From positions 1 to 13,556 of the forward strand of contig LRSK01000210.1 in assembly GCA_001563325.1 (NCBI GenBank): 13,556 nt of DNA, read 5' to 3'. Position 1 is the stretch's first letter, and the number at the start of each line of letters is the position of its first letter. The position numbers were made by a program, and so were the translations under genes. Shown in pieces: positions 1-13,556 of this stretch. This DNA comes from Candidatus Thorarchaeota archaeon SMTZ1-83 (GTDB lineage: Archaea; Asgardarchaeota; Thorarchaeia; Thorarchaeales; Thorarchaeaceae). The notes beneath the pieces are model-generated. The model did not search any database and was not told the origin of the DNA. It worked only from the letters and a program-made list of their open reading frames with translations.

Positions 1-736
1 CTTCGACCTTGTCCTCTGTTTCAAAGGTCTGAGTGAAGACATCTACCTCGAATGCAAGGTTCTCCTCAAGCCCCATCTGCCAGGTGTTGTTCAGCGATTG
101 CTTAGCCAGCTTCAGAGCAACTCCAGGTTTCAAAGCAAGTTTCTTCGCTAGCTCCATAGTTCCCTCTCTTAGGGCATCAATCGAATCGAAGACTCTGTTG
201 ACGAGTCCAATTCGATGTGCCTCTTCTGCGGTGATGTGGTCACCAGTATAGACAAGCTCCTTGGCTCTACCGAGACCGACCAGTCTAGCAAGGCGCACAG
301 TCCCGCCATACCCAGGAATGACTCCTAGGTTGATCTCTGGCTGTCCTAGCTTGGCGTTCGCAGATGCATATCTGATGTCGCAGGCCATCGCAAACTCGCA
401 GCCGCCTCCAAGTGCGAAACCATTCACTGCGGCTATGCTAGGTTTTGACATAGATTCGATGAACTTAGTGAGCTCCTGTCCGCGCTCCACACGGGGTCGT
501 ATTGTCTTCGAGTCCTTCCCCTTGAACTCAGATATATCCGCTCCCGCAGCAAACGCCTTCTCACCTGCACCAGTTAGAACTACTACTCTCACATTCGGGT
601 CGTCCTCAGCTTCCCCGAAGAATTCTCGCAGCTTCAAGACCACTGATGTGTTGAGAGCGTTGTACTTGTCAGGACGGTTGATAGTTATTGTGGCAACGCC
701 GTCTTGTGCTTCGTACAATACATCTTCATCTGACAC
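1..736 (-). CDS. Enoyl-CoA hydratase/crotonase family protein, 3' end cut by window edge
   Basis: Likely hydrates trans-2-enoyl-CoA (crotonyl-CoA type) to 3-hydroxyacyl-CoA in the cytoplasm. The 245 visible residues cover the crotonase fold. The oxyanion-hole region reads AAVNGFALGGGCEF, with Glu114 matching the first catalytic Glu of rat mitochondrial hydratase, and GQPEINLGVIPGYGG carries Glu134, the second. With both acids present, hydratase activity is more likely than isomerase-only activity. The last 15-20 residues of the family lie beyond base 1. I chose the GTG start at 736 because GGAGG sits 8 nt upstream. An in-frame ATG at 790 would add 18 unconserved residues and has no ribosome binding site. 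It is transcribed away from the orphan gene at 964 across a gap of about 230 nt. A TATA-like TTCTTTATC near 847-855 on this strand could drive it, but that is weak. The exact substrate is unknown. Confidence 0.93.
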   Translation of the reverse strand, partial: MSDEDVLYEAQDGVATITINRPDKYNALNTSVVLKLREFFGEAEDDPNVRVVVLTGAGEKAFAAGADISEFKGKDSKTIRPRVERGQELTKFIESMSKPSIAAVNGFALGGGCEFAMACDIRYASANAKLGQPEINLGVIPGYGGTVRLARLVGLGRAKELVYTGDHITAEEAHRIGLVNRVFDSIDALREGTMELAKKLALKPGVALKLAKQSLNNTWQMGLEENLAFEVDVFTQTFETEDKVE

Positions 737-909
737 TGTCTTGTCCTCCTTGGACTCGACCCGATTGGCCAATGGGTACGTAATAAGCATTCGCAACGCA
801 GAAGAGTGCAATCCTTGCCTAGATTCTAAGGAGAGAGCGGAACTGATAAAGAACCGGAAGATCAGACTGTGGCGCCCCTGAAGTTGTATCGCGTTTCTTC
901 GACCTCATA

Positions 910-918
910 TTTATTTAG
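910..918 (+). promoter_or_regulatory. TATA-like box for the 115-residue orphan
   Basis: TTTATTTAG lies in an AT-rich patch. Archaeal transcription usually starts about 25 nt past the box centre, here near 939. That leaves a leader of about 25 nt holding the GGAGG at 951-955 before the TTG start at 964. The spacing supports the box and argues against the earlier TTG at 949. Inferred from spacing only. Confidence 0.35.
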
Positions 919-963
919 CTGTTTAGTAGTCCGTTTTACATCATCGCGTTGGAGGATAGCAGA

Positions 964-1311
964 TTGGAGCAACAGGGCGGAGTCGAGATTTGGAAGAACT
1001 CGCTCGTGGCAATGAGAACGTCATTGGCTAGCTCTTATGATATGAGCACCTCAGTCGAGGAGCAGAGAAGGTTCCTCAATGCGTGGGAAGGGAAAGGCCT
1101 AGAGTACATCGTATTCTCTGACTACAGACGCAATGATGGGAAGAGAAGACTCAGTGACATATTGGAAGTAATCGACGACGCGATTGAGCGAATTGACCGT
1201 TGTGACATCAAGGCTGCATCAAAGCTGTACTTGGAAACTCTGGATGAGGTGGCCCTCTTCTCGAATTGGGCCAAGATACTAGAGAGGACTGTTGAGCGGT
1301 CCGGTTCTTAG
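964..1311 (+). CDS. Hypothetical small soluble protein (115 aa)
   Basis: I do not recognise this family. The protein has no membrane segment, signal peptide or cysteine cluster (one Cys). It looks mostly helical and charged: an N-terminal stretch with SVEEQRRFLNAWEGKG, a short IVFSDYRR segment that could be a strand, then a long acidic/basic region (DILEVIDDAIERIDRC, ASKLYLETLDEVALFSNW) resembling an alpha-helical bundle. The TTG at 964 is preferred over the in-frame TTG at 949 because GGAGG (951-955) lies 8 nt upstream of it; from 949 the ribosome site would fall inside the gene. It is a single-gene unit on the opposite strand to all its neighbours and converges on the DUF35 gene. The promoter, ribosome site and absence of frame breaks suggest it is real. 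Confidence 0.7.
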   Translation: MEQQGGVEIWKNSLVAMRTSLASSYDMSTSVEEQRRFLNAWEGKGLEYIVFSDYRRNDGKRRLSDILEVIDDAIERIDRCDIKAASKLYLETLDEVALFSNWAKILERTVERSGS

Positions 1312-1327
1312 TCAAAAAGAAAGGAGA

Positions 1328-1346
1328 AGAGGGCTTGTTGCCCTCT
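1328..1346 (-). terminator. Hairpin plus T-rich tract after the thiolase-DUF35 operon
   Basis: A 7-bp stem (AGAGGGC pairing with GCCCTCT, 5-nt loop) begins 6 nt past the DUF35 stop. On the minus strand it is followed by TCTCCTTTCTTTTT, a pyrimidine-rich run with a T5. On the plus strand there is no T-run after it, so it serves the minus-strand operon, though it also lies 16 nt beyond the converging plus-strand gene. Confidence 0.6.
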
Positions 1347-1352
1347 CGACGG

Positions 1353-1769
1353 CTACACCAGCCATCTATAAGTTATCTTCTTGTCATCCACCCTATCAAA
1401 CCCGAGCTTAAGTGACATTCCAACTTCGGGCATGCTGGTCAGATTCGTGATGTGTGCCGTGAGCCTCAAGCCCGATGGGAACTCCCCGATGGCAACTACG
1501 TAAGGAGCCTTCGAAGATAGGCTCTCTGGTGCAAAGTCCACAATCACATATGAGAACAGCTTGGCTTCGGTTTCGGTGAACTCTGCAAACTCAGTGACAC
1601 TCAGGCACTTCTGACAGTGCTGCCTAGGTGGGAGGTATTCGGCCTTGCATGAAGGGCACACGCTCTTCATGATTTTCTCCTGTTCAAGGTTTGACAGCCA
1701 TTCCTCGTACCAAGGCGTCACAGCTTTGTCAGTAGCATATCCAAGGTAGATTTCCTTCTTCTCGGTCAT
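1353..1769 (-). CDS. DUF35 zinc-ribbon/OB-fold protein, thiolase partner (138 aa)
   Basis: This is the small scaffold or CoA-binding partner of thiolase-like enzymes. After an N-terminal helix (about 17-34) comes a rubredoxin-like zinc ribbon with CPSC (Cys38, Cys41) and HCQKC (Cys52, Cys55), then the OB-fold (about 60-138; SYVIVDFAPE, PYVVAIGEF, KLGFDRVDDKKITYRW). Length and order are normal for the family. The start is ATG with GAGG 8 nt upstream, and that ATG overlaps the TGA of the thiolase gene (ATGA), so the two are very probably translationally coupled. In methanogens the DUF35 protein bridges acetoacetyl-CoA thiolase and HMG-CoA synthase. Here no HMG-CoA synthase adjoins, so a simpler thiolase-DUF35 complex is inferred. 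Confidence 0.92.
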   Translation of the reverse strand: MTEKKEIYLGYATDKAVTPWYEEWLSNLEQEKIMKSVCPSCKAEYLPPRQHCQKCLSVTEFAEFTETEAKLFSYVIVDFAPESLSSKAPYVVAIGEFPSGLRLTAHITNLTSMPEVGMSLKLGFDRVDDKKITYRWLV

Positions 1770-2935
1770 GAGAATCCCCTCTCAAAGATGAAGACATTGG
1801 TAAATTGACCACTCTGTCCGACATTGTGTGCCAAGCCATACTGGACATCCTTTATCTGGCGAGATGGATTCTCTGATTCGTTCCGCATCTGCTTGAGAAT
1901 CTCATATGTCATTGAAACTCCCGTAGCACCAAGCGGGTGACCCTTGCTCTTCAGACCACCATCACAGTTGACAGGAATGCGTCCATCATGGTAGATTTCC
2001 TTGTTCTCAACGAGCTCTCTTCCCTTACCAGGTTCTGCAAAACCAATGTCCTCGTAAGCAACCATCTCAGCTATGCTGAAGCAGTCGTGGACTTCAGCCA
2101 TGTTAATATCATCTGGCTTCAGTCCAGCCATTTCAAAAGCAGCTTTTGAGGCTCTCTTGGCTCCTGGAATAGATGTCAGACTCGAACGATCTTGAATCAT
2201 CATCTCTGAAGCACCAGCACCAATACCCCGAATCCACATCGGTCTGTCGGTAAACTCCTTCACCCGTTCTTCTGCTGCTATCACCACTGCGGCAGCACCA
2301 TCGGTAATTAGACTACAGTCATAGAGGTTCAAGGGCCTACAGATTGGAACTGAGTTGTGAGCCTCTTCAAGAGACACTTCCCTCCCTAGATGCGCTTTCG
2401 GATTCTGGGCACCATAATGATGCGACTTCACAGAGATCATCGAAAGGACTTCATGAGGCAGATTATACTCGGCCATATATCTTGAAGCCATCAGCGCATA
2501 GAAAGCAGGGAAGCTGATTCCGAATGGATATTCCCAACGCATATCGCCTGCCTGAGACATATACTCGGTCGCGGTAGCCGAAGAAACCCGGTTCATCTGC
2601 TCTACTCCCAACACAAGCATCACGTCATATAGGCCGGCAGAAACCATCCCCCAAGCTGCTCTGAGTGAAGCCGTGCCTGTGGTGCAAGCTGATTCAACTC
2701 GCATGTGCGGTTTGTCTTGTATACCAATGTAATCTGCAATAAGAGCTGAACCGGCACCCTGACCGGTGAACTGAGATGCAGCGTACGAGAGAACTGATGC
2801 ATCAATCTTGTCTTGCGTAATTCCCTCGTCATAGATGGGCTTATACGCCTCGGCACAGAGCTCCCTCATGGTAGCATCGTACCGCTTTCCGAACTTGCTA
2901 TGGCCGCCAGCAACGACAGCGACTTTTCTTCCCAA
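1766..2935 (-). CDS. Thiolase family protein, acetyl-CoA C-acetyltransferase/SCP-x type (389 aa)
   Basis: Likely cleaves 3-ketoacyl-CoA or condenses two acetyl-CoA in the cytoplasm. It has the motifs of the archaeal/SCP-x thiolase branch: N-terminal RKVAVVAGGHSKFGKR, nucleophile Cys84 in ESACTTGTAS, HDCFS with His283, GHPLGATG with His333, and a C-terminal HNVGQSGQF with His370, where many relatives have HNxGG. I start it at the TTG at 2935, which has GGAGG exactly 8 nt upstream and begins at the usual MxRKVAVV. An ATG at 2968 adds 11 atypical residues and lacks a good ribosome site. The stop overlaps the ATG of the DUF35 gene. The unit lies between two hairpin terminators (3125-3140 upstream, 1328-1346 downstream), so it is probably a two-gene transcript. 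The preferred reaction direction cannot be told from sequence. Confidence 0.94.
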   Translation of the reverse strand: MGRKVAVVAGGHSKFGKRYDATMRELCAEAYKPIYDEGITQDKIDASVLSYAASQFTGQGAGSALIADYIGIQDKPHMRVESACTTGTASLRAAWGMVSAGLYDVMLVLGVEQMNRVSSATATEYMSQAGDMRWEYPFGISFPAFYALMASRYMAEYNLPHEVLSMISVKSHHYGAQNPKAHLGREVSLEEAHNSVPICRPLNLYDCSLITDGAAAVVIAAEERVKEFTDRPMWIRGIGAGASEMMIQDRSSLTSIPGAKRASKAAFEMAGLKPDDINMAEVHDCFSIAEMVAYEDIGFAEPGKGRELVENKEIYHDGRIPVNCDGGLKSKGHPLGATGVSMTYEILKQMRNESENPSRQIKDVQYGLAHNVGQSGQFTNVFIFERGFS

Positions 2936-3124
2936 TTTCGTTTCCTCCGTGTAGAGAACCTGCCCCATATCAGGGAACTGGCTCCTTCAATCACGTATCT
3001 ATGTTCGCGATTCTTTTGCCAACGGGGTCTTAAGGTTGACGATTGGGAGGACTTCACAATCGTGTGGAGTGCTTGGAGGATTTAGGACAGACTTCCTAGC
3101 AGCCCACGATGAAAAAGAGAGAAA

Positions 3125-3140
3125 CCCCGGAAAACCGGGG
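3125..3140 (-). terminator. Hairpin plus T-rich tract after the second crotonase
   Basis: CCCCGG-AAAA-CCGGGG forms a perfect 6-bp GC stem 16 nt past the crotonase stop. On the minus strand it is followed by TTTCTCTCTTTTTC. It separates this gene from the thiolase operon, whose start is about 190 nt further on. Confidence 0.7.
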
Positions 3141-3156
3141 TCCAGGAAGTATAGTG

Positions 3157-3969
3157 CTATTCTCCGGTGAATTTACCACGACGCTTCTCAAGAAGTGCGG
3201 AAATACCCTCAGCAAGGTCCTTAGACCTGAAACACTCAACGCAGGCCTCAACCTGGTACTTGAGATTGTCATCCATCTCGTCCTCAAAGGACATGTGTGT
3301 GGCCTTCTTGGCGAGGCCGACTGCAATGGGAGCATTGCCTCCAACTTTCGCTCCGTACCAGAGAGCTTGGCTGATGAGCTCGTCTTTCGTGACAACTTTA
3401 CTCACTAGGCCCATTGCCAGCGCCTCGTCGGCAGTCACCTGAGCTCCGGTGAGAATAAGCTCCATGGCCTTGCCAAGACCGACAACTCTCGGCAGTCGAG
3501 CGCACCCTCCCCATGCTGGAATAAGCCCTAGGCTTACTTCCGGAGCGCCCAGCTTAGCCTCTTTCTCAGCAATCCTGATGTCGCAGGCTAAGGCAATCTC
3601 AAGACCTCCACCAAGCGCCAGACCGTTTACTGCGGCGATGGTGACTTTCGGTGTGGTTGCTAGTCGATCAAGGATTTGTTGGCCTTGAGCAACAAGATCA
3701 CCCACATTGTCGGGGTCACTAAGAAGTGTCTGAGCCATCTTGAGGTCAGCCCCGGTACAATAAACCTTCTCATGATTTGATGCTACAACAATGGAACGAA
3801 TATCTGGATCCTTCTCAGCCTCATCCAGAGCGTCGCTGAAGTCCTGGAGAAACTGATCGTTGATCGCATTCAGCGCGTCAAGTCTGTTGAACTTGATGAC
3901 TGCTGTGTTCTTCACAGGAGACAGAAACGAGCCCTCTTTGCTGTACAACATTGTTTCGAATTCTGGCAT
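3157..3969 (-). CDS. Enoyl-CoA hydratase/crotonase family protein (270 aa)
   Basis: A second crotonase, expected to hydrate enoyl-CoA to 3-hydroxyacyl-CoA. The fold is complete: IKFNRLDALNAI near the N-terminus, the oxyanion region AAVNGLALGGGLEI with Glu124, and GAPEVSLGLIPAWGG with Glu144, so both catalytic acids of classical hydratases are kept. The C-terminal tail FRSKDLAEGISALLEKRR is the usual trimerisation end. The first about 20 residues (ETMLYSKEGSFLSPVKN) form a slightly longer lead-in than in the first crotonase. The ATG at 3969 follows AGGTGATTGAG, with AGG 8 nt upstream; a GTG at 3978 lies inside that ribosome site and is rejected. It has its own promoter (about 4019) and terminator (3125-3140), so it looks monocistronic. 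The two crotonases are clearly diverged paralogues and may differ in chain length or stereochemical preference, which cannot be read from sequence. Confidence 0.93.
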   Translation of the reverse strand: MPEFETMLYSKEGSFLSPVKNTAVIKFNRLDALNAINDQFLQDFSDALDEAEKDPDIRSIVVASNHEKVYCTGADLKMAQTLLSDPDNVGDLVAQGQQILDRLATTPKVTIAAVNGLALGGGLEIALACDIRIAEKEAKLGAPEVSLGLIPAWGGCARLPRVVGLGKAMELILTGAQVTADEALAMGLVSKVVTKDELISQALWYGAKVGGNAPIAVGLAKKATHMSFEDEMDDNLKYQVEACVECFRSKDLAEGISALLEKRRGKFTGE

Positions 3970-4014
3970 CTCAATCACCTAAATGTGAATCTGAGCTGAG
4001 TGGGTAACGACCTA

Positions 4015-4023
4015 CTTAAAAAT
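4015..4023 (-). promoter_or_regulatory. TATA-like box for the second crotonase
   Basis: On the minus strand this reads ATTTTTAAG, a good archaeal TATA box. A start about 25 nt downstream (near 3994) gives a leader of about 25 nt carrying AGGTGAT before the ATG at 3969. It lies between the terminator of the upstream operon (4082-4100) and this gene. Confidence 0.5.
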
Positions 4024-4081
4024 CCGTTCCTGAAACACACTTCTGAGAATTAGAGATCAAGTCTGGAAGAAAACAGGGAAG

Positions 4082-4100
4082 ACAGGGCATGATGCCCTGT
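4082..4100 (-). terminator. Hairpin terminator after the 3-hydroxyacyl-CoA dehydrogenase operon
   Basis: ACAGGGCAT-G-ATGCCCTGT is a 9-bp inverted repeat with a one-base centre (a few inner pairs would open into the loop), 9 nt past the dehydrogenase stop. On the minus strand it is followed by CTTCCCTGTTTTCTTCC. It marks the end of the five-gene operon. Confidence 0.65.
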
Positions 4101-4109
4101 ACTTCTAGT

Positions 4110-5234
4110 CTATTTGAGGTACTTCGGAACGCTATAGCACTCGCCAAGTTCACTCTCGAGACTCCCGACGAACTCGCGGACCTTGTCAAGTCCGTACTGA
4201 TCAGCCATCTCAAATGGACCCATTGGCCAACTTGCACCCAGCTTCATGGCCATGTCGATGTCCTCTTTGTTGGCAATCCCATCATCGACGAGAATCATAG
4301 CCTCACGGATTGCGGGCATGTTGAGTCGTTGCACAATCCACTCAGCATCCGCACCCTTAGGTGGCTCTGTTTCAGCTGCCTCCGCTCCGTAGTCATAGAA
4401 GCCCTTCTTGGATTTCATCCCGATATCTCCAGCATCAACCAGATTCTTCAGGGTATCAGGAGGTTTGAAGCAGTCACCAATCTCCCGATAGAGTGTCGAC
4501 ATGGCGTTGTAGGCTATGTCAAGACCCACGAAGTCGCCAAGTGCAAATGGACCAGCCGGAGCCTTGCCTATGCCAACCATGGCAGTGTCTATCTCCTCCT
4601 TTGTAGCCTCTCCTCTCTCGTACATCAGGATAGACTCACGCATGACTGGCATGAGCAGACGATTGACAATGAACCCGGGGCTGTTCTTGGCAAAGACTGT
4701 GGTCTTGCCCTGCTTCTCACCTACAGCCTTAGCAACGGCGATAGTTTCATCGCTGGAATTCTCTCCGATGACGATTTCAAGGAGCTTCATAGCCGGGACA
4801 GGTGAGAAATAGTGCATGCCAATGAACTTGTCTGGTCTCTTGGTAGCACCTGCCAGTTCGTCGATGCTAAGAGAGGAGGTGTTCGTCGCCAGAATCGCGT
4901 GCGATGGTGCCGCGGCATCGATTTTGGCGAAAACTCCCTTCTTGACTTCCATGTTCTCAAAGATGGCCTCAATCACAAGGTCTGCATCTTTCACTGCATC
5001 CTCAGTGTCGACAGTGCCCTTTACCCTGCTCATGAGTCCCTCTGCTTCGGTGATTGACATCTTGCCTTTGTCAATGCCCGTTAGTACATTATTGCGAATG
5101 CTCTCGATTCCCTGGTCAACTAGCTCCTGATTGATGTCAACCATTGTGACTTCGTAGCCGTTCCAAGCTGATACATAGGCGATTCCGGAACCCATGAGCC
5201 CGGAACCGATGACAGCTATCTTCTTTACGTCCAT
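4110..5234 (-). CDS. 3-hydroxyacyl-CoA dehydrogenase, NAD-dependent, with doubled C-terminal domain (374 aa)
   Basis: Oxidises (S)-3-hydroxyacyl-CoA to 3-ketoacyl-CoA with NAD(P). The Rossmann N-domain (about 1-185) opens with VIGSGLMGSGIA. Ser120 (NTSSLSI), His141 (GMHYFSPV), Glu153 and Asn191 (SPGFIVNRL) correspond to the catalytic Ser137/His158/Glu170/Asn208 of the human enzyme at one constant offset. Two 3HCDH C-terminal domains follow: one about 186-285, and a second about 298-370 that repeats the pattern (NRLLMPVMRE...GPFALGDFVGLD against QRLNMPAIRE...GPFEMADQYGLD). Single-domain bacterial enzymes are about 280 residues. This layout matches the dehydrogenase half of FadB without its crotonase half, which fits the separate crotonase genes nearby. 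The start is ATG with GGAGG 7 nt upstream, 11 nt after the SCP2 stop, and it is the last gene of the operon. Confidence 0.96.
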   Translation of the reverse strand: MDVKKIAVIGSGLMGSGIAYVSAWNGYEVTMVDINQELVDQGIESIRNNVLTGIDKGKMSITEAEGLMSRVKGTVDTEDAVKDADLVIEAIFENMEVKKGVFAKIDAAAPSHAILATNTSSLSIDELAGATKRPDKFIGMHYFSPVPAMKLLEIVIGENSSDETIAVAKAVGEKQGKTTVFAKNSPGFIVNRLLMPVMRESILMYERGEATKEEIDTAMVGIGKAPAGPFALGDFVGLDIAYNAMSTLYREIGDCFKPPDTLKNLVDAGDIGMKSKKGFYDYGAEAAETEPPKGADAEWIVQRLNMPAIREAMILVDDGIANKEDIDMAMKLGASWPMGPFEMADQYGLDKVREFVGSLESELGECYSVPKYLK

Positions 5235-5245
5235 AGCAGAGCCTC

Positions 5246-5608
5246 CTACATCGCACCCATCAACGCAGCAAGTATAAGATTTGCGAGGGGATCGCTCTCA
5301 TGTGCGTTGCCTATGACCTCAAGACGACCGTCCTTCATTGTGTCTTTGAAAGGCACCTCTCCGGTGAAGATACCCAAGAGAGTTTCTGAAGAGGCCTTGT
5401 AGATGCAGTCAGGACTAGGGTAGACACCATCAAAGATCTTCATGTCATCCTTTGTGATCACCATGTACTGCGCCCCAGCCTCTGTGTGCACCTGAAGGAT
5501 CTTTCCATCATAAGGACCCACCCAGTCCTCAAGCAGTTTCTTGAGGTCTTCCTTCTCCTTCACCTTAGCAACAAGGAACTTGAAGAACTCATCAAGTTGT
5601 GACGACAT
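5246..5608 (-). CDS. SCP2 sterol-carrier-like domain protein (120 aa)
   Basis: A stand-alone SCP2 fold, which binds lipids or fatty acyl-CoA in a hydrophobic tunnel. An N-terminal helix (EFFKFLVAKVKEKEDLKKLL) is followed by alternating strands (GKILQVHTEAGAQYMVITKD) and the typical SCP2 core YKASSETLLGIFTGEVPF, then KDGRLEVIGN and a hydrophobic C-terminal helix (ANLILAALMG). Length is usual for the family. I use the ATG at 5608, 10 nt after GGAGG; a GTG at 5617 would sit one base from the ribosome site. It lies 5 nt after the upstream stop and 11 nt before the dehydrogenase, so it is cotranscribed with it. Acting as a carrier or buffer for acyl-CoA intermediates of this pathway is an inference from context. 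Confidence 0.88.
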   Translation of the reverse strand: MSSQLDEFFKFLVAKVKEKEDLKKLLEDWVGPYDGKILQVHTEAGAQYMVITKDDMKIFDGVYPSPDCIYKASSETLLGIFTGEVPFKDTMKDGRLEVIGNAHESDPLANLILAALMGAM

Positions 5609-5613
5609 TGTTC

Positions 5614-5886
5614 TCACTCCTCCTTTGCCATCCAGTCATCGATGGCCTCATGCAATACCAAGTCAATTGTGGCTGCCCACATGTTGCCCTTCCGCTCCTT
5701 TACCTTGTCAAGAAACTTATCGTAGCGGTCTCCGTCAATCAGAACCACAATGCGACCTTTTCGGTCATTCAAGAAGGCTTGGTGGTACATCTTCTTCGAC
5801 GTCCAGTACTCATGCTCAATGTCGCCTTCCTTGAGTCGAGGGTAAAAGGGCCACTCGCCTGTCGGATGCTTTCTGAACTTTGCCAT
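5614..5886 (-). CDS. Small protein with C-terminal ribbon-helix-helix-like segment (90 aa)
   Basis: I do not recognise a named family. The N-terminal half (about 1-45) is aromatic and charged (PTGEWPFYPRLKEGD, EYWTSKKMYHQAF). The C-terminal half (about 46-88) reads as one strand and two helices: GRIVVLIDGDRYDKFLDKVK then MWAATIDLVLHEAIDDWM, the layout of a ribbon-helix-helix DNA-binding domain. That is a secondary-structure impression, not a motif match. The ATG at 5886 is 8 nt after GGAGG and overlaps the TAA of the upstream gene by one base, so the two are coupled. It and its upstream neighbour share the RHH-like half in opposite order. It may form a heteromer with that protein, either regulating the operon or having a structural role. 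Confidence is high for the gene and low for the fold. Confidence 0.8.
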   Translation of the reverse strand: MAKFRKHPTGEWPFYPRLKEGDIEHEYWTSKKMYHQAFLNDRKGRIVVLIDGDRYDKFLDKVKERKGNMWAATIDLVLHEAIDDWMAKEE

Positions 5887-6152
5887 TATGCACTCCTCCA
5901 CTTCTTCACCAAGTCACCCGTCGCCTCCAAGAATCCTGGTCGGTATGGCCATTGAACTACATAACGGAAGCCCTTGACTCCGTCTTTCTCGCCCTTGGAC
6001 CATCTTCCCGTGTATACTCTACCGCCAACATCATTGCAGAACTCGTGGATGACTACTTCAATCACTCCTTCGATTCTCAAGCCACTCTCATCAGCAATCT
6101 CCTTTAGCTTCTCCATTGTCGGTTCATCAAAAGTTACTTCCACATCAATCAC
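5886..6152 (-). CDS. Small protein with N-terminal ribbon-helix-helix-like segment (88 aa)
   Basis: Unrecognised family. Residues 1-40 look like strand-helix-helix (IDVEVTFDEPTMEKLKEIA, then EGVIEVVIHEFCND), compatible with a ribbon-helix-helix fold. Residues 45-88 are rich in Gly and aromatics and probably beta (RVYTGRWSKGEKDG, YVVQWPYRPGFLEATGD), ending in a short basic helix. The GTG start at 6152 overlaps the nitroreductase stop as GTGA, and the stop overlaps the next ATG (TAATG), so it is sandwiched by translational coupling. A second in-frame GTG at 6143 is possible: the GGAG upstream lies only 2 nt from the first GTG but 11 nt from the second. The single Cys (in HEFCND) argues against a metal site. 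Confidence 0.75.
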   Translation of the reverse strand: MIDVEVTFDEPTMEKLKEIADESGLRIEGVIEVVIHEFCNDVGGRVYTGRWSKGEKDGVKGFRYVVQWPYRPGFLEATGDLVKKWRSA

Positions 6153-6913
6153 TTCTCCTTCCGAAATGCAATCCGTTTATACGGCAATCCCCAACGTTCA
6201 TGATACATCAGACCCTCAAGTGGCATCCTACTAGGTCCAAGTGCGCGTCCTGATATAGGCTGGCCAATACAAAAAGCACACAGCGGGGTCCATATTGGTG
6301 GAATACCAAGTCTATCTCGCACCAGCTCCGAATGGCGCGGGTCTGCGCACACCAATGCGTCATAACCACAACCATATCCTAGTTCTGTTGCAGTTAGCCA
6401 CATGTTCGTGACGGCCATCCCAGCCACGACAGACCCAAAGAGCTCATTGGGGTATAGGTAGTTCGCATCATGCCATGATTCACTTGCACAGACAACAATG
6501 ACAGTATCGCTCGATTCGGGGTAGCGGAATAGCTTACCGTCCCGCAGTCTTGCGTAGATTGCAGCTCTATAAGGATCTGAGATATAGAAGTTGCGACCAC
6601 TCGCCAGTTCAAAGGGCGACCCGCCAAATGCAGATACAGCCATCTCCTCCGCCAAGTCTGCCAAGAACTCCTTGGTGCCTTGATCGTCACGTATTACTAT
6701 GTATCGAACCATCTGCATGTTCTCAGGGCTCGGTGCATGTCGAGCCGCCTCAAGAATCAGCTCGATATGTTCATCCGGTATCTTCTCGCCAGTGAATTCA
6801 CGTATCGAACGCCTTTCACGGATGAGCTTGATTGACTGCAGTTCCTCTGTAGTCTTCGCTGCATCCTTAGCCTCACCAGCTGCTTCCGACTTATCCTCAG
6901 CATCTGTAGCCAT
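6149..6913 (-). CDS. Nitroreductase family flavoprotein (254 aa)
   Basis: Probable FMN-dependent NAD(P)H oxidoreductase. After an acidic, Ala-rich, low-complexity lead (about 1-28) comes the FMN-phosphate motif RRSIREF (34-40), then the conserved EAARHAPSPENMQ (55-67), AGMAVTNMWLTATELGYG (164-181) and LGIPPIWTP...FCIGQP near the end, all in family order. The natural substrate is not predictable; the family includes quinone, enoate and nitro reductases and flavin-modifying enzymes. The start is ATG with GAGGTGA 7 nt upstream. It is the first gene of a tight operon leading into SCP2 and the hydroxyacyl-CoA dehydrogenase, which suggests a redox role linked to acyl-CoA turnover. The C-terminal stretch after the FMN domain (PSRMPLEGLMYHERWGLPYKR) is longer than in minimal members. 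Confidence 0.9.
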   Translation of the reverse strand: MATDAEDKSEAAGEAKDAAKTTEELQSIKLIRERRSIREFTGEKIPDEHIELILEAARHAPSPENMQMVRYIVIRDDQGTKEFLADLAEEMAVSAFGGSPFELASGRNFYISDPYRAAIYARLRDGKLFRYPESSDTVIVVCASESWHDANYLYPNELFGSVVAGMAVTNMWLTATELGYGCGYDALVCADPRHSELVRDRLGIPPIWTPLCAFCIGQPISGRALGPSRMPLEGLMYHERWGLPYKRIAFRKEK

Positions 6914-6929
6914 TTGTTCACCTCATGGT

Positions 6930-6972
6930 TTGTGTTAAATGCGCACGTCGAAGACAACATGGGGCATAAATG
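6930..6972 (-). promoter_or_regulatory. Promoter region of the nitroreductase operon
   Basis: Two TATA-like elements lie upstream on the minus strand: CATTTATG (about 6964-6971) and CATTTAACA (about 6933-6941). The farther one would give a leader of about 28 nt containing GAGGTGA. The nearer one would place the transcript start at the ATG itself (leaderless), which fits poorly with a good ribosome site. I favour the farther one, weakly. Confidence 0.3.
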
Positions 6973-7200
6973 TATTCGCTTTCACTCCGAAACGACAACA
7001 CTTCTGCGATGTGGCGTGAAGTATAGAGGAGGGGTCCCAAGGAAGGAGTCAATATGCAGCACATTAGGTGGATATTGCACCGTGTCATGTCTGGGCAACA
7101 CCCTCAATACTTACACAGTATTGGCATGAACACACAAGGTGACTTATGGCAGCGATGTAGCGATATCACAGAGCACGCAATCATCTCCCGGAACCGAAGT

Positions 7201-7237
7201 GCTCTTCTTTTTCCAGAGCGGGAGCGAGAAACGCTCC
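7201..7237 (-). other. Two adjacent stem-loops after the synthetase operon
   Basis: On the minus strand GGAGCG-TTTCT-CGCTCC (6 bp, 7237-7221) is followed one base later by GCTCT-GGAAAAAGA-AGAGC (5 bp, 7219-7201). They begin 27 nt past the stop of the P-loop/DRTGG gene. Unlike the other three 3' hairpins in the window they have no T-rich tract afterwards, so they may be a transcript-end stabiliser or a weak terminator rather than a standard one. Confidence 0.35.
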
Positions 7238-7264
7238 TCCTCACTATCTGCGATGGCAGAGAAA

Positions 7265-8329
7265 CTATGGATCAAAGCCTGTAAGATCCAATGCATCTGC
7301 AACTATCTTCTGAACGATTGCCAGTTTCTCCTTGTTTTCCACAGACACTGTACCGGCTATACTGTCAACTCTCTTACCCGTGGTGTATGTGTCGTGCGGA
7401 GTCATCATGATTGGGACATTCATCTCCTTTGCCTTGGAGAGTGTTCGGATGTCAGGTCCCATGCCACCGGTCAAGATTAGCAGATTCGTATCAGTTTCAA
7501 GGGCTGCAAGGCAGATGTCCGACCTGTCGCCACTCGTTATCACCGCCTTATCCTTTGCTCTCCGGAACCACTTCAGAGCATTCTCGGGAGCCATGGCTCC
7601 TATCAAGAACCTGTCTATGAGTAGGTCCATTCTGTCTTCCCCTGTGATCATCTCTCCCTCAAGAGCACGCAGAATCTCTCTTATCGTTGGACTGAAGAGC
7701 TCTCGTCGTTGATAGATTGTACCAAGGAACTTCACTCCATTCTCCTCTAGGAATGGACTGATTCGCTCTTCGACTGCCTTCCTTAGCATTGGAGGCACCA
7801 TGCTGAGGACGACCCCAATCTCTTCGATGCCGTATTGCCTGAAGAAGTCCCTGTCCAATAGGACATCATCAATCGCAGTCACTTCTTTGAAGTTGAAGAG
7901 GCAGATTACTGAAGCGTCGAGTAACTTGGCAATTTGTGGAGTAGAGAGTCCCACGTGGAGGAGATGCCATGGAGCCTTTGTGCCCTCTACAAGAATATAG
8001 TCCTGTCCCTCGGCAACTTTGGCATAGGAACTCTTGATTCGCTGGACTAGCTCGTCGTGTCCTATTTGGATGAACTCGTCATAACTTGACTTCTTTCTGA
8101 CAATTGGACAAATACTGTCAAGGTCAACATCGAGTTGAAGAACCTCTTTCATGACTGCTGCGTCTTCATCTATATCCCCAGATTCATCACCATGGTCGAA
8201 GCTCTTCTGACCGATGGGCTTGAAATATCCGACAGAGTACCCATCTCCACGAAGCTTCGCCGCTATGGCAAGAGCGACCATTGTTTTTCCTGTCAGAGTT
8301 TCTCCGCTAATCACAATGTTCTTCGCCAA
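7265..8329 (-). CDS. P-loop (dethiobiotin synthetase-like AAA_26) plus DRTGG domain protein, phosphotransacetylase N-terminal-like (354 aa)
   Basis: This matches the non-catalytic N-terminal part of long bacterial phosphotransacetylases. A BioD-like P-loop domain (about 1-210) opens with the Walker A GETLTGKT (9-16) and includes YILVEGTKAPWHL. A DRTGG domain (about 215-330) follows, with ITSGDRSDICLAALETDT, LLILTGGMGPD and VPIMMTPHDTYTTGKRVD. There is no phosphotransacetylase catalytic domain. A regulatory, CoA-sensing or accessory role for the synthetase next door is an inference from the operon. The start is TTG at 8329 with GAGGAGAG just upstream; that site overlaps the TGA of the synthetase gene, 10 nt away, so translation is probably coupled. 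The Walker lysine is intact, suggesting nucleotide binding. Confidence 0.85.
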   Translation of the reverse strand: MAKNIVISGETLTGKTMVALAIAAKLRGDGYSVGYFKPIGQKSFDHGDESGDIDEDAAVMKEVLQLDVDLDSICPIVRKKSSYDEFIQIGHDELVQRIKSSYAKVAEGQDYILVEGTKAPWHLLHVGLSTPQIAKLLDASVICLFNFKEVTAIDDVLLDRDFFRQYGIEEIGVVLSMVPPMLRKAVEERISPFLEENGVKFLGTIYQRRELFSPTIREILRALEGEMITGEDRMDLLIDRFLIGAMAPENALKWFRRAKDKAVITSGDRSDICLAALETDTNLLILTGGMGPDIRTLSKAKEMNVPIMMTPHDTYTTGKRVDSIAGTVSVENKEKLAIVQKIVADALDLTGFDP

Positions 8330-8339
8330 TCTACTCTCC

Positions 8340-10448
8340 TCATATTGTTATCTTAACATCGACCGCAGATATCCCCTTCCCTCTCTCGTACGCAAAAGCG
8401 GGATTGATATCCAATTCTACTATTTCCTCGAAGTCCGTTACAAGCTTCGAGATTCTCAAAATCGTGTCTTCTATCGCTTCTATATCGCTGGGCTCTTCGC
8501 CTCTCACGCCCTTGAGAAGCGTGCCCATCTTGGTTTCGGTGATGAGCTCCGCCGCATCCTTTCGTGTCATCGGAGCAAGTCTAAATGATACATCCTTGAG
8601 GAAATTCACGTAGATTCCTCCAGCCCCAAACATCAAAAGAGGCCCGAACTGAATATCCTGCGAGCAACCGATTATGAGTTCCTTCCCTTTCTCTGCCATC
8701 TCCTGAACGTCTACACCGTAGATCACTGCTCTCGGCATATGTGTGCGGACATTGTCCAGAATCTCAAGAAAGGCATTCTCGACCTCCTCTTCGTCATCGA
8801 GTCCCACTTGGATTCCACCGATGTCAGTCTTGTGAATGATGTCGGGGCTTGCTATTTTGAGCACGACTGGGAAGCCTAGCTGGGCTGCGATTTCTTTAGC
8901 CTCTTGGGCGCTCGTGGCAAGTTTGATCCGAGCCACTGGAATGCCATAGGCCTCTGCCATCTCGTGTGCCTCACTGCCTAGCAATACCTGGCGGTCATCC
9001 TCACGCACGCTCTTGATGATTCTCTCCACCCTCTTCTTGTCGACTTTGAAATCAGGAGGGCTCTCTTCTCTGAGACTGTCCCTCAAGACCAGATATCGGT
9101 ACAATTCAGCAAGGGCATTGACAGCTCTGCCTGGAAAGTCAAAGACAGGTACACCTCCCTCGTTCAAAACAATCCGAGGGTAGGTCATAGCGTTGCCGCC
9201 CATGAACACGGCCAGTAGTGGTTTGCCCGGGTATTTCCTGCGTGCCTCAACGAGTATCTGCGCAGTTCTGGTTTCTTTCGTCATGGCCTGTGGAGTCAAC
9301 AACACCAGGACGGAATCAACATTCTCATCATTGAAAACAGCCTCCAGAGATACTGCGTAATCCTCCGGTTGCGCGGTTCCCAAAGCATCCACAGGATTGT
9401 AGACAGAAGCAGCAGGAGGCAGCCCCTTCCTTAGTTCCTCTATGGTTGCTTGAGAGAACTGTGCCATCTGTAATCCATTCTCTTCGCATGCGTCCGTGGT
9501 AAGAATACCGGGCCCGCCTGCGTTCGTTACTATGGCTACGCGGTTGCCTTTCGGCAGGTTGCAGTCATCAAAAACATTGGCTACATCAAACAGCTCAGCC
9601 ATGCTATCCGCTCGCATCACTCCACATTGTCTGAAAGCCACCGAGTAGGCTGTGTCACTTCCCGCAAGCGATCCTGTGTGAGACGATGCGGCGCGTGCGC
9701 CTGCAGCACTTACCCCACCTTTGACAACAAAGACGGGCTTGTTTGGTGTGACCTTTCTACATGCTTCCATAAACTTTCTTCCATTCATTACAGATTCAAT
9801 ATAGAGCAGGATGAAGGTCGTGTTGGGGTCTCTTCCAAATGCTTCAACGAAATCGGCCTCATCTAACTGGGCCTTGTTGCCCAGACTCACAAACTTGGAG
9901 AATCCTATCTTCTCCATGAGGCTCCAATCAAGAATCCCAGTCATGAGGGCTCCTGATTGTGAAGCGAATGCGATAGTCCCCTTCTCAGGTGTGCCCGCAG
10001 CAAACGAGGCATTGTAGGGGGAATGAGTGTTGATTATTCCTAGACAGTTCGGTCCAAGGACTATCATCCCATGCTTCTCTGCAATCGCAATGAGCTCCTT
10101 TTCGGCTTCCTGCCCTTCATGGCCCATCTCCTTGAAACCAGCTGTAATCACTACAAGCGCCTTGACTCCCTTGTTGCCGCACTCCTCAACAACAGACAGG
10201 ACATACTTGGCAGGTATGACGATTACAGCGACGTCTAGACGACCGCCAATCTCGGAGACTCTGCGATAGGTTTTCAACCCGAGGATCTCTCCTCCGCGAG
10301 GATTCACCGGGTAGATTCTTCCCTCGAACTCGCTCTCGAGGAGGTTCTTGACTACATCGTTTCCAAGCTTGCCCTCCGTGGCAGAAGCTCCGACAACTGC
10401 TATGGACCGGGGATTGAACAATACGTCAATAGCTTTCTGTCTGTCCAA
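8340..10448 (-). CDS. ADP-forming acyl-CoA/acetyl-CoA synthetase, fused alpha-beta chains (702 aa)
   Basis: Interconverts acyl-CoA + ADP + Pi with acid + ATP + CoA, the substrate-level ATP-forming step of many fermenting archaea. Domain order: CoA-binding (about 1-130; FNPRSIAVVGASATEGKLGN), a succinyl-CoA-synthetase-like domain (about 150-290; IAFASQSGALMTG) with the phosphohistidine His257 in SSHTGSLAGSD, a third alpha domain (about 300-455; TNAGGPGILTTDACEENGL), then an ATP-grasp beta domain (about 480-702; EAYGIPVARIKL, FPVVLKIASPDIIHKTDIGG with the second conserved His539, LLMFGAGGIYVN, ELDINP). Length fits the single-chain alpha-beta form. The start is TTG at 10448; no ATG exists between it and the upstream in-frame stop, and there is no clear ribosome site. 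Acetate or a longer acid could be the substrate; the neighbouring acyl-CoA genes make either plausible. Confidence 0.95.
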   Translation of the reverse strand: MDRQKAIDVLFNPRSIAVVGASATEGKLGNDVVKNLLESEFEGRIYPVNPRGGEILGLKTYRRVSEIGGRLDVAVIVIPAKYVLSVVEECGNKGVKALVVITAGFKEMGHEGQEAEKELIAIAEKHGMIVLGPNCLGIINTHSPYNASFAAGTPEKGTIAFASQSGALMTGILDWSLMEKIGFSKFVSLGNKAQLDEADFVEAFGRDPNTTFILLYIESVMNGRKFMEACRKVTPNKPVFVVKGGVSAAGARAASSHTGSLAGSDTAYSVAFRQCGVMRADSMAELFDVANVFDDCNLPKGNRVAIVTNAGGPGILTTDACEENGLQMAQFSQATIEELRKGLPPAASVYNPVDALGTAQPEDYAVSLEAVFNDENVDSVLVLLTPQAMTKETRTAQILVEARRKYPGKPLLAVFMGGNAMTYPRIVLNEGGVPVFDFPGRAVNALAELYRYLVLRDSLREESPPDFKVDKKRVERIIKSVREDDRQVLLGSEAHEMAEAYGIPVARIKLATSAQEAKEIAAQLGFPVVLKIASPDIIHKTDIGGIQVGLDDEEEVENAFLEILDNVRTHMPRAVIYGVDVQEMAEKGKELIIGCSQDIQFGPLLMFGAGGIYVNFLKDVSFRLAPMTRKDAAELITETKMGTLLKGVRGEEPSDIEAIEDTILRISKLVTDFEEIVELDINPAFAYERGKGISAVDVKITI

Positions 10449-10503
10449 TACGCAACACGTCCGGGCCTCGGAGTATCAACGAGTTACGGAGCATCCTCTG
10501 GGT

Positions 10504-10511
10504 GTTAAAAC
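10504..10511 (-). promoter_or_regulatory. TATA-like box for the synthetase operon
   Basis: On the minus strand GTTTTAAC lies about 60 nt upstream of the TTG start, implying a start near 10482 and a leader of about 35 nt. It sits between the membrane-protein stop (10543) and the synthetase. Position and composition fit an archaeal box; nothing else supports it. Confidence 0.4.
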
Positions 10512-10542
10512 TTGTGTGGTGCTGGCCTGAGAATGGGTTGGC

Positions 10543-10836
10543 TCAAGGTTGTTTCTCAATCTCAACCGGGTCTAGAAAGAGGGAGTCAGCGGTGGTCATC
10601 ATGCTTCTGGTATCTGGGTTTATGCCTCTGTAGCGATAGCCAACTCCAAGACCAAAGCGCGATATCAGAATGAGCGCTGTGTATAGAACTGCAAGCACGA
10701 ACCCTTCTAGGTTAGTCCACCAACTCATATAGACAAGCACACTCAAGCCCACATAACCGATAATGAGTGCTAAGCACAAGTAGTAGGCGCGAAACCTCTC
10801 TCCTTCTTCCCAGTAGCTCATCGAACACACATTCAT
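10543..10836 (-). CDS. Small two-helix membrane protein (97 aa)
   Basis: Unrecognised. Two hydrophobic helices are obvious: about 17-38 (AYYLCLALIIGYVGLSVLVY) and about 45-66 (GFVLAVLYTALILISRFGLG), joined by a short MSWWTNLE turn, with charged N- and C-termini. This is a helical hairpin with both ends on the same side; Arg/Tyr-rich GYRYRG after helix 2 suggests both termini are cytoplasmic. The ATG at 10836 has no clear ribosome site; a second ATG at 10821 (MSYWEEGERF) is nearly as likely. It is upstream of the synthetase on the same strand but 94 nt away with a possible promoter between, so probably a separate unit. It is divergent from the ribbon-helix-helix pair, so it could be under their control. 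Confidence 0.65.
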   Translation of the reverse strand: MNVCSMSYWEEGERFRAYYLCLALIIGYVGLSVLVYMSWWTNLEGFVLAVLYTALILISRFGLGVGYRYRGINPDTRSMMTTADSLFLDPVEIEKQP

Positions 10837-10910
10837 TCACATATGGAGCCGCTGAGGATATCAACCTTCTCTTCTTCCTTTCAAACTGAATACCGACCGA
10901 GTAATACACG

Positions 10911-10921
10911 GAATCATATTC
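10911..10921. promoter_or_regulatory. Possible operator in the divergent promoter region
   Basis: GAATCATATTC is a short inverted repeat (GAAT-CAT-ATTC) midway in the 120-nt gap between the membrane-protein gene and the ribbon-helix-helix genes. Such regulators often bind short inverted repeats in their own promoters. At this length it could easily be chance. Confidence 0.2.
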
Positions 10922-10956
10922 GGGTATGACGTGGGCTTCACTCAGGTGATACTCAC

Positions 10957-11097
10957 ATGAAGCTCGTTACTCTTCACATCCCTGAAACATACGTCGATGG
11001 GCTAGAGAAACTCGTCGAGAGCAATCTCTATCCAAATCGCTCTGAAGCAATCAGAATTGCAATCAGAGACCTTCTGAAGCGCGAACTGTGGGGTTAA
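10957..11097 (+). CDS. Ribbon-helix-helix (CopG/Arc-type) DNA-binding protein, first copy (46 aa)
   Basis: A minimal ribbon-helix-helix protein, expected to dimerise and bind DNA with the paired strand. Residues 2-9 (KLVTLHIP) form the strand, 10-22 helix 1 (ETYVDGLEKLVES), the turn is LYPNRSEAIR with the helix 2 N-cap Ser typical of the family, and 29-43 form helix 2 (SEAIRIAIRDLLKRE). The whole protein is just this domain. The ATG follows AGGTGAT by a normal distance. It lies 6 nt before a second, closely similar gene and is divergent from the membrane-protein gene. Autoregulation from the 120-nt divergent region is typical of such genes but unproven here. Confidence 0.92.
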   Translation: MKLVTLHIPETYVDGLEKLVESNLYPNRSEAIRIAIRDLLKRELWG

Positions 11098-11211
11098 CAG
11101 TTGTTGAAGCTGATTACACTACACGTACCACTTGAATACGTCAAAGGGATAGAGAAGCTCGTTGAGATGGATCTCTATCCAAATCGCTCTGAAGCAATCA
11201 GAATTGCAATC
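11024..11211 (+). repeat. 41-nt exact direct repeat within the two ribbon-helix-helix genes
   Basis: Bases 11024-11064 and 11171-11211 are identical over 41 nt, spaced 147 nt apart (exactly one gene unit). They encode the same residues (end of helix 1 through the first half of helix 2). Identity includes third codon positions, while flanking parts of the two genes differ at many positions. Confidence 0.95.
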
Positions 11212-11244
11212 CGAGATATGCTCAAGAAGGAACTGTGGAAATAG
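11104..11244 (+). CDS. Ribbon-helix-helix (CopG/Arc-type) DNA-binding protein, second copy (46 aa)
   Basis: Tandem paralogue of the preceding gene with the same layout: strand KLITLHVP, helix 1 LEYVKGIEKLVEM, turn LYPNRSEAIR, helix 2 ending RDMLKKELW. The central and C-terminal parts are nearly identical to copy 1; differences cluster in residues 4-23 (strand edge and helix 1), where dimer and DNA contacts are made. The start is TTG: 11104 aligns residue for residue with copy 1, while the adjacent TTG at 11101 is 7 nt from a GGGG ribosome site and would add one Leu. Both copies have intact frames, so neither is a pseudogene. A heterodimer or division of targets is possible. Translation is probably coupled to copy 1. 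Confidence 0.88.
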   Translation: MKLITLHVPLEYVKGIEKLVEMDLYPNRSEAIRIAIRDMLKKELWK

Positions 11245-11567
11245 CGGCATACTGCCCCCTGATCTGGGAGGATAGAGTGCAGGAGAATCTTCCCGCGTAG
11301 TTCTTGGTAGACTGTATTCATCAGAGTCTGCATTGCATACAGGTCAAGACCCATTTCTGCATGACACACCCAGCGCACTTTCGTATGGTTGGCGCCCTCT
11401 GGGCATCCAAGATTCATTGAAAAGAGCCTAACTAACCTGACGCTAGTCACGGCTGGGGGCCGTGAAACAAACCTTCATATGTGCTAATATCTCATAGTAG
11501 TGTTTGAAGGGTTGGCCGATTCCCAATGTTGGAAATTGGCTGTAGTAAGGTGTAAGGAGCTTCGTGG
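11245..11567. other. 323-nt non-coding gap before the cysteine-rich pair
   Basis: No supported gene. A 7-bp hairpin TCACGGC-TGGGG-GCCGTGA lies at 11447-11465, without a T-rich tract on either strand. AT-rich CATATGTGCTAATATC (about 11477-11492) could be the TATA region of the following gene, giving a leader of about 55 nt. A minus-strand open frame (11450 down to 11175) crosses much of the gap but runs antisense into the ribbon-helix-helix gene and has no ribosome site. Confidence 0.45.
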
Positions 11568-12548
11568 ATGGGACTAGACTCCTCGGTTGTGGAAAGGACC
11601 TCTGGCATAGGCAGTCGCATAGTCAGGGGTTGTCCTTGCCTGAAGGAGTTTGGAAGAGAGAAGGTTTGCCTGAACAACGATGACGTTATGCCAATAACAA
11701 CGATCACAATAGACCCAGTCTTCTTCGGTAATGCCACCTCAATAGAAGACTTGACTGAATTGAGGAGCAATAGCGAGAGTATGTGCTACTGTCTAGTGTT
11801 CCTCGACAACGATAAGGAACATACTTACTGTGTCAGCCAAGGTCAGTTAGTGAAGATTAACGGACGTCCAGTGAAGGCGTCGGAGATTCAGGCAGCACTT
11901 CAGTTCGTTAGTGCTTCAGAGCAGGCCGGCGACGGAGTGATCTGCTCTTCTTGTCTCTACAAGTATCTGATCACGCTCGGAGACACCTTTGAGGAGCTCT
12001 TGACAGACGACGAAAGAGCAGAGCTCATCTCCTCGTATCTAAAGAGAGTGACAGCGCAAATGGCTGCCGACCTTATTGGTGCTGCCGAGCACTCCGATGG
12101 TCAAGATTCGGAGATCTTGGATGACCTCATCAGCGCACGAATCAAGGAGCTCTTGGACCTCAGAAGCGAATGGACAGGAGTGATTCACGACTTGAGGTCG
12201 AATGGGGCTGAGAGTCGGATTGTGTCCTTGGTCGAAAGGAATAGGCTCCTGACCAGACTCGAGGGAGTGTTCCTCTTTCAGGTGTCAACACTAAGGGAAT
12301 CCCAAGACGCTCAGATTTCACTTGGGTTGCTCAGATTCATGATTGACGTTGCCGAGAGGGTAGTCCGAATCGTTGAGGACATAAGAGAAATGACGCGTGA
12401 TCTCCAAGAAACTGGCCAACTTCCGAACGAAATAGGAACGCTCCTTCAGAAACATAGTGTTAGTCGAAGTAAGAACGTACAATGGTTCAAGAATTTGGTT
12501 AGAATGCTCAACCAGATTGAAACGAGAACCTCACAAAAATCCCTATAA
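11568..12548 (+). CDS. Cysteine-rich domain plus helical C-terminal protein, first paralogue (326 aa)
   Basis: I do not recognise the family. The N-terminal domain (about 17-135) holds eight cysteines: 22 and 24 (RGCPC), 34, 73 and 75 (MCYC), 88 (YCVSQGQ), 126 and 129 (ICSSCLYKYL). The CxC...C and CxxC spacings suggest zinc or an iron-sulphur cluster; the strands between (ITTITIDPVFF, CLVFLDND, QLVKINGRPV) suggest a beta-rich fold. From about 136 the protein is helical and heptad-like (RIKELLDLRSEWTGVIHDLR, RLLTRLEGVFLFQVSTLRES, FMIDVAERVVRIVEDIREMT), probably a coiled-coil or bundle. There is no signal peptide or membrane segment, so it is cytoplasmic. The ATG follows GGAG by 8 nt. A homologue follows 63 nt later. 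Function unknown; metal- or redox-dependent assembly or signalling would fit the architecture. Confidence 0.88.
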   Translation: MGLDSSVVERTSGIGSRIVRGCPCLKEFGREKVCLNNDDVMPITTITIDPVFFGNATSIEDLTELRSNSESMCYCLVFLDNDKEHTYCVSQGQLVKINGRPVKASEIQAALQFVSASEQAGDGVICSSCLYKYLITLGDTFEELLTDDERAELISSYLKRVTAQMAADLIGAAEHSDGQDSEILDDLISARIKELLDLRSEWTGVIHDLRSNGAESRIVSLVERNRLLTRLEGVFLFQVSTLRESQDAQISLGLLRFMIDVAERVVRIVEDIREMTRDLQETGQLPNEIGTLLQKHSVSRSKNVQWFKNLVRMLNQIETRTSQKSL

Positions 12549-12626
12549 CACAAGGTGTGCAACCGTAGTGATAGACGTGAGATGGGAATTCGTGGATGAA
12601 GCGCCGTTAATATGGAGGATTCCTAC

Positions 12627-13556
12627 TTGACACTGGGACAGCAAGAATTTGGGCAGGGCAGTATCAGGCTTATTAGAGGGTGCCCCTGCTACAAAGTCTT
12701 CGGCGACGAGAAACTCTGTGTCAATGATGATAGGGTACTGGAGATTGAAGCAATCGAAATAGACCCTCAGCTCTTCTCCTTTCATACCGATAGGGAGAGT
12801 ATGAGGCAGGAACAGGCGGTGGAGGACAACGTCTGTTATACGTCGGTATTCATCAACTATCCTGATAATAGAGTGTTCTGCATCAGTCAGGGGTGGGTTC
12901 TTCGAATTCATGGCCGCGATGTACCGGGTGACGACCTAGAAGACGCACTGCAATTCCTCTCCACGAAGGATCTCACCTCAAGCACTGAGATATGCAGCGA
13001 GTGTCTCTACAAGTTCCTCCTGACTCTAAGCGACAAGTTCGCGGACACAATGACAAAGAAGGAGAAGACTGAAGAGGTAAAACGATACGTAGACAAGTTC
13101 TCGCTCATGATTGCTGTAAAACTCAGTGAAATGGATGAGATGATGGACGCAATCGGCACTGAGGACGATATTGAGGACGGTATAGATCACTTTGCCTTCC
13201 TGAGAGCCTATCTTGTTCAACTCCTGGATCAGCAGCAGACATGGAGCGGACTGAGAGCGAAATTCTCCGACAGTGAAGAGGAATGGCTTCGGGAAATCGT
13301 CGGAATGAGGGAGCGTCTGGCAAGATTAGAGTATCAGTTCTATAGTCAGACTCTGCAAATCAGAGACATCAATGATTTCAACATGATTATCAAGATGCTT
13401 CAGTATATTCTCAAGACATCAGACGACATCCTGCGCCTGAACGAAGACATTCACGAGAGGATACGTTCCAAGAGCTTTAGGGACCATGCCGCAAAGGATG
13501 CACGCCTTGACCGCCTTGCCATGTATGCTGAGAAGAGCAGGACAGTGGAGCACAAT
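12627..13556 (+). CDS. Cysteine-rich domain plus helical C-terminal protein, second paralogue, cut by window edge
   Basis: Tandem homologue of the preceding gene; 310 residues are visible and the frame is open to the last base. Numbered from the TTG start, Cys19, 21, 31, 70, 85, 123 and 126 match seven of the eight cysteines of the first paralogue at a constant offset of three, with the same local motifs (RGCPC, VFCISQGW, ICSECLYKFL). The helical half also aligns: LLDQQQTWSGL against LLDLRSEWTGV, RLARLEYQF against LLTRLEGVF, LNEDIHE against VEDIRE. The rest has diverged widely, so the duplication is old. I chose the TTG at 12627 because GGAGG lies 8 nt upstream; an ATG at 12612, just before that site, would add five residues and is the alternative. 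Function unknown. Confidence 0.88.
   Translation, partial: MTLGQQEFGQGSIRLIRGCPCYKVFGDEKLCVNDDRVLEIEAIEIDPQLFSFHTDRESMRQEQAVEDNVCYTSVFINYPDNRVFCISQGWVLRIHGRDVPGDDLEDALQFLSTKDLTSSTEICSECLYKFLLTLSDKFADTMTKKEKTEEVKRYVDKFSLMIAVKLSEMDEMMDAIGTEDDIEDGIDHFAFLRAYLVQLLDQQQTWSGLRAKFSDSEEEWLREIVGMRERLARLEYQFYSQTLQIRDINDFNMIIKMLQYILKTSDDILRLNEDIHERIRSKSFRDHAAKDARLDRLAMYAEKSRTVEHN

Follow-up and report, generated by a model that had tools for sequence, protein, structure and literature searches.

The two tandem cysteine-rich genes that close the window (the whole stretch of 13,556 nucleotides analysed here, from Candidatus Thorarchaeota archaeon SMTZ1-83) are best read as the 3' part of a Thorarchaeota cassette comprising an operator-like element, a CdrS-type ribbon-helix-helix (RHH) regulator and the two genes themselves, here termed A and B. 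The RHH gene, A and B travel together between genomes, and some of the genomes have the element in front of their paralogous cdrS-ftsZ genes as well; the RHH-A-B cassette is almost certainly real. The tandem genes lie where a first-pass annotation, made from the sequence alone, had placed them, A being complete and B running past the window end. That annotation overlooked the upstream RHH genes, the operator-like element, the fusions of the cysteine-rich domain to GTPases and the dispensability of one of its cysteines. The features are as follows.

10899..10929, plus strand: operator-like element, GAGTAATACAC then TCATA-N6-TATGA, 27 bp before RHH1; aligned in the window and in 15/15 Thorarchaeota loci
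10957..11097, plus strand: RHH1, 46-aa ribbon-helix-helix protein, CdrS-like (Pfam RHH_1, E 1.3e-8; NCBIfam CdrS, E 7e-14, below cut-off)
11104..11244, plus strand: RHH2, 46-aa RHH protein with TTG start, tandem duplicate of RHH1 (Pfam RHH_1, E 1.2e-7)
11568..12548, plus strand: gene A, complete open reading frame of 326 aa, six-Cys domain plus helical bundle; 44 homologues found
11616..11972, plus strand: six-Cys domain of A, residues 17-135, from cysteine alignments and the AlphaFold2 model of the corresponding part of B (mean pLDDT 87.5)
11631, 11667, 11784, 11829, 11943 and 11952, plus strand: starts of the conserved Cys codons of A; variable Cys at 11637
12006..12542, plus strand: helical bundle of A, residues 147-325, from AlphaFold2, confident over residues 181-300
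12612..13556, plus strand: gene B, open at the window end; ATG at 12612, likely true start TTG at 12627
12614..12618, plus strand: GGAGG, read from the sequence as the probable ribosome-binding site of gene B (8 nt ahead of TTG 12627)
12654..13016, plus strand: six-Cys domain of B, from cysteine alignments and AlphaFold2
12681, 12717, 12834, 12879, 12993 and 13002, plus strand: starts of the conserved Cys codons of B; variable Cys at 12687

Alignment identifies A and B as diverged copies of one protein, i.e. paralogues of 326 residues each, their similarity (33% identity and 56% positives over 273 residues, E 8e-52) being far beyond chance. A full-length copy of B (P0045, 326 aa) is 100% identical across the part of B in the window, and B probably starts at TTG 12627 behind the GGAGG, as in P0047, and not at ATG 12612. 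The cysteines fall at residues 22, 24, 34, 73, 88, 126 and 129 of A and at 24, 26, 36, 75, 90, 128 and 131 of B (numbered from the ATG), a comparison which bears out the claim that seven cysteines are identically spaced in the two proteins; A also has an eighth, C75, found in 8 of the 44 matches to A. Protein searches gave 44 matches with A and 226 with B, the best 120 of the latter being used, and organism names among the listed matches are nearly all Thorarchaeota or other Asgard archaea, such that the anticipated lineage restriction is apparent. Mean identity is 74% within the B set, 53% within the A set and 28% between them, and 69 columns that are fixed in B are lost in A; judged by these columns, B is the constrained copy, with ancestral constraints kept, and A has diverged. 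In P0045 numbering, His 281 and His 314 are fixed in 120/120, and His 100 in 119/120, of the best 120 of the 226 matches to B; the A set has mostly Asn and Arg at the B-type His 100 and His 281 positions. The predicted helical tail is supported by an AlphaFold2 model of A (30-row alignment), which has helices over residues 147-325, with block-mean pLDDT values of 81-94 over 181-300, 59-75 before 181 and 48-75 after 300, and which left the N-terminal domain unresolved. A and B could form a heteromer, to which we would give about an even chance.

In 164 proteins (the 44 matches to A and the best 120 of the 226 to B), six of the seven cysteines show no variation wherever a row covers them; 4 of the 44 matches to A are gapped at Cys 22 and 24. 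The seventh, the second Cys of the CPC motif (residue 24 of A), is Cys in 40/40 covered rows of the A set; among the best 120 of the 226 matches to B it is Cys in 106, Val in 13 and Thr in one. In an alignment of the wider family (112 of 113 domain-bearing open reading frames from the fetched loci), the six are present in 111/111 rows (four columns) or 108/108 (two columns), and the seventh in 63/111. The earlier proposal of cysteine conservation is thus upheld for six positions, which are near-universal, and fails for the second Cys of CPC, which is dispensable. Five rows lack columns: L067, L091 and L092 are cut or late-starting, and L089 and L090 (both G218) are real exceptions, near-identical reading frames that keep the first four of the six cysteines and have no CxxC, and these count against our preferred reading. 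The two G218 frames lie at contig starts and run on into unrelated sequence. Ascertainment bias in the cysteine invariance is possible; a profile of A2 with all cysteines masked recovered 109 of the 113 frames found by A1 or A2, and nothing new, in a scan of the already fetched loci.

The near-invariant cysteines are consistent with the metal site that had been supposed from their conservation. The domain likely holds a metal, which would most likely be zinc, and the most likely role of the six conserved cysteines is to hold it as a structural metal. The domain might instead be a purely structural fold whose cysteines pair as disulphides or are without a ligand, as three Cys pairs would permit; however, fusions place the domain on one chain with presumably cytosolic GTPases, and the CP-x-C knuckle and the CxxC at the start of a helix are, by inspection, typical of metal sites, so that this explanation is very unlikely. 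AlphaFold2 analysis of the B domain (101-row alignment with the B domain at its head; mean pLDDT 87.5, pTM 0.81) gives beta hairpins, then the CxxC at the start of a helix, i.e. a beta-rich and apparently Asgard-specific domain. It gave no clear match among solved structures in the PDB, and a PDB sequence search gave no convincing relative. Profile searches agree with the first-pass annotation that the N-terminal domain is unrecognised: neither A (best 16.4 vs 26.3) nor B (15.7 vs 70 and 13.5 vs 27) has a Pfam match above cut-off, and no NCBIfam family is above cut-off for either protein. The motif of the SWIM zinc finger is CxCxnCxH, in which the His is invariant. A and B resemble it in their CxC...C start but, as had been remarked, not in the His: the two families have no His column in common, and the nearest candidate, H100 of B, is Asn in 42 of the 44 matches to A. 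With no Pfam match either, the assignment as a SWIM zinc finger was rejected at the motif level. No description of the six-Cys domain was found in the literature searched, which covers the work on Asgard Arf proteins in part; both it and its CdrS-like cassette seem to be new.

The domain extends well beyond A and B. Of 227 genomes from the phylum, 89 contain it according to a profile of 13 diverse members (E 0.01), two of them being weak cases (G056, in pieces, and G040, at E 0.003 with stops). Sorted by length and content, 111 reading frames (one short row dropped) fall into 44 of the Thorarchaeota type, 30 that are short or fragmentary, two groups fused to Arf (8 and 7), and smaller groups with a different long C-terminal part (7), a hydrophobic membrane-like fusion (6) or a weakly Trx-like fusion (5), along with a further group of 4. 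The Arf fusions comprise 15 loci in nine genomes (G057-G065), and the 4 fused proteins scanned of these 15 loci match PF00025 (Arf) at 127-156 bits vs a cut-off of 22.3. A single fusion followed by duplication fits the data (AU p 0.756, from quick trees with thinned rows); the Arf fusion may be a single event, which counts against the preferred reading. The membrane-like fusions are so called by inspection, none of the three scanned having a Pfam match above cut-off, and the weakly Trx-like part that follows the domain in five loci has a Pfam E value of 1.3e-4, below cut-off, in the one protein scanned.

Neighbouring genes add to this picture. In the group of 4, the six-Cys gene has a V4R-domain gene 23-67 bp ahead of it, in the same orientation, in 4/4 loci; Pfam finds Trx and two V4R domains in the one neighbour scanned, and three of the neighbours show Trx (the last is truncated by a contig end). 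At these loci (L109, L110, L111 and L116) the six-Cys gene and the V4R gene (Trx-V4R-V4R in the single case scanned) apparently form an operon. A 1030-aa protein adjoins, and the clade with the Trx-like fusion has two genes, of about 620 and about 490 aa, as its relatives. One group of short proteins has a protein of 1260-1484 aa (shorter where cut) upstream in 10/10 loci, with a TrmB HTH in the one scanned. The stand-alone six-Cys genes of L037-L046 and L112 have a very long gene (up to 1484 aa) ahead of them, which in most cases is itself preceded by another long gene, and a weakly similar long protein occurs about ten genes from A-B in Thorarchaeota. C-type genes are a third Thorarchaeota paralogue, and a Rab-like gene is found 10 bp ahead of them in L071 and 0.56 kb ahead in L072; such a neighbour speaks for the preferred reading where it is present, but it is present in only 2/12 C-type loci, a minority that weighs against that reading. 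A relative in L075 has an Arf-like gene in a divergent gene pair beside the domain gene. Arf loci of G061 and G059 (L145, L151, L153 and L154) contain other Arf-like GTPases with a different C-terminal tail of ~130 aa, longin-like by inspection.

In general, the domain could be a GTPase-linked adaptor, a proposal for which we see the balance as even. A stricter role for A and B, as GEFs or GAPs for Arf or Rab-like proteins, would be in line with the Arf fusion in nine genomes, the adjacent Rab-like gene in two C-type loci and the Arf-like gene beside the L075 relative. Such a role is nevertheless most improbable, given that, with the seeds used, most fetched A, B and C loci have no GTPase neighbour and that a GTPase fused to its own GAP or GEF is, to our knowledge, unusual.

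The genes directly upstream of A link the pair to a regulator. RHH1 and RHH2 form a 134-nt direct repeat (79% identical), and both belong to RHH_1 of the CopG family, scoring 34.9 and 31.9 vs a Pfam gathering threshold of 20.5. CdrS is the top NCBIfam match of RHH1, followed by NikR and aCcr1, at 51.5 bits vs the NF058555 cut-off of 100; RHH1 is accordingly not the haloarchaeal CdrS equivalog, and the ftsZ-linked RHH protein of Thorarchaeota scores 46.3 bits against the same model. Nor is RHH1 a member of a CdrS-type locus, directly before ftsZ: it precedes A/B-like genes, and its paralogue precedes ftsZ. In L157, an RHH gene (4005-4190) directly precedes FtsZ (4187-5455; TIGR00065, 423 bits), the other 17 cdrS-ftsZ loci used having a gene 76-87% identical to this FtsZ, and in G187 the RHH paralogue before ftsZ is identical at 31 of 46 residues.

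RHH1 is found before A in 15/15 tandem loci, at 87-98% identity. A/B-like genes occur in 42 genomes (positions chosen manually, excluding C-type and short relatives), and 41 of these have an RHH gene of at least 83% identity 102-387 bp upstream on the same strand, the exception being G192, where the A gene itself is only partly matched. Recurrence as adjacent pairs, looked for in the first-pass annotation as support, is seen in 38 of the 42, all on the same strand (not in G002, G186, G204 and G209), and four genomes (G001, G002, G189 and G215) have two RHH copies. The A and B matches of G002 (CP070658.1; L002 and L076) are 121 kb apart and each partial; the stretch near B reads N, and rearrangement or masking are both possible. 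The RHH family occurs in 221/227 genomes, and of the other domain loci 2/84 have such an RHH gene, both being A-type fragments, which is a further point against the preferred reading. Regarding the wider neighbourhood, the minus strand of positions 1-10448 carries an acyl-CoA-type block with enoyl-CoA hydratases, a thiolase with its partner, a 3-hydroxyacyl-CoA dehydrogenase, a nitroreductase-like protein and a large acyl-CoA synthetase-like protein (all names by inspection); flanking genes recur in other Thorarchaeota loci, i.e. clusters c1-c3 in 16, c5-c7 in 14 and c12 in 11.

The RHH linkage could also indicate that A and B serve the RHH protein as its sensor arm: the cysteine site would read metal or redox state, and A and B would relay it to the small RHH protein, which is too short for a sensor of its own. 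The linkage in 41/42 genomes and the six conserved cysteines fit this proposal, as do the weakly Trx-like part after the domain in five loci and the Trx-V4R neighbour gene in another clade. However, the domain mostly occurs without such an RHH gene nearby, and we know of no A/B-like partner for CdrS of Haloferax. That CdrS is likewise a small RHH protein (PMC8406309), and we consider the sensor arm rather unlikely.

For the operator-like element, the 160 bp before the RHH genes were aligned (window and 15 loci), and they show one conserved stretch, GAGTATTACTCACA..CATATT...GTATGAC, with two dyads. The scoring pattern, GTAWTACTCACANNCATAT, was drawn from the same RHH-A-B loci that it scores, of which 13/15 have 0-2 mismatches; the window has 3, and shuffles reach 3 or fewer in 0.25% of cases. 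The element is poor in the other two, L067 (4 mismatches) and L058 (5), and these count against the preferred reading. Within the window, 10899-10929 is the only match at 3 or fewer mismatches, with none in 200 shuffles. At no more than one mismatch, 47 genomes of the Thorarchaeota order contain 34 sites in 30 genomes (the reversed pattern gives 2): 28 before RHH-A-B, 5 before cdrS-ftsZ (G187, G191, G200, G201 and G203) and one elsewhere, inside a 768-aa reading frame of G186. Rab-like-looking genes occur near another RHH match and near this one stray element (L158 and L195).

Fourteen Thorarchaeota cdrS-ftsZ loci were fetched only as RHH matches, not by motif, and 7/14 have the element at 3 or fewer mismatches (shuffles, 0.14%); at the same threshold it is absent from all 12 loci of other RHH genes that were scored, including 8 from the Thorarchaeota order. 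Two scored cdrS-ftsZ loci from outside Thorarchaeota match the pattern no more closely than shuffles do (6 and 7 mismatches), which again counts against the preferred reading, and the element was not seen in the few loci scored outside Thorarchaeota. The scored cdrS-ftsZ and RHH loci are not independent trials because they are related. The counts indicate that the element is shared within Thorarchaeota, strong in some genomes and eroded in others. Very probably RHH-A-B and cdrS-ftsZ share it, and it is a predicted operator that the RHH protein likely binds. The RHH protein might, alternatively, autoregulate its own operon only, the shared element reflecting RHH paralogy and A and B being unrelated to division. 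In favour of this, half of the unselected Thorarchaeota cdrS-ftsZ loci are without a good site, and the A-B neighbourhood consists of fatty-acid or acyl-CoA-like genes on the other strand (by inspection); yet at one mismatch or fewer the element lies before cdrS-ftsZ in five genomes and, outside RHH-A-B, in one other place in 47 genomes, and we regard autoregulation alone as unlikely.

Under the preferred reading, RHH1 is a candidate CdrS-type regulator of division genes, the element being shared with cdrS-ftsZ; the RHH protein would bind the element and coordinate the expression of A-B with FtsZ. Each of the two proteins would carry a six-Cys metal domain (zinc first) on a helical bundle. The domain would act as an adaptor, docking to small-GTPase or membrane machinery or controlling it, and in Thorarchaeota A and B would do this job together, timed to division or the cell cycle. 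An adaptor job seems the most likely one because the domain is joined elsewhere to Arf GTPases, membrane-like segments and a weakly Trx-like part, and has V4R neighbours in one clade. A role for A and B in division or membrane remodelling may be given slightly less than an even chance. The whole synthesis, in which the products of a CdrS-type regulon, A and B, are co-expressed with the division machinery and act as metal-binding adaptors linked to GTPase or membrane systems, is tentative and falls below even probability. Against it, paralogous RHH proteins may share DNA sites without a common function, A and B in Thorarchaeota have no known direct link to FtsZ or any GTPase, and a good site is missing from 7/14 unselected Thorarchaeota cdrS-ftsZ loci.

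The closest known systems, as described in the sources cited, share some of these features. In haloarchaea CdrS controls ftsZ2 and division, and cdrS-ftsZ2 is conserved across archaea (Darnell 2020, PMC7439475; Liao 2021, PMC8406309). As there, a short CopG/Arc/MetJ-type RHH gene lies directly before its partner gene, and the same genomes hold an RHH paralogue before ftsZ, in part with the same element; unlike there, A-B stand behind the RHH gene instead of ftsZ, the gap is about 100-390 bp and the RHH gene is sometimes duplicated. The small RHH cell-cycle regulator aCcr1 of Sulfolobales, to which RHH1 gives a weak NCBIfam match, differs both by score (21 vs a cut-off of 60) and by target, which is cdvA (PMC12796447, PMC7617429). 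Lokiarchaeum has longin domains fused to Arf-like GTPases (PMC4917890), likewise a second domain on an Arf-like GTPase, although the domain added here is the six-Cys domain and A and B have no GTPase domain. The TRAPPC3/V4R protein of Thorarchaeota binds zinc through four Cys (PMC10933270); this too is an Asgard cysteine protein, and a V4R gene lies beside the six-Cys domain in four loci, whereas A and B have no V4R match. With longin-Arf fusions and a zinc-binding V4R protein known, the logic of the domain has precedents.

Asgard archaea stand closer to eukaryotes than any other known group, and both their mode of division and their use of many small GTPases are open questions. On a broader and more doubtful view, the six-Cys metal domain would be an Asgard-specific plug-in of GTPase, membrane and redox proteins, and the duplicated Thorarchaeota pair a new FtsZ-linked component of division or membrane remodelling, under the control of a CdrS paralogue that acts through one operator shared with cdrS-ftsZ. 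The cassette is conserved and has a predicted operator, ftsZ is its predicted regulon partner, and other lineages of the phylum have the domain joined to Arf GTPases, such that A and B are testable candidates for a new cell-biology module.
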